Below, piece after piece: positions 1-64,000 of a stretch of DNA of 64,000 nucleotides. The notes beneath the pieces were generated by a model. The model had not been told where the DNA came from. It saw nothing but the letters and a program-made list of their open reading frames with translations, and searched no databases. Within the stretch, counting starts at the first letter, position 1; the number at the start of each line of letters is the position of its first letter. The position numbers and the translations under genes were made by a program. Source of the stretch: Owenia fusiformis. Lineage: Eukaryota; Annelida; Polychaeta; Sabellida; Oweniidae. The stretch covers positions 27,698,822 to 27,762,821 of the forward strand of contig CAIIXF020000008.1 of assembly GCA_903813345.2 (NCBI GenBank), given 5' to 3'.

Positions 1-568
1 CATACTGCAGCTTTAGACATTCATTAGGTCTTGTATCGGGGATCATCCTATCTAATGAAATACCATCACTTAATGTAGCATTCAAGTTATACTTTGCATC
101 AGGGGGTCTTTCGAATTTAAACAATTTGTTTTGAATCCCTGTTAACGTGTGCCTATATTTCGGCCAGTCCTCGTGACTCGCATTGGCGGCTAGTATCAAC
201 CCTTCTATATCTCCAAGATGTGGTTTAGGTGGAGCAGTTGGAAGATGGGCTGAAGCTGCTATTTTGGACGGGCTGGGGTTATTTACTGCTTTAAGTTTTG
301 ACGTGTTCTTCGGGGGAATAATAGGCTTCGCTGTAATATCCCTAGTGATACCAATTATAGGTGTTGGGTTGACAGTAGATCCATGTTTTTCCAGTTTTTC
401 ATCCCGTTTTTGGGTGATATACTCCGACCTATCGTGGTCCCCTGCTCTCGCGGCACTAATAATGAAGTAGACGGTGGTTATCAAAGAGAGAACGAGAAGC
501 CTCATGCCCCACCTCTGTACCGATCTTGGCCACATTCTCCAAAGTCTATACAGACGCAACATGTACAC
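1..568 (-). CDS. Polypeptide GalNAc-transferase, partial second copy (N-terminal 189 residues)
   Basis: On the minus strand the ATG is at 568 and the frame stays open to the window edge. It encodes the same N-terminus as the complete gene at 6818-11243: a short basic cytoplasmic tail, one signal-anchor membrane segment (about residues 22-41) and a Pro/Lys-rich stem. The catalytic domain would lie left of the window. I cannot tell whether this is a whole second gene, a fragment, or a duplicated contig end. Nothing within the visible part is broken. Confidence 0.75.
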   Translation of the reverse strand, partial: MYMLRLYRLWRMWPRSVQRWGMRLLVLSLITTVYFIISAARAGDHDRSEYITQKRDEKLEKHGSTVNPTPIIGITRDITAKPIIPPKNTSKLKAVNNPSPSKIAASAHLPTAPPKPHLGDIEGLILAANASHEDWPKYRHTLTGIQNKLFKFERPPDAKYNLNATLSDGISLDRMIPDTRPNECLKLQY

Positions 569-820
569 TAACGCAGTAATCCAAACCGATCGGAATATCA
601 GTCACTTACTGTTGGAAGACTGTACGGAATCTCGAAACTTTACTAGTGTCCACTAGTACTTATTGGTCCTTCAGTATTCTATCGCTTACATGATATCAGT
701 TAGTGCTGTACTTTCCCGGGGTATTTTCCTGGTTTTAAACTTCGTACTACATCAGGGCGTGTACATATGTACAAATAATTCGTTTGCCACGAGTACACTA
801 GGTTTATGGTAATACTCCCA
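1..820. repeat. Segmental duplication, left copy (matches 10676-11495)
   Basis: Position 1 corresponds to 10676 and I saw no difference up to 820/11495, where both read AATACTCCCA and then diverge. It covers the first 189 codons of the GalNAc-transferase gene plus about 250 bp of 5' flank. The match runs off the left edge, so the full unit is unknown. Identity that includes non-coding flank means a very recent duplication, gene conversion, or an assembly artefact. Confidence 0.95.
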
Positions 821-1264
821 TACATATATCACTACGCCTAACTTCAAAAGGTCCAAACTTTTAGGGGCTTACTAGTATGTCAGTTGCCTAATGAATAACA
901 CTTTTAGACAATAGACAATTTTATTCTGTACTAGGGTGAAGAAATGAACATTTTGCTGAGTGGCACTTGTCGGTGATACTTTGTTAATCATGTTTCAGTT
1001 TCTGTGACTTTGTCAAAGTTTTTAAAATATGCTTCAGTTTTCCCTTGATAGGTGTGTTATGCCCAGCCTTGAAACATTGGACCCATTGGTATTTATCGTG
1101 GGATATAAATCATATGAAATGATATGATATCATCATTTTATAATACCTCTTGACTTCCATCCCTATATGTAAGTGATTTTGACAATCAATTGTGTCCAAG
1201 GTACCTTCCAATGGTGTTGATGGTGTCAAAGAGTCCGTAAATAATATAATACAGTATATTTCAG
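821..1264. other. Junction between duplicated transferase start and dehydrogenase copy 1
   Basis: No open gene is seen here. In copy 2 the corresponding interval between the transferase start and dehydrogenase exon 5 is about 4.9 kb and holds exons 1-4. Here it is only about 700 bp and I find no match to exons 1-4. Bases 1192-1254 are a shrunken exon-5 relic that ends in the same decayed tail found before exon 5 of copy 2. Confidence 0.6.
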
Positions 1265-4200
1265 ATTTGCAGAGTATGTGTCTGTCAAAAACAGAGCCTA
1301 TGTGTCCAAGGTACCTGCCAATATACCCATGGACGTTGCTCCAATGATGTCATGTGGAGCGCTCACTGCTTATAATGGTGTCGATCTTGTCAAGGAATCA
1401 ATAAAGAAATGGATCAACTGGAAAGGTATACTGGTATAGCAGAGATAAAATTACTTTAAGCTACGTTCACACCAACGGCGCTTTGATGGCGCTTTGATGG
1501 CGCTTTAATGCAGCGTGCGAAGCGGCTTTGCACGCCGCATTAAAGCGCCATCAAAGCGCCGTTGGTGTGAACGGAGCTTAACATACTGTATAATCAGATT
1601 TCAAAGTAACAATTCTATCATGTATTTGATCATCTGTTCGAGATTTGGATGGATGTTATAGACTTACAAAATATGTTGTCCTCCAAAGAGATTGGGTATA
1701 AACTATTCTTCCAGACAAGTTAGTCTCTAATGATCTTTTGGCATTCTGATACTCATAGCATCTCTCTCTGTTGCATCGCTGATTCTCTCCAGAAGGATAG
1801 AGATGGAGAGGGCGTGGCTTACCACGATGATCTTTTGGGGCTCCCCCGAGTTTCCATTTTCCATTTTTTTGCACTTATTTTCTTAGCCCAATACAAACAC
1901 TATGTTATGTTGACAGTTGAAGCCAGTTCTGCAATTTTGACTGATTTTGAGCATTTGGTCTTGCTTCAAGACCCCGCCCGACCCCCCCCCCCCCCTTATC
2001 TACTTTACAAGCTGTTGTTAAAGTAATGGAGGTTTCATTGTCTTGAATTAGGACGTTTTAGCAAATTGGCACCTTGATTATACAAATGTGATGTTATTGT
2101 ATTTAGGAGCTGCTACAGTGTTGATCATTGGTGCCGGAGGTCTAGGTTTGTGGGGTGTTTCTTTGTGCAAAGCAGTCCTTCCAAAAGAGACGAGAATAGC
2201 AGTTGCAGATTTGTCCGTATGCGAATTATCAGTTTAATATTTTTACGCATATCTTACACTAGTGTCTATTTGATTTGGCGTTTTCGCATCTTATACAATG
2301 CCGTGCAGGTCTATGATAAACAAAATCAAGATAAAGAGGTAATATCAAGGCATTCAAATTCCTCCTTTGGGATATTCGTTTACATCTTTTTGATTTTGTT
2401 GTTTTTGAACACAAATGAATTTATACATCAAACAGCTGCTTTGAAATCTCAGAACTTCTATGTAATTTCTTTAACTTGTACAAATGACGTGCGTTTATAT
2501 AGTCGGAGTTCAGAGATTCAAAAATAAGGATGAAAGATTTAAACTTTATTATTTTTTCTGGTCATATTGTAGTCTGAAAAACTTGAATCTTCCAAAGCAA
2601 TTGGCGCTGATATTACGATATTATGGGATCTTAAAGGTGAGTGCAGCCTCAGTTACATAAATTCAAGCTTTTACTAACTAGGTTTGGATAAAATTAACAC
2701 TCAACGTTAAGTCAATCTTCCAACTTTCAAATTTTTTTACTTCACATTGTCTTCGCTTAATTATCGTATAAAAGAAGAAGGTACGAAGTCTGAAACAAAG
2801 TTAATTTACTTAATTTAACTATAGTTTTCCTTTTCCCTACCAAAATAGGACCACCACACTTGCTCCAATTCATTTGAGTTTTAAAGCATCTTACTTTCCA
2901 CTATTCTCTTTCTATGTACATTGTACATATATAAACCCTTATGGATTCCATATTTTCCCAACTCTCATCCTATCTTTCTTTTCATTCTCATCAATTTCTG
3001 ATGACAATCTTATTTCCTTTACTCGTTCGTTGATTCACACATTTTCCTATTGTTGTTCTAATGTATATTTCCAACCCACATTATGTTTTATAAATATACT
3101 GTACAATATATATATTGTTGAGATTGAATGTACTAGAATAATTTATTTTCTTTGAAGATGATACAGCAACAACCATTGAAAAGACTAAGAAAGCTCTTGG
3201 TGGTTTGGCGGAATCATCCATTGATTTCGTAGGCAATCCGTCCACGCTGAAAACTGCAGTGCATGTATCAGCTAAGGTTAGTAAAACAATAATGAATCGT
3301 GAATACACAAAGGTAATTCCTTTAATTAAGGCTGTGATTTTGGGGTTTTTCTGCAAACATATGTGTAAATGAACACTTTATTCAATGCTATTCTAATTTT
3401 ACCAACTGTGTCACACAAAATAAAACTGAAAACCCTGGTGTGATGGCTGTATCTAAGCAAGCGTTACTACAGAGAAAAAATGCATAATAAAAAAACTGAA
3501 AAAACTGAGTTATTTTTCATTGTTACATCATGGAGAATTTATCAACAATTTTACACACTGTAGGGAGCAACAGTAGCAGTCGTCGGTCTATTTGGTGGAG
3601 CTGCCACTATTCCAGTTCCATTCTTCCCAATGAAAATACTCAATGTCGTTGGTACATACACAGGGTCCACTGTACATTTTAAAGAACTACTGGAAATTGT
3701 AGATAAGAATAAGGTATGGTTGTACTTTTGATTGATGAAATAACAATTATCAGATCATTAATTAGCTACTCTTGGATGTTGATTTCTTGCTTATTTTTCT
3801 AATCACATTTAAAACGTTTAAATAGCTATTCTAAAATATACATGTAGTTGTATATGTATTGCTTATATTGTTTACAAGGCATGTGGTACCCCTAAATTTT
3901 TGTTTTCGTGATAATTGAATGAATGTGCATGTTTTAAACAAGACGCCAGTTAAAACTCGTTCCACCTTTTTCATTAATTAACTACTTTCAATTTTTCTGT
4001 TCACAATATCATAATGATTTACATCTGGTAAGACTACAATGAATCTAGGTCAAAGTCATTCTGATTTACCAGAATTTCAAAAGCTATTCCAAGGAATAGC
4101 ATACTAGACTTTAACGGCCAAAGTGGCTTAAATTTTGGCCTATGATATCACATGAGAGCATCTGTGTTTCTTCAGGAAATCAAAAGGTCGAGCAAATGTA

Positions 4201-4387
4201 AGTACAAACTTGAAAGAACAGCTTTAAAATACAATAGCATAACTGTATTACATTCTGTCTTTCTTTCTTATTTCAGATTGTTGGGCCAACGATATTCCAT
4301 TACAAACTCGAGGATGTAAACGAAATATTTAGAAAACTAAAGAACAGAGAAATAAATGGAAGGGCCATCTTAGAATTTGACGATTAG
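1265..4387 (+). CDS. Zinc-type alcohol dehydrogenase-like protein, copy 1 (exons 5-10 only)
   Basis: Medium-chain dehydrogenase/reductase. Exons are 1265-1425, 2107-2216, 2573-2636, 3158-3276, 3564-3713 and 4277-4387. Each has the same length and phase as its partner in copy 2, with GT-AG borders and no stop before TAG at 4385-4387. Visible parts are the segment carrying the likely third zinc ligand (MMSCGALTAYNG), the Rossmann glycine motif VLIIGAGGLGLW, and a strand ending VADLS whose Asp suggests NAD preference. The catalytic N-terminal half (first Cys, GHE) and structural-zinc cysteines are missing because exons 1-4 are not in the 445 bp before exon 5. They either lie left of the inserted transferase copy or were lost. 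Splice sites, frame and poly(A) signal are intact, so this is a 5'-truncated gene or a very young pseudogene. Exon 6 differs from copy 2 at 5 of 37 residues, so the dehydrogenase duplication is older than the transferase duplication. Confidence 0.85.
1457..1580. repeat. 124-bp near-perfect snapback palindrome
   Basis: The arms begin TAAGCTACGTTCACACCAAC and end with its near complement GTTGGTGTGAACGGAGCTTA. The arms consist of GGCGCTTTGATG/GCGCTTTAATGC blocks, and the left arm carries one extra 11-bp block. It lies in the intron after exon 5 of dehydrogenase copy 1, is far more GC-rich than its surroundings, and is probably a foldback MITE. Confidence 0.9.
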
Positions 4388-5416
4388 ATCAGAGGCATAT
4401 AAAATACAATCCAATAAAACGTTGTATGCAATCAGATATAGAGTACATAAAGGAAATATACGCATGCGCCTCACTCGATCATACACTGCCTTGATAAAAT
4501 GACAGGGGATAATCTTTGAACTTGCCAAGTTTGGTTCATGAGTGTGTCCAGTGGAAAATGATTGCTCTAAAATAGCAGTTAATACTATATTCTAGTCACT
4601 AAGCGGTGACATCACCTAGTGTAAACATTGTCACATGACATTTCTCCATAGAATCCGGCATAGAATTAACATGAAAATATGTAAATGGCATTGGCTAGGG
4701 AAGAAGAATTAACTATCAAATAAAAAAACGTTGAAATATTTCCTACGTATATAGTTTTATTTTTGAAGTCTACTTGTACATAACTATAAATAAAATTTCT
4801 AATCATTAATTATTTGCCGGCTGAACCGATAAAGTATATAAAAAGAAATACGATATACCAAAATATGCAATTTTATATACATAATATGTAACAATATATG
4901 CAATACTTGTAAGGCTTGTATACACCTGAAACCAAAGAGGATCGGCTCCCAGGGTCCCAATTCGATATTCGACCTTGACCTTGATTGATGACAACATTGA
5001 CAATGTCATTTTTTCTGATATTATAAATGGCTATAAAATCATAATCAGCAATCAAAGATGTGAACTAATATCTTGATCACTTGTGTGCTTGCCTAATATA
5101 CTCATGAAACAATATATATAATACTTGTGGACACATGAAACTTAATGCCACAAAAATATAAAGACAGAGATTCTATGATGATATATGGCGCATTATATGA
5201 CCGGAAATTTCATTCTGTTGAATAGAATCGAGGTCTTTGTAACATTCTAAATGATAAGCAACCCAGAAAACAACTAGATATTTGCATTTAGGAAAAATGG
5301 TCATGCACACTAGTATACATGTACACGTTAAACAATGCAATAATTGTCTACACATGAAATGATCGATAAAACTGTTTATCATATTTTCCGAAAAAATACA
5401 TCTAGGTATAGTTTAT
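4388..5416. other. Intergenic DNA with a relic MITE (4938 to about 5100)
   Basis: This lies between two convergent 3' ends. No coding signal is seen. From 4938 the sequence matches the left part of the elements at 8086-8367 and 28596-28889 (AGGATCGGCTCCCAGGGTCC, then a CGATATTCGACCTTGAC-like stretch). The rest is unique AT-rich DNA. Confidence 0.55.
4413..4418 (+). other. Poly(A) signal of dehydrogenase copy 1
   Basis: AATAAA lies 26 bp after the stop codon at 4387. It fits the 3' end of the upstream gene and shows that copy 1 keeps its terminator region. Confidence 0.6.
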
Positions 5417-6530
5417 GAACTATCTTGCTTCATAGGCTTAAGTATAGGAACTATCTTGCTTCATAGGCTTAAGTATATGAACTATCTTGCTTCATAGGCT
5501 TAAGTATATGAACTATCTTGCTTCATAGGCTTAAAGTCCCCGTCTAAAGTTTAAAAATATTTTTTTTATCATTCATTTACTATTTGTCAGGACTTAAAAA
5601 GTGATTTTAGAGATTTTTGAACATAAAAAAAATTTTGAAAAAAAAGTTGTGAGCAATTCATTTCTCAAATATTCAAATTTCCCGCCATTTTTGAAAAAAA
5701 GTTGAAATTTCTTAATCATCAAATATTTCTTAATGCATTTCAAAAAAGATCTTTTTAACACCAATGCAAAGATTGAACAAAAGACACACTATTTCAATAA
5801 TAAAATGTCATATTTAATGGGCCACTTCAATGTTTTAGCTTATCAAAAATATTTTGAAACATTAGTGATGTCACTAAGGTAACAAAAACTTTTTGAAAAA
5901 AATTGAATTTTTTTTTCGATGTCAATCTTTTCTAAATATGCTAGACTTTCATAAAAAACCAATGTTGATTGTCTAACCAGGTTAAAAGGAAGAATAAATT
6001 ATGTTTTAGATATCATTGTACCATTGGTTTCTATGAGAACTAAAATTTTGAAATGCATTTTTCTCAGAACCATTTTCATGCACTGATAAGTTCATTTCTC
6101 GCTTGTTTATGAACCGATTTTCTTAATTTTTTCGGCAAAAAACATGGGAGGATGTATTCTATGCATTGGTATGAATTGTGGCTAATTAGAAGATATGAGT
6201 GACCTCTAAAAGTTGGTTTTAAATAAATTCACAAATTTTGGAACAAAAAGTCTATCAAAAACCACTTTTTGAAATTAAAAAAAAAAGTTTCACATATCAC
6301 ACTTTCATAACATTGGATAAGACTACAATATAAGCCAAAGTGGTTTAAACTTTACATGGGGCCTTTAAGTATATGAACTATCTTGCTTCATAGGCTTAAG
6401 TATATGAACTATCTTGCTTCATAGGCTTAAGTATATGAACTATCTTGCTTCATAGGCTTAATTATAGGAACTATCTTGCTTCATAGGCTTAAGTATATGA
6501 ACTATCTTGCTTCATAGGCTTAAGTATAGG
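5417..6530. repeat. 31-bp satellite array split by a transposon
   Basis: The unit GAACTATCTTGCTTCATAGG plus CTTAAGTATAT is repeated head to tail, about four copies at 5417-5534 and about five at 6367-6530. The copies are almost identical. Each unit carries a CTTAAG, and one such TTAA was the target of the element at 5535-6364. The right end of the array adjoins the TA-flanked element at 6527. Confidence 0.95.
5535..6364. mobile_element. TTAA-flanked non-autonomous DNA transposon (piggyBac-like MITE)
   Basis: The 830-bp insert is bounded by TTAA at 5531-5534 and 6365-6368. Its ends are inverted: left AGTCCCCGTCTAAAGTTTAAA, right complement AGGCCCCATGTAAAGTTTAAAC. It has no transposase reading frame and is AT-rich inside. 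TTAA target duplication is the hallmark of piggyBac elements. The same terminus occurs alone at 11874 onward. Confidence 0.85.
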
Positions 6531-6756
6531 GTGACCCAAAATGAATGCAACCCATGAATGTCCTTTTAATTTCTATAACCACTAAAGATAAATGCTTCAT
6601 TCTTCACTCAGATCAACCTGAGGTGATGACAAATAAGTTTAATTATTTGTTATCACCTCAGCTTGTGACATAAATGAGAAATGAAGCATATTCTATATTA
6701 TTGGTTATAGAAATTACAAGCACGTGTGTGGGTTGCATTCATTTTGGGCCACACTG
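6527..6756. mobile_element. TA-flanked foldback MITE
   Basis: It is about 230 bp, almost entirely palindromic: the left end TAGGGTGACCCAAAATGAAT pairs with the complement of the right end, CAGTGTGGCCCAAAATGAAT. The centre, around GACAAATAAGTTTAATTATTTG, is the hairpin turn. TA flanks both ends. It is non-coding and suggests the Tc1/mariner superfamily. Confidence 0.8.
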
Positions 6757-6817
6757 TATCAAGTCGTTAGATAAAACAGGCGAATAAAAATGTTATACTC
6801 TGTCGTCTTTCACTCTG

Positions 6818-9800
6818 CTAAATTGTTCCAGTGCCATTTGTATGAGTTTCAAAATCGAGCTTATAAGTAAACCTCCATTCTTGGAAACTATTATCTTGTT
6901 GGCACCTTCCTACTTGCGGGATCTGTTGTCCTTTATACGGTTCTAAAATGTTGGTGACTTGTTCCATACAGAAAGTGTATAATTGATTGTCCATGTATGT
7001 CTGGACCTGTACTTTCCCAGTTTCCGCACTCCAGCCCTGCATCAACGACCACAGGCCCTGTTCGTAAATATCGGCCTCCAATTTACATTTTTTGAGCACT
7101 AAAAATGGCGATGGCATTTTCACTTCGACGCATAGTTCTCCAAACATTAGTCTCCCACTTTTAGTAATTTTGAAATAATTTTCAGGAATTATTTTATGAA
7201 AGTAACACTGATTTGTCATTGCTATATACAGCAGGCCGTCACTAGCTTGTTTGGGAAACCAGCACATGGAAGACGCTAGACTAGTAATCTCCCCGTAGAA
7301 CACCGCGTCCATGGGCGGTAAAGGTAGGTTTGGAATGATATTATCTACAAACCATTCAAAAGGTTTACAAGACAACTCTTTCCTCAGTGTTTTTCTTTTC
7401 TCTAGTGAAGCCATTTCTGCATTGTTTAACTTCGCGTCCCTTTTCTCTTTATGTGTCCTTGTCGTTGCGTAAAAATACTTTTTATGGTCATCCATAAATG
7501 TTTCAGCTATTCTTATGAGATTTTTCTGAAGGACCGTATCCTTCCCAAGTTCACCGAATCCATAGGTGAATTCTTTAAACGCATGTGCCACTCTGGAACA
7601 CGGCAGCGTCAGCACTTTTCCGCCACACAACCAAGTTCTGAGTGACAACTCTATGTTCTCTCCACCCCAGATATCCATTCCTGCAAAATATTAATCATAT
7701 TTCAATAATTCATACTATAATATTAGGTTACTTTATATGCAATACGACAAAATTATGCTCTGACTATACCAGGAGGAAGTATAAGTTGTCACTCGTTATT
7801 TTTTGTAACTGAAATGCCCTACAAAATTTCCCTGCTCACCACCCTAACTTCCTTTTTCGAGGGAATACAATATATGTTTTGAGAAACAGTAAAGGGCCCG
7901 TGAGGCAAATTAGAAGGTGGTGTCAAATGATATCGACTTATCTCTCAATCCAAGATTTTAGATGTAGTAAACAATGTATGCTATACTGTATGTAGAACAA
8001 AATCGTCCTCTTCGAATATGTAATAAAACAAAATCATCAAGATTGTTTCCCGCCATCTATTCTTACTTCTTTGAACCCGATGCAAAGAGGATTGTCTCCC
8101 AGAATGCAAATCTCGATATTTTCCAACAATGAAAATGTCAGAATGTCGTTACTGTCTGACATTAAGTAAACTGGTTATAAATTAATAATCAGCAATCAAA
8201 ACGATTTGGGCAAATATCTTGATCACTTCTGTGTTTTGAATTTTCTTTGTAATGTAATAAGACCCAAAACTCGCGATTCAAAATCTGATTTGAAAATCAC
8301 GACATCCTTCAAAGCCGGATTCCTTGTTGGAGAATATCGAATTGCGTCCCTGGGAGCCAATCCTCCTTGAATCTGACGTATGTATCTGAACCAGCATCAC
8401 GTGCATGACAAAGAGGGACAATTTGTTACTGCATGCTTATTTCGTGCAATAATTTAATCATAATACATACCTAACATGTCAACAATTTGACATGCAGAAC
8501 TTTACATTTTCACTCAATATAGCGCTGCTACAGAATACTTTCGGGAACTATATTCCAAGTTTTAAACATTGATTTAAAACTTTTAAACTCCAAAAAGTGG
8601 AGGGATACAATTGTGTACTGGCGGCCCTGTAAGAAGGAAGACCATACCATAGTTATTCGCGATTATCAATATCACTGTTCCCAACTAGTTACTTTGACGT
8701 AACGAGTTCGGTAAGTTTAATTTTTTCCTCGGTTAAAACCAATATTAAGTTAAATTGTAAATTGTGATTTGGCTTAAATTTAGAGAATATAGTCTAGTTT
8801 AAAAATATACACGCGGTTGGGAATCTAGTTTTTAAATGAAGCCACAATTGATTCATATATACAGTCATATAGTCTCTGGCTTTTATAACATTGACGTAAG
8901 TCAACGTCAAAGTAACATTCTTGGTAATATTATATATTCTAGACGAAGTCAATTTAACAAAAGCGAGGGACTAATTATATGGATTGTAGCTTCTTTTAAT
9001 AACAAAATCCCACACCTAACATGCCTAAGGTCTATTCTCAAACAAGACTATATCCTCTAACTTATAATCTGCAACTTGACTTAAAATCGTGAAAACAAAA
9101 CATTACCGAACTAAAACTAAAGCAGTTACGCCATTTTGTTACGTTGACGGCACCTCAGTTGTAGTTGTGGAACAGTGAATACGCAAACATGATATATTGT
9201 CATAGCACTGTTGTTGATGGATGTACATAACTAGTTTATATTTTAATCTAATTATAGCATTTGTTAATTAATACACTTTCTGAGTAAGATGTCGTCATTT
9301 AACTAAGAAGTACAGTAAACATGTAATTTCTATAAGTTGATACCTTCATCGAAAGCTCCAATGTGAAAGAAATAGTCCCTCTGCACGGCAATTGCACAAC
9401 CGACAAGTGAAGGTGTGTAGATAGGGTCAATTGGTGACTTCAACCTTTTCGTCTCGTGCTCACCCAACTTGATCCATCGGTAACTGAAACAACAGGGAAC
9501 AATGTTATGCCCAGTGGTCACAGTATGCAATGCGATTACGTATCTGTTGTAAGTAAGACATACCCGTAGCCAGGATTTGCCAAGGGGGTCACTTTTGACA
9601 ATTTGGTTCCAAAAATGGCCAAAATCACTTAAAAGTGTTCAGAATGATGAAAAACTGCAATGTTTTGAAAGAACTTTTGGCCAGGGGGGGGGGGGTCGCT
9701 CGAACCCATCGACCCCCCCCCCCCCCGGCTACAGGCCTGCAAGATGTATAGATAGCAATCTTATTAATTAATTTTACTCATCTGCCAAAATGGGAAAATT

Positions 9801-11243
9801 ACGTCAATACAATAGTTGTTTGGTTAAGACAATATTTATTTGCATTTTTTGGATCAGTCAAAATGTCTGCAGGAAATACTAGCATAATACTCATTCAAGT
9901 TGAGCATTTTTACTATAAAGAATCATTTCTGAAGAGGGTTGGACACTTTCAATTAGCTACAATTATATTTTAAGGTCGTTTCAGCACAGAAATTGATTGA
10001 TTGATTAATTAATTTATGATTGATGTGCATTTTAGTTATGAACAAAATGTTAATTGATTACATCATAATTAGAATTATTAGATAACAATTTCAAATGTAT
10101 TTCATGGTATAAAAATAGCTTTCAATTAAAGTGTTCAGTAGGATTTGATTGCATTGTGGCCTCGTACATGTAGGCTATAAATAACCTGAATGAACGTTAT
10201 GACACGAACTTAACTTACTTAAGATCCCAACTCATTATTCCGATATTGTTGCCGCCTGTAATACCATATTTGATTGTCTGGGCATCAATATCATCAACCA
10301 ATGGCTGCACTACGACGTGAGGATCTCTTTTAATCTGGGAAAGAATTTCCTCCAGCCAATTGTTATTGGCCTCAGTATGCGAATCAAGGAATATGATGAC
10401 GTCACCAGTGGCGGCTCGGGCACCTTGCATCCGAGATCTGATAAGCCCCTGTCTGACGTCATGGCGGATTAATCTCACTTTTGGTAAATGTATCAGATAA
10501 TCCCATAATGGATCGCGGAGATATTCTTCCTCATTAGCATCATCCACTAGAATTATGTCCGCCAGAAGTTTTGGAGGAGACCTATTGAGTATACTGTGTA
10601 CAGTTCGTAATAACATGGAGAGTGATTCAAAATAGAATGGAATGATGACACTGGCCCTAGGCAAATCATCAATCTCATACTGCAGCTTTAGACATTCATT
10701 AGGTCTTGTATCGGGGATCATCCTATCTAATGAAATACCATCACTTAATGTAGCATTCAAGTTATACTTTGCATCAGGGGGTCTTTCGAATTTAAACAAT
10801 TTGTTTTGAATCCCTGTTAACGTGTGCCTATATTTCGGCCAGTCCTCGTGACTCGCATTGGCGGCTAGTATCAACCCTTCTATATCTCCAAGATGTGGTT
10901 TAGGTGGAGCAGTTGGAAGATGGGCTGAAGCTGCTATTTTGGACGGGCTGGGGTTATTTACTGCTTTAAGTTTTGACGTGTTCTTCGGGGGAATAATAGG
11001 CTTCGCTGTAATATCCCTAGTGATACCAATTATAGGTGTTGGGTTGACAGTAGATCCATGTTTTTCCAGTTTTTCATCCCGTTTTTGGGTGATATACTCC
11101 GACCTATCGTGGTCCCCTGCTCTCGCGGCACTAATAATGAAGTAGACGGTGGTTATCAAAGAGAGAACGAGAAGCCTCATGCCCCACCTCTGTACCGATC
11201 TTGGCCACATTCTCCAAAGTCTATACAGACGCAACATGTACAC
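6818..11243 (-). CDS. Polypeptide N-acetylgalactosaminyltransferase-like protein
   Basis: Type II Golgi glycosyltransferase expected to move GalNAc from UDP-GalNAc to Ser/Thr of mucin-type proteins. Three exons on the minus strand, 10219-11243, 9344-9483 and 6818-7680, join in frame to 675 residues. In order: signal anchor (about 22-41), Pro/Lys-rich stem, and a GT-A catalytic domain from about 190 with the metal-binding triad in FLDSHTEANNNW (DSH at 287-289). Exons 2-3 encode the Gal/GalNAc motif WGGENIELSLRTWLCGG and the histidine-containing SRVAHAFK, where typical members read VGHxFR. The C-terminal ricin-like region is weak: it keeps some cysteines and one QEW, with no clear triple repeat. 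DSHTE replaces the usual DSHCE. The start is the first ATG before the anchor. The family is certain; the subtype and activity are not. The first exon and 5' flank are duplicated at 1-820. Confidence 0.92.
8086..8367. mobile_element. MITE in transferase intron 2
   Basis: The left end AGAGGATTGTCTCCCAGAAT is inverted against the right end CGTCCCTGGGAGCCAATCCT, with a CGATATT stretch just inside each end. The family recurs at 4938 and 28596-28889. The remaining intron (7681-9343) shows no coding signal. Confidence 0.7.
9564..9739. repeat. Snapback repeat with long G and C tracts (GTAGCC...GGCTACAGGC family)
   Basis: It starts CCGTAGCCAGGATTTGCC and ends GGCTACAGGCCTGC, with a run of G near 9684 and of C near 9713 that pair. 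Relatives are at 20231-20333 and 52091-52240, with fragments near 49080-49250 and 57361-57470. It lies in intron 1 of the transferase. Confidence 0.7.
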
Positions 11244-11495
11244 TAACGCAGTAATCCAAACCGATCGGAATATCAGTCACTTACTGTTGGAAGACTGTAC
11301 GGAATCTCGAAACTTTACTAGTGTCCACTAGTACTTATTGGTCCTTCAGTATTCTATCGCTTACATGATATCAGTTAGTGCTGTACTTTCCCGGGGTATT
11401 TTCCTGGTTTTAAACTTCGTACTACATCAGGGCGTGTACATATGTACAAATAATTCGTTTGCCACGAGTACACTAGGTTTATGGTAATACTCCCA
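10676..11495. repeat. Segmental duplication, right copy (matches 1-820)
   Basis: This is the partner of 1-820. It spans most of transferase exon 1 and about 250 bp of its 5' flank. The shared sequence stops abruptly after AATACTCCCA in both copies. Confidence 0.95.
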
Positions 11496-12546
11496 AGTAA
11501 TACCAGTGTAGTATATCGTACCTGTATTCTCTATTCGTATCCTAAATGTCATATGCATACACCGTACGCTTAAACCATTCTTTTGTGTGGTGGTTTGTGA
11601 GTAACGAAGCAATACTTAAATGTATAGGCTATTAATACTTTGCATGTTTATCCAATTTGATTTTGTTGAAAGCATTTTCAGGCCATTAGGTTTCAGTTCT
11701 GCATTGCAATACCAAGGAAACGAAAGCTCACAAATGAAAGATAAATGCCGTAATCTAGCGTATTTGTATTTGTCGATAAAACTTGCAATAAATGCAAACA
11801 TTTAAAAATATTTGTTTTTCTGAAGATGCAGATATCAATTCTGCTATTAATTGTTTTTGAAATAGGCTAAATGAGCCTTTAAAGGCCCCATATAAAGTTT
11901 TAACCACTTCGGCTTATGGGCCAATTTACAATAATAAGAGGCAATTTACAATAATAAGGCAATTGCAACCATTTTTAAGTTATCACTTTGCTGTTAATAT
12001 TTTCAAACGATTACGTTGATCAAAATCTCCTGTTTAAGATCCTCCATTCCAACTAATTATTGAAAATACATTTACCAAGTAACACTAGAATAGTTTACAA
12101 GTTGCGACTCCAAAACCAAAGCTATAGTGTTATTTAGACACGTACGCACATTTTTGTTTTTAAAAACTCTGTTCTTTATATATCTCACACTGCATGTAAA
12201 ATCTTAAAGATTGCAACAGATACAAAATCATTTTCGAGCATTGATGGACAAATAAAAGTATCATCTGGCACTGGTAATTATTTGAGTTTTGAATATAGTG
12301 CATTACTTCTGGTACAACCCTCGTATTTGTACGGACTTGCTGCTACATATGTTTGTTAATTATTGACCGTGCTACAAAATAACATTATCTTTTAAAAACA
12401 ACCCGAGATACAGTTCGTGGTAAGTGGCTGCTAGTAAATACGAAATAACATTGACCTAGTTAACAAGTTATTTTACGTTGTTCAACACACATACATACAC
12501 TTCTGGTCATATTCAGTCCATCTTAGAACGACAAATTGAAGTAATC
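11244..12546. other. Divergent intergenic region between transferase and dehydrogenase copy 2
   Basis: This 1.3 kb between two head-to-head genes probably holds both promoters, but no clear TATA box or initiator can be asserted. Two transposon relics are visible. At 11874 TTTAAAGGCCCCATATAAAG is one terminus of the TTAA element family of 5535-6364. At 12294-12325 GTGCATTACTTCTGGTACAA plus CCCTCGTA is one terminus of the family at 54315-55379. Confidence 0.6.
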
Positions 12547-15500
12547 ATGTATAGGTACATGGAAGTGCCGGGGCCTCGTCAGAGGATGGTTCTGAAAGAA
12601 AAGGCTATTCCAGCTCCACCTCCAACTGGCATGGTGGTCAAAGTAAGTGTAATCGTATATGTTATAGGTATAGCAAATATTCTTATTTTGCATCCAGTTC
12701 GTTTTAAGTGCCGATGCTAGTCCAATCTAACAATTGTAGTACACTGGTCTTTAGTGGTCAATGACGGTACCGTACCGTATCGCAAATGCTATAGTCCACG
12801 GCAGTTGTCTTTGATGCTAGACCAACTAATACTTCTAGTTCATAAAAATACTGGCCTCTGATGCTAGTCAATAACATTAATAGTCTTCAATGCTATTCCA
12901 GTATGGCACTGGCCTCTGATGCTAGTCCATAACATTACTAGTCTTTATTGCTAGTCCATAATGGCACTGGCCTCTAGTGATGCTAGTTCATAACGGTACT
13001 GGTCTTAATTGATGTTAGTCCATAAGAGTACTGGTCTTTGATGCTAGTCCGTAAGAGTACTGGTCTTTGATGCTAGTCCATAAGAGTACTAGTCTTTGAT
13101 GCTAGTCCATAAGAGTACTGGTCTTTGATGCTAGTCCATAAGAGTACTGGTCTTTGATGCTAGTCCATAAGAGTACTGGTCTTTGATGCTAGTCCATAAG
13201 AGTACTGGTCTTTGATGCTAGTCCATAAGAGTACTGGTCTTTTATGCTAGTCCATAAGAGTACTGGTCTTTATGCTAGTCCATAAGAGTACTGGTCTTTG
13301 ATGCTAGTCAATAAGAGTACTGGTCTTTGATGCTAGTCCATAAGAGTACTGGTCTTTGATGCTAGTCCATAAGAGCACTGGTCTTTTATGCTAGTCCATA
13401 AGAGTACTGGTCTTTATGCTAGTCCATAAGAGTACTGGTCTTTGATGCTAGTCAATAAGAGTACTGGTCTTTGATGCTAGTCCATAAGAGTACTGGTCTT
13501 TGATGCTAGTCCATAAGAGTACTGGTCTTTGATCCTAGTCTATACCGAAGCTGATCTCTAGTGCTAGTCAATAGCAGTACTGATCTCCAATGCTATTCCA
13601 ATACTGGTTTTTGGACTAGTCCATAACGCTACTGATATCTAGTGCTACAACATAGCTGTATTGGTATCTGGTCCTAGTCCAAACGGCACTGGTCTTTGAT
13701 GCTAGTCCATAACGATGCTGGTCTTTGATCCTAGTCAGTATCGGCACTGGTCTCTGATTCTAGTCCGCCATAACAGGAATGGTCTCCAATGCTAGTCAAT
13801 AATGAATACAAAAAAGGCGGTCACGCATCCGTTACGTCAGGTTCGTGGCCATACGTAAGCTTCATGAATAAGGCCTCTGGTCTCTGAATCTAGTCCATAA
13901 CAGGAATGGTCTCCAATGCTGGTCAATGATGAAACGGATTGCTAATGCAGGGAAGCATTCAAGATGTAAACGTAACAGTCACTTTATGATTTACTTACAC
14001 CAGGTGAAGTACGCAGGAGTTTGCCACTCCGACCTTCACATGCAAGACGACGATGTTGAACTAGGCGAAGGGAAGACTATACGCAAAGGTGATGTTGATC
14101 CTGATTACAAATTCCCATTGGTTTTTGGTAAGGACTCTATTTTTATTGTCCACTCAAATACAGCGCGCAATTTTAGATATGATATGCTTGAGCGAAATTA
14201 TGGTTCGAGAGTTGCATAACAATATGGATAGTACCAGTTTAGTTATCATCATGAAGCATTTTACCAATTTTATTTCTAGGACATGAGATATCAGGTACTG
14301 TGTACGCCATAGGTGAAAGCAAGAATCCAGGTTAGTGATACCCTGATCCTACTACCTCGACGAAGTCCACGAACAGTTCAACAGTTCAATCAGTGATGAT
14401 ATGAAGATGAAATTAGTTTTTTAATGTGTTAATATTAGGACATATACGACACTTAAAGGCCTAAATTTCTGTTAAGTAGAAACCCAGGGTGTTTTAATTA
14501 TAGAGCCAGTTAACATACACATTAAGAGCTGACCAATCAGCTGGCATTAGAAGTTGCTTTTGTTTACTTGAACCTTTCTTGACCCGAAATCTGATCTTTG
14601 ACCCAAGCTTTGGATGATGCTATTGGTTAGATTCAAATTTTGAACTTTTCTACTGAACATAATTAAGTAGCATTTAAAAAACTTTGACTTGTTCTTATTC
14701 AAAATTAGAATAATATTTTACCAAACTGATTACATTTTTGTTGTCTCCAAATGTTCATACATGACCACACCAAGTTTCAAAACAAACAAAGGCCTATTTA
14801 TTGAGACACACTAAAAATCAATTAAATTTTACTGGTTTCTGTTAATAGAAAGGATTCAAACAGACATATTTGGCTGTTCCAAGCAACCCCTTCTCCTTTT
14901 ATAACGGATTTTGGTCTTTAACCCTCAACATGTTCAAAAACAGGAATTAAAGAGGCTATCAATCAGCCTTGTGTTCTAGGCTAGGTATGGCTACAGTATA
15001 CGAGAAGCAACAATTTATAATGCTTATTTTAAATAAAGTATGTGTTGGAATACTCTGTTGTCCAATGATCATCGGTATTCTCCGGTCAAGTCGTTAGGGT
15101 CACGTAGTTCTTGACGGACTCTAGGTTGAATTAGAATCAACAAAATCGAATCGACCTGTAGGATTTACAATGCCTGTTTGTAGTGTATAATAATTACAGA
15201 ATTTGTATGAATTTTCAGATGCAGACACATTCGAGATCGGCGAGAGAGTGGTTGTTTTTACATTTTGTGGATGCACTGAGTGCGCTTTCTGCAGGATGGG
15301 AGACAATAGATGGTGCGCAAAGGCACTCTCAAATAATATTGGTCTGGGAGCAGAAGGCGGGTGAGTAAGGACCTTGTAGAAGCAATTGCAGTAAATAAGT
15401 ATTTACATGTAAGCCAAATAAATTGTAAAATTTTGAAATGGTTTAATCCCTCAAATTGATTATAATGGTGTCGATAGTATAGAGTTTATAATATGATACA

Positions 15501-18500
15501 ACTTATATTTAATTCAGATTTGCACATTATGTGTTTGTCAAAAACAGAGCCTATGTGTACAAGGTACCTGCCAATAGAGGAGTTTCTAAATAGCTTTGAA
15601 TTCTCGCTAATTCTCTTTTTTCATGAGATTTTAAAAGATTTGCACTTTTTACCTCTAATGACTTACTTTTCTTTATTTTTGATAGCATATTTGAATTCAG
15701 TGGAAAGTTTTCTCCAATAACAGCTTTTAAATCATTTTACATGACATTTTTAAAAAATTGGGCCAAGGAGTCTCCATTGGTGCAATGCTAAAGTTAAATA
15801 TCTTGGCTTATTCGTATGACAACCAACAATTTCATGTTTAATCACACTATATATACATTGACAGGGTCATCCAATAGTATGCCATTCGAGTTTCAGACAG
15901 ATTCAACCAACACTTTTTGATAAATTATAAAATTAAGTGACTATTGCCTGATTGCAAGCTTCTAGCATTGAAACGAATGGAGGTTTGGCCCAAGAAAATC
16001 AAAGACAAACAAGGGTGACATCTATTATGTTAGCGTTTACTCAGCTATTTAGAAACTATACAACTTACCCATGGAACTTGCTTCCATACTGTCTTATGGA
16101 GCGCTCGCTGCTTATAATGGCGTTAATAGTGTCAAAGAGTCCGTAAATAATATAATACAGAATGTTTCAGATTTGCAGAGTATGTGTCTGTCAAAAACAG
16201 AGCCTATGTGTCCAAGGTACCTGCCAATGTACCCATGGAGGTTGCTCCTATGATGTCCTGTGGGGCGCTCACTGCTTATAATGGTATCGAAAGTGTCAAG
16301 GAATCAATAAAGAAATGGATTAACTGGAAAGGTACCGTAAAGCAGTAGCCCTACCTCATATATAAGGATAGTTTCTAAATAGCAGAAAAATCAATGAAAT
16401 CTAGTGCTGCCATCTTTTATTCAGCTTTTAATTTGGGCTAGAGTTCCATTTACTTACATGCTAAAATCTTGGAAAAGTGGCTTAATTTCATGATTTGTCA
16501 GAGTGTGTTAGTTGAATTTGTATAAAACTTGAATGATATACCACATGATGACCCTGTTTATGTACATGTTGTGATTTAACATGCAAATGTTGATTGACAT
16601 ACAAATAATCCAAGGTTTTAAAGAACTTTAGCATTGCATCAATGGATATTTGGCCCAAGATTTTTTAAATTGTCATAGAAAATTATTCAAATTATATAAC
16701 TGTGTAAATCAAAGCTATTGTAGGAGAAAACATTTCACTGAATTCAAATATGCCATTTAAAAGAAGGTAATGTAAGTCATTAGAGGTCTAATATGCAAGT
16801 CTCTTAAAATCTCACGAAAGACGAGATTTAGCGAGATTTCAAAAGCTCTATGGAAAGTATTATACTCCAGAGTCAGACGATGGTTCGGGCACATGTGGAT
16901 TCGTTCCAAGGAGAGATACTGGACATAATCAACTTGGATATGCTTTCGTGTAATTCATTGGCGGTCTTATATTTTTAGGGTCTGCAACAGTATTAATCAT
17001 CGGTGCGGGTGGTTTGGGTTTATGGGCTGTTATGCTGTCCAGAGCTGTCCTCCCAAAGGAAACTCGAATAGCGGTTGCTGATTTGTCGGTATGTGTTTTT
17101 TCGTTTGTCCTCTGTATAAAGAAAGTGATTGTTCCAAGAGACAGAGTAGGTGCGAGTACTGTTCTACTGTATTATTTACAGGCTGACAAACTCGAGACTG
17201 CCAAAGAAAACGGAGCTGACATTACAGTACTGTTGGACATTAAAGGTATTGTATTAGGGCATTCCAACATGCCTCTTAATTGAATAGTGTCTCGGTAGAT
17301 TTGTAGGAAATAAAATATGTGATGCAAGATTTTTGACTTTTTAGTTTCATCGCTTGATATTTTTAGGACATTACTTTTCGATGCCAAAATTGTGTTTTTA
17401 CCTGCATTGTTAACCCAAGGTCAGTCGTATGGAATATATCTGACCATTCGAAATGTTTTTAGTTTCAGTCCCAGAGTGTTGTCGTTCTTGATGTGATGAT
17501 TGTAATAATTTGATATATCTTTGCACGTTGATCAATGTAGGTAAACTGAATTGCATAGGTACATGGTCATAATAATGATTTGTCCATTCTAACTCATGTG
17601 TACACATGTTTATTGTAGATGATATAGACACTACTACAGAAAAGACGAAGAAAGCCCTAGGAGGATTGGCAGAATCATCCATTGATTTCGTTGGTGCTCC
17701 AAACACTCTAAAGTGCGCAATAAACGTATCAGCAAAGGTTCGATACACAGAAATAATACGAGGGTTGATCCAAAAGTTCTGCACCGTTTGCTCTAAAAAT
17801 CTTAATTCTATATGAATAATGGCTTCCGCCAACAGGCATGACTGACACCTTTGAAATAAATTAGGTACCCTGAAACACCCTTCAAATGTCAATTTTTTTT
17901 CAACACTGCAATGTGTCATTCCCTCTTGCTCCACATACCCTGTTGTCATGTTGCCATTTGGTAACCAGATACCTATGTTACTTGTCAAAGTAATTGCTCA
18001 GTTTTACACAAAATGAAACTATGTGGGTGATTGAGGCTAAATATGAACAGTATTCACAAAGAATTCAGATTTTTAGAGCAAAAGGTGCAGACATTTTTGA
18101 TCAACCCTCGTATTACTTGCATTAAAAATCTCGATTCCTTTTATAATCTAGAAATAAAACATCAAACTGAGACTCGGGTTTAAGGTTAATGTATCGGTCT
18201 CACTATCATTGAATACTCTCGATTTGTTGAGTATACTACATTTTATAGGGAGCTACAGTAGCAGTCGTTGGTCTGTTCGGTGGGTCTGCAACCATTCCAG
18301 TTCCATATTTTCCAATGAAGATACTAAAGGTTGTTGGTATTTACACAGGATCTACTTTGCAGTTCAAAGAACTATTAGCCGTTGTTGACGAGAACAAGGT
18401 AGTTATTGATCTTTGAGCCCCGTCTTTGATATCCCCGTATTGTAGATACGTATAGACAATCACATTTTCGGATTTGTACGTTGATAATTTTAGAAATTAT

Positions 18501-19746
18501 TGCTAAATTATGAATAAATAGTACTGTGCTTTTAATAATTTTTGCAATAGGATATTGTTGGCTTGCTCAAGGGCGTTACAATACTCGGGAATTTATCGAT
18601 TCGTGCAGTACATGTTTGTGATTGCGCCCTCTCCTGGTCACTGTGCTAATCAACCTTTAGTAATACATTGGATAATTGAAGAGGGGGAGAAACCCCAGGG
18701 TTCAAAGATGACCTACGTCTATATTGTAAATCTGTATTGAGATGACCCACCGTTCTGATTGGTCCAAATCGACAAACAACTTGAAAAGGGTGGATTCAAA
18801 ATCTTCTCAGTAATAACGCTTCATATTAATGTTAATTTCTGGCGAGTTACCAATATCATAGCTTGTTATTTCAAATCAAGATAAAGAAAGATGTAAGTAG
18901 TATATATATGGTTACATAGATTAAAACATCACAACGAAGTGTTATATTCAAAAACTAACTGGTAAGAATTTGCGAAGGTGGTACGCAAGAGACGTAATTA
19001 CTCAGATGCGAGTAGGGAGTTACCAGTTTCGCCACCAGGTGGCTGATTCGGGGGAATTAACATGGCAGGGTATTACAAAATTCCCCTTAAGTTGAATATG
19101 CATCAGTTTTAGTGGTTCACTTTTCATATTACTTTTATGTATCTGATAGTTATACAAATTAAAATATGTACAGTAAAAGAAAATATTATCTGCCCAACAC
19201 AAGAAAAGATATTTCACTTTTTGTGGTTTTACAACATGGGGTCTATGGGGAATCTCCCCGACCTAGAAGTCACATTTTCAAAGAAAATTAAAGTTTCAAA
19301 GTTGATAAACTCTTTTCAAAACCACATTTCTAAATGTAATTTTACATGTAGATTCCAAATATGACATCGGTTTGACTGAATTGTGAATTTTTAATGACGT
19401 AAATCAAGATTATTTCTACTCGCATCTTGCATATTACTATAATGTGTCTGTCATCGGCTAAAGCTCTTGGGGGTTCCCTCCTCTTGGATAATTAGATATA
19501 TGGCACTGCATTAAATGAGATGTAACTTCCTGGGTATTGGTTTTTCCTTTTTCCCTTGGTCACAGTTGTGTTCCTAATATATAACCCGTTATGTTTTTTA
19601 TTTGACCTATTATTCGTTTTGTGCTTTCTCTCCAGATTATCGGGCCAAAGATATTCAAATACAGACTCGAGGAAGTAAACGAAGTATTTGAAAACCTACG
19701 AAAGGGTGAAATAAATGGGAGGGCTGTTTTAGAATTTGACGATTGA
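12547..19746 (+). CDS. Zinc-type alcohol dehydrogenase-like protein, copy 2 (complete)
   Basis: Medium-chain dehydrogenase/reductase, 375 residues from ten exons: 12547-12642, 14004-14127, 14280-14330, 15219-15360, 16171-16331, 16979-17088, 17182-17245, 17619-17737, 18249-18398 and 19636-19746. The predicted reaction is NAD(P)-dependent oxidation of an alcohol or reduction of an aldehyde; the substrate is unknown. Exon 2 has GVCHSDLH (first catalytic zinc Cys), exons 2-3 make the GHEISG motif (zinc His and Glu), exon 4 holds the structural-zinc cysteines (CGCTECAFC...C), and exon 5 has the third catalytic Cys in MMSCGALTAYNG. Exon 6 gives the Rossmann motif VLIIGAGGLGLW, and the Asp of VADLS suggests NAD. 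All metal ligands are present, so it should be active. The start is the first ATG in the exon; a second in-frame Met lies four codons later. A poly(A) signal follows at 19811. The best-supported member of the tandem pair. Confidence 0.92.
12740..13930. repeat. 29-bp minisatellite in dehydrogenase intron 1
   Basis: The unit GTCCATAAGAGTACTGGTCT plus TTGATGCTA is nearly homogeneous from about 13010 to 13540 and increasingly degenerate on both sides, about 35-40 units in all. A few units lack one base (CTTTATGC for CTTTGATGC). Homogeneous centre and decayed edges are what unequal exchange produces. Confidence 0.95.
14331..15218. other. Dehydrogenase intron 3
   Basis: This 888-bp intron has no ORF of note and no recognisable repeat. 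The composition is ordinary AT-rich. Nothing further is seen. Confidence 0.5.
15459..16160 (+). pseudogene. Decayed tandem copies of dehydrogenase exon 5
   Basis: Upstream of the working exon 5 lie relics of the same exon. 15459-15517 resembles an exon-5 tail. 15518-15575 is the 5' half of a second copy, with an AG acceptor and residues like FAHYVFVKNRAYVYKVPAN. 16061-16160 is its 3' half (LPMELASILSYGALAAYNG). The halves are separated by an insertion at 15576-16058. The relic has Tyr where the zinc-binding Cys should be and no GT donor at its end, so it cannot replace exon 5. The same relic tail (GTCAAAGAGTCCGTAAATAA) precedes exon 5 of copy 1, so the exon duplication predates the gene duplication. 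Confidence 0.85.
15576..16058. mobile_element. Short inverted-terminus insertion splitting the exon-5 relic
   Basis: It is bounded by AGTTTCTAAATAGC on the left and its complement GCTATTTAGAAACT on the right, TA at both junctions, about 480 bp, no protein frame. A related segment in opposite internal orientation lies at about 16369-16870, starting GTTTCTAAATAGC, on the other side of exon 5. Confidence 0.65.
16369..16870. mobile_element. Related element in intron 5 of dehydrogenase copy 2
   Basis: It begins GTTTCTAAATAGC like the element at 15576. Its interior (TTTGGCCCAAGA, then CTCTTAAAATCTCACG) reads as the complement of that element's interior. Exon 5 therefore sits between two inverted relatives. 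The right boundary is not clear. Confidence 0.5.
17759..18110. mobile_element. TA-flanked MITE (CGAGGGTTGATC...GATCAACCCTCG) in dehydrogenase intron 8
   Basis: Inverted termini of about 40 bp (CGAGGGTTGATCCAAAAGTT and, complemented, CGAGGGTTGATCAAAAATGT), with TA on both sides. The outer nine bases match the element at 54315-55379, so this looks like a distant non-autonomous relative. No ORF. Confidence 0.8.
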
Positions 19747-19810
19747 CTTTCAGTGAGGACGTTGCATGTATTCAATACATGTATGTTTAACATCCCAAGG
19801 AATGAACATC

Positions 19811-19816
19811 AATAAA
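19811..19816 (+). other. Poly(A) signal of dehydrogenase copy 2
   Basis: AATAAA lies 64 bp after the stop codon at 19746, in the same local context (CAATAAAAC) as the signal of copy 1. Confidence 0.6.
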
Positions 19817-20230
19817 ACATTTCACAGTCTTCAGTTCGACAGTAAAGGAGTTTCAAGTGTGATATAAGAGGCCAGTGTTGATGGGCCATTCAACGTACAG
19901 GCCGTTTGTTCTGAGACAATCTAACTTTGTGAATTTAAAATATAATATTATTTTTAACTTGAATTTATCAATTCATTTCCAATACAAATAAAGTGGCACT
20001 TTGGTTTTTACTTTTTTACGTATATTTAAGTCTTAAAATTCGTATATGTAAAAATCAATTTATATTAATGATGTGATTTTCTGTATTTGATTTTATAGTG
20101 CAATATATAACTTCAGTGGTCTGTTTTTTTGTCCAGGACACTTAAACAAACAATACAATACTGTTAACCCGACTAATATCCAAACCAAGTGCCAAAAACT
20201 AACGATGCAGTATGTATTGGATCTACTCCA

Positions 20231-20333
20231 TGCAGGCCTGTATGCTTTTGATACCTGTATGATTTTGAAAGAATTCTGGCCAGGGAGGTTCGATACTTCG
20301 AGTTGACCCCTGGTTAGTGGCTACAGACCTGCC
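20231..20333. repeat. GTAGCC/GGCTAC snapback repeat, short copy
   Basis: It starts GCAGGCCTGTATGC and ends GTGGCTACAGACCTGC, with the shared interior TTTGAAAGAATTCTGGCCAG. Relatives are at 9564-9739 and 52091-52240. Confidence 0.6.
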
Positions 20334-21517
20334 CTGTTATTGCAAGTTTAATCCAAGTAAAAGTAAAACTTTTCTGAATACTGTACGCTACAAAGTACTT
20401 TTAGTGTACATTAGTAGTCATAGTAGTTCACGATCACTATTAACAGTGTTTATGCTACGATACAGCAAGCTATATTCAAAACCTGATAAAGGCTGCCAAC
20501 AAATCTAGTGTTTCACACATTTGGCCGAAGCAGGAGTCTAAGGGTGCGGTCTCTAACATCATCGCGTGCTGTACTAGTGTTTTCTGGTAAGCAGGTAAGT
20601 AACTGTCAATATTTGGTTGAGCTGTTTGTTTTTGCTTGTGCGGATGTTAAGGTCATGTGGTTTCTTGTTTAATACATCGTTCATGTACTGCTTGCATTGA
20701 TATTTCATTTCCTTTATAATATTTTTCTATCAGGTAAAAGGAGATGTAAAACTTGAAGAGGTTTGTATTATGATGCCAAGGAATACGATAACCCCGGATG
20801 TACTGAGTGTACACATACTACAGTAGTATTTGCACAACATGTATAATGCTGCTCTTACTTCTATCAGCTTAACATTATTGATCAAGATCGGGCCAAATGA
20901 AAGAAGTGAAATACCATTGCCTTAATCATGGACCATAACTGACTGGAATCTGTTATAAAGATGTATTGAGGAACAAAGTAATGTGGATAAAGTAAATACA
21001 GTCACAGCGCCTTGGAAGAAGGTACTTAATAACTATAACAGCAAGAAGACCGCGTGAAATTTGAACCAAGCTACATGTACATACAGTCTCTCTTACTATC
21101 TATTCTAAACCCCCGGCGGGGAATGAACTTGGTTTAACATGGAAAGCTGAGGCCCGGGTATACAGTCATTAATAAAAAATCTTATTCTTATTCAATGTAA
21201 GTAATATAGTAATATAGTAAAAGATATAGTAAAAAAAGTAAAAGTCTATTAATATACATGTATACACCACGCATTACCAACTCAGTACACTAGGGGACTT
21301 TTTAAACATTTTTAACGTATTCCTGGGCCTCAGATGGAAAGGGATACACGTATCATAATCACGCGGTAGTAACTTCGACCGTTAAGTTGAATTTTTGACC
21401 TACCAGCTAGATGTTTGAAATTATCAAGGATTGCGTGATACTAAACCGTTTTTCTCCAAACTTGTTCCATTCAAAGCTAAACAAAATTGCCTTTCTTTTG
21501 GTACATTGCTTTAAGTA

Positions 21518-22052
21518 CTGCGTGACAAAAATGACACCCACCCACATAATGTTTCATAACTTTTTTTCAAAGAAATTCTGACTTGTTTTTGCACCTTTTT
21601 GCAACTCCACAAGAAGTTTCAGATGGCTAGCTCGCCTAGATGCACATTTATAAGCGTTACAAAATGTGTCATATATTCGTTTGCTGGCACAACTGGATCT
21701 TACAAAAAATGACACCCACCTTTTGTGACATAATTTTGGAAATAAGTTATAATGATTTTATCAACGGCAACTACATTGTTTTGTGTTAAATTGAATGGAC
21801 TTCATTTCCCTAGGGTTACAAAGTTATGTTACAAAAGCTGTGTGGCATTTTTGTGTAGTGTCTGCAAAGGAATGGACGGACATTTAGAGTAAATGTTGTA
21901 ACGCTTATAAAATTTGACCCACTTGAGCTTCATGTATATACATCTGACATTTTTGGAGGTGCTTTCGCATTTTATCTAATTTAAATGGCCAAAGGACAAG
22001 TCTATGTGATAGACACACACGTCAGGTTGGTGTCATTTTTTGTGTCACCCTG
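21518..22052. mobile_element. TA-flanked DNA element with GTGACA...ATGACACC termini
   Basis: The left end CTGCGTGACAAAAATGACAC and the complement of the right end CAGGGTGACACAAAAAATGA are inverted copies. TA lies at 21516-21517 and 22053-22054. An extra copy of the motif (AAAAAATGACACCCACC) occurs inside at about 21703. No transposase. Confidence 0.75.
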
Positions 22053-22290
22053 TAAACCTATCTAGGCATGATATAAAAACAAATCAGCCAATTAGAACCA
22101 TAAATGTTTCCCAATGTTATTTTCATCTCCTTTTTTATTAACTAATATGCATAATTCTGCCACAGTAATTATTTTCATACAGATAATTGTCCTCTTGAAC
22201 ACTTATTTCCTATACCTAATATAGTTCCATATAATGGTTGGATGTTAATAACACCGTACTATGGTCGATATATTTTGAACGCGCATTACC

Positions 22291-23004
22291 GGTGTAAAAG
22301 AAACTATGGTCCCCTGTTATCCCATAACCAGGACTATAGTCCTGCATTGAGAGCATTCTTTTGCCTGTACGATTACAACATGGGAGAATTTTCTACGCTT
22401 CTTACACTTAAGATACCTATTTCAATAGATTCCTTGGTATTTTAGCATTCTTTTCTTGTAGTTGAATCCACAATTGTCTGGGTTTATCGGCAGAACAAAG
22501 AAATTTTCGTTTTTAATCGCAATATTTGCGTGTAATATTTATTTCAACCGTCAAATTCCTCCATTTGTGGTGCTTCCGGGCCACTTCCGGGTCAGTCAAA
22601 CGGGGAATCCCCTTTTAAATCCAACCACCATCTTGGAAAGTGATGGAATATCTCTCGATAAAAAAGAAAAATGTTCCCGTTCTGCCGATATACCCAGACA
22701 ATTGTGGATTCAACTAGACGAAAAGAATGCTAAAATATCCAGGAATCAATTAAAGTAGGTATCTTAAGTGTAAGGGGCGTAGATAATTCTCCCAAGTTGT
22801 AATCCTACAGGCAAAAGAATGCCCTCAATGCAGGACTATCACGGGATAAGTCCCCTGGGGTTTATGGTCCCCTTTTTAAAGGCCCTTACTGGCCCTGATT
22901 GTGGATACGATACAGATAATAAGGGAAAAATTGTATTTAAGTCACCATATAAATCAATGGAAAGTAAGACAATAATTTGATAGGACCTCCTACCCTTTTA
23001 CACC
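22291..23004. mobile_element. GGTGTAAAAG element with internal 200-bp foldback
   Basis: The ends are GGTGTAAAAGAAACTATGGT and CCTACCCTTTTACACC. Inside, 22304-22498 is inverted at 22675-22880 (for example GTTGAATCCACAATTGTCTG against CAGACAATTGTGGATTCAAC). A 169-bp relative at 60901-61069 has the same ends and flank but lacks the foldback core. Confidence 0.85.
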
Positions 23005-23581
23005 TACTGTAGTAACTAGTATAGGATCTAGACTCTACGCGCAAGATAAACGCGCATGCGTACTCTTTAGTCATTCTGAACCTTATTGGCTCGTGCTGAG
23101 GCAAGAGCCATATCTCACTTGGATATAGTAGTGAGTGATAACGACAATGGACTGAGGTTTAAACGTTAGTTTACTAGTAGAAAACCCGATGGGTTAATAT
23201 TTGTTGATGAAAATGAGTTAATTCCTCGAGCAAAAGTTTAACCCTAAGGTGTTAGTTTATAATAAAATTGCGTTAGAGAGGGTTTCAAATGACAATATGC
23301 ACATTTTACAACAACACCATGAGTTCTGAGCACTAATTTTCGGCAACATGATACGACAGAAATACGAGCGACTTCTTGATTTAGAATTGTGAACAATTTA
23401 CAGCATTAAAAAAACTCCGAACATTTAACTATTTTATTAATATCTTCGGAGAACGAGAATAAAATTGACCCATCGTAATTTTTAGATATGTTCGGATATT
23501 TTCTAAGAGGTCCAGGTACTCAGACCTTCACAATTTAAGGATCTTAATCAGTTCAAAATGTCCGGATTTTTTCTACTTTTG

Positions 23582-23636
23582 CCGTTCGGTAAATTACAAC
23601 CGCGTGCTTTTAACGCGGTTGTAATTTACCGAACGG
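23582..23636. repeat. Perfect 23-bp hairpin
   Basis: The arms 23582-23604 and 23614-23636 are exact complements (CCGTTCGGTAAATTACAACC plus GCG) around a 9-base loop. No gene overlaps. It could be an extruding cruciform or the core of a small foldback element. Confidence 0.9.
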
Positions 23637-24422
23637 TTTTAAGCATCCCTATTTATCAATACAATTCATTACAACACTGCAAACATCTCCTTCACACGAG
23701 CCTTCATTTTTTTAAAATGATCTCTTGTTTACATATTTAGATGGCAGAGCGATCTATGACTATAGGGGAGTACAAGCCTTCCCATCAATCATTAGGTATT
23801 CAGATACGAATATACAAATCGTGTATTTATATTTATTAAGAGAGTCTATATTAGTGGTGATAAACAATTAGCACAAATGCAATTAAGCCATATAGAAATT
23901 TATATAGAATAGTTTTTACAGCATAAGTGCTGACAATTTAGATACTAAATGTTTCGAATGCCGGTGTAGAAGGGTGGGAGGTCTCTCTTGTACATAATCA
24001 GGGCCAGTAATAAGGGCCGTTGAGAAGGTGGACCATAATCCACGGGGCACCATTCTTTCACACTGGTATCGAATAAAAATATCTAATGGTGGGTGGTGGG
24101 AAAGATCTTCATTCATTTTTGCGCAAGCGCGCAAGACCGAACTCGAAACATGCGAACCTGATGCAGATTGCTTATAAGCATTCTTCCCTCAATTTACAAA
24201 TACATACATGCTAACACTTGACACTTTGGTAAGTGTATCAACTGGTGTGAAAAAAAAACTTAATTTATACACAGTCATGCATGGAAAATGAGAATATGAT
24301 TCATAGGATGTACATATGTTTTAATAATTTAGTTAATTCATAAATGATTTACAGAACGCCATAGCACTGTTAAATTACTTTCTATATTGTAACTCTTCTT
24401 CAGGTACATACGAGCAGACAAT

Positions 24423-27400
24423 ATGGCAGATTCTACATCAGTGGTAAAACCAAGTTGGAATCCTATACAATTAATATGCGTGTGTGTATTCTGTGTAGGA
24501 CCTGCTGCAGTCTTTAGACTGCCATATATTATGTATAGATCTGGAGGTAAGCATAGACCTAGGGAAAAGTAGTAGTAAGCTAGACGCGGAGTTGGTAGGA
24601 GTTGGTATTGGGCCACTGTTATCCATAGATCCAACTCTCCTTGTTTAGGACGGTATAGGGAAGACCCAATAATAAAGAGAGCTACTCACTTCTTCAGAAG
24701 CTAGTATATAGAAAGATATCAACCATTGGCACCATCCCTGTCACTCTTTGGTAACCGCCTGTTACATATGGTATATATATTTGCTTGAGCCTTCAAAATA
24801 TATGCAAAATAGAATTACCTTAAAATGCATTATAATGAGTAGTATTAAAGCTTTTTTGTATCTATGGTACAGTGATAAATAGAAATATTTTATGATTTCA
24901 TTTCAGGGTCTGCTTATTTGATTCCCCACTATTTCTTCCTGTTTGTGATCTTCCTGCCTGTTGTTGTCCTGCAGATGCGGGCTGGCTCTATTACAGGGAA
25001 GGGAATTGTAGCGATGCCAGCGAAGTACATGCCTATCATCAAAGGTATAGTTCTCATATTACATCGCGAGGTTCAATCAGGCCATGCATGCACCTTTAAG
25101 TAGCCCAAATTCTCTTAACATGCTGCCATGCTATTTTGAACAAGCTTCTGAACAAGCTTTCCCATAGTTCCACTCACTGTTTTCATTATTCTAAATACGT
25201 TGCCTTCACGAGAGTTATTTGACTATATTTTCATTTTATCGCCAAATATATTTTCTCATTGTAAAATCATGATTTTCAAAATGAGCAAAATACAATAACA
25301 CAACTGAACACTGTTTAAAGTAATACCATTTTCGTATAGGTATATCTGTAGCCTTAGTGTTGAAGACTCTTCTAGAGAACATCTATATAGGTTCCTTGTT
25401 TGGTCAGATGATATACTACATGGGGGCTACTGGGAACCAGGCGTTGTTGCGACAGATGTCAACATGCAGCAATCGTTGGAATACTCCAAATTGTTTTGAT
25501 CCGTTTGATTTCAGGTATCGTTTGAATTAAACTACAAATGATAAAATTCAACCTCATTTGAAATGAGACATCGCTTATTAATCGTTTTTCTAAGTAATCA
25601 CGGGCATTCTAACGAGGACCATATACTTGTAAATGACTATAAAAACAGTTACCCTTTGCATTCGTTTGACTTCACCTCTTGAAAGAGAGCTTCGTCTGTA
25701 GTTTAACTAGACTCTGCACGCAGGGTAAAAAACAGTCAATGTTTGTGTAATGACCGGGCTCTTAGCGAAAACCATATACTTGTAAATAATACTAGAATGC
25801 TTGGTGAAAATAGTTAATGATTTTGCGCAATTTTGGCCATTCCAATGAAAATACGGGACTGTTTTATATATTTTGTGTTCTAATTAGCTGCCCCTTTCTA
25901 TATGTTAACCAGCGTTGCATGTGGTTCACTCTTGTACTGGTTATCTTTTGCATATGTATAGTCAACAGAATAGTACTACTTCGACCACTGCCAATGAATA
26001 TGGATCATATAATTACGAAATGTATAGACCAAAAATACACCCAGTAAAGGAATATTACAGGTAAATGATTATATGATCTTATAGCAGGAAACCTATTGTT
26101 GTGAATGTATTTTGGAATCCTCATACCGATTGGGTGATATCAAATTGTTCAGAAGCTGGAAAAACACATTTATACCACAAATTTTATGCAAGAAATTTTT
26201 TTCCATTATGCGTTCTCTTTAAGAAGTTGAGAACCACAATCCCAAATTCCAATATCAAATTCAAATGTTAATTTTCTGAATATGTTCTTGTGCGATCATG
26301 AATACAAAAAATGGAGAGATGTGGCAGCACATAAAATACCCAATCATGATTCGTTGCAGCAATGCGTTTCTGGAGATATCAGAAGGAATTGAATACGCAG
26401 GGCCTGTAAGAGGTTTGTACTTAGTGGGAGTCTTGTCATTCTGGATTCTCATGTTTCTCTCCACCTTTGCCGGCCCCAATATATATGGCTGGGTAAGTCT
26501 GATCAAATATAAGTAAAACAATATTTGCACAAAAATACCATTGCAATCCGAGCCAAACTTCGACTGATTAATTGTCTTCATTGACAGGTGCCCTGCCTTG
26601 GCAGTTTAACATAATATATTATTAACATATAAAAGTATCTCCTTCACTTTGGTTATTTTTTTCAGATTATGACTGGCGTAGCTCCTTTATCTATTATCCT
26701 TGCTTTAGTAGTGATGGTGCGAGGCCTAACTCTGCCGGGATCTTCTGAAGCCGTCCTCTACACGACACATCCGGATTATAGTGTCCTTCGAAGACCTCAA
26801 GTATGCTGAATCATGTATTCAGAGATAAGAATGATTTACTGGAAGGGATTGAATATGGGTTTTATAACGAGGGCCAATGATATTTTCCGATAAACGGAAG
26901 GGGCCTACTAAATTGAACTTTCTGATTGAATATTCAAGTTTACCAAAATCAAACTGAAAGATATATTTCAAACTTATGTAAAATGTTGATGATCAGTTAT
27001 TGATCTGATTCAGCAATATATGAGTGTGAAAAAAACGTACATGCATTAGTATTAATATCACGCACCTTAAAGTCCGTGGTATTATTTTTGAATTATGGAA
27101 CTAAATACAGTAGGTACTTAGAACGCACCTCAGTTACGAAATACACCTGTTAAGTTCGGTCGGTTTTGTATATGGAGTTTATTCTTCTGGAAATACGTGT
27201 ATCTCCCGGTGAACCGTAGATATTTCCTTTGGGGTGAATCATGTATCCAAAACGATCCAATCCCAGTACATAACACTTATTAGCCTTGCCCAAGTCGGTC
27301 TCTTTTACTTATCTTGATTTCTAGATCAGGATAAGTAAAAAATACCGACTTGGGCAAGGCTTAAGACTTATGTATTCACCTAAATCGGAAGTCTGGGTTA

Positions 27401-30400
27401 CAACAAATATAAGGTTGTTTAAAACAATAAGGTTGATGTCACTTGTTATTTCCAAATATTCAATTAGTACACTTACTTTATTATAGCTATGGTTGGATGC
27501 ATTAGTAACCCATTTATATGCTCTGGAAGTTACAAGCATCACGTTGCCTACTATTGGGAAACACACTGGCAAGGGGAAGATCATGAGTTGGTTGTAAGTT
27601 TTTGTATATGCGATATATTTTATAAAGTCTGTGGGCCACTTATTTGTCATATTGAAAGAAAAGGGTCCCTTTTCTTAATTAAAAGGTGTCCATGGGAGTG
27701 GTTTATTGCGTTTATCTTACCTTTCATATGGATCAAGCAATACTACTTTTTTACATCTTCTAGGGCTCCTTGTATTTTGATTCTCGTGTACTCTCTTCTA
27801 CCAATACTGGCAATGTTCACGTTTTGGTCATATCAGGGATTTGTGGCCCATCAGCTTGGAATATCGATCAATGACGTTCTACTTTCAGGTAAGGAATCTT
27901 CAGACACATCGGACAAAAACTATTTCCTTTTTTGTAACCATGGAGTGAAAGAAATTCGAAGTTATTGTCATGCTCTAAATTAGTCAGACGTGGTGTTTTA
28001 TTATGATGATTAGGGGGATTAAACTACAAGGTTTTGAGAAAACTTGTACATGAACGTGTAATATTATGACCCTGATGGATAACTGTCTACCTGTCGAATG
28101 ATTTTCCAAGGTACCCAATTAGAACTATTTTCCATATACCTTCATACTAAATCGTGCGAATACATACCACGAAGGGGACAACTAATCCCTAGAAAATCAG
28201 TTTTACACGTTCTCGTTCACGTTTCCTTAAAAACGTTTAGCAGGCCCCTCCCCCTTTGGGTGGGCCCAGAAAAAAAATTGAGGCCAAAAAAATGTTGGGC
28301 CAAAAAAGCAAAGTGGGCCTTTTTGGTTATCAAATCATTTGGGTTTTAGGGGCCCATATTCAGGGTTGTTCTCTGACCTGAAATGTGCCCCCCCCCCACC
28401 CTTGTTGGTTCCCAGATCCGCCTCTGTAGCTTAAACTCTCTATTTTGATTTTCAGGCACAGAATTTCTCACAGTAAACATTGTATCAGCTGTGTCGATGA
28501 TGCCAATGGGAACCGTTTGGGGACCGCTCATTTTCCTCACGTTCCTTATCTTCACTGGTCAAGGCATGGTAAAGTCATACACTGGAATGTAAAGGGGAAT
28601 GACTCTCAGACTTCCAATTCGATATTCGACCTTGACGCTGGTCGACGGCAACATTGAAAATGTTGTTATTTAAACATTATCAGAGAATCAGAAAAGTTGA
28701 ACTAATATTTTGATCACTTCTTGTGTGTTTTGACATCTTTTGTTTTGAAAGTAGTCAAAAACTCGCAATTGATCTCTGAAGTGAAAAAATGGCGGCCGTT
28801 TGATCTCGAATTTTCTATACTAGTATAGTAACGACACTACTCTATATATGAAAGAATATCGAGACAGAACCCTGAAAGTCAATCCTCCTTGGAAAAATGT
28901 AGCATTCATAGCAGTTTGAATAAAAGCATGCAGTTCTTTGACCACTTAATGTGGCACATTTCATACAGGGAAACATTTCTGATAAGTTGATATATAACTA
29001 CGGTACTTCAACATAGATTGGGGTTTATGTGTTTACCATTATCAAATATTTACATTACAGTTGTACAGTTAAGTACAGTATTTTTGTCTTCTTTGTTTGC
29101 AGGCGATGAGAGTCCTAGCAATTGTTGATAACATCTCCATACCAAACGTAGACAAGAAGCGTTTCTTACCGAGAATGATGATAACTTTTCTAGTGTGCTT
29201 TATTAGTTTCATACTGGGAATACCTTACACTCTTCAGGTAGAAACATAATAAGTGTCTTATGGTACATATATTGAACATTTGATGAGGAATTCTACCTTT
29301 TTGATGATAAGGGATAAAATAATATAACGCCTAAAGTATTCCTCTCGGATGTACAGGGTGAGCCAAAGAAGGTAGTCCAAACAAATTTTAATAACTCAGT
29401 CAATCAACATGGGTTTGAAGTCATATTTGGTAAAAATTAAACCGGGTTCAATTTTCTCTCTAAGTTTCATTGGTCGGTCGATACTGACTGTTAACGATTT
29501 TATAACAGAGCCTGTGTCGAGTCTAGTCAAACGTTTCTGGCGAAGTTGTTCACTACGCGAGCACAGACATCTTGTGTGTAATGGCTCACATCTTCCTTCT
29601 CATTTCCTGTTCCAATGTTTCAAGGGTTGTTTGTATATACATCAGCCCCACAGATAACAATCTGGGGTGTTTGATGCCTAGAATGTGGCCTGTCGGCATT
29701 TGGTGTATTGTATAGTACCCCGGACAGGTTGTATGATGCAGTCATTTTTTTACTCTATATTTGCAATAGAACAACCATTCTTATTAAAATTTTCATATTT
29801 TATTCTGGAGACAATTTCCAACATGGAAAAAAAATATTTTAACGAAATTCTTAATTTTATGATTTTGATAGGCTTTTTTCAAAAACACTCCACTGTCAAT
29901 AAAATACAGGTTTTGCTTGAACAAGTAAACTTTTAACGTCATTTTAAAGATTGTCTAGTTATTGAATTTTTGGCCGCCTAAAGTCTTTCCAGATATATTT
30001 GATGCCATATTAATTATGGCCGATTATTGTTATTCATTTTTGTCATATTCAATAGGCCTAATATTATTACAGTGCATTAGGCCAATGAAAAACTTGTCAC
30101 TCTGGGTCACGTTTCCTCTGAAAACGCACCTTTTTCTCCACTGGGTTTTTCCGCCTCCGTCATTCAGCATGCAAGCCTGTGGCACGTAAATAGTACCCTG
30201 CTTTTAAAATGTCAGGTCTCCCTGACAATTTCATGATGAAATTTGACACAGCTATAATAACATCTCTGAAGGATCTAATGCCAAGAATACTTGAAATTGG
30301 AGATTCGTAATGTTTTACTTCATTTTGGACAATATTGAACAGTTCGATCGGGTTGAACTCATGTCCGTGGACAAGAAGATTGACCTCCTCTATCTGGGCT

Positions 30401-32781
30401 CAATGTAGGGAACGCTTCACAAAACGAGACCCAGAGCAACAAGTTTTTATTGGCCTAATGTACTGTTATAATATTGAATATGACTCAAGTGAATAACAAT
30501 ATTCAGCCATAATTATTAATATGGCAACAGATATATCTGGAAAGACTTAAGGCGGCTGGAAATTCAATAGCCAGACAACATTTGAAATGACGTTAAAAGT
30601 TCAATTGTTTAAGCAAAAACCTGTATTTTATTGACAGTGTAGTGTTTTTGAAAAAAGCCCGTCAAAATCATAAAATTGGGAATTTCGATAAAATATTTTT
30701 TTTCCATGTTGGAAATTGTCTCCAGAATAAAATATGAAAATTTTAATAAGAATGGTTTTTCTATTGCAAATATAGAGTAAAAAAATGACTGCATCATACA
30801 ACCTGTCCGGGGTACTATATAGCTATAAAATTGTGACCTTTTGGGATGACAGACCAATGAATCTTGGTAGAATGAAGGAACATTGAACAAGGTTCAATTG
30901 TGCCAAATATGACATTAAATATATGGTGAATGACTAAGTTATGAACAAACATTTGTTTGGATTACCTATTTTGGCCCACCATGTAGTTGAATCTCTTGCT
31001 TGTAGTGTTTCTCTCCAAAAATCAAAATTCCCCAATTTCTGATATAGTGCAATATATTTAGATTTAGATTTGGAGCACACAAATTGTACACGTTTTATAT
31101 CTTTTAAGTCTTTCATACATATTCTGTTTTAAGTTTCAAAGAAAAGGATAGATAATAATATTATCATGATTATGGTATCTGCGAAAAGAGAGACGGTCAC
31201 TCGAAATCGCTACATAACGTTGGAGTTCTTTATCAAGCCCCTTTTCGGAATTTGGTCATTCCTGTAACATGTGTTTTACATTCTTTTTCAGTCTGGTCAA
31301 TATTGGTTTTTCCTTATGGACAATTCTTTGTGGTTACCCGGATTCTTCTATATGGCAACAATTACAGTGGTGTATTGTATTTGTTATGGTAGGTAACACT
31401 CAGCTGATATTCTATTGCCACTGGCCACTACCAGGTTGAATACAGTCATCGCTTAATATGGCAGACACTCACAAGCCACAAGCTTCGTAGAAACACGTAA
31501 CAAAGTCCAGATCAGAAAAACCCTAAATAGACAGTTCAGTTTTGCTTTATATTATTTGGAGGGCAGTTACAATGTACTATAATATGTATTAATGGGTTGA
31601 ATGAAATTCAATTGCAGCCAAGACAGGGAAGTCAGTCGTGGAGAAGATTTTCGTGCTTGCAATACCAGGATTTATGTCTTTAATTGTCACAGTGAGTTGT
31701 CATTTGTGTGATAATAATAAAATGAGTTTGCCTTGGTTACAGACTATGGAAACGCAAAATGACCATTTCCCAATTTATAATATTTCACTTGAATTTGATT
31801 ATCATTTTCTATATTCGACTTAAGCTTTCATTTGTACACTTTCAACAATTTAATAGTAGTCTATTTAAAATGTCATTAGCTGGCAATATCAGACGTTTGA
31901 CGTTCAGCTGGATTGAGAATCACAGTTCATTATGTCATCACCAAAGTATTGATATAATGTTTTGTCTCAAGATTTTTGTGGACGATGTTCGGCGGTTGGC
32001 GTTCGTCGGTCAGCGTCTGTTACAAATGTCATTTGGTGACATTTTGCATGTTTTATGCCCTGTTTGACATACAATGAAATGAAACGCTGTGGCTTTATTT
32101 ACATCGATATTTTAGTGAGAACAGAGAATAGATTACATCCATACTATTTTATTTACAGATTGGTTTAATTCTCATGTTGGCTTCTCGTGGAAATGACGCC
32201 ATTTTTATGGGTGATTATGTATTTCCTTATTGGAGTAAACACCTTGGTCGTGTTATTGCCGCTGCTCCGATTATAATAGGCATATTGGGAGGAGCAGTCC
32301 ATGCTGTGTTAACACAAGACGGCAACATTGTTCAAGTGAGTGAATCCCTATCACCTATAAAATATATTACTTAAATTGGTATGTAACTTTAATGTTATAT
32401 CACATAAAAACATACGTCTTAATATAAAATGTATCAAATCTGAAATCCCAAATGACCATTGGTCTTCGTTTTTTGCAGAAAATCAACAAAGCCTTCATGG
32501 GAACAAGTGACAGACCGGAAAATGTTTACCAGCAGACAGACCGCGATATTCCACTGAATCAGGGTTACCCCCAACAAGGATATCCCCAACAAGTCTATTC
32601 CCAACAAGGGTATCCCCAACAAGTATATTCCCAACAAGGATATCCCCAACAAAGTTATCCCCAGCAAGGATATCCCCAACAAGGTAATCCCCAGCAAGGA
32701 TACCCAAAACAAGATGACACCCAGCAGGTTGACAATCCAAATCTTGGAAATACTGATCTGCCAGAAAAAACAAAGTTATAA
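24423..32781 (+). CDS. Divergent SLC6-family (neurotransmitter:sodium symporter-like) membrane protein with YPQQ tail
   Basis: Fourteen exons join in frame to 644 residues: 24423-24546, 24907-25044, 25340-25514, 25962-26060, 26360-26492, 26666-26800, 27487-27593, 27764-27888, 28456-28568, 29103-29237, 31292-31388, 31618-31691, 32159-32335, 32479-32781. The SLC6 fold is read from the TM1 to TM2 block ([20 protein letters not shown]), a long glycosylatable second extracellular loop (NST sites) ending HPVKEYY, the TM6 start LWLDAL, and about a dozen hydrophobic segments. Family residues that bind sodium are changed: the TM1 stretch before RxP reads VGPAAVF where members have a GxGNxW/F/L pattern, and TM8 reads FTGQGM where a Leu-Asp-Ser-like motif is usual. 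A normal Na/Cl-driven transporter is doubtful; it could be an uncoupled carrier, a receptor or a partner subunit. Residues 573-622 form ten pentapeptides in the cytoplasmic tail. The start is the first ATG, 14 codons before TM1. Confidence 0.88.
25651..25727. repeat. Dispersed repeat, copy in SLC6 intron 3
   Basis: TTTGCATTCGTTTGACTTCA and, further on, AGTTTAACTAGACTCTGCAC occur in inverted order and complement at 43067-43165. This is a two-copy interspersed repeat, class unknown. Confidence 0.7.
27290..27363. repeat. 74-bp hairpin in SLC6 intron 6
   Basis: TTAGCCTTGCCCAAGTCGGT at the left is inverted as ACCGACTTGGGCAAGGCTTA at the right, with ACTTATC/GATAAGT pairing further in and CTAGATC at the turn. 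Probably a small foldback element. Confidence 0.85.
28596..28889. mobile_element. MITE, third copy (SLC6 intron 9)
   Basis: It shares TTCGATATTCGACCTTGACG and TTTTGATCACTTCTTGTGTG with the repeats at 4938 and 8086, and has an inverted end CTGAAAGTCAATCCTCC. Non-coding. Confidence 0.65.
29354..30983. mobile_element. TA-flanked Tc1/mariner-type MITE (SLC6 intron 10), interrupted
   Basis: The left end CAGGGTGAGCCAAAGAAGGT and complement of the right end CATGGTGGGCCAAAATAGGT continue as inverted arms (TCCAAACAAAT, ATAACT...AGTCA). TA on both sides. The original element of about 530 bp is split by the foldback at 29714-30816. A relative is at 35934-36378. Confidence 0.8.
29714..30816. mobile_element. 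1.1-kb foldback element nested in the MITE
   Basis: The termini AGTACCCCGGACAGGTTGTA and TACAACCTGTCCGGGGTACT are exact complements. The arms stay complementary for roughly 400 bp each, with small differences. The centre (about 30130-30400) is unpaired. No transposase is seen; short frames in the arms are shadows of the repeat. Confidence 0.9.
32563..32712 (+). repeat. Coding 15-bp tandem repeat (ten YPQQ-type pentapeptides)
   Basis: Ten consecutive 15-bp units near CAAGGATATCCCCAA encode [20 protein letters not shown] and GYPKQ in the SLC6-like C-terminal tail. The variants are mostly single-base changes, so expansion was recent enough to keep the unit but old enough to vary. Confidence 0.95.
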
Positions 32782-35532
32782 TTCAAACGAAGTACGAGAT
32801 CCTTTATGACATAGCAACCTATTTCATTGTGACATACTTTCACTGCGATATAAACCTTATATACATGTACATACATATTTTTATCTTTGACAATTTCACA
32901 AATAATATTTTTACCGTTATTATTATTTGTGGATTTAACTACAAAAACATTTAGACAATTTAGAAAAATGTTCCAATTCTTATTGGCCCACCCTGTACAT
33001 ATGCGGAAGTCTAACTTTTCTAGGCTACCCATGTGTTCTGACTCTTGCCTCAAAGTTCAGACAACCTAAGCGTTCCAAGTTCACTTATTCTATTAGATCT
33101 GAAAATTCACAATAAGAATCCTTACTAGTGGTCTTATTTACTCAATTTCAACAGTCCTGAATTGAAAATTGGAAATCAGCGTATGGAGAGTATTTGATAA
33201 AATAACTTAACCCCATTCTGATTTATCAGAGTCCCTCTTTACCTAACGCTTTTGAGAGATCTGAACTATTCCAAAAGGATAGTAAAGGCTGTGGATCCCA
33301 CAATTCTGATCCCACAATGAGTTAACCCAGAATACTTGGGTCAAGTCAGAATACTTCGGCAAGAGTCGGAATACTTCGCTAGCACAGAACACTTGGGGCT
33401 TCTTATACATATAATATGTATTACATATATACCTGTCATGAGTATATAGTGTGAGAAGTATATGTATATTTATGACCCAAGAGGATTGGTATCCTTCATT
33501 GTCTGCCGCGAAACATTTTGGTAAAAATATGTCTACAATGTTTATCTTTAGATCAAATGATGTTCGATATATGTTATATTATGAAATTATTATTGATCAA
33601 CTATTTATTCCTGAGATAATTACGAACGTTATGGTTATATTTTAATTACCTTGGGCCTTAAACAGTTGGGTAATATACATTTTAACCAAATTGATCTATA
33701 CGCCAGTCAACGGAGGATCGTGTTTGAATCACACTTGCCAATACTCCTTGTTAATGTTTCCTTTGTCAGCCGAGACAATGGAAAGACTGGTTTTGTAGTA
33801 TCAAAGGATCTTAATTTTACTGCCGTCTGACGGATCAACCTACTTTTTCTGGCCTATTCATTCAAATGTCAATAGTACATGTCACTATCATTCATATGTA
33901 AATGAGTTGGCCATAAACAAGTAGGTTAAACCGTCATCCAGCAATGCGATTGCTAGTTTTGTTCTTTTACACAAGTACACGTGATTCATACGCTTTGCAT
34001 AATAGTGTACAGATTTCTTTGTTTATAATATTTGTATCTTATGTATTGGGCAACTATTATAAATATAACTTTTAAGAATAATCAATGTAATTGCTTTTAA
34101 CATTTACAACAATTTATATTTGATTATGGATTTAAAAGTATTTTATATTTTTACCATTTGTATTCATTATCCAAACGAACGAAGTTCGGTAGGGATAAAG
34201 TGAAGCCCTCCGTCCGTCAGTCAGTGTGTCCGTCAGTCCGTCTGTCTGTCTGGCAAATAACTCAAATACTAATGGGCGGATTTTCTTCACATTTTGGGGA
34301 AAGATGTATATCGGGAATAATTTTACGCAAATATTTTTAGATGGACGCTGCTTTGAAATTGGCGGATTTTTTGCGAAATTTTACGTCATATATTTCTGAC
34401 AAAAAGTAATGAGTTTTACTGTTTGGAATGTTGGTACGTTAACCATAAAATGAATTTATCTGGCATATATTCCAAGATCTTGGCACGAGCCCACTGGGGC
34501 TTTGTACGGGGGTCCGGAAAATAGGATTTTTCATAAATGAAACCTTTCTGAAGTTTAACTTTATTGTATTCATATATGAAATGCAATTGAGAGTACATTG
34601 CAATAATGTATTCTTTATCTGATTCTGGGCTTAGCAAATTCAAAATGGCCATCTAATGTGGGATTTCGCAATAATTTCCTCATCTCTTTAAAGTATGGCT
34701 ATATTATTAATAGTCAAATTGAAGAAAGTTTTGAGTACATAACAATTACAATGGTATTGTTTTTCTGATATGTGTCTTAGAAAATTCAAATGGCTGCCTA
34801 AAGCAGGAATTCGCTATGATATAGAGATCTCCTCAAAGTATGGTTCATTTAGCATATAGCATTCTTTGGAGCTTCAGAAACTAATGCTTAAAATGTAGTT
34901 AGTGTTGTATAAAACTGTTTCAAATTTTTAAGCGAATGGTAAATGTTTTACTTGTATGTCTTTGGAAAGTAATGTTTTGTTGTGACAAACATTTAAATTT
35001 TGCCTCATTGATCTTGAAATCAAGTCCAAATATTTGTTTGAATATTTCCATAAGATATTCCTTCGCATATCACGTTTTAAAAACAAACATTCGATGTCAC
35101 TGTGACAATCACACTGTTTAGAACCCGATTGTTTCTGAAATGTCTCGAAGAAATTCCGGATTTTCACACTTTTAATTATATTCAACAGTTTTGATCAATT
35201 ATGACTACACCAATGTTACAAAGGACACTGTCAAAGACACTGATAAACATGCTTTTAAAAGGACGTTCTTTAATTTAAAAATAATAATAAAAGTAACAAG
35301 GGATAAATGTTTTAAATCTCTCATAGGCCGACACCAGCCGGCCGAGTTATTTTAATTATTTTTGTATAATTGTATTATTTTATGGCGTGAGACTTTAATA
35401 AATATATATACATACATATAACTAGATGTATACTGTATACTGAGCTTTCTCATCAGAGTTGTTAGTCTATTCTCCTCGACACGGATCACTCAATGTTCAT
35501 TAATAACACAAACCCCTCTATCATGCCTATTG
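32782..35532. other. Convergent intergenic region between SLC6-like gene and kinesin
   Basis: No gene is seen. GGCCCACCCTGTA at 32985-32997 is a lone TA-element terminus. From 34172 there is a repeat beginning CGAACGAAGTTCGGTAGGGA followed by CCGTCCGTCAGTC-type pyrimidine/guanine runs to about 34250. The rest is AT-rich. TTTAAT at 35394-35399 could be the reverse-strand ATTAAA poly(A) signal of the kinesin gene. Confidence 0.5.
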
Positions 35533-38500
35533 CTATTGCATTTCTGGAGGTGCTTGCAGGAATGTACTCGCCTTTTTCCTCTCTTTCGAATGTCTAGGTT
35601 TCTTTTTAAAGGTGCCTTTTAGCACCGACACATGTTCATTGAGAGAATCTTGTATATCGTCAAGCAGATTCATTTGTTCATCTTTGTATTTGTCCAGCTC
35701 TTCATTGCCACCTAATGTATGCACTGAAAGAAGTATTTAAAGTATATATAAGCGCAAATGCCAAAGGGAAGGGTGACTAAAAACTCCCTCCAATCGAGAA
35801 CCAATATCACAATCCAGGACCAAAACACCAAGGGACATATAGAAGTTATTCATAAGTTATCAATCTATCTATTTAACATATAGGCCTGAAGGTGCGCAAA
35901 ACTTTATCCAATCGTATTATATACAGGGTGAGCCAAAAAAGTAGCCCAAACAAATGTTAATAACTATACAATTCATTAGCATGGGATTAATGTTATATTT
36001 GGCATAATTTGCCTGTTCAATGTTCTTCCATTGTTCCAAGTTTCATTGTCTAAGTAATCCAAATGGTAACGATTTTATGGCCATTTTACAAAAATCTCGT
36101 CTCTGGAGGCAAACTTGAAAGCGTTAGGCAAAGTTGTCCTGACTAAAAAAAGTCTGGAGTTTCTGTTTGATGAGTTTGCCATGTTTCGGCTTTTAGCTTC
36201 GTAATGGTCATAAAATCGTGACAATTGAGAGTAGACCAATATATTTTTTCAATATAATATGAGTAGACCAATATAAATGAACTTGGAGCAAGGTCTTATT
36301 GTGTCAAATTTGACTGTAAATTCATGCTGGATGACTGAGTTATTGACATTTGTTTGGATAACTTTTTGCCTCAACCTTTTTATTTATTTATGTACAGATA
36401 CATGTTTATGGAACATACCATGATGCTTAGCAGACGCTATCTTCTTTTGAATTTGTTTCATATTTCTCAAAAATGTTTTGATTGATTCACTGAGCTCTCG
36501 ATCCCTTTCCTTCTCTTTAGTCGAGTTTGTAATTACTGCCTCCTCACTGGGCAGAGAGGAGGCAGACGCTTCTCCGGCAACCATCTCAGGAGTTTGAACT
36601 GTTGAGCAAGAGGCCAGTGTCGAGGGGCCATTCAACTTTGTTTCATCAGCTTCGGTATCACGTACAGACTCAGTTTGCTCGGAGACTATCTGATCCTGCG
36701 AATTGAAAATATAAAATTATTATCAAGTATACTTATTTCTTTACTAGGTAATTGTTTTATTTAATTACCTAGTATATACTTTACAGGTTTAGTTTATGAT
36801 GGTATTGAGGCCCTAAACCTAAGAAATTTGGCCCCTTAATATTAAAATAAAAAATGGCACTTTTGTTTTGATTTAATCGTTTTCATGTTTTAATTCATGT
36901 TCACTGGGGAAAAAACTCTTCGATAGCGTTCAAGAATTATCGATATCATTGCTTTGGAGGAATCATGCTACCGGTTTAAACCAGAGCATCTAGAATTCAA
37001 AGTCGTACGGGTGTACTATCTACATTTTGATCTCATGCTCATTATGCCATTTGTCATAATTAAAAAATACTTTACTTGTACAAAATAAGTTTAAAGTATT
37101 TTATTGAGGTCAATCTTACCTTTGTTAGTAAACCATTACTAGTTTCAATATATCATTACACCTTTGTTAGTAAACCATTACTAGTTTCAATATATCATTA
37201 CACCTTTGTTAGTAAACCATTACTAGTTTCAATATATCATTACACCTTTGTTAGTAAACCATTACTAGTTTCAACACATCATTACAGATAGAATTCTATC
37301 ATTTTCTGACCCTATTCACAGAGTTACCTACATTGTGCTGTCATATAACATATAATCATATGTTCTTATCTCAACCATACCTTATATTTTCCTAAATTAC
37401 CCATTGTGATTCTTTTTGTTATACCATTACCTCAATGCCACCTTTAACACTAAGATGGGACGTGTCCTTTGGATCAGGTGTAGTAGTATGAATTACAGGC
37501 TGTGTCGTAGGATTTTCAGCTGAAAATACGATGTGACAACCAATCTACTCATTGTGTTATTTAGTAAAGAAGGGCCAAATGATAAAGGGAATTCTCAATC
37601 AGCTTTAAAAATAAACGTTGGTCCGACAATATTTTTTATCATCTAGTCTAGCGAATATGCAGATTTTGAATTGTGAAGTTCACCAATGAAAATATGCTGG
37701 TCCTCTTCACAAATGATGGCGATATACTAATGTCACAAATTGTAAATATCTATTGCTTGTTTTTATTTTGAAAAGAGGTAAAATCAATTTTTAGTAACGT
37801 ATACTTCACTTTGTTCCTCATACTTGGAATTAAGGATAAGCGCTTGGCTGAACTACAGCATCTCAACTTTGATCACACCAAACAAGTTTTCACTACGTTC
37901 TCGAAAACGGGCTTCAACTGTGTACGAACGGACTGGACGTACCTAGAACCGTTTGGGGTCTATTTACAAACTTCATCGAACGTACTCGAAAGGGTACCGA
38001 ACATGCTCAAAATGTTCTCATGGTCGATACGTTCTACAATTAGAACGAGTGACAACGTACTAACGACGAGCTGGACGTACTACGAACGGAACCGTCGTAC
38101 TTCAATCCTACTAGGGACGTTTTAACAACGAGTTGCACTGTCCGAGGAAGTATTGGGAACGAGGTAGAACTAATTGCAAACGGGTTTAAACTGATTAAGA
38201 ACGTATTTAAGACTGCTTATGAACGAGTTAGCAAAAATATAGCTATCACACCAAACAAGTTGCCACTGCGTTCTTCAAAGCTGGTTTTAAGCTGTGTGCG
38301 AACGGAATGAACGTAGCTGCAACTTCCTAAGGTCTATTTACGAACTTCATGAACGTTCTCAGACGGGAAGGTGATTTTAGAATTTTGAATCGATTCAAAA
38401 TTCGATGGCGACCATACCGTTCTGTAATCAGGTCATGATGACCTTCTAGACTAAGGGACGCGTTATACGACGTTGCACACCGACCTGGTGCGACCTGAAC

Positions 38501-41500
38501 GAACTGCTAATGAGATGGACGTATTGAAGACTGTTTATGAACGAAGTAGCTAATTATTTTAGACATATTTCCCGACCACAGCCAGATTGAGCCCGTTTTA
38601 CGACTTTTTCGTAGGACTGGCAAGAACGGGTAAGAACTAGTTTGGTGTGATAGGGGGGTAATGTAAACAAGTTACCAGATACAATAGTGGCTTTAGTGTG
38701 GCATATCATAAAAAGTATGAACTAAGTTAGCGAATCACCTTCCTGTGTTCCCCATAGTTCTATTACCAAAGCTTCGTTTTCTATATAGTCCAAGAATTCG
38801 GGAGTAACACTTTGTATTGTCACATGGTGTTCAAAGGAAAGCTTTGCAGGCGTTTCATTCCAGGCAACAGTCGTTTTTACTTTGGTTTGTTTGAAAAATG
38901 TGAAACTGAAAAAATTGAAGAAATAACGTGTATTGTAGCCTTTCCCGTGTTAAGTGCATTATAATTTGAAAATTAAGCAATATCTGATATTTTTTATGCA
39001 CATTGTGTTCACTTCAGATTAGAGTAGACTTACTATATACAGGAAAGGTAGGCTCGTAGAAGGACATTCGAAAAACAGAAGAATACCAAGACAACATATT
39101 AAAATAACTCTGTGAGTGATGAAGGAAATATTCGGTCATCCAACAGACAGTTATATTATCAAAAACATCGGTCTAGTTTTAGAGAAAACTTGTTCTAGTA
39201 TCATCTACAACTGTTCATTCTTGATGACCCGAATATAACATAACTGTGTAAGTGATGAAGGAATATTCTTCTTTCAGCTGACAAACAACACAATTATCAT
39301 GTATATCTACAAGGTATATAGTTTTAGAGAAAACTCCGTCTTAGTATCATCACCTATTTTCTCATTTTTGGAATTGCATCTAGTCATGCATCGATCATGC
39401 CAGATATAAGAAATGCATGTCATCTAAAATGTCTCAGGAAGGGTTTGACAATTTCTATGAATTTGTTACTGCTAATTGAATTGAAAAATGAATATTTTTT
39501 ATAATTAATGTAAAAAGTTGAACTTTTCTTCATTGAAGGAAATCCCAGCTCATTTGGGTACAAATTTTTCCGGCACACCTTGTATATAAATACATGAACA
39601 CTGGTAAACATGCGTACCCGCAATACACTCCTCTGCTAGTTTCCTCCTTTATCCACTCCACATCATCAACCCGATCTATGAATATCATGAAATCCACTCT
39701 CTTACCCACCAGCTCATTTGGTTCAAGTATTACGATGTCATCTTCTTTCAATATCCTTAAAATACAAGACAGAAGGCATTTGTTAAATTATCAATATATT
39801 TTTATAAATTTCTGTTAAGCAGTCAGAAGTAGGTCACATGTACTCCACACATGCAAGATAAACTTCACTATCGATTTTATAACCAATTACAATGCAAACC
39901 TCAGAAGATCTGAACAATTTTGAGGATTTAAAAATTTAAAAATATTTATCAACATATAATAAACGTACTTCTCAAGATATTTTCTTTTCAATTGCTGTCC
40001 AAGACATGCATATCATCATCACTTAATCTTTTGCAAATCGAATTGTGTAATTCCATTCTCAATTCTTTTGAACCATGGAACTGTAGTGCGCCAGATGTCC
40101 AATATGTTAATCCAGGTTGGTCAAATAAGTTTTACATTTTCAGATAAACCATTGTCAAATATAATATCTGCTATTCTTATCCGAATATATATAATATTTA
40201 GTTATTTTTACCATATCATATATTGCAACCCGTTAGTACTTGGGAAGTTCACTTACGTTCCATCGGGACGACACGGAATAATCCGAACATGGGCGACGCC
40301 TTGTTGTAGACCGGTGTATCCCAGCATATTTTGTTTCTCGTCAAGGTCTATGCAGTATCCCAAACTCTGTAGCCAGATGTGACAACTTCAACATAGAAAA
40401 ATCATATAATGAAACCGTTCTAGGGACACCGGACGGTCAAGCCAAGTAACTTAGTCAACATTCGATATTCGTATGTCCATCAATATTAACTAAGAATGGT
40501 GCCACAATTGAAGTAAACCTCTGATTAATTATTTTCAATAAACCTATCAGCAAACGTGTAAATGATAAATTTGATGTTCTGTTACATATTGGTGAAGCAG
40601 TCTTTGGGATATGGCCTAAATTTCTGAATTTCCACTATGTCCCTGTATACCCCTACTTAAAAACATGTATGTTATTTGTCATTTTTCATTATGAATCAAC
40701 CATAAATGTATTTTTTCTTGTTTACATACAGAATGAACTTTTTGTTTTCAAATATTGAAAGATGGTACTGCATTTATTTTTTCATGATATGGAGGAAACA
40801 AATGCGTGTCAATTTACACTGTAATATCCCACACACTTATATTTCAAGGGTAGTTTTGAAGAATAATCAAGAAAATCCATGTTTTCAAATGAATCCGTCC
40901 TTGTCAAAGAACGTAAGTGAGGATATGCGGTTTAAAAAACTAACAACATGTTTTAAGTTCTTACAATTCTTGTTTAAAACAAACATTTCGAAAGTTGTGA
41001 TTTCGAATGTAATATCCAACTCAATGAAATTTGTTGATATTTGTGAATTTTTTCTTTCGGAATGCACATTGCTGGATCACAGAACCTTGCCTTGTTCGAG
41101 ATGCACAAAAGGGGTATTGTTAATACTTGACGTCGTTCGGATATTCGGATGTGATTGCCGTTTTCGTTAATCTCCAACCACTGTAACTTCCAACTTAATT
41201 TTTGAAAGCCAAATATGATAGTCATGAATCGATATTTAAGTCACACGTGGATGCATACATCATGTGTCTACATTAACTGTCGAATACATGCCGACTTTCA
41301 TTTATTTAAATATACACAGTTAACTCAAATCATCAATTCTCGAAACGGTTTATCATATAACCTGACCTGAGTTTAATGTTTCAGGTGAGTTTAATGTGAG
41401 GCTTAAACAAAGCAATAAAACTGCGTGAAACCTTTTGTGAAAATTCGAACGATTTTTCAAGAATCCTCCTTCAAAGTGTTACCACAGTGCTCCCCGGGAG

Positions 41501-44500
41501 TGGAAATTTCGTCTTGTGTAATCAAAATAATAGCGGGTGGTTTGAATTTTTGTTTGAGTTTAGAGCTCAGCATCTATAAATTTAAAAATGTGTCGCCTCA
41601 TTGAGAGGTACATGCAGATTTTGGCGATCTATCTTTATAAAAGGCTAAATTTTGTGCAAAAACAGGAGTTGACACGCTTACATTTGGAATTGAAATTTCC
41701 TACATAATTGTCGACTCATGTTTAAAAGTCATGAAAACAAGGTTGAACACAAAATAATAACCTAGTTACTGTCTATTTAGCATGGGATCACTGAGGGAAA
41801 TATTATTAATGACTTAATTCGTTAACAGTTAAGTTGTATTCCAAGAAACTTATCAATTTAGAAATGCAAAATGTTCAATTTTGTTTTTCAATTGTAAAAA
41901 TGGCACCTGTAGAGAACAACGTTTTACAAAATTATTTAAAACGGAGATATTAACTGATGTAACATTCGTTGGCATGTGTCAGGGAGTAAATAAGAAGAAT
42001 ATGCATTTGATTCTATATCTTGTTCCCAAAGGAGTTTGTTAAGGAGCGGTATATCTTAACGTACTTTTATCATCCCGAACTCAAATATTTCGAATCCCTA
42101 TTTCGACAACGCTTTGTTGAGAATGGATTCAAGATGTACTCAAAATTATTACGTTAAAATGTGTATTATCATCTTAATAACCACCTCACAAATTATTTTG
42201 GAAATCAAAGATGTAAGATTTTTGAGATTTTTATTTTCGAATGTTGACTTAGTTACTTGGCTTGACTGCGGAGTGTGCCGCATTGGTCAAATAGAAAGGC
42301 GTTAGATAAAATGTGGCTGTCAAAGTGCAGGTACGAAGATTTTAAATTGTAACTCGATTCATTCATTTGGACCATATGAATGAAAAGGTGTATGGATGGT
42401 TCATCTCAAAGTACTATACACTTGCTTACCTTCCCAAGAAAACGTCCTCTACCGGGTCCCAGAATGGGTCATTTTCCTGTATAGCGGGGTCAAGAAGGTC
42501 ACAGTCCAGCCATTTATTATACAGCTCATCCATCAAAAATTTCCTGTTCAGGAATTTATGTTTCATCCAAACCCACACCTGGTAATAAGAATGATATTTT
42601 CTGTTGCTACTGCTGACTATAACTCCCTACATATATGTTTTCTTATTTCTAACATCACATTTCCTGAGTTATAGTATAATCATTGCGTTAATATCATTTC
42701 ATTTGCACGATTCTAAGATACACAAATGATAGTTCTCTATTGAAAGCGGAGGATGCTCGCCTATACATGAATACTATACCTGAACGTGAAGTGCTAATAA
42801 ATAAAACAGAATAACAGACAGAAATAAAAATTACATGAAGTGCTAATGAATAAAACAAGAGAACAGACAGGCAAAATATAGTAAGCTTCCATACCTTCTT
42901 TGTTAGAGAATTAGATACTCCAACAATGACTTCCTTTTCTGGGTTGGATCCTTTAGAATCGTGCGAGCTCATGTTTTTTAGTCCTGCTTCGAATTTCACA
43001 TTCTAAATAGCAAGATTTCATAAAACATGATGTCGTCTATATTAAAAGGTCTACAGTAATACCCTGCGTGCAGAGTCTAGTTAAACTACAAGAATGCAAG
43101 TGCTTGAAGACGAAGCTCTCTTTTAAGAAGTGAAGTCAAACGAATGCAAAGGGTAATACAGTAACAGCATGATAAGAACAATTAAAGTGTAGATATTTTG
43201 CTAACCTTCTTCATTTCTTCACTAAGGGCATTAGCCTCGTGGATCTTTGGCTGTATGTCGATATATTCTTGAAATACTTTCAACGTAGCAGGGTCCTGAA
43301 TAGACAGCCGTCGGCTTGAGGTCAGTATGCTACATTCAGAAAGATGTTAAACCGAAATATTGAGTCAAGAAAATAAGTCAAGAATAATTTGACTCGGTCA
43401 CTTGTGTCATGCCATGTCATATTTCCACATAAATTATTATATGTTATAAAATAACTTTCGAATCTAATTCTGTATAGCATTTCCAATAATTAATTCTAAC
43501 TGAAATAAATTTCTTTTGGTATATATGATAAATTCAGAAAGTACTAAGTTATCCGTATTCATGCAACTGGATCATTCTAGTTTCAAGGGCACTCGAGGTA
43601 GGCAAAAATATGAATAGTTGACATAATAACTCATTTATTTTTGGCAAATATAATGATACAATATTTAATATATCTAGGATCAGCATTACATAATGTATTA
43701 CATAATCGTACATAATTAATTCAAAATGTGTTAAGTTTATTTTTGCAAATAGGGCCATCCTTGGCCCAAGAGTAATTCATTGCATTATATTATAAGGACC
43801 GATCTTGAAGGATGAATAGGGCTAAAGACCAAGGTTTGAGATGGGGAATGGGAGGAAATTTTTCAAAGATTTAATGATCGCTATAGCTATAAGCTTAGTT
43901 CATCCGTCTAAAGTCAAAGCTCCAAAAGACAAGGTAAGGCAGGTCCATCCCGCACCCTAATAATGAGGACACATAATCCGAACTACATGTAAATGGTGAT
44001 TGGCAATTAATCTGAAGATAGATGAGTTAGCTTTATTTTCAAAATATCTTTACTCTAAAATCCAACCTTCCACCCAGCTCTGATCCTTGTGCCATTTCCA
44101 TTTGAAAGAAGTTAAAATCGTATCTTGTGATCTGGTCATCTTGGATCCTCTCCCCTGGATAGCCAATATATAGAAACAGCGCATTGGAACCAAGCTTTAG
44201 TCTGTCCTAAACCAAGAAGCTAGAAGTTTAAAATACTAGTATACTAACGTGCAAATTAAAAATAAAATGGAATTTATTCATTTCATATTATGCAGTGTGA
44301 TATATCGATAGAGGTATGTAATTCATAATTCTGAGGAACACGGTCAATCTTGAACAGAGCTGTACACCAATCTTTGTCAATGATGCGGATTGGAGGTTAA
44401 TACCAATATGGCATTTCATTATCAGGAACAAAGTTACATCGTCATTTACAAGGTATGATTTCATTTTCCGATGGACAAGAGTTGAAAGAGGCATTTCAAG

Positions 44501-47500
44501 ACCACCCGACAATGTTTTAAACTCCTTCGTCATTAATTCTTGCCATACATGCTTGCTTGATTTTCCGATCCAGTTCAAGATAATAAAGTTACCACACCAT
44601 GACTGAGTGCTGACGCTTGATAGATGGAAAATGTTTGAAAAGGTTCTTCATACGCTGACAAGCTTACCATATGATTTAATGTTGTAGTTTCAGAGATATT
44701 AATGCCATTGATAACAAGCTTTGCATCATGAGAAAGGGGTTTGATGGACACAAGACCTGCCTCTTTCCGCACTAAACAATGGCGATCTTGAATCCTGTAA
44801 TAAAGGTTAATTTGCGAAAAGTACTTCAGGGTGTTTGACTGAGTGGTCCACGACTCGTACAAAAGGCTGTTGTGAGTACTTGTATGGCTATGTATGGATA
44901 CACATAAAAAACACAGGGCTCCTTTGAGGAGGGGTTTCTGTGTCTATCTTCCAGGCTAATTATGTTAATTACGACCGTTCAATACCAAGAGGTATTGCTC
45001 ACCTTCATTGGTGGTAAACAAAAAAATACAATTACTGATGGCAGCTCGGTTTGGGTCAAATAGCAAGAAACCAGTTAACCATCAGATACGGCGCCATAAT
45101 TCATAAACAAATTCATGAACGTAAACAAAGTAGTATAATCACTTACCCGAGTCCCCTGAGTTCGATGAAGTTCTCCAGGTCTTGTCCCGTCTCTTTCCCC
45201 ATAACAGTTTCGTCTATAAAAATGATAACAGTTGGTGATTACTCGATATGATTTACAATACGAATACGCAATCGATTTGTTTGGTATTAAGCTACACTGC
45301 AATATCAGATACTTTTTAAACCGTTCACATACCGTTTAAGAATGCATATTTTATAACACCAGAGAGCTGAGAGTCCTCATTTACATTTTGGATGTAAGGA
45401 TTTGTATCTAGCACTGTTTCTTTTTCTCCTTCAATATTCTGCTTCCATGCCTCCCTGTTCAAATATAAACCTGTGTTTCAGCATTATAACAATACATTTA
45501 AGCACCCATATGTACTTAATTACGCAGAACATCGCGAGGGTGGGCACTGGGTACAAAAACATAATGAAATACTTTGTCGAATTTTTGAACCATATTGTAT
45601 ATTCGTCCTTCACCAATCATCCAAACACTGTATTTCTATTCTGTGGTATTGTTAGCTCAGGTAAGGACTTGTTTACCTTGCCTTTGCCAGCTGTTGCTCC
45701 CACGACGTCTTCATTTCTCTCATCCTGTTTTCGTTTTCTTCTACACTCATCTGATAATCTTAAAAAACAAAATATCTTTCAGGAGATTTGTTTTGAATGG
45801 GAGGGCGTATTGGACACTGTTTCTTTTCACGTTCGATTTGGTTTGGGGTAGTTGGGGCTTATTTTCCTTATAACCGGTACTCTTAGATGTTTTCTTTTTC
45901 CTGCTGTGTTCTGTAACTATGTTTTTGCTACTCTACCGTTTGCAATTGCGCAAACATGTATAGACGCATGTCGAGAAGCCAGACGTACAGTATTTTATAT
46001 CGAATAAACCTTTTGATAAATAAACCTTGATACTGCGTTAACAAAATATACATTGTTTTCGGTCAATATATCATAATGATGGGCGAACAAATTGACATCG
46101 GTACACGACATGATGCCATTGATTTGGGTCATCGTAAGAATGATTACCTATCACAACCGATGCTCTTCTTTGTTTCTGCAGCTGGCCCAGCAGTCTAGCA
46201 TTTTCCTCCTTTAACTCACGAATCAGTTTATCCGTTATATTTTCGTTTACAACAGCCTGGGTCTGTATTCTTTTCGCCCTGGATTGTAAAATATGTCTTC
46301 GTTTAGTCATTGTAATTTTATTACAGTATACAAACATTAAGATTGGTCACAATTAAAACCAGAGACCGTTGTTTTAATATTCGGAATGTCAAATAGCCAG
46401 TTACCCGAACTACCGTATAAACACTGGTAAGTGAGACCGAAGGTCTACGTGAATAGACTTTTAAAGTTTTACAAATTGAATTTAAAATTGAATGTTAATT
46501 TCGTTTCAATATCGTATGACAATAAAGTTTAAAAATTTAGATGAAAACTAATGATGTAAATGGTTTACCTATTTGCATATCTCAACGTAGATAAAGTCTC
46601 CTCATAGCTATTTTCTGATGGACTCAAAGTAGCCAACTGAAAATGAAATTGGACAATTGATTTTATGATCAATTGTTATCACTTATATAGTTACAGTTCT
46701 GATACTGCATACTAGGTAGCTGGAAGGGATAGATAGCCTATGATAACCGCTGATATTATAAGAATTGTAGAATTTATGTTATCTTCAGGTTTGTAGTTTT
46801 AAGAATGATGCGGAATATAATAAATCTTACAATTAAGTTTGTTACTACGGGGAGTTGCTGTTTTCAAATCTTATTCTACGATGGGCCTCTATCCCCGATA
46901 ATGGACTTGTTTGATGTCTTATTAGCGATCATACGAGAGCCGAGTGAACGAAAGCATTGCCCGGGAATTCGATAACAGCTGCAAGAAAGAAAGAGCGCAC
47001 TGGACGAATAATTCAGACACCGCATGCGCATTCATCATTATCGATTTTTATAAGTGTAGCAAGGGGTCTTAATTCATGTAGCAACGATAAATAAACAAAC
47101 ACCTGCTATTAAAGGTAAAAAGATATAGAGGTCATTAATGGCGATAAACGATAATATTTTCTCTTGAAAACTGTTTAAGATGACGTCTTAGATATGCTTG
47201 CATAAAATAGATTATATTGGACCGCAAACTCAAGACAAGTTATAGCCAAAAACATAATATTTATTCTACTGATCAATATTAGGAAAGGGATCATGTATGC
47301 ACCAGTGTACAACACCGAATATTCAAGTAATTATACACATGGACCAGGAGAATATGTGTCCACTAATGCCGCAAACATACAAAATCAGACATGGTAGGTA
47401 GCATTGCATTGTATCTAAAGCTAGCATCGAAGAGTAATGACGAGGTCAACCACTTTGATTGTTTGACATACTGTAGTGTATTGGGCCATAAAGGATAATA

Positions 47501-50500
47501 AATGTTAAATGTCCTGACAAAGGGCAACATCTCAAGATGACGAGAAGCAGAGGTGAAAAACAAAGAAATAAAAAATATTATTTCTTTTAGAATTTGTTTC
47601 AAGTGACACATGTATGACAGTTGACGATGTGACGATGTCAATACTGAAGTTGAAATACATGTACTTTTCAATCTTGGAATCCTTTTACATGTGATGTAAT
47701 ATGGCAATCTCCATTCCGATGAAAGCCAATGGAAGTACATGTACGGTGTAGTTTAGTTTTCACATCCATTATAATAATGCGTTAATTATTTTATCTATTT
47801 AAGGAATCCTGCAACTGGAACAAATGGGCAGATGTTAACTCAGAGTTCTATGGGCCCGCCACAGATGGCACCACCATCATACGAGGCCGTGTACGGATCA
47901 TCTAATGGCGCAGGCCAAATGTCCTCGAGAACTCCATATGAGGTGGGCAGTGTTCATCCACAACATTTCCGAACGATGAGATCAACTCAGGTGGAGCCAA
48001 TGGGGACCACACTACGCACTACGTTTTATGGCGAAGAGAATCTACCAGATAGTTATGAGGCGGTTCACAGCTCGGAGGCATGGAGCTATGACGCAAGATG
48101 GCAAGGGAAAGCATCTGGAGAATTTTCCAAAGACTTAAGTCCAAGTTGGCAAGAATGGTCAGCCATTTCAAAATCTCCACCTTATATAAATTGCTCACCA
48201 CAGCAAAATATGGAACAGTACAAAACACAAATACCATGAGACGTGTAGTTGTAAACATTTTTTAGGATCCTGTAGAAGGAAATTAACTTGAAAACAAAGC
48301 ACTCGCGGCACTTTTGGTATTAAACGTTGTGGTGTTGCTTTTTTGCCTTGTTATTGCCAATATGGTAAAGGAATCAAGCCCAGAGCTCAACTTATTTTTG
48401 ACGATTTATGGCCCGAATGCTTTGTGTCAGACTTTTGAATGAAGGTGGCAGAAGACGTGCAGTCACCATACGGATTTGGGCATACCTTCGAGAACAACTG
48501 TCACTAAATAAATTGCTGACACGCAATCTTGCGTGTGGGAGGTTTCAGGAATTGTCTCCAAACAAAGTGAATTTGATCGAACCCAACTGTTTGCTACCTT
48601 TTACGCTGTATTATAGCCTACCAGAGTCAATAATAAAATATTTAAAATCATTTTCTATTGTAATGTCCATCATTTTCGGCTTTAAGGTCAAGTATGTGGG
48701 TATGAAATTATATAATTGTAATTGACATGCAGACACTTTTTATAAACAACTCGTACATTAGACGCTATAACATAAGTTGTCCATTGCCTTCGATTCAAGT
48801 TCCAAAAAGATGACATGTGATGCTTGTAAGCTTGCGTTAAATATGATTTAGATTAACTCAATACTAACCATGACTGTTCTACTGTTGCCACCGAGGGCTG
48901 ATTGAAGTAACTTTGTCAGAACAGATTCTCGGTATGGGATGACTATTTTCTTGTTGCCTTGAGCTTGCTCCGCCAGGGCACTGAAATGGACAAGAACGTA
49001 GCCTATGATCTACTTGATATCATGATCTTGTTTGATTTCTCTAGGTGCCTAAAACATAATTATCCAAACGTACCAAATCCCGTGACCAGACCCAGAATGG
49101 GAGGGTCGACCTCAACTGAAAATTCTTTCAAAATCATGCAATTCTCAATATTCTGAGCACTTTTCAAGTGATTTGGGCCCAAAGCCATCAAATATTAACC
49201 CACTGGAATTTTTTGAAAAGTGAATCCCCCTTGGCAAAAAATGGCTAGAATTAAAGGATTATCTTATGGTCATGATAACATTCTTCACCATACTTGGTGA
49301 CAATTAATAATTTAGCTATAGCATGCCTGACAACATTCTCTAACGTGTGGGATAAAATACATGTAAACGTATCTTATTCTAATAATTATTCAAACATATA
49401 TTTCAATTAAATGTAATTGACACCATTCATGTTTGTACCTGATAACATTTCCTAACGAAAGTAAACTCTGATTAATAGACGCTCCTTCTTTCAACCTATC
49501 ACCCAAAGCTCCAGTTTTTGATTGACGTTCACTCCCAGCAAGGTCCACAAAATTAACAGTACTCGTTTTCGTAGTACTTTCACCCCTACTGTTTGGAAAT
49601 ATCTGCAATGATAAGTAATTCTAAAGTTTTCTCGATCGGTTGATGTAGACAGAACATACAATTATGTCATATAGGCTTTTGCCTTTTTCGTGGTCCATTA
49701 TACCCCATAAGTTAAGTGAAAATACACCTTATTCCATATAAATTCCATATAATAGGCCTTGACAAAAGTACGTTTCTCCGACGTTTATGCTAAGAGGACT
49801 AGGGCATGATACTAGAAATTATCGACAACACCACATCCGACGATTACGCTGGTTACCAAAACGGTTAGTGTCGGTAACAAAATGTCGGAACGTCGAAAGT
49901 ACGAGTTTTCTTTTTCCTCATTTCACGCGTTGTAGGTAGAATACCCACGACATTTTTTCTCACAAAGGTATATCAGTATCATATGTTTTAGAAAAGGTAC
50001 ATGTTTGCGAAAGAAAATAGCTCAGAAGACAACAGAATCGTTGATTTAATTCCTCACTTAAGTTACATAAACGGTATGGGTTAAAAGTGCAGATCTTAAC
50101 TGTTTTTCGAAATAAAAATATCGTGGGAATTCTGCCTGCAACGTTTGAAATAAGGAAAAAAGAAAAATCGTAGTTTCGATGTTTTGACATTTTGTTACCG
50201 AAACGAATCGAACCGTTTCGGTAACCAGCGTAATCGAGTGGATCACCAGTGCACATAGCAAAGATTATAACTCATATGTGATTTTTGGTCAATCCTATAG
50301 AATAGATATATAGATCCCAAACGTTTCTCGCCAAATGTTCATGATCAGAGGCCTTTTTATGTTTGTCGTAAATATGAATTTATCCAATGCTCCAATTAGA
50401 AATGACCAACTGCTCGTATACCCCTTTTTAAAAAACGACACTCAGCTTAAGACATCATCTACCGAGGTAGTTATAACACACTAACACTGATTGAAGTTGG

Positions 50501-53500
50501 AGCCACTGAAACCTTGAAAATGTAGATGTTCTACTACACGTACTTTACCTGTTTAAAATTTACAGTTACTATCAGGTGGGACCTGCTACTAGTTGCGTTC
50601 AGATTGGTCGTACCAGTGGTTCTATGTAACACCCCTTGCTTTAGGAAAAGTTTTACGTCACCATACGTTTGAACTGGTATACGCTACAATAAGACGTGTA
50701 GTACTATGTTATGCAATACATGACGTATGACGATGAGTTGATTCTGGAACATTGGAGAGGTTTAAATTTTGCACGTGTTTAGCCTAACGTATCTGAAATC
50801 CGCACTATACAGTCACCAGATTTTTTCTTGTTTATGTTCCAAGTATCACATTCGTTTCGATTGTTTGATTTTACCATAGCCTAATATTTGTGGTAAAGTT
50901 AGACTGAATCACTTGAAAAATACTAAAATGGATGTTCACCAAGGCTCTGTATTAAGCCATATACTATAACTCAATCTTTCAACAGATTTTGAAAATGTAA
51001 AAGGGTCTTGGGATTTAAATACCTTTAGTCCTTCAATGTAAAAACCTTTGTTTGGATCTTGTCTGAGTCTTAGGCCTTTGGCTGACTGCGTTTTGCTTGG
51101 TACTAGGAGGTCCTTCATCACTTCGTTGTAGATCTCCACCATTGTAAATGTCACCTACGATATCAAGACCAATTATTCTGATGTACGTTAAGAAAACAAT
51201 GACCGAGTATATCAGTTTCATAACTATGCCGAGTGTGCAAAAATTGTATCCGGATGAAGCCGGAATACGCATGTAAAATGTATAACTCTTCGCCGAAAAA
51301 AATTGAACGTTTTGCACAATAAAGAGAATTCACTGGTAAATTTGACATTTTAGATCACATTGCTCTAATTAAATAAACTCCATCGATCACGACTGATATG
51401 AGCTAAATGCAATTTAAAACTTGGAAAATGGGTAACGATGATACTAAAAAGATTTTCTCTAACATTTGGCACATGTGGTATCCATGATGTTTGAAGTTGT
51501 AAAATCTGACTTATTTATTTAACAGCTATGTATCGACTACAAACAAATTTATATATCTGTAAGTGATATTGTTGATAACCGGACTATTGTAAGACTTGGA
51601 ACAAGTGGAAATCAAATAATTTTATCTCGTGTCCTATTGAGATTACAATGAAATAGCTTGATTTATGGGTGATCATACAAATAATTTCTCCATCGACTGC
51701 CGTTATATCTAAGGCATGTCTGATTTGGTGTAGATTTTGATAACGATGTAGCTTAGTTAGATTTTAAATGTCTTTCTTCGTAATTTGCCAGTCTAGGAGG
51801 GTATAGACTGATGTTCACTCTTAAAAATTAAGTTTTGACAATTTTGATAAATTATGGCCATTCAACTTTAAAGCTTCACTAATTGTTGCGTTTATTTATA
51901 TGCCTCACACACTTGATTGTATGTCGATAATTAATTATAAAACGGACAAAAGAAAACGTAAATACAATAAATGGTAATATATTTGTATTTTCTCTGCTAT
52001 GCATCCTTTTCACTAAGCTAATTGAGAGAATTGCAAAAGGATTTCAAAAATGTCATCTAAACTAAATATACCTTGCATGTACATGCAACTCAGGCCCGTA
52101 GCCCCTGGCCAGAAATTCTTTCAAAATCATGCAGTTTTTCACCATTCTGAGAATTTTTCGCATGATTTTTAGCCAACATTGTGAAAAAGCTCCCCCCCCT
52201 GGAAAAAACTCCCCCACCTGGTAAAAGCTGGCTACGGGCAAAAACTTATATAACTTACTTGTAATTTCTTTTTAACTTCATTGTTAGAGGATATCTCATT
52301 GAAGAGCTGTTCGTATGTCCGTGGTATTAATCCTATGTTTGGTCCGTTACCAAGAACACTGTAGGATTTGCCGCTACCTGTCTGGCCATAAGCAAACAGT
52401 GTGGAGTTGTAGCCTTCCCATGCGTTCTGGACGATGTCCTTACCAAGATCCGTGTAAACCATTGTCTAAAATAAATTTCAATAATTTTAGATTCAACAAT
52501 TGCAAGCGTGTGGGAGACTTGGCCAAAACGGGACACTTTTTCTGTGTTTTACAAGACAGTCTCTCCTACAAAAATTAGTACAAACTCGGCATTTAAAGTT
52601 TTTTGATAAATAAAAAATGAAATGATATAGCAGCAGTGCATGTTTCCTTAACCGATTGATGAAGCACCATGTATGCTTCTGAAGTGGTGATATACATTGA
52701 TATGTACACAGTTTGTAACATATGAACAGAGTCAGTAAAAGTAGGAAAGATACATCTAAGATGGTTTGCATATGAACGGGTAGCGAGTTGAAAAGGTATC
52801 TCTTTAGCTTTGGTCAGTTTACGAGCTGCTGTGCCAGTGAGGAGATAATTGGCAACTTATACGAGCCACGTAGAAGGAATGGTTACGTACTTGATCAGCG
52901 TATGGACTTCCCTCTTGGTTCTCCGGCACCAAAATTCCTTCGCTGTTTGTAGAGAATCCATCAACTGACCAAAATACATGATCGAATGAGAACAGCTTCT
53001 CATCAGAAGTCTCGGTGTTTGTAATGGATAGAGCACTTTCAGAGGTTAACTTGAGGATAATGCGACATCGACTTGTTATTTCACGCTTAAAATACACACA
53101 TTTAGCAATGAGATCAAAGTCACATTTTTATTTAGAATCAAAATCTGTTCAACTACTGTATGGTTGTATTTGTCCACTCCTTTTGATTAAAACAATGGGT
53201 GGGAATGTAAAACTGCCTTTTCTCAACTCTCAGTAAATATATTTCAATGAAATTTTCTCAAGAAAGACTTCAAAGCACTCCTAACATATAAAAAATATTG
53301 TTTCACTCATAATCAATTTTCATTATGATGATTACAGATGGCCAAATTCTGATGGCTACCACTTTTGCGTCTTTCGTCTGAAAATACCACTCGGATTAAA
53401 TACCAAGTAATCAATTAATTATCCCAATTTTCTTTATGTAATAGTTTTTAAGTAGTGTAGGGCTTATTGTCCTTATTCACATATTATGACTTTATTTGAC

Positions 53501-53878
53501 ATGTATAGTTTTTACCTTTGTTTAACGCTATTCGTTAATTCATTGAAATAGAAAGGGAACTAATTTCTGAATGCAAATTTGGAAAATGTGATCGATCTTT
53601 TGAAAAGGCAATTAATTCAATTTCCTCATGAACGATCTTTTTACCTTTATTGATTAATTACATTGCATGAAACAAGGTCCAAATATATTGATTTAACATC
53701 ATTAAAATAAATTGTTAATATTATTACTGAGGTTGAGAATTATTAGCTTTCAGCTCTTTGTATATCTTATATAACATCTTCTCAAATTACAGTAGTGTGC
53801 TTCTAGTTTTAATTAGTGTTAACGTACCATCGACAGTGGACGAATCCTCACTGCAACTTTTAGCTTATCCGAAGTCAT
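35533..53878 (-). CDS. KIF28: Kinesin-3 family motor, KIF28/KLP-6-like
   Basis: Plus-end microtubule motor, 23 exons, 1034 residues. Exons in coding order: 53828-53878, 52891-53085, 52259-52465, 51023-51154, 50549-50683, 49439-49602, 48869-48980, 46569-46636, 46148-46278, 45677-45758, 45333-45454, 45147-45213, 44668-44794, 44067-44206, 43206-43329, 42895-43002, 42430-42578, 40257-40385, 39618-39755, 38739-38905, 37431-37519, 36419-36695, 35533-35723. All phases fit. The N-terminal motor has P-loop GQTGSGKS (109-116), switch I NATSSRSH (224-231) and switch [10 protein letters not shown] (259-266), followed by a neck coiled coil ([16 protein letters not shown]). An FHA domain follows ([18 protein letters not shown] through IQDRHCLV), then the kinesin-3 stalk region ([17 protein letters not shown]). 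The tail is Ser/Glu-rich and then basic, with no PH domain, as in KIF28. Exon 14 uses the weak donor GTTGGA, chosen because only it keeps phase. Family is certain; orthology to KIF28 is likely. Confidence 0.9.
35934..36378. mobile_element. TA-flanked MITE in kinesin intron 22
   Basis: The left end CAGGGTGAGCCAAAAAAGTA matches the element at 29354, including AACAAATGTTAATAACT just inside. The right end is its inverted relative (AGTTATTGACATTTGTTTGG, then TTGCCTCAACC). No ORF. Confidence 0.75.
37119..37286. repeat. 42-bp tandem repeat, four copies
   Basis: CCTTTGTTAGTAAACCATTA plus CTAGTTTCAATATATCATTACA is repeated four times. Three copies are identical; the last has CACATC for TATATC. It lies in kinesin intron 21. 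The unit is a multiple of three so one frame stays open, but it has no other coding sign. Confidence 0.95.
37872..38652. mobile_element. GC-richer element with ATCACACCAAAC termini (kinesin intron 20)
   Basis: It starts ATCACACCAAACAAGTTTTC and ends AGTTTGGTGTGAT, its complement. A direct repeat of about 130 bp lies inside (37871-38000 and 38246-38370, sharing GGTCTATTTACAAACTTCAT-like text). Clearly richer in G and C than its flanks and full of GAACGTAC-like words. No transposase. Confidence 0.7.
40386..42429. other. Kinesin intron 17
   Basis: The 2-kb intron includes a 154-codon open stretch at 40706-41170 (+) with no recognisable domain and low-complexity AT-rich composition. I see no conserved exon and no clear repeat. 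Confidence 0.45.
43067..43165. repeat. Dispersed repeat, copy in kinesin intron 15
   Basis: Complement of 25651-25727 (CCTGCGTGCAGAGTCTAGTT; TGAAGTCAAACGAATGCAAA), with a few bases inserted between the shared blocks. Confidence 0.7.
47293..48239 (+). CDS. Nested gene in kinesin intron 7: 178-residue disordered protein with PPSY motif
   Basis: Two exons on the strand opposite the kinesin, 47293-47393 and 47804-48239, join in frame (TG|G, Trp) to 178 residues. The ATG precedes [20 protein letters not shown]; the donor is GTAGGT and the acceptor TATTTAAG. The protein is rich in Ser, Tyr, Pro, Gln and Gly, with no signal peptide, membrane segment or known domain. [10 protein letters not shown] contains a PPxY motif (ligand for WW domains of NEDD4-type ligases), [10 protein letters not shown] repeats SYEAV, and SPPYI lies near the end. 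A poly(A) signal follows at 48632. The clean splice, a frame held across the junction and biased composition argue that it is real. It may be an adaptor; function unknown. A membrane-like stretch in another frame at 48290-48430 is not joined to it by any convincing splice. Confidence 0.7.
48632..48637 (+). other. Poly(A) signal of the nested gene
   Basis: AATAAA lies about 390 bp after the nested gene's stop and before the next kinesin exon (48869). It supports an independent plus-strand transcript ending inside the intron. Confidence 0.45.
49841..50236. mobile_element. Foldback MITE in kinesin intron 5
   Basis: The arms begin CGATTACGCTGGTTACCAAA and end with CGGTAACCAGCGTAATCG. Complementarity extends about 100 bp inward (GTTACxAAA, TGTCGGAAC/GTTTTGACAT). 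No ORF. Confidence 0.8.
52091..52240. repeat. GTAGCC/GGCTAC snapback repeat beside kinesin exon 3
   Basis: It starts CAGGCCCGTAGCCCCTGGCC and ends AGCTGGCTACGGGC, with shared interior AGAAATTCTTTCAAAATCAT. It ends 19 bp before the exon boundary at 52259 on the donor side, so a mobile repeat abuts a splice donor. Confidence 0.7.
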
Positions 53879-54314
53879 TTTAAAAATTCGAATTCAATTC
53901 AATTAATAATCCGGGATTAAATCCGTTTCAGTGGTTTCCGTACAATCATGTTCGAATCCGTTATTCACAATGGGGTAGCAGGTCTGACAACAGTAGTTCC
54001 CGTATATTCACAATTCTGTTTTTATTCCAAATGAAATGTTGACAAAACCCAGGTTCATACCCACACAAATAGGAACAAGATGTCTGTTACCTCTAGAAAA
54101 TGTGGGTTCGTTTTTTTAATAATGAACTTTGGCAAAAATACATTCCTGAAGCACGAGTCTTTTCTTCCTCTCCGACACATTCCAAAGTTTAGGATCTCGT
54201 TTCGGGTTTTACCTTTCCGGATAAGTATCACATTCGTTGTACATATAAGCATGGGCTCTATCAGTAGAGCCCATGATATACGTTTTGCAATATAAAGATG
54301 ATTTGGCGAATATA

Positions 54315-55379
54315 CGAGGGTTGTCCCAGAAGTAATGCACTATATGCTCTAACTTTATCAATAATTGATATTTTTCCATGAAATTTTCAGTAAATCTTCC
54401 TGAGAGACATTTTGATTATTCTACAAATTTTCATGTTGACTGATAAAACTATATTGATGTTATAATAAAATCAAGTTGGTGTGTTTGGGTTGGGCGGGGC
54501 AGGTATAAAATCACGTCAAATGGAATAAAAAAAATTGAAAATATGAAATAATTAATTAACAATACCATTTTGTGTAGCTATAAGAAGTTGGCTCAAAAAT
54601 ATATTATAAGATACTAAATTTCTATGAGCACATCTTAGATTTAATTGATGTATATTACACAGTGTCCCATTTCATATTTTCTCAAAATATTGCCCTTTGC
54701 ATGTTATGTACTTTTGATGCCTGTCAGGTCAAACAGTCTTGGCAAATTCTTCCACTTTGACTTGTGGAGTTTTTGTCTCCCATGTTTGGAGTTCACCCAG
54801 GGTCCAGTCATCTCTTTTAAATCTCTTCTGCCACCTCATAATTGTAGTTCTATCTGGTTTATACTCCTAAAATAATCTTTTCATGGTGGCATAAGTTTTG
54901 CGTGGCTTTGAGTCCAAGTAAAGTATGAAATTAGGCCATCAAAAGCTAATCCTTCTGTTATCACGTGAGAATTGTAGCCATTTTTGCAATTTCTTGACCG
55001 TGACTGTATTAGAATTTGTGACCATTGAACTGTTGTATTATGACATCACAGTGCTAGATGTCATTATTTGTACTCGGTAAACATCATGCTGAATAAATTT
55101 AACAATTTCCCAAACATTTTGATCATTTAAATAAAAGAAATATTAATAAAATAACACTTTGGATCTTTTCATAATTAGAAAAATTGGTACCTGCCCCGCC
55201 CACCCCTACCCCCATGTTGCTATAGCAACCATATAAAGACTTAATACTAATGTTTGATGCTGAAACTTCAGGTCAGTATAGATGAAACTTCAATTGTTAT
55301 ATACACAAAATTTCAGCTGAATTGAAGTATATTAAAGAAAGTTAGAGCATATAGTGCATTACTTCTGGGACAACCCTCG
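54315..55379. mobile_element. Mariner-like DNA transposon remnant with 45-bp inverted ends
   Basis: The ends CGAGGGTTGTCCCAGAAGTA and the complementary TACTTCTGGGACAACCCTCG continue as complements for about 45 bp; TA on both sides. On the minus strand, about 54738-54867 encodes a helix-turn-helix-like fragment (KPDRTTIMRWQKRFKRDD) of the kind at transposase N-termini; the rest is gone. A second inverted pair (GGGCGGGGCAGGT at about 54490 and ACCTGCCCCGCCC at about 55190) lies inside. A lone terminus is at 12294. Confidence 0.85.
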
Positions 55380-56187
55380 TATACATCTTGAGGTCGTATA
55401 CATGTACGTAGAAATAGCAAATATCAAAAATGGAAGTTAGAGAGCGATTTGAGTTGTTGAAATTGAATTGAGACATGCGCAAGTATTATTAAATTAAGAA
55501 AGTAATATGACTTAAATTAAGTTGTGTATGCGACCGGAATGATTTTGTCTATAGAAAAATGGGGATGAACTTATTGAACTAGAGATCGTGCAAAATGTGA
55601 AATTACATCATGTATTACCATTTTCGCCATTTTTGAAAATATAAAACTTGCGGTAACTATAGTCAACGTATCGGATACCCCCTTATGCTACAACGGAGAT
55701 ATCTTATTATTGCTCCGATTAGATTGATATAGACGTGGAAAGTGGAGTGGTTGATAAGATAATGCCCCAAGAATGAAGACAATTAGAGACATATAAAACA
55801 TGTTTTATAGTCTGAGTGAATAATTCGTGGACAAATGAGATCAAATACGTACGTGTACTGAGAACTTCCCTTACCTGTACTTATTGTATAGGCTAATCTT
55901 ATGCAACAAGCAAAAGAAAAAAGAAACATTTCATGAACAACATAAACTAAATAAATATTGAATAGCAATAGCAATCGAGCTACATATGTACATGTACAGG
56001 ATAGGCCACTTTGTAATAGTTCGATGGGAATGCAGAATAAAGTCATGCAATTCATTGAAAAGAAATAAATTAAATCTTCAGCCATATTTTGAAATAATGA
56101 CTATTAAAAATGTTATTAAAAGAAGTTTGAGCTTTTATTTTTCAATGGACATTCAAGGATGTTGCAATGTTTTTATGATAAGGTAAC

Positions 56188-56391
56188 ATGTATTTCGTGA
56201 TTGATAAGAAGTGGCCATTACGAAATCGCTATAGCGAATATTTATTCTCTTTAGTTGCTAGTTCTCACAGAAATCGTATTCGAAAAAAAGATCCTGTCCC
56301 CAAAAAGATCTCTGTATTTCCCATAAAGCAACTGGATGCTGACGAAGCTAACTTGCATATCAAAAGGCTCAACATATCTGTGTTTCTGTAA
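56188..56391 (+). CDS. Possible orphan exon
   Basis: An open frame with protein-like composition (RKKDPVPKKISVFPIKQL, then DADEANLHIKRLNIS). It has AG acceptors at 56254 and 56270 and ends at a good donor, TTTCT|GTAAGT (56388). No neighbouring exon could be chained and no family is recognised. It may be an exon of an unknown gene, a relic of transposon protein, or chance. Confidence 0.2.
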   Translation: MYFVIDKKWPLRNRYSEYLFSLVASSHRNRIRKKDPVPKKISVFPIKQLDADEANLHIKRLNISVFL

Positions 56392-56576
56392 GTAAAAACA
56401 GCTCGGTATTTTCATGAAATAGATAGTTATTTATTGAAAATCTACAGTCCGAATCATTTCACTTTTCTCAGGGCTTTTTATAAAAAAGCTCCTACCTCAT
56501 ACCCTACTATTTTTTCATGGCCTGAGTTCGTCACTAACATGCTAAATCATAGCCGTAGGCAGCGGGGGTTCGGTTA

Positions 56577-57360
56577 GACTGTATCCTTCGTCTGAATAAA
56601 TATTCAGACTGTAAGTCACCTATTGTAAAATGTGGTGTTGTATAAATGTTACAAATAAGTTTGTTTAATGATAAAATGATTACCTTATAAAGAACTTACA
56701 ATATTATTTTTTCATATATTGTCCTCTTACTGAAGATATTCATAAAATGTACAGACGCTTCTTGTAGAGAAGCCATTGATTAGGTCAAGCCATTTTGGCA
56801 ATGCCAATTCTCACGATAAACGAGATTTAGCCAGTGACGTCAGTCTATTTGTAAACAAATAACACGTGGAGCGGACGGAGCAACATTACGGAAGCGTATT
56901 GCTAAATTCCATTTGTGTGGGAATTTATTAGATCTAGTCATTTATTATCATTATCCCGATTAATTTTCTTCATTTATAGTAAATAGAGCGGAAATATTCA
57001 TGAAGAAGGCCGAGGTAATCAAGTGGTCATGTGTTGTCAAAGTTCAAAATGTGCATATCTCGTTTGGATCTCGTGAACTCAAACATCCTTGACATTGATT
57101 TCGCGATCTACTTATGAACACATCCTGAAGTTTTGGTGAGTCTGAACATTTCATTATTTTATATCAACTTGTACCCGCCTTATACAAATATTTTTGCTTG
57201 TAGTTTAAGATGAACATCTCTTCAACATATTCACCAATTTTCAAGGTGAACATTCTTATAATAAACGAGAAATTAATGTGCAAAAAATATCACCGCGATT
57301 TCCACAGGAAATATATCAATCATAACAGACCGAATATTATATTCGGTCTGTTGGATACAT
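56577..57360. repeat. Large inverted repeat, left arm
   Basis: 784 bp, complementary to 59409-60512 apart from the 306-bp TTAA insertion there. It begins AGACTGTATCCTTCGTCTGA and ends with the palindrome AACAGACCGAATATTATATT plus CGGTCTGTT. The arms differ at scattered bases and small indels, so this is not a copy made by assembly folding. The 2-kb spacer has its own inverted pair at 57906-57957/58372-58432. Confidence 0.9.
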
Positions 57361-57905
57361 ACTAGGGGTTCGGTGGGTTCGAACGAACCCCTGGTCAGGA
57401 TTTCCCAAAATATCATTTTCAAGTGCGGAAAAATGCACATAACCAGAAACATAAATCACTGTGCTATTTGAAAACTACATATATGAGCAGTAAATGAATC
57501 GATGTTTGTTTTGGTGAACACGAGAGCCTTATTTTGTTAAAAACATGTCATAGTGAAGTTACACTTCCCTCAAAACGGTTGGCAACCTTAGGCACGGGAT
57601 GAGATTTTGGGAAGACCCCAGAGCATGAGATTTTACATTTAGAAATAACAATAATTTCGCACAATTAACTTAAAAGCTGCTTCTTCTCGGACAAAATAAC
57701 CCATCTTGGGCAATGGCTAAATCAGTCCTTTGTAGGAATTTTGTTTTAAGCCAGTTCTGGTCCAATACGAAGTTATTGAAAACAATGCTAAGACGTCCCA
57801 TACTCCGAATGATTTTTACAACATTGCCGAATAAATATCTGGAATTGTCGTAATACTGATGAAACACATGTTCTTTCAAATGTGTACATCTCTGTTTTGT
57901 TTTAT

Positions 57906-58432
57906 TTCAATTAAAATTTAAAATATTTCTTGGGACGTCCCTTGGGCTGGCAAGTCCCCGAAACCAATTGCGTTAAATAATTAAAAACCTTGTGAAATGA
58001 ATATTTAAAAGCGTATAGCATTTATAAACACAAGCATTTGTTCAATTTATTCATTCTTTCATTTGTTAAGTATTTATTAACCAATCCCTTTTCCAAAGAA
58101 AAATCAATTATTGCAAAAAATGATTTGGTTTTTTTTTCGTTCAGATACACTCCACTCATCTAAGAGATGGTATAGAATTCAAATTGTTATCGTTCCAGTT
58201 TAACTGCTCTCCATTTTCATGTTAATGTCATGATATGTTTAGCGAAAAAAATTACATAATAAAAAAATCATATGGTATTAATCTGAACTTAACAAAATAT
58301 GTTTTATATTCGAACAGTCGCTTGTATTTATATATGATTTATATCCACCAAATTGCAGTTGATCTGCTCCGGGGGACTTACCACTGACATCCGGGGACGT
58401 CCAAAGAAATATTTTAAATTTTTAAAACAAAG
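57906..58432. repeat. Inverted pair inside the spacer
   Basis: AAATATTTCTTGGGACGTCC near 57915 and GGACGTCCAAAGAAATATTT near 58395 are complements, as are GGCAAGTCCCC and GGGGACTTACC nearby. About 520 bp in all, no ORF of note. Possibly a further MITE. Confidence 0.65.
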
Positions 58433-59408
58433 CAAAACCGAGACCCACTTATTTGAATAATAGATATTTTCATCAGTAATACGACTATCCCGGACAGTTT
58501 AAAAAGCCTTAGTGTAAACGTTGTGAAAAGTTATCGTAGAAGAACGATCTTTCGGAGTATAGGGTGTTTGTATTTGTTCTGAACTGGACTCCAACAAAAT
58601 TCCTGAAAAATTATGATAAGCCATTGCATGAGGTGATTTATTTTGTCCTAGATGAAGTAGCTTAAGTTAAAGAATAAATTGTGCGAAATAGTTGATATTC
58701 CTTGGAAACAAATCATGCTCCAGAGTCTTCCAGAAATCAGACGAAATAATGGTGGATTCGGGGCAAATCAGATTTCAGGATATGTATTCAGTAAAAGATT
58801 CACCGAAATATATTTTGATGCAGAAAATTAATTATAAGTTGTCTGACTTTTTTGCACATTGCCTGTTTATTTTTCTTTGTGAACATTAAAGTTACAAAGC
58901 TACAAGTAGCCAATATTAAAATTACCAATTTCAAGTGAACTACGCAACGAATGAAACTGTGTGATCTACACTCCCACTATTGGTCTGAACGAAATGCTAC
59001 GTAGAAATATGAGCCGTCTGCTGTATTAGTCGATTAATAGAGTAAGACCTGTTGGTGATGCTTTATAATTTAGACCAAAACATTGAAGAACAAACGAACC
59101 TGTAAATCATGAAAACAACGAACAAATATTTGGTTTTCACATATGTTCGGTAATTTTTCGTATTGAAACTTCCGGAACTTACAAGGAAATCATTCATTTT
59201 CTCGGTCCATGATCTACCTCTTGGATGTTGTGGCAAATGCTCCATGGTGGATGTTGTGGCAAATGCTCCATGGTTGACGGAACAAAGGTGATATGGTTTC
59301 ATTAAGATTCGGGTTCTAACCTTTAGAAGGTAAGTCAGACTCCCAAACGTCAGCTAACTCTTATATTTAGCATGTTAGCGATGAACTCAGGCCATGAAAA
59401 AATAGTAG

Positions 59409-60512
59409 TATGTATCCAACAGACCGAATATAATATTCGGTCTGTTATGATTGATAGCCTTGGCATGGAAATCTCGGCGATATTTTGTGCACATAAATTT
59501 CTCGTTTATTACAAGAATGTTCACCTTGAAAATTGGTGAATATGTTGAAGAGATGTTCATTTTAAACTAGAAGCAAAAATATTTGTATAAGGCGGGTACA
59601 AGTTGATATAAAATAATGAAATGTTCAGACTCACCAAAACTTCAGGATGTGTTCATAAGTAGATCGCGAAATCAATGTCAAGGACGTTTGAGTTCACGAG
59701 ATCCAAACGAGATATGCACATTTTTGAACTTTGACTTTTAACTTCAAACACATGACCACTTGATTACCTCGGCCTTCTTCATGAATATTTCCGCTCTATT
59801 CACTATAAATGACGAAAATTAATCGGGATAATGATAATAAATGACTAGATCTAATAAATTCCCGCACAAATGGAATTTATCAATACGCTTCCGTAAGGTT
59901 GCTCCGTCCGCTCCACGTGTTATTTGTTTACAAATAGACTGACGTCACTGGCTAAATCTCGTTTATCGTGAGAATTGGCATTGCCAAATTGGCTTGACCT
60001 AATCAATGGCTTCGCTACAAGAAGCGTCTGTACATTTTATGAATATCTTCAGTAAGAGGACAATATACGAAAAAATAATATTGTAAATTCTTTATAAGGT
60101 AATCATTTTATCATTAACTCATTCAATACTGGGGCAAAAAGCACTATAATACTGACGATATTTTGAAAATTGCCATATATGGTACCTCTGAAATAATATA
60201 TATTGTATATACATGGGCATACATATATAGTGTTATATATCATTTTAAAGCATATGATATACTCTTTCAGAATGAATAGTTTTTTAAGTCCCATTTTATA
60301 AGTTGTCATGGTTACAAGATTCCAAAAATAAACATTGGATTTGTGCTTGGACTTGATATCAAGTCCTTAGTAGTCAACGTATGTGCTTTATGACGTCATA
60401 TCAAGTCCTTAGTAGCGAATGAGTTAAACAAACTTATTTGTAACATTTATACAACACCACATTTTACAATAGGTGACTTACAGTCTGAATTTATTCAGAC
60501 GAAGGATACAGT
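59409..60512. repeat. Large inverted repeat, right arm
   Basis: Complement of 56577-57360, starting TATGTATCCAACAGACCGAA and ending GAAGGATACAGTCT. It contains the extra 306-bp element at 60118-60423, which the left arm lacks and which therefore inserted after the inverted repeat formed. Confidence 0.9.
60118..60423. mobile_element. 306-bp TTAA-targeted MITE
   Basis: Flanked by TTAA at 60114-60117 and 60424-60427. The inverted ends are CTCATTC and GAATGAG. The left arm of the big inverted repeat has the empty site (one TTAA at the matching place), which gives direct evidence of insertion and of the target duplication. Inside is a direct repeat of ATATCAAGTCCTTAGTAG. Confidence 0.9.
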
Positions 60513-60624
60513 CTACCTCATACCCACCTACCCACATACTTGGGACATGATACAGTATTTGAAGGGATAAACTTTAAAGATCTTAGTTTATTAAATCTTA
60601 GTTTATGATGAATTATAGATGCAT

Positions 60625-60690
60625 TTGGTAGGACCCTTGATAGCAAGTTGCTACTACAGTCTGGGTTCGATTCCCACTCGGGGCATCGAA
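60625..60690 (+). repeat. tRNA-like fragment, possible SINE relic
   Basis: GGGTTCGATTCCCACTCGGG resembles a tRNA T-arm (RNA polymerase III B box). No matching acceptor stem or D-arm is found upstream, so it is not a tRNA gene. It may come from a tRNA-derived SINE. Confidence 0.3.
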
Positions 60691-60853
60691 TTTAGCACAC
60701 TTTCTTTCAATTTCTTTATCTGGTTTGTTGGACCTATGCTCGCGGTCGTAAGTTATTTATTCCCCTGGGGCGCCCTTGGGTCATTACACATTAAAATACA
60801 TCCATATGCCTTTATTTATGGATCTGTCATCTGTCGGCTTTTTAGAAAAAAAT

Positions 60854-61635
60854 GGGTACCGGGTAGTAAATCCTCCATGCTGGGTTCAAACTTGGTACCC
60901 GGTGTGAAAGAAATTATGGTCCCTTAGGGATTATGGTCCCCTTTCTAAACGGCCCTTACTGGCCCTGATTGTGTATAAGATAATAAGTGAAAGAGTTGTA
61001 TTTAGGTCACCATATAAATCAATGGAGAGTAGGACCATAATTTAATAGGACCTCCTACCCTTTTACACCGGTACCCGGTGTAAAAAATACCAATATATAA
61101 CATAATTGGATCATTAGAAAGCATATGAGATTTGTTTTGAATTTACAAAAAATGTATGTAACTTCCTTTAAAATTGAGCTAGAAGCTTCAAATAAAAAGC
61201 ATTTTAAGGCTCTTTTCTTCCTCTATCATCATGGTCATATTTTCATTGTTTTTTGGGGGGGGGTGCGATCGCATTATTGAACACCCTCCTGGCTACGCCT
61301 ATGGCTTTGTAAGACGATTTAAAAAACACATGACAAATCAATTTTCCTCTATTTTCAATATTTCTTATGATTTTAATCTGTAAATAGCTATCGTTACTTT
61401 TGCAGAGAGTTGACGTGTATTAATTTACATGATGCAACATGTAAGATTTCGATTATTAATCATAATTTAAGTTATCCCAATTTTCGACGAAACGTCCACT
61501 GAAGTGTAAATTGTTACGTCTTACAATGTCATAGGCGTAGCCAGGAGGGGTATTTTTCTTTTTTTGGTACCCAGTTTTTTCGACCGGGTACCAAGTTATA
61601 ACCCAGCATGGAGGATTTACTACCCGGTACCGGGT
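60854..61635. repeat. Inverted repeat around the short GGTGTAAAAG element
   Basis: GGTACCGGGTAGTAAATCCT plus CCATGCTGGGTT at 60856 is complemented at 61600-61632. The 169-bp GGTGTAAAAG element (60901-61069) sits at the inner end of the left arm. An outer pair, 60513-60568 and 61755-61803 (CCTCATACCCACCTAC/GTAGGTGGGTATGAGG), encloses it. Confidence 0.8.
60901..61069. mobile_element. Short GGTGTAAAAG-type element
   Basis: It begins GGTGTGAAAGAAATTATGGT and ends CTCCTACCCTTTTACACC. The right half is collinear with the outer part of 22291-23004 (GGCCCTTACTGGCCCTGATT; GTCACCATATAAATCAATGG). It lacks that element's foldback core. Confidence 0.85.
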
Positions 61636-61874
61636 ACTTGGTTTTTTTCTACAACCCCTTCATCATTATTTTATGTCTTGTCATAAAATAAAGCCAGAAT
61701 TGTAGAAATGTTAATAATTTGAGCTATTTTGAGATATAATATTCTTTAAAATTGAACCCTTCAATGACTGTATCATGTTCCACGTAGGTGGGTATGAGGT
61801 AGGAGGTTTTTTATACAAAGCCTTTTTTCAGATCTGATTCTTCTTCTTTCTTCTTCTTCTTATTATTACTTGTC

Positions 61875-62191
61875 ATTCTCCAAAGTTGGGCATACATGGT
61901 TCGGGTCAGTTTTCAGTCTGTGCGCCAAACACTGAAACAGATTCGATTGAAAGGACTAAAGGCTAATGTGCAGTGTACAGTATTGTCTAGGATGAAGAAA
62001 TTTCATTTCTTCATGCTAGGTATTGTATGGAAAATGCATTCATATATCTAGTATAGATCTAGTATAGGGGTTTCAGTAAAATTTCACAACCTGCTAAATA
62101 AATGAAAACAACAGGCAAAATTATTATTATTGTTATATGTCATTCTCCAAAGTTGGGTAAACATGGTTCGGGTCGGCTGTCAGTCTTTAGA
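61875..62191. repeat. 50-bp direct repeat pair
   Basis: CATTCTCCAAAGTTGGGCAT... at 61876 and CATTCTCCAAAGTTGGGTAA... at 62142 share about 50 bp including ACATGGTTCGGGTC, both preceded by TTATTATT-type low-complexity DNA. Confidence 0.75.
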
Positions 62192-62587
62192 TAACAATAG
62201 ATGCAAAATGAGAAGAGGAAAATACATGTTAAACTAAAAACTAGGAATCCAAAGACTATATGGTGTACTTTTACAAGGTTGTGATTAAAAAGTCAAATTA
62301 ACCATTTTAAATCATGATGAAAAATCCATATAAAAAAAACGCAACATCATCATAGTCTGTAAAGTCATATTTTTAAGTGATATAAGTCTCAGTTGTTATA
62401 CAGCCTGTACCTGTAAGACCAATGTCATTCTGGTTAGTCACTTTAGATCGTGCTGAAAAACACATGTAACATCTTATCTTATCAATTGTGATCTTGAGTA
62501 TTGCAAGGGTCACTTTAACGAAAATATTTGATGTTTTCTTTTCATTCTGAATTCTTTACATGTAGGATGTAAAAGAAAAAGCCCAGG

Positions 62588-63693
62588 ATGACATCAGAAG
62601 ATACTGTCAACTGGGAACCAGTCCATGTACTGGCTCAACGTATGGACATAAAAGAAAGAATCTCAAAGAACATTGCAACCTTACTTGATGCAGAAAATAC
62701 TATACCATTCATAGCCCGATACAGAAAGGAACAAACTGAAGACATGTCGGCTGATAAACTGAGGGAGTTTAAGAATCTCTATGATGACCTTAAGTAAGGA
62801 TTAATGTGACAATTTATTGATAATGCAACCTTAAAGATGGACTTGAAATCAAATTTTCTTGTTATTATAATGTTTGAATTATAGAACATTACTTTGCTTT
62901 TGCGACAGACCTGCTAAAGAGGCAAATTTAAAACTAAAAATGTACAGTTATAGTAAAACCTGTGTACATTGAGCATTTTTTGATAATAAAAAGGCATTTG
63001 CAGAAATCTGCATGAAATCAAATATCTGATTCAATGTTCAGATGAGAAATTTCTAATTTTCAGACATGTCATAACTAAGATAGATAGTGTGTCAAATGCT
63101 ATTGAGAAGATTGGCAAAATGAATAGTTCACTTAAAAGTGCATTGAAGTGTTGCCAGAGTTACAGTGAAGTGGAACACCTGGTATGGTTCTTAACTATTT
63201 AAGTAGAGTGAAACCTGTAAAAGTGGAACACCTCTAGAAGTGGAACACTTCTGTTAGTGGAACTCTTCAGAGTCCAAAGACCAACTGACTTAATGTTAAA
63301 TTAACCCAATGTCTCCCAAGTGGAACTTTTTAGAGGTTCCAAAGGTGTTCCACTTTACGACAGGTTTTACTGTACTGATGTAATTGTATTTTGATATTTT
63401 AAATTTCTTGTTGCACGAAGACAATCCTTTAGATCCATTAATTAATCTGTTGTATTCATGAATCTATCTTTTGTGGACACACAAACCTATGTAGTAAAAC
63501 ACATCTAAAATACCAGGCATAGATTTGAAGAACCCTTTGACTCTTTCTTTTCAGTATGCCCCTTTTAAAACTGGGAGTAAGCGAAGTCTTGCACAGCGAG
63601 CCAAGGACCTTGGACTAGAGCCCCTGGCCATGTGTATGTTGAAGCACCCACTTGATGCACGTATCAATGATTTTGTAAAACCATCAAAAGATG
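62588..63693 (+). CDS. SRBD1: S1 RNA-binding domain protein 1 (SRBD1/Tex family), 5' part
   Basis: Three exons, 62588-62793, 63064-63181 and 63555-63693, join in frame and continue beyond the window (last donor GATG|GTAAGA). The first matches the Tex N-terminal domain: a helical opening with NTIPFIARYRKEQTEDMSAD, the signature block of bacterial Tex and eukaryotic SRBD1. The YqgF-like nuclease fold, helix-hairpin-helix and S1 RNA-binding domains would lie downstream. In this family they act in nucleic-acid binding and transcription-related roles. The ATG at 62588 is the first in frame; a TAA lies six codons upstream, just after an AG. Vertebrate SRBD1 has a longer N-terminus, so earlier exons splicing in at the CAG before 62587 cannot be excluded. 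Confidence 0.82.
63206..63372. mobile_element. TA-flanked MITE in SRBD1 intron 2
   Basis: The left end GAGTGAAACCTGTAAAAGTG and complement of the right end CAGTAAAACCTGTCGTAAAG are inverted relatives, both followed by GTGGAACACCT; TA on each side. It is 167 bp and begins 24 bp after the exon 2 donor. Confidence 0.75.
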
Positions 63694-64000
63694 GTAAGAT
63701 TTTATTAATCTGGGTGTCATGTCATGCACTTTTTTTATTGGTTACTAAATACTTTGGTTTTAGGGTCATATTATTGTACATAAATATGTTAAAGAGTCAG
63801 TTTATAGTTCCAGTTGTCTAAGTTTGGTTCAAAGGTCATAAACTGATGCATTTTCATAAAAATGTAATTTTTGGTAACTCAACTAGCAGGTATCGGCTTT
63901 TCAAAGGGCATAGAACATCTGTTCTGCAAGAATTTCTAATATTGGCTGTAATGTAATCTTTGAATACTCAAATATCAGTGAACACTTTTTTCACTGATGC

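Follow-up and report, generated by a model that had tools for sequence, protein, structure and literature searches.

A strongly divergent SLC6-family gene of Owenia fusiformis whose predicted protein lacks the known sodium and chloride side-chain ligands

Results

An SLC6-like gene of Owenia fusiformis lies at positions 24423-32781 (plus strand) of a 64,000-nt stretch of contig CAIIXF020000008.1, the whole of which is referred to here as the window. Rebuilt from the raw sequence, the model has 14 exons, a coding sequence of 1935 nt including the stop codon (644 amino acids, no internal stops) and GT-AG boundaries at 13 of 13 introns. An earlier sequence-only reading had described 14 exons with a frame open over 644 codons and 13 junctions, which the rebuilding bears out; the motifs that it named (VFRLPY in TM1, HPVKEYY at the end of loop 2, LWLDAL at the start of TM6) are present as stated.

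Exon 1 (24423..24546) carries the start codon and TM1, in which P27, A28 and A29 (24501-24509) replace L25, G26 and N27 of LeuT, and R32 corresponds to the outer-gate Arg30. Exon 2 (24907..25044) encodes TM2, with H49 in place of the chloride-site Tyr47, and exon 3 (25340..25514) encodes TM3 and the start of EL2, including K96, E100 (25375-25377, for V104), I104 (25387-25389, for Y108) and the EL2 cysteines. The remainder of EL2, with HPVKEYY and an N-S-T glycosylation sequon (found by eye), falls in exon 4 (25962..26060), the end of EL2 and TM4 in exon 5 (26360..26492), and TM5 and EL3, with RGLTLPG retained, in exon 6 (26666..26800). TM6 is encoded by exon 7 (27487..27593), where T276, A280 (27520-27522), E282 (27526-27528), T284 and I286 replace Q250, T254, S256, G258 and G260. 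TM7 is in exon 8 (27764..27888; Y313, at 27789-27791, for N286, and P317 at position 290), EL4 and TM8 are in exon 9 (28456..28568; Q381 and G382, at 28560-28565, for T/D354 and S355), and the end of TM8 and TM9 are in exon 10 (29103..29237; R386, at 29109-29111, at position 359). Exon 11 (31292..31388) encodes TM10, with D438 at the outer-gate Asp404; exon 12 (31618..31691), the loop to TM11, measures 74 nt versus 101 nt in the paralogue L016; exon 13 (32159..32335) spans TM11-TM12; and exon 14 (32479..32781) supplies the cytosolic tail and stop codon, the tail consisting in part of about 10 GYPQQ-like repeats of 15 nt each (32569-32713). A hydropathy profile, run without a control, peaked at the aligned TM1-5 and TM7-12 and once in EL4, with TM6 below the threshold used.

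Several repeats lie in and around the gene. About half of intron 10 (2,054 nt) is taken up by a foldback element (29711-30819), in which inverted arms, each about 310 nt long (97% complementary over 204 nt and 86% over 107 nt), flank about 500 nt. Upstream of the gene, positions 1-820 and 10676-11495 form an 820-nt direct repeat with zero mismatches, which reflects either tandem duplication in the recent past or an error of assembly. It includes codons 1-200 of an ORF on the minus strand; a Glycos_transf_2 domain is encoded in the rest of this ORF (10215-11276). At 12835-13766 a 29-nt unit is repeated 32 times as a minisatellite, and the adjoining ORF (13872-14219) has a weak alcohol-dehydrogenase match, below the Pfam cut-off.

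The predicted protein matched the Pfam SNF profile (PF00209; E value, 2.6e-53) from residue 18 to 524 (profile positions 12-511 of 524). Its nearest solved structures by sequence were GAT3 (1.8e-44) and the taurine transporter TauT (4.1e-44), followed by glycine, betaine, GABA-1, creatine and monoamine transporters; LeuT was absent among the best 60 of 78 PDB matches. At these E values, the SLC6 scaffold proposed in the earlier reading exceeds chance resemblance. The EL2 cysteine pair is retained, and the segment around it aligns to ATCGHEWNTENC of GAT3.

For comparison, spliced-alignment models were made of 17 other SLC6 genes of the same genome (several partial) and later of 4 GAT-type genes. 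The fetched paralogues are a selection from PF00209 exon matches, found by family resemblance, and all counts given below apply to those fetched. In one of them, L005 (contig C2, 23621500-23631499), nine tandem copies of the TM4 exon (FSHYVLQITDGLENIGTVRWHLALALLG and variants) were found about 114 nt apart at 3475-4536 of the locus; they lie in one SLC6 gene, and the last copy alone continues to a full exon.

Eleven of the 13 introns are common to the dopamine-transporter-like paralogue L016 (same phase, within 2 residues), nine of them exactly, compared with a mean of 0.53 and a maximum of 5 in 20,000 trials of random intron placement. The first intron, which follows SGG, differs from that of L016 by one codon. 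The two introns that do not match are that of EL2 (phase 2 versus 1) and intron 12 (same phase, 4 residues off, in a badly aligned loop). This agreement indicates descent from an animal SLC6 gene and anchors the alignment register; on these grounds, the predicted product is a member of the SLC6 family by descent. Exons 8 and 9 (TM7 and TM8; 125 and 113 nt) equal those of L016 in length, and exons 7 and 10 start at intron positions exactly common with L016 (that of exon 7 just before LWLDA), which fixes the TM6-TM8 register and leaves TM7 and TM8 ungapped. In TM1 the register is set by VFRLPY, and no Asn is nearby in any register; in TM8 a profile alignment introduced a shift by a one-residue gap, and neither Asp nor Ser occurs in that register either. 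We therefore judge that the comparison of ligand positions is not dependent on the aligner.

Residues were compared against LeuT, dDAT, GAT3 and TauT (the LeuT and dDAT sequences verified from their PDB entries; GAT3 and TauT rows partial, TM1 to TM10), with LeuT numbering and site roles (Na1, Na2, chloride, substrate, gates) that we take to be the accepted ones. None of the five Na+ side-chain ligands is retained. At Na1, N27 is A29, T254 is A280 and N286 is Y313; at Na2, T354 (Asp in dDAT, GAT3 and TauT) is Q381 and S355 is G382, and G20 in the Na2 region is V22. The loss of the GxGN Asn to Ala, claimed from the letters of the window, thus holds against all four references. The chloride site is likewise retained at none of four positions (Y47 to H49, Q250 to T276, A280 at position 254, P317 at position 290). 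In the substrate site the TM3 tyrosine Y108 is I104, V104 is E100 and S256 is E282; at the hinges, L25 is P27, G26 is A28, G258 is T284 and G260 is I286; and at the inner gate, R5 is conservatively K9, Y268 is H294, Q361 is L388 and D369 falls in a gap. The change is accordingly broader than the sodium-site loss first proposed, taking in the chloride site, substrate tyrosine and inner gate. Retained are the outer-gate pair R30 (R32) and D404 (D438), W8 (W12), G24 (G26) and the EL2 cysteines. With no Na+ or Cl- side-chain ligand left at the known sites, Na+/Cl--coupled symport by the known mechanism appears very unlikely for this protein, and its role is probably other than sodium-driven transport.

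Four charges are gained at pocket positions: K96 and E100 (TM3), E282 (TM6) and R386 (TM8). In a comparison of 29 pocket positions with 25 other sequences (some incomplete), a charge at LeuT positions 100, 104 and 256 was unique to the gene (0 of the 24 other sequences covering each), and one at position 359 was otherwise seen in TauT alone, as Glu. The other sequences have 0 to 3 charges in the pocket set, mostly the TM8 Asp, which this gene lacks. The sites at which relatives bind ions and substrate have thus acquired two acidic and two basic residues. We infer that these pair with one another, most obviously K96 with E100 and E282 with R386.

The same positions are highly conserved in other SLC6 genes of the genome. 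Asn27 was found in 21/21, Ser254 in 23/23 and Tyr108 in 20/20 fetched genes, Asn286 in 20/23 fetched exons (D, T and S once each) and Ser355 in 21/23 fetched TM8 exons (T in L014, A in L009). Position 354 was D in 15, G in 6, S in 1 and N in 1 of the 23 TM8 exons. In the TM8 exons of L028, L030, L031 and L034 the Asp is replaced by Gly (GxGS), so that this residue of the Na2 site is variable among the SLC6 genes of this genome. The earlier reading had counted the TM8 Asp-Ser pair as lost, and both residues are indeed absent; the loss of S355 carries weight, but the Asp is a weak sign (15/23), as it is not universal among SLC6 genes of the same genome and its loss alone means little. The predicted losses at N27, S254, S355 and Y108 outweigh it.

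We compared this loss with divergence across the protein, using the models made before the four GAT-type ones and blanking badly modelled stretches (L006 before column 228, L008 after 277, L013 after 400). Among positions at least 80% conserved, the gene kept 0/8 ion/substrate positions versus 59/141 others (Fisher p = 0.022), the other 82/141 being changed or gapped; at 90% conservation the counts were 0/5 versus 38/87 (p = 0.075), and at 100%, 0/3 versus 27/57 (p = 0.24). The excess is significant at one of three thresholds, the two stricter ones showing a contrast in the same direction, and the apparent ligand loss belongs to a general divergence; its completeness is the point, rather than the p-value. 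In a leave-one-out comparison, 14/17 paralogue models had lost at most one of the conserved ion/substrate positions; the exceptions were L006 (3/5), L014 (7/9) and L009 (3/9), against 0/8 in the gene. Identity of the protein to the 17 models was 20-28.5%, compared with 33-74% among the models themselves (median 47%, 115 pairs).

A protein search of the genome (498 Mb, 525 contigs) returned 14 matches that are the gene's own exons and 5 weak ones to first-helix exons of ordinary SLC6 genes (28-36% identity); a second or close copy was not found in this search. A PF00209 search of the same genome gave at least 107 exon matches (82 of 424 candidates scored), none of those scored being on the gene's own contig. 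That the gene itself was missed shows the extent of its divergence, and that very divergent members can escape such a search.

Two trees left the gene unplaced (the first without L017; the second without L017, LeuT, L006 and L003). In both it sits on the longest branch, an end branch measuring 8.4 changes per column in the first tree and 10 in the second. In a tree test, neither holding it with the GAT group (p-AU = 0.414) nor with dopamine transporters (0.142) was rejected, and at 26 group-specific positions it has the GAT state at 5 and the other state at 6, the rest being neither. The phase of the EL2 intron is 2 in the gene and in the GAT-type G41 and G44; each of the 14 non-GAT models with an intron at this place has phase 1 or 0. 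GAT-type G39 has both a phase-2 and a phase-1 intron in EL2, where its model is poor, and G38 has a phase-0 intron.

Simulated neutral drift of L016 to 25% identity gave a mean of 19 stops in 538 codons (range 7-31; 200 runs), and drift to 50% identity a mean of 13 (range 5-24). Set against these, a frame that is still open and 13 splice-site pairs that are all intact suggest constraint during most of the divergence. Selection had already been argued from the open frame; the simulation backs that argument for most of the divergence, and a recent loss of function is compatible with it.

The window was also scanned in six frames with a paralogue profile, and no clear SLC6-like exon was seen outside the model in the 64 kb (best outside stretch, 45815-45880; E value, 0.78). 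The scan recognised exons 1, 2, 3, 5, 6, 8, 9 and 10 (E values of 0.15 or better) and exon 11 (1.9), with exon 13 at noise level, and missed exons 4, 7, 12 and 14 of the gene; the short TM6 exons of the paralogues were detected with the same profile. Having missed some of the gene's own exons, the scan excludes only canonical or mildly divergent alternative exons. A motif scan for canonical TM1, TM6, TM7 and TM8 gave a single loose resemblance to TM8, at 32229; it lies in a different frame of exon 13, and we take it as chance. Of the conditions named beforehand as refuting, neither alternative exons nor an alternative alignment was found: the scans gave no clear canonical exon in the 64 kb, no register brings an Asn near the TM1 site, and neither TM8 register has Asp or Ser.

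Discussion

The predicted product belongs to a known family, within which it has diverged strongly. Our preferred reading, to which we give a rough probability of 0.48, is that the gene is an old protein-coding SLC6 descendant that would encode an SLC6-type membrane protein without Na+/Cl--coupled symport of amino acids or amines, a non-transporting pseudo-transporter. The whole-domain SNF match, common introns, ligand and hinge loss, unique charges and open frame together support it; in particular, the changed TM6 hinge glycines and inner gate argue against a normal alternating-access cycle and favour a protein that does not cycle. K96-E100 and E282-R386 may pair and substitute for the absent ions and substrate, and the paired charges would hold the bundle in one state. 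The outer side (EL2 and the R32-D438 pair) would stay SLC6-like, the protein might act as a surface partner, receptor or trafficking factor without transport, and the GYPQQ-repeat tail could be a cytosolic interaction or clustering segment. Against this reading, carriers of charged substrates have charged pockets too, and the added charges might form a new binding site; the R32-D438 outer gate is retained as in a working transporter, with R5 to K9 conservative; and the predicted divergence is everywhere, with an ion/substrate excess significant at one threshold of three.

A working transporter with changed coupling is, in our view, a serious though lesser possibility: a Na+/Cl--independent facilitator, exchanger or proton-coupled carrier, in which E100 and E282 would hold a different, perhaps cationic, substrate and R386 or K96 would replace the sodium ion. 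In its favour, the SLC6 core is complete and the outer gate pair kept, and E100 sits at the V104 position of LeuT, which one report treats as helping to set the substrate specificity of LeuT-fold carriers (PMC5809530). Acids at a specificity position could hold a cation, which places the carrier close behind the pseudo-transporter. KAAT1 and CAATCH1 are SLC6 members that also have altered sodium-site residues and ion use, yet KAAT1 departs at few positions, as far as the available part of the source goes (PMC8310414). Here the TM6 hinge glycines, substrate tyrosine and inner gate have all changed together, and a literature search of titles and abstract beginnings found no sodium-independent SLC6 protein. 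That the protein is either uncoupled from sodium or has a new role, as first stated, does follow from the site loss, and the evidence selects neither alternative.

Two further explanations seem to us less probable. The gene may be a relic that diverged under selection and then recently lost function or began to decay with its frame still unbroken; conserved positions lost throughout (82/141 non-ion positions changed or gapped), the longest branch in both trees, the failure to find a second copy in the genome and the lack of relatives in viral and prokaryotic collections (which says little for an animal gene) all fit this. Nevertheless, at about 25% identity, a level that neutral drift throughout would reach with 7-31 stops, the frame and 13 splice-site pairs remain unbroken, and the EL2 cysteines, RGxTLPG and outer gate pair are among the retained features, so we consider a relic improbable. 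Far less credible still is a wrong gene model or alignment, with canonical exons or a canonical register existing after all. Identity is low, the profile alignment shifts TM8 by one residue and the first intron is one codon off that of L016; yet exons 8 and 9 match L016 in length, exons 7 and 10 start at exactly common introns, VFRLPY anchors a TM1 with no Asn near, neither TM8 register offers Asp or Ser, and the profile scan gave no clear additional SLC6-like exon in the 64 kb.

A wider joint claim can be put forward tentatively, and we think it rather unlikely as a whole: that in an animal SLC6 lineage the bound Na+, Cl- and substrate were replaced by a network of two acids and two bases (TM3, TM6, TM8), giving an ion-free device that would be a receptor, scaffold or sodium-independent carrier, with the repeat tail for clustering. 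Sodium coupling is the defining property of SLC6, and an intact member with its ion and substrate apparatus replaced would show which parts of the fold are kept for reasons other than ion-coupled transport. Such a gene would offer a testable case of a symporter becoming an ion-free carrier or non-transporter, and it would gain in importance were the charged pocket conserved in orthologues.

Among known systems, the gene resembles the SLC6/NSS family (PF00209) in its whole-domain match, intron positions and phases, EL2 cysteines, outer gate pair and RGxTLPG and LWLDA motifs, and differs from it in the changed Na1/Na2 and chloride sites, TM3 tyrosine and inner gate and in four new pocket charges. 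Within the family, it is like the GAT group in its best PDB matches (GAT3 and TauT) and in the phase-2 EL2 intron (G41, G44), and unlike it in having GAT-specific residues at 5/26 positions and no placement by trees; a GAT-group origin is a lead. Its paralogue L009 (contig C6, 2429500-2439000, minus strand) also has changed ligands (Q250T, N286T, N at 354, S355A) but N27, Y108 and the Ser at position 254 are unchanged in it, and its sister gene L010 (support 100/98) is more typical. L009 has an open spliced model with partly changed ligands, an apparently independent and milder sodium-site loss set against that typical sister.

ApcT and CaiT are Na+-independent LeuT-fold carriers in which positively charged side chains are said to replace the sodium ion. 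Charged side chains may stand for sodium in the gene as in these proteins, which belong to other families. A literature search (titles and abstract beginnings, most subscription papers lying outside it) returned no SLC6 protein without its sodium ligands. A jellyfish SLC6 protein strictly retains Na1, according to the accessible portion of its description (PMC6590891). The lepidopteran SLC6 proteins KAAT1 and CAATCH1 depart at positions 20, 21, 22 and 286, including an Asp at the N286 position, and cation coupling remains, as given in the available part of the report (PMC8310414). Both they and the gene thus have altered sodium-site residues, and on that partial description it is only in the gene that every side-chain ligand is changed.
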